A DNA stretch of 6,815 bases from Deltaproteobacteria bacterium (GTDB lineage Bacteria > Bdellovibrionota_F > JAHFAK01), in assembly GCA_023250585.1 (NCBI GenBank), contig JAHFAK010000061.1:6819-13633 (forward strand), read 5' to 3'. Numbering within the stretch: position 1 is the first letter of the stretch; each line of letters starts with the position of its first letter. This document shows, one piece after another, positions 1 to 6,815 of this stretch. Position numbers and translations under genes: made by a program. The notes below the pieces were generated by a model. The model was not told the origin of the DNA and did not search any database. It saw nothing but the letters and a program-made list of their open reading frames with translations.

Positions 1-321
1 GAAGAGCCAGAAAAAGTATGGAAGGCACTGACTGATATTTTTTTTGAACATTACGAATTTGATCTCTATCTTGTCAGTCAAGGACTTGGAAAAATCAGTA
101 CTCGCTGGGTTCATTTTATTGATAATGGGATGTCATATAAGTTTCAGATGAATGCAAGCGTGAGTGTTTTAAAAGAAGGCGTTATGGTTGTGGTATATAA
201 ACAGCTTATGAAGCTCAATTCGAACCATGAGTGGGTAGCACTGATTTCAGATCAACGAGAAGAGAAAAAAATTTTAGAGCAACTTCAAGCAAGATTCCCA
301 TCGAGTATCAAAACACATTAG
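1..321 (+). CDS. BamC-like envelope protein, 3' fragment (5' end outside window)
   Basis: Frame 1 is open from the first base to the TAG at 319-321, giving 106 residues of a protein that starts before the window. The ATG at 130 is internal and not the likely start, because coding sequence continues upstream without a stop. The visible part begins EEPEKVWKAL, followed by a beta-rich segment with GKISTRWVHF and a strand pair around VSVLKEGVMVVVYKQL, and ends in a charged helix. A 'VWKAL...' helix followed by 'G.I.T.W' and alternating strands resembles BamC/NlpB-like lipoprotein domains, which belong to the outer-membrane beta-barrel assembly machinery or related lipoproteins. The lipoprotein signal that would test this lies outside the window. 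The assignment is by pattern resemblance only. The gene is separated from the next one by its own promoter, so it probably ends a separate transcription unit. Confidence 0.7.
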   Translation, partial: EEPEKVWKALTDIFFEHYEFDLYLVSQGLGKISTRWVHFIDNGMSYKFQMNASVSVLKEGVMVVVYKQLMKLNSNHEWVALISDQREEKKILEQLQARFPSSIKTH

Positions 322-345
322 AATTATTGCCTTTTTTGTCATAAT

Positions 346-374
346 TTGTATTTCCTTCAATTTTGTGCTATAAT
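346..374 (+). promoter_or_regulatory. Sigma-70-type extended -10 promoter for the FHA-GGDEF gene
   Basis: A -35-like TTGTAT (346-351) and a perfect TATAAT (369-374) are separated by exactly 17 bases. TGC lies directly before the -10 (366-368), making an extended -10. Transcription would start near 381, giving a leader of about 30 bases that carries the SD sequence of the cyclase gene. This is the best housekeeping promoter in the window and separates the cyclase from the upstream envelope gene. Confidence 0.7.
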
Positions 375-410
375 AATAATAAGGTAAACCATATTTAAGT
401 GAGGTGGATT

Positions 411-1328
411 ATGGCCGAAGAAACAATATTTAAAAAGGTCGAGAATTTAACCGCACAAAAAGGCAAAGGGCGTGAGCCTGTGTTTGTTGTTATTTTAGGC
501 GAAGGATCAGGAAAGACCTTTCGTCTCAATAAAGAGCGTCCCACGGTCCTTGGTCGGAGTAAAGAAGCAGATATCACTCTTAATGATACCAGTATATCCA
601 GAAAACATGCGGAAATTACAACTTTGGGAAGTGATAAAGTTGCTATTCTTGATTTGAATAGCACCAATGGGACATTTGTAAATGGCAATCGCATCAAAGA
701 AGCAAATCTTCAAGATGGAGATAAGATTCAGCTGGGCGATTCATTGATTTTAAAATTTAGTTTTCAAGATGTTCTTGAAGAAGAATTCCAAGAAAATTTA
801 TATAAATCAGCAACGCAAGATTCTTTAACAGGCATTTATAACAAAAAATTCTTTATTGATACGTTCTCAAAAGAATTCAGTTACAACAAACGAGGTGAAG
901 AAGTATTTAGCCTGATCATGTTTGATATCGACCATTTCAAAAAAATTAATGATACCCATGGTCATCTTGCGGGAGATTTTATTTTAAAGAATGTTGCGCA
1001 AGTAGTTGTAAGAGAACTGCGCAATGAAGATGTTTTCTGCAGATATGGCGGCGAAGAATTTACGATTATTTTAAAAGGCCAAGGAGCAAATCCATCGCGA
1101 AATCTTGCAGAAAGAATACGTAAAGCAATTTGTAATGCAAAGTTTGAACATGATTTAAAACAAATTCCTGTGAGCATTAGCCTTGGGATTGCGACATTCG
1201 ATAAAAAAGGAAAATTTAATGAATATAACGATATGATTAAAGAGGCAGACAGTTATCTTTATAAGGCAAAAGAACATGGACGTAATCAAGTGTGTGCCGA
1301 AGAGATAACCGCTGAAAATAATCAATAA
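411..1328 (+). CDS. FHA-GGDEF diguanylate cyclase
   Basis: Predicted cytoplasmic diguanylate cyclase of 305 aa, condensing two GTP into c-di-GMP. An N-terminal FHA domain (about 25-117) shows the phosphothreonine-binding pattern: GRS at 48-50, SRKH at 63-66 and NSTNGTFVNG at 83-92. A short helical linker leads to a GGDEF domain (about 136-294). The catalytic GGEEF is at 213-217, the metal-binding Asp is in FDIDHF (D172), and N180 and D189 are the expected guanine contacts. The inhibitory I-site RNED (204-207) sits exactly five residues before GGEEF, so product inhibition is likely intact. D189 is Asp rather than the Ser linked to cGAMP-making Hypr enzymes, which favours c-di-GMP. No membrane segment is seen, so control probably comes through binding of a phosphothreonine partner by FHA. 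The ATG at 411 is chosen because GAGGTG (401-406) lies four bases upstream; an in-frame GTG at 399 has no SD. Confidence 0.93.
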   Translation: MAEETIFKKVENLTAQKGKGREPVFVVILGEGSGKTFRLNKERPTVLGRSKEADITLNDTSISRKHAEITTLGSDKVAILDLNSTNGTFVNGNRIKEANLQDGDKIQLGDSLILKFSFQDVLEEEFQENLYKSATQDSLTGIYNKKFFIDTFSKEFSYNKRGEEVFSLIMFDIDHFKKINDTHGHLAGDFILKNVAQVVVRELRNEDVFCRYGGEEFTIILKGQGANPSRNLAERIRKAICNAKFEHDLKQIPVSISLGIATFDKKGKFNEYNDMIKEADSYLYKAKEHGRNQVCAEEITAENNQ

Positions 1329-1349
1329 ATTTGAAAATTAACAAGCAAC

Positions 1350-1467
1350 TAAGAGAGGCGAAGCATCTTCTTTTTGTATTTTCTATCGAGCGCGCTTTCT
1401 GTTCTTAAAATTATTATGGAAGCGACGTTGGTAGAAAATACAAAAAGAAGATGCTTCGCCTCTCTTA
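1350..1467. repeat. Long perfect inverted repeat, MITE-like element
   Basis: The arms 1350-1385 and 1432-1467 are perfect reverse complements over 36 bp around a 46-nt centre. The centre can form a second short stem (CGCTTTC at 1393-1399 with GGAAGCG at 1418-1424, one G-U pair). Each arm ends in the dinucleotide TA (1350-1351 and 1466-1467). With TA counted as a target duplication, the core is 114 bp with 34-bp terminal repeats, the layout of non-autonomous MITEs mobilised by IS630/Tc1-type transposases. No coding potential is seen inside. A transcript crossing it would fold into an unusually long hairpin that is a potential RNase III substrate. The right arm contains the ATG at 1451 and reaches to within eight bases of the preferred start of the protease gene. 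The structure is seen directly; a mobile origin is inferred, because no second copy lies in the window. Confidence 0.85.
1360..1382 (+). terminator. Possible weak terminator in the left arm of the inverted repeat
   Basis: GAAG (1360-1363) and CTTC (1367-1370) form a 4-bp stem with a CAT loop, followed directly by TTTTTGTATTTT. It lies about 30 bases past the cyclase stop codon and could end that transcript. The stem is short, and the same bases also belong to the 36-bp arm of the larger hairpin, so its activity is uncertain. Confidence 0.25.
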
Positions 1468-1474
1468 TATACCT

Positions 1475-4408
1475 ATGAATGTTTTCTTAGAAAACCTGAA
1501 AATTCAGATTAAAGATATCCTTGAACAAGACGGTCAATTTTCAATTTATAAGACAATAGCTGAGACGCTCAATATATCAAATTTCAAGCCTGAGCTCATA
1601 TCTCACATAACAAAAAAGGAACTTTTCTCCAAAAAAGAAGAAAAATATTTTGTTATTCGTAATGATAATGAAAAGACGTACTTAAGGCTTTCTGATGATG
1701 ATAATTCTATTGTTAGTACAATTGACGGCACAAGATCAGTCAATGAACTTTTACTCGAATATTTCTTAAAGACTAAAAAACTTGCCTTAAAGAGAATTAT
1801 AGAGCTTATTCGATCGCTACGAGAAAAATATTTTCTAAAAGAAAAACCTATACATGCGTATCATTTACTTTCGCTTCAATTAAATAATACCCGAAGTAAA
1901 CGTATTTTGCAGAAACTCAAAAAGTTGTTTTTTAGTTATAAGATAGAATTTCATAAACTTGATGGCTTGTTGTCAAAGTTAACTACTCCTTTATCTCATC
2001 TAGTTACCAATGCAGTAATTCGGAGCGGATTACTGCTTTTTTCCTGCGTGGGACTCATTGCATTTACGTATATTTTTATGACAGGTGAATACAATCTTTT
2101 TAAAGTTAAAACGTCATATAGCTTAGGATATGCATTTACGTTTATCATTAATTTGGCAATTGTTTCTATCCATGAATTAGCGCATGCCCTAACTATAAAA
2201 GGGTATGGGCGTAATATTAATTCTGCTGGATTTATATTCTACTTTGGGTGCCCATGCTTTTATGTTGATAGCTCTGATATGTGGTTATCAGACCGAAAAA
2301 AACGAATAACTGTTTCATTGGCAGGACCATATTCTACAATGCTTTTAGGCGGACTATTTTCCATTATCGTCTATTTTTTTCCAGAATATACGTACAATCC
2401 TACTCTTTTTAAACTTTCATTCTGGTGTTACATATCCTCTCTTCTCAATTTAAATCCACTGCTTGAACTTGATGGTTACTATATATTGATTGATTATTTT
2501 GAAAAACCAAATTTGCGAAAATACTCTTTCCAATTTATAAGAAATAAACTTTTTCCAAAAATAAAGAATAAAGAACCATTCAGCAGAGAAGAAAAGGTAT
2601 ACAGCGCTTATGGAGTCCTGGCTTTTTTGTGGGCGATCTTTGCCACCATCGTTACGGTGTTTCTTATTAAATTTCGTTTGCATAAAATATTTACCGATGT
2701 TTTGCAAGGCCACGAACTCCTACCAAAAATTGTTTCAATTGCAGTATTTATTGTATTAGTGTTGCCCGTTGCTCTTTCCTTACTGTATTTAGGTCTAACA
2801 CTTTTGAAAAAAATTCTAACATATATTTTTCATTTATCTGTTTGGAAAAATAATTATGCTGTTTTGGCTGCAGCTTTCATTGCTCTTTTTTCTCTTGATA
2901 TAATTCTGTATGTGCAAGCCCTCGACTGTATACTTCCGATCATCGGCTTGTTTTACGGGATGGTATTTTATTTTATCTTTACCTATAATGTATTTTTTAA
3001 TTTCGCTCGATTCACGTATCGATACAATTTCTTAGCATTTTTTTTATGTGTAAATCTCATTCAATTTTTTTTATTCTTTCCTAATTCATTACTGATCAGT
3101 CAACTGCAGCTTTGTCTTATTCAGGTTGTATTTTTATGGATGAGTTATCTTTTTTTAGTTGTTAAGAGATTTCGCTTTATAGGAAAGGCTCAGGTGCTTT
3201 TACAACAAGGCATGAGCGAAAATGCGCGGCTCAAACGATATGTATCATTTCTCGTCGAATTTGCATTTGAGAATATTCCACGAATTTTAAATGAAAAAAA
3301 AGTTCCGATTTTTGTAAATGATATAAATGAATTTTCAAAAAAAAATAATATTAATCTCAGCATCAAAGCAAATAAGCTTATCTTTACTGAATCTGAGACA
3401 AGTGTTTTTGAATCAAAAAAAACACATATTCATTTTCTTATGCATTTCTTTAAAGCGATTGAATTACATGTTGGAAAGAATTTAGTCGCTCATTTTTTAG
3501 AGGAAGCATACAACAAATCTCCATGGGTTGATCGGGAAATTGCATACGAATATTTTTTAAAACACTTACCCTACAATATTATAAAAACGAAAGAAGCATC
3601 TCGGGACATATTTAGCTTAATTGCGAATAACCCTATTTTTTCTGATATTGAGGAGGAAGCGCTTCGGTCGATTTTAACCTATTTTAATAAAAAAACATAT
3701 GAGCCCAACGAACTTATTATTAAAAAAGATGAAGGAGGAGATACTTTCTTTGTTATTATTGAAGGAGAGGTTTTAGTTTATGATATTGAACACGGCGAGA
3801 AAAAGAATATTACTTCCCTCTACAAGGGAGATTATTTTGGAGAGATTTCACTGATCAAAGATATTCCCCGAACTGCATATATCCGCGCAGTTGAAAAAAC
3901 AGACGTGCTTACTCTTACAAAGGCTCAATTTGATACATCGATTAAGCCTTTTATTAAAGGCTTTGAACGCGTGAGTATTAAAGTTGAGACGCTCAGTCTT
4001 ATTAAACAAATTCCCATTTTTACGGAACTCTCGAATGCTCAAATTTCAGAGCTCGTTAAAGTAATGGAACGCCAATCATTTTGTCCGAAAGACATGATTA
4101 TTCGAGAAGGTGAGATAGGGTCTGTTTTTTATATTATTGCAGAAGGAAAAGTTTTAGTAACCAAAAAAGACAAGGCCGGCATTGAACGAGAAATTACGAC
4201 ACTTTCAAAAGGAGAGTATTTTGGAGAGATTGCTCTCTTGCTTGAAGTTCCCCGAACTTCTTCCATTCGGGCTTTTTCTGCTGTTGAAGTTTTTTCTTTG
4301 AAAAAAGAACATTTTGATGCTCTAATTAAAGACAATATCCTGTCAGGCGAAGGCCTTGAAATGACGTCGACAAGACGTATGCATGAATTAGAAATTATAG
4401 GTGTGTAA
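1475..4408 (+). CDS. M50 site-2-type membrane metalloprotease with PqqD-like N-terminus and tandem cyclic-nucleotide-binding domains
   Basis: Predicted 977-aa inner-membrane zinc protease. Residues about 60-122 resemble a PqqD-like domain. The M50 core (about 181-400) has HELAH (233-237) in a membrane helix, the GCPCFYVD and LAGPY segments, and NLNPLLELDGYY (from N325), which supplies the third zinc ligand, D333. This matches the 'peptide zinc metalloprotease' branch of M50. About ten hydrophobic helices run to residue 563; those after about 418 form a second membrane block of unknown role. A soluble linker I do not recognise (about 570-720) leads to two CNB domains (about 720-826 and 846-952). 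Their phosphate-binding cassettes are FGEISLIKDIPRT (E790, R799) and FGEIALLLEVPRT (E918, R927), both with the conserved Glu and Arg nine residues apart. Cyclic-nucleotide-gated intramembrane proteolysis is inferred. The in-frame ATG at 1451 would add eight residues, but it lies inside the inverted repeat with no spaced SD. ATG 1475 lies outside the stem but also lacks an SD, so the start is uncertain. Multiple A-tracts occur in the linker. Confidence 0.9.
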   Translation: MNVFLENLKIQIKDILEQDGQFSIYKTIAETLNISNFKPELISHITKKELFSKKEEKYFVIRNDNEKTYLRLSDDDNSIVSTIDGTRSVNELLLEYFLKTKKLALKRIIELIRSLREKYFLKEKPIHAYHLLSLQLNNTRSKRILQKLKKLFFSYKIEFHKLDGLLSKLTTPLSHLVTNAVIRSGLLLFSCVGLIAFTYIFMTGEYNLFKVKTSYSLGYAFTFIINLAIVSIHELAHALTIKGYGRNINSAGFIFYFGCPCFYVDSSDMWLSDRKKRITVSLAGPYSTMLLGGLFSIIVYFFPEYTYNPTLFKLSFWCYISSLLNLNPLLELDGYYILIDYFEKPNLRKYSFQFIRNKLFPKIKNKEPFSREEKVYSAYGVLAFLWAIFATIVTVFLIKFRLHKIFTDVLQGHELLPKIVSIAVFIVLVLPVALSLLYLGLTLLKKILTYIFHLSVWKNNYAVLAAAFIALFSLDIILYVQALDCILPIIGLFYGMVFYFIFTYNVFFNFARFTYRYNFLAFFLCVNLIQFFLFFPNSLLISQLQLCLIQVVFLWMSYLFLVVKRFRFIGKAQVLLQQGMSENARLKRYVSFLVEFAFENIPRILNEKKVPIFVNDINEFSKKNNINLSIKANKLIFTESETSVFESKKTHIHFLMHFFKAIELHVGKNLVAHFLEEAYNKSPWVDREIAYEYFLKHLPYNIIKTKEASRDIFSLIANNPIFSDIEEEALRSILTYFNKKTYEPNELIIKKDEGGDTFFVIIEGEVLVYDIEHGEKKNITSLYKGDYFGEISLIKDIPRTAYIRAVEKTDVLTLTKAQFDTSIKPFIKGFERVSIKVETLSLIKQIPIFTELSNAQISELVKVMERQSFCPKDMIIREGEIGSVFYIIAEGKVLVTKKDKAGIEREITTLSKGEYFGEIALLLEVPRTSSIRAFSAVEVFSLKKEHFDALIKDNILSGEGLEMTSTRRMHELEIIGV

Positions 4409-4414
4409 TTAGTT

Positions 4415-4618
4415 ATGAACTGTAGTCATTGTAATCGACCAGCAATCGGAGTCTGTAAATTTTGTGGCCGTGGAATTTGCAAAGATCATATTAAAGAATT
4501 GCCCCATATCATTACTTTATATATCGAGAAAGACATCAAAAAAGCATTTGTCACCGATAAAGCCTTATTCTGTGGGAAATGCAAGCCTGTCGAAGAACCA
4601 ATTAAGATAGAAGTTTGA
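4415..4618 (+). CDS. Small Cys/His-rich zinc-binding protein
   Basis: A 67-aa protein with a regular set of metal ligands: C3-x2-C6, C14-x2-C17, C22-x2-H25 and C53-x2-C56. Eight ligands suggest two zinc sites, perhaps cross-braced as in B-box, AN1 or DUF2180-like fingers. A non-Cys stretch (residues 26-52) separates the last pair. There is no signal peptide or membrane helix, so it is probably cytoplasmic, and a protein- or nucleic-acid-binding adaptor role is possible. It begins only six bases after the protease stop codon, with AGGTG (4399-4403) inside the end of the protease gene as a likely SD. Co-transcription and translational coupling are therefore expected, implying a role with the protease as regulator or substrate. 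Its stop codon overlaps the -35 box of the next promoter. I do not recognise a specific named family with certainty. Confidence 0.75.
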   Translation: MNCSHCNRPAIGVCKFCGRGICKDHIKELPHIITLYIEKDIKKAFVTDKALFCGKCKPVEEPIKIEV

Positions 4619-4644
4619 CAAAAATTACAACTGTATTACATTAT
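4615..4644 (+). promoter_or_regulatory. Promoter of the toxin-antitoxin operon
   Basis: A perfect -35 TTGACA (4615-4620) overlaps the TGA stop of the zinc-protein gene. The best spaced -10 candidates are TACATT (4637-4642, spacer 16) or CATTAT (4639-4644, spacer 18). A better-looking TATACT at 4642-4647 is 21 bases away, too far for this -35. Any of them would start transcription close to the SD, giving a very short leader. The overlapping palindrome supports a repressible promoter. Confidence 0.5.
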
Positions 4645-4651
4645 ACTACAG
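4631..4651. promoter_or_regulatory. Palindromic operator-like site upstream of the antitoxin gene
   Basis: A 21-bp interrupted palindrome is centred on 4641, with perfect CTGTA (4631-4635) and TACAG (4647-4651) ends and eight of ten positions paired in all. It covers the -10 region and touches the SD. Ribbon-helix-helix antitoxins commonly bind such palindromes in their own promoter as dimers or as toxin-antitoxin complexes, so autoregulation is the natural reading. Binding itself is inferred. Confidence 0.55.
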
Positions 4652-4656
4652 GAGGT
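4650..4656 (+). promoter_or_regulatory. Strong Shine-Dalgarno of the antitoxin gene
   Basis: AGGAGGT lies seven bases before the ATG at 4664 and is the strongest ribosome binding site in the window. It fixes the antitoxin start and suits an antitoxin, which must be made in excess of its toxin. Confidence 0.8.
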
Positions 4657-4663
4657 ATTATTA

Positions 4664-4906
4664 ATGAGTAATCGAAAGGTTTTAAGTTTATCCCTTCCGT
4701 ATAGTCTCTTAAAAGAAATTCATGAAATAGCAAAAGATGAAGAGATTACTAAGAGCGAACTTTTGCGGCAGGCAATTCGGGATTTTATGGGTCGCAGAAA
4801 ATGGGAGAAAGCAAAAAAAGCGGGAAGGCGTGCTGTTCGTCAAATGAAAATTACTGAAGCTGATATTGAGGATATTGTTCATGCTTACCGGGAAAAAAAA
4901 GCTTAA
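4664..4906 (+). CDS. Ribbon-helix-helix (CopG-family) antitoxin
   Basis: An 80-aa, highly charged protein. Residues 4-11 (RKVLSLSL) form the DNA-binding beta strand, LPYSLLKEIHEIAKDE the first helix, and TKSELLRQAIRDFM (29-42) the second, with the TKSE turn typical of the RHH/CopG fold. The basic and then acidic C-terminal part (about 45-80) would be the disordered toxin-binding tail. Upstream lie a strong SD, a promoter and a palindrome that suit autorepression. The gene overlaps the PIN toxin by 26 bases, as is common in type II toxin-antitoxin pairs. Family assignment from the fold pattern and the partner is firm; which toxin activity it blocks in vivo is inferred from the pairing. Confidence 0.88.
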   Translation: MSNRKVLSLSLPYSLLKEIHEIAKDEEITKSELLRQAIRDFMGRRKWEKAKKAGRRAVRQMKITEADIEDIVHAYREKKA

Positions 4907-5333
4907 GGTTGTTTTAGATACCAACGTTTATATTTCAGCCCTTTTGTTTTCAGGTATTCCTGAAACAATTATTGAATTAGCGCGAGACGGTGATTTTGAA
5001 CTTATCATTTCACCGGATATTCTTTTTGAAACAGGAAGAATTCTTCAAGAAAAATTCAAATTTTCAAAACAAGAAGCACTCTATGCACTTTCAGAAATCC
5101 GGAGAATTGCAACTATTGTATATCCAAAAACAAGGATAACTCACATTAAGGATGATCCGACAGATAATCGAATTTTAGAATGCGCGTCTGAAGGATCGGC
5201 CGATTATTTAGTTACCGGAGATAAAAAGCATTTGCGGAAACTAGAGAAATTTCAAAGTTGTACTATACTCCTCCCCGCAGAATTTATTAAAAAAGACTTT
5301 CACAAAGAATTATACAATGAAAACAATTTCTGA
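4881..5333 (+). CDS. PIN-domain toxin (putative TA toxin of the COG1569/TIGR00305 type)
   Basis: A 150-aa predicted metal-dependent ribonuclease. The acidic PIN active-site residues are visible: D13 in VVLDTNVYISALL, E50 in SPDILFETGRIL, D92 and D95 in DDPTDNRIL, and D114 in LVTGDKKHL. The set appears complete, so the enzyme is probably active. The DTNVYISALLF opening and DDPTDN...TGDKKHL pattern match the 'putative toxin-antitoxin system toxin component, PIN family' group rather than classical short VapC. ATG 4881 is chosen because GAGGA (4868-4872) lies eight bases upstream inside the antitoxin gene. An in-frame TTG at 4866 would add five residues but leaves no SD. An A8 run (4893-4900) lies in the overlap. 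The toxin end overlaps the ACT-domain gene by 17 bases. Confidence 0.88.
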   Translation: MLTGKKKLKVVLDTNVYISALLFSGIPETIIELARDGDFELIISPDILFETGRILQEKFKFSKQEALYALSEIRRIATIVYPKTRITHIKDDPTDNRILECASEGSADYLVTGDKKHLRKLEKFQSCTILLPAEFIKKDFHKELYNENNF

Positions 5334-5712
5334 ATTAACAGCCTTATGTAAAGAAATTAATCCAATTCTTGCTCACGAAAAATATTATTTTGTATCTACA
5401 CATGAGATAATTGAAAATGTATGTGCATCATTTAAGGAACAGGAAGGGACGACCTATATTCTCAAAGAAGAAAATATCCCTTCAGGTTCTACTTTTAAAA
5501 CGTCAGGTCCTTTTGCACTGGTTACACTTAGCGTTTATTCTGATTTAACTGCAGTTGGTTTTCTTGCAACAATTACAAAAGCTTTGGCGCAGGAACATAT
5601 CAGCGCGAATGTAATTTCTGCCTACTATCATGATTATCTTTTTGTTCCTTGGAATGAAAGACAGCACGCAATGGGAATTCTTATTACATTACAGAAGTCA
5701 TATAACACTTAA
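5317..5712 (+). CDS. ACT-domain protein of the COG3602 (DUF2241/ACT_7) family
   Basis: A 131-aa protein. The N-terminal half (about 1-60) carries YYFVSTHE and a strand-rich stretch. The C-terminal ACT-like domain (about 66-129) shows ALVTLSVYSDLTAVGFLATI, then HISANVISAYYHDYLFVP (95-111). The 'N-V-x-(A/S)-x-Y-Y-H-D-x-L-F-V-P' signature is characteristic of COG3602 proteins. ACT domains often bind amino acids or other small ligands, but the ligand and role of this small stand-alone family are not known to me. It starts 17 bases before the toxin stop codon with no clear SD, so translation probably depends on ribosomes finishing the toxin gene. This makes it the third cistron of the TA operon, at least by position. 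A weak terminator follows. Length fits the family. Confidence 0.87.
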   Translation: MKTISELTALCKEINPILAHEKYYFVSTHEIIENVCASFKEQEGTTYILKEENIPSGSTFKTSGPFALVTLSVYSDLTAVGFLATITKALAQEHISANVISAYYHDYLFVPWNERQHAMGILITLQKSYNT

Positions 5713-5731
5713 GAAAACATTGAAAACATGC

Positions 5732-5754
5732 CGGTCAGCTTGCCGTCCTTTTTT
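5732..5754 (+). terminator. Weak intrinsic terminator after the ACT gene
   Basis: CGGT (5732-5735) pairs with GCCG (5742-5745), including one G-U pair, around a 6-base loop. A T6 run follows at 5749-5754. It sits 19 bases past the ACT stop codon, in the 44-base gap between convergent genes, where a terminator is expected. The stem is short, so efficiency is doubtful. Confidence 0.4.
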
Positions 5755-5756
5755 AT

Positions 5757-6815
5757 TTACGAAAAGATGAGTTCATGAATCATATTCCAGGGAATAACAT
5801 CAATTCCTTCGAGTATTTGCGGCCTTGGTGTATTTGCTATTAAATAACATTGAGCTTCGGGATAATCCTTTTTGAAAGCATTAAGACTCGTAACATGAGT
5901 TGGTTTTGGTTCTCCGGTTGATTTAATTTCGAGAGCTATGAGTTTTCTTGCAGGTGTCTCTATTATCAAATCGACCTCTATGCCGGAGTCGGTTCTGTAA
6001 TAAGATAATTCTAAATCCAGTTTAAGATAGCTATTTAGTTTAACAATCTCGAGAATTACAAAATGTTCAAAGAGCCTTCCATAGTCGGGATCCAAACTCG
6101 TGAGTTCAACATTCAATCTCTTGGTTAAAGCTCTCACAACACCGCAATCAAAAAAATAAAACTTTGGATGTTTTGAAAACCTTTTTCTCATGGACCGTGA
6201 GAATGGATACAGAAAAAAACCTATGAGACAATCTTCGAGAATTTGAAAATAATCTTTGACCGTATTATAATTTGTCCCGACATCTCGTCCTATATTGCTA
6301 AAGTTTAAAATGTTTCCGTTTTCATTTCCTGCAACCTGTAGAAATCTAATGAATGAATCCAACTTTCGAATTTTTGCTTCTAGCTCAATTTCCTCTTTGA
6401 TAAAAGTTTCAATATAACTTCGTAAGATATCTCTTTTTTCTGCTTTATCGTTATTAAGATATACTGTAGGAATAAGACCAAATTCTAATAGCTCTTTTAA
6501 TGAAGAAAGATTCTCTTTTAATTCAGAGACACAAAAAGGATAGAGCTTACAAGTTAATGCTCTTCCTGCCAGCATATTCGCATTCATCCTTTTGAGTTTT
6601 CGAGCACTTGAGCCCGCAAGAATAAATTGAATATTTTTGTTTTGTTCTAAATAGACATGAATAGTATTGAGTAATTCGGGAATACGCTGAATTTCATCTA
6701 TAAAAATGGTTGTAATTCTTTGATTTTTTATTGCCGCATCGAGCTCTCTTTCAAAAGCTACAGGCTCTGCTATCAATCTTGTATATTCACTTGTTAGAAA
6801 GAGATTAATGGAAAG
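5757..6815 (-). CDS. AAA/DUF4143 ATPase, partial (N-terminus outside window)
   Basis: The frame is open from the right edge to the TAA at 5757-5759, giving 352 residues. The TTG at 6776 is internal, since coding continues to the edge, and the missing start should carry Walker A. Numbering from the edge, residues 36-41 (TIFIDE) are Walker B, and FILAGSSARKL (64-74) is the sensor segment usual in this AAA_14 group. A winged-helix-like part (about 173-215) and the DUF4143 domain follow. The latter shows GRLFEHFVILEI (E250), GIEVDLII (E280, D282) and ALEIKST (E296, K298), an E...D...ExK order reminiscent of PD-(D/E)XK nucleases. Such ATPases are widespread, often solitary, and of poorly known function; DNA-linked or defence-like roles are only guesses. 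The gene converges on the TA-ACT operon, and its promoter is not visible. Confidence 0.9.
   Translation of the reverse strand, partial: LSINLFLTSEYTRLIAEPVAFERELDAAIKNQRITTIFIDEIQRIPELLNTIHVYLEQNKNIQFILAGSSARKLKRMNANMLAGRALTCKLYPFCVSELKENLSSLKELLEFGLIPTVYLNNDKAEKRDILRSYIETFIKEEIELEAKIRKLDSFIRFLQVAGNENGNILNFSNIGRDVGTNYNTVKDYFQILEDCLIGFFLYPFSRSMRKRFSKHPKFYFFDCGVVRALTKRLNVELTSLDPDYGRLFEHFVILEIVKLNSYLKLDLELSYYRTDSGIEVDLIIETPARKLIALEIKSTGEPKPTHVTSLNAFKKDYPEAQCYLIANTPRPQILEGIDVIPWNMIHELIFS

Follow-up and report, generated by a model that had tools for sequence, protein, structure and literature searches.

The locus

The window, that is, the whole 6,815-nt stretch of DNA analysed here, carries a long perfect hairpin in the gap between two genes on the same strand (Table 1). 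The initial annotation had placed it between a cyclase and a protease gene, and domain matches agree: an FHA-GGDEF protein is encoded on the 5′ side and an M50-like protein with cNMP-binding domains on the 3′ side. The ATG of the latter lies 7 nt past the right arm, and no Shine-Dalgarno sequence is found between the two. Further along, positions 4664-5333 hold two overlapping genes, for a ribbon-helix-helix protein and then a PIN-domain protein, in a toxin-antitoxin-like layout.

Read directly from the sequence, the two 36-nt arms are exact reverse complements across a 46-nt spacer, as had been claimed. A perfect 36-bp pair would arise by chance within 6.8 kb with a probability on the order of 1e-16. 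A longer, imperfect version of the inverted repeat is also listed for the same hairpin. The outer stem continues inward past the perfect arms and is separated by a 3x3 interior loop from a second stem of 7 bp (1393-1399/1418-1424), which is capped by an 18-nt loop. The stability predicted for the RNA is borne out by folding (-76.3 kcal/mol, z = -15.9), and the DNA fold is likewise stable (z = -12.8). Should the cyclase and protease genes be co-transcribed, the hairpin would form about 45 bp of double-stranded RNA, which is likely to be an RNase III site, the length and stability of the predicted stem being permissive.

Table 1. Coordinates of the genes, hairpin parts and related hairpins (positions without a contig prefix refer to the window)
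Feature	Position	Strand	Description
FHA-GGDEF diguanylate cyclase gene	411..1328	+	Upstream gene; Pfam FHA, GGDEF; stop 21 nt 5′ of hairpin
Left arm	1350..1385	+	TAAGAGAGGCGAAGCATCTTCTTTTTGTATTTTCTA; exact reverse complement of 1432-1467
Outer part of left arm	1350-1378		Copy-specific
Inner part of left arm	1379-1385		Common to copies
Conserved core	1379..1438	+	Inner arms, interior loop, inner stem and terminal loop; ~60 nt; common to ~79 copies
Stem extended inward	1386..1389 with 1428-1431	+	G-T at 1386-1431 and at 1388-1429 in the window copy
Inner stem, 5′ side	1393..1399	+	CGCTTTC; partner 1418-1424
Terminal loop	1400..1417	+	TGTTCTTAAAATTATTAT; kept across copies
Inner stem, 3′ side	1418..1424	+	GGAAGCG; partner 1393-1399
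Right arm	1432..1467	+	36 nt
M50-like peptidase gene, two cNMP-binding domains	1475..4408	+	Downstream gene; M50 match just below Pfam cut-off
GGATCCCGYGGTCAAGCCRCGGGATGACA hairpin within the frame	C14:27182, C93:2428, C15:415, C48:15298, C62:5099, C82:1686, C61:23134, C117:35722		
Family B copies (L185-L190)	C100:13823, C25:11335, C101:3386, C75:17420, C163:5923, C6:5516		

A family of dispersed hairpins in one genome

A search of the same genome with the core returned at least 40 matches, and a covariance model trained on 30 copies placed the hairpin at 79 distinct sites, a count that is at least 79 since the best 150 candidates were scored. The genome, of 2.24 Mb, therefore holds about 79 copies, the hairpin of the window among them, in keeping with the dispersed, MITE-like repeat proposed in the initial annotation. 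What the copies have in common is the inner arm and the loop (about 1379-1438), and the repeat unit extends past the 36-bp arms into outer arms that are private to each copy; the outer arm of the window copy differs in every other solo copy (defined below). Stems are mostly 35-47 bp long.

The copies all lie within or border intergenic gaps, with few exceptions in which a long or short ORF call crosses the repeat, and the core points both ways relative to neighbouring genes. This placement of strong hairpins with T/A runs within their arms is what a family of bidirectional transcription terminators would produce. Such a function is hardly plausible, as no T-run follows the stem (a point made before for the right arm of the window copy), the search returned no terminator-like site, and convergent gene pairs, which account for 22% of intergenic bases, hold 2 of 35 solo copies and are thus not enriched.

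No copy turned up in the 289 other genomes searched or in the class relative G001. Neither the exact core nor the protease has a match in the genome contigs searched, and the repeat family has none in the viral contigs or plasmids searched. In G001, the only class relative compared, a distant M50-cNMP protein is encoded in different surroundings; the 386 kb searched there contain none of the hairpins and lack any perfect arm of at least 22 nt. Comparisons between copies come from one assembly, 96.7% complete, and the order and direction of change are read from these copies because no relative offers an empty or orthologous site.

Framed and solo copies

Two forms of the repeat can be told apart by motif, with four copies corrected by hand and a few assignments arguable. 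In the framed form (42 copies), the hairpin sits inside a miniature element of about 157 bp with GTAA...TTAC ends, bearing GTAATSCCTCAGTTATTAG on one side and the longer GTAAYRGCTCAGTTAATGGGGGAGTTAG on the other. The end motif, with at most one mismatch, occurs at 122 sites versus 7 for a reversed-pattern control. Exact 8-bp target duplications flank 13 framed copies, which shows the framed form to be mobile, and four more copies match at 7 of 8 positions. Short, multi-copy, without coding capacity, and with inverted ends and target duplications, the framed form has the general properties of a MITE. It may be mobilised in trans by a DDE transposase. No transposase carrying GTAA/TTAC ends was found in the assembly, and the IS66 DDE domain (PF03050) has no match in it at 96.7% completeness. 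Two wide pairs of end motifs, on contigs C60 and C42, were considered as an autonomous partner and rejected, as they hold ordinary genes. Adjoining the genes for ribosomal proteins L27 and L21, the C60 interval (459-3939, L138) encodes three proteins from a single strand. Two are long, with many calcium-binding DSDGD-type repeats, and the third is shorter.

A different hairpin, GGATCCCGYGGTCAAGCCRCGGGATGACA, occupies the GTAA/TTAC frame at eight loci (L140-L143, L145-L147 and L153; Table 1). Exact 8-bp duplications are present in four of these copies, and short matches to this hairpin occur in 9 of the 289 other genomes.

The solo form (37 copies, the window copy included) lacks GTAA/TTAC ends. 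No target duplication rises above shuffled flanks around solo stems: totals at 4-5 bp equal those of shuffled flanks, and those at 6-8 bp are slightly higher with an inconsistent offset. Solo copies do not appear to be decayed framed copies either, since the flanks of 35 of 36 hold no end remnant and one of 36 exceeds the 99th percentile of shuffles. With neither ends nor duplications of their own, solo copies may be mobile, by extension from the framed form.

A more specific origin had been proposed in the initial annotation, namely an IS630/Tc1-type MITE with a TA target duplication. It drew on TA at both stem ends of the window copy, and one IS630-type DDE gene does exist in the genome. The two TAs count as a single fact, being the palindrome's own last base step. 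TA opens three of the 37 solo stems, and in no solo copy does it lie outside both ends. The sole IS630-type gene found (DDE_3) is a short open frame, 149 aa long as listed among the ORFs, and its 3.4-kb locus contains neither the core nor corresponding ends. Framed copies, for their part, end in GTAA and are flanked by 8-bp duplications. An IS630/Tc1 origin is accordingly highly improbable, for want of both the TA rule and a partner element, and what stands of the proposal is the dispersed, MITE-like repeat. The short DDE frame, at L195 on C118, adjoins IS3-like fragments, and the locus is probably a graveyard of insertion sequences.

Concerted change of the two arms

Pairing of the outer stems is nearly complete across the family. 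Among 2450 cells from 70 alignable copies, 2420 are Watson-Crick (98.8%), 14 G-T, 4 A-C and 12 other, and 52 of the 70 copies are perfect over 35 pairs. The covariation score is 0.705, versus 0.167 for shuffled arms and at most 0.20 when the arms are slid. The differences between copies are overwhelmingly two-sided: the 27 closest sibling pairs, which are partly non-independent, show 39 double versus 4 single changes, and a minimum spanning tree of the copies shows 384 versus 30. In C105:7914, C19:13248, C7:3734 and C146:3280, loops are identical and all differences are whole base pairs. Two-sided changes that dominate even between recent siblings are the mark of an actively corrected palindrome. 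The absence of mismatches had been taken to suggest either recent insertion or active maintenance; it is the latter that the excess of double changes supports, while the arms of solo copies are 39% different from one another with pairing intact, contrary to the former.

Arms and loop diverge to different extents, with outer arms differing by 31% between framed and 48% between solo copies, versus 10% and 14% for the loop. That the loop is conserved in old-looking solo copies while the arms drift suggests either a recognised loop or faster-changing arms. The loop is also found in either orientation. Relative to the unequal frame ends, its two orientations are represented by 19 and 16 copies, and C7:3734 and C146:3280 carry the same arms and the same loop in opposite orientation.

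Private arms whose similarity declines outward from the core, on stems whose end points vary, could also result if the outer arms were never inherited: at every insertion, target DNA beside the element would be copied to form a fold-back arm, private and perfect from the outset. This reading is very unlikely given that the outer arms of solo copies keep a positional consensus (leave-one-out scores for columns 1-13 are above those of shuffled arms in 20 of 33 copies, p<0.05) and that framed copies retain GGAGTAGG-ATGTT arms despite differing insertion sites. A consensus shared in register points instead to outer arms that were inherited and then drifted jointly.

The stem could also be under selection in the transcript, within a structured RNA that acts as a leader, processing site or source of double-stranded RNA, and covariation would be ordinary compensatory evolution. 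The very stable RNA fold, the conserved loop and the tight placement of copies within co-directional gene pairs all agree with this. On the core strand, the 30 non-Watson-Crick cells include more G-T (14) than A-C (4), an excess compatible with some selection at the RNA level. Against it, G-T makes up only 0.6% of cells, and one-step intermediates are almost missing, even in siblings one pair apart. The core occurs in both orientations relative to genes, and on the mRNA strand of copies between co-directional genes G-U (5) is not preferred over A-C (6). No known structured RNA family matches either, Rfam giving nothing above its gathering score in the window. Selection on an RNA as the main cause of the pairing is for these reasons unlikely, and correction or exchange of the arms at the DNA level appears to be the better fit to paired sibling changes together with a loop in either orientation.

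A model for arm correction

The hairpin of the window probably belongs, as a solo copy, to a lineage-specific family of non-autonomous palindromic repeats whose arms are corrected or exchanged at the DNA level and whose framed form is moved by a transposase. In this model, a mutation in one arm would be copied into the other at the DNA level, so that the arms stay complementary. Copying may proceed through template switching during replication or through intrastrand repair, and exchange between the arms would also flip the loop. Perfect arms, paired changes, rare wobble and loop inversion would then share one proposed cause, the copying of one arm from the other in DNA. The loop and the inner arm would be kept because something recognises both.

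The stretches examined, those around copies and end motifs, also show a second family (family B; six copies in the genome, Table 1) built on the same plan, with a different loop, TTTGCTTCCTCTTATAAAACTTCACTGAGCAAA, and private arms. Five copies were measured: the arms are perfect over 40-46 bp in four and interrupted in one (L186). In the copy at L189, GTAATCCGGCAGTTAT stands before the hairpin and resembles a frame end. Apart from these, a third perfect inverted repeat occurs in two copies (L109:671-790 and L126:4049-4150), which have GTGCCCGGCAACTTTC in their arms and differ in their loops. The existence of at least two unrelated loops, those of family B and of the family described above (family A), raises a broader and decidedly tentative possibility, that of a class of mobile hairpins defined by their loop, in which any arm sequence would be tolerated because each arm is constantly recopied from its partner, with inversion of the loop as a side effect of that exchange. 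Where a hairpin is repeated, strong covariation is not in itself a sign of a functional RNA, as a DNA mechanism may supply nearly all of the pairing signal here.

Comparison with known systems

IS66-type elements have GTAA ends and produce 8-bp duplications. The framed form shares both features, and its likeness to IS66 consists of the ends and the duplication length alone, the assembly holding no IS66 transposase. REP elements with their RAYT transposases (PMC3733652) are high-copy palindromic extragenic repeats, as here; those REPs are 20-40 bp long with a GTAG or CGTC tag at one end, compared with mostly 35-47 bp for the present stems, whose flanks show no conserved tag. Also comparable are prokaryotic MITEs such as the Correia/NEMIS elements and QMITE2 of Coxiella (PMC10969869, PMC2649163), which are likewise short and non-autonomous, with terminal repeats, target duplications (7-9 bp in QMITE2) and stable hairpin transcripts; Correia-bearing mRNAs are cut by RNase III. 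In those elements, however, the ends are conserved, while here it is the hairpin tip that is conserved and the arms that drift in concert, and solo copies have no recognisable ends.

The LIMP/HyLIMP repeats of the Lobosphaera incisa mitochondrion (PMC4524435) resemble the present family in being dispersed intergenic palindromes with an invariant loop in either orientation, in paired changes that restore Watson-Crick pairing in HyLIMP stems, and in the insertion of some copies within another repeat. Long LIMP stems interrupt RNA coverage, and maintenance of the arms has been hinted at for HyLIMPs (PMC4524435). LIMPs differ in their pentanucleotide-repeat arms, organellar location and 19 copies, compared with non-repetitive arms, a bacterial genome and about 79 copies here, half of them within a miniature element with 8-bp duplications.

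Long inverted repeats in nematomorph mitochondria are similarly perfect or absent, with few imperfect ones, and active repeat conversion, with template switching named, was inferred by the authors (PMC6649704). These repeats are intragenic, and no family with a common loop is described for them, whereas the present copies are homologous, which allows paired changes to be scored from sibling to sibling. Template switching is already known from reporter genes to correct imperfect palindromes, as established in E. coli (PMC7202029); a single genome with dozens of homologous long palindromes of different ages could make the rate, tract length and loop inversion of such correction readable.
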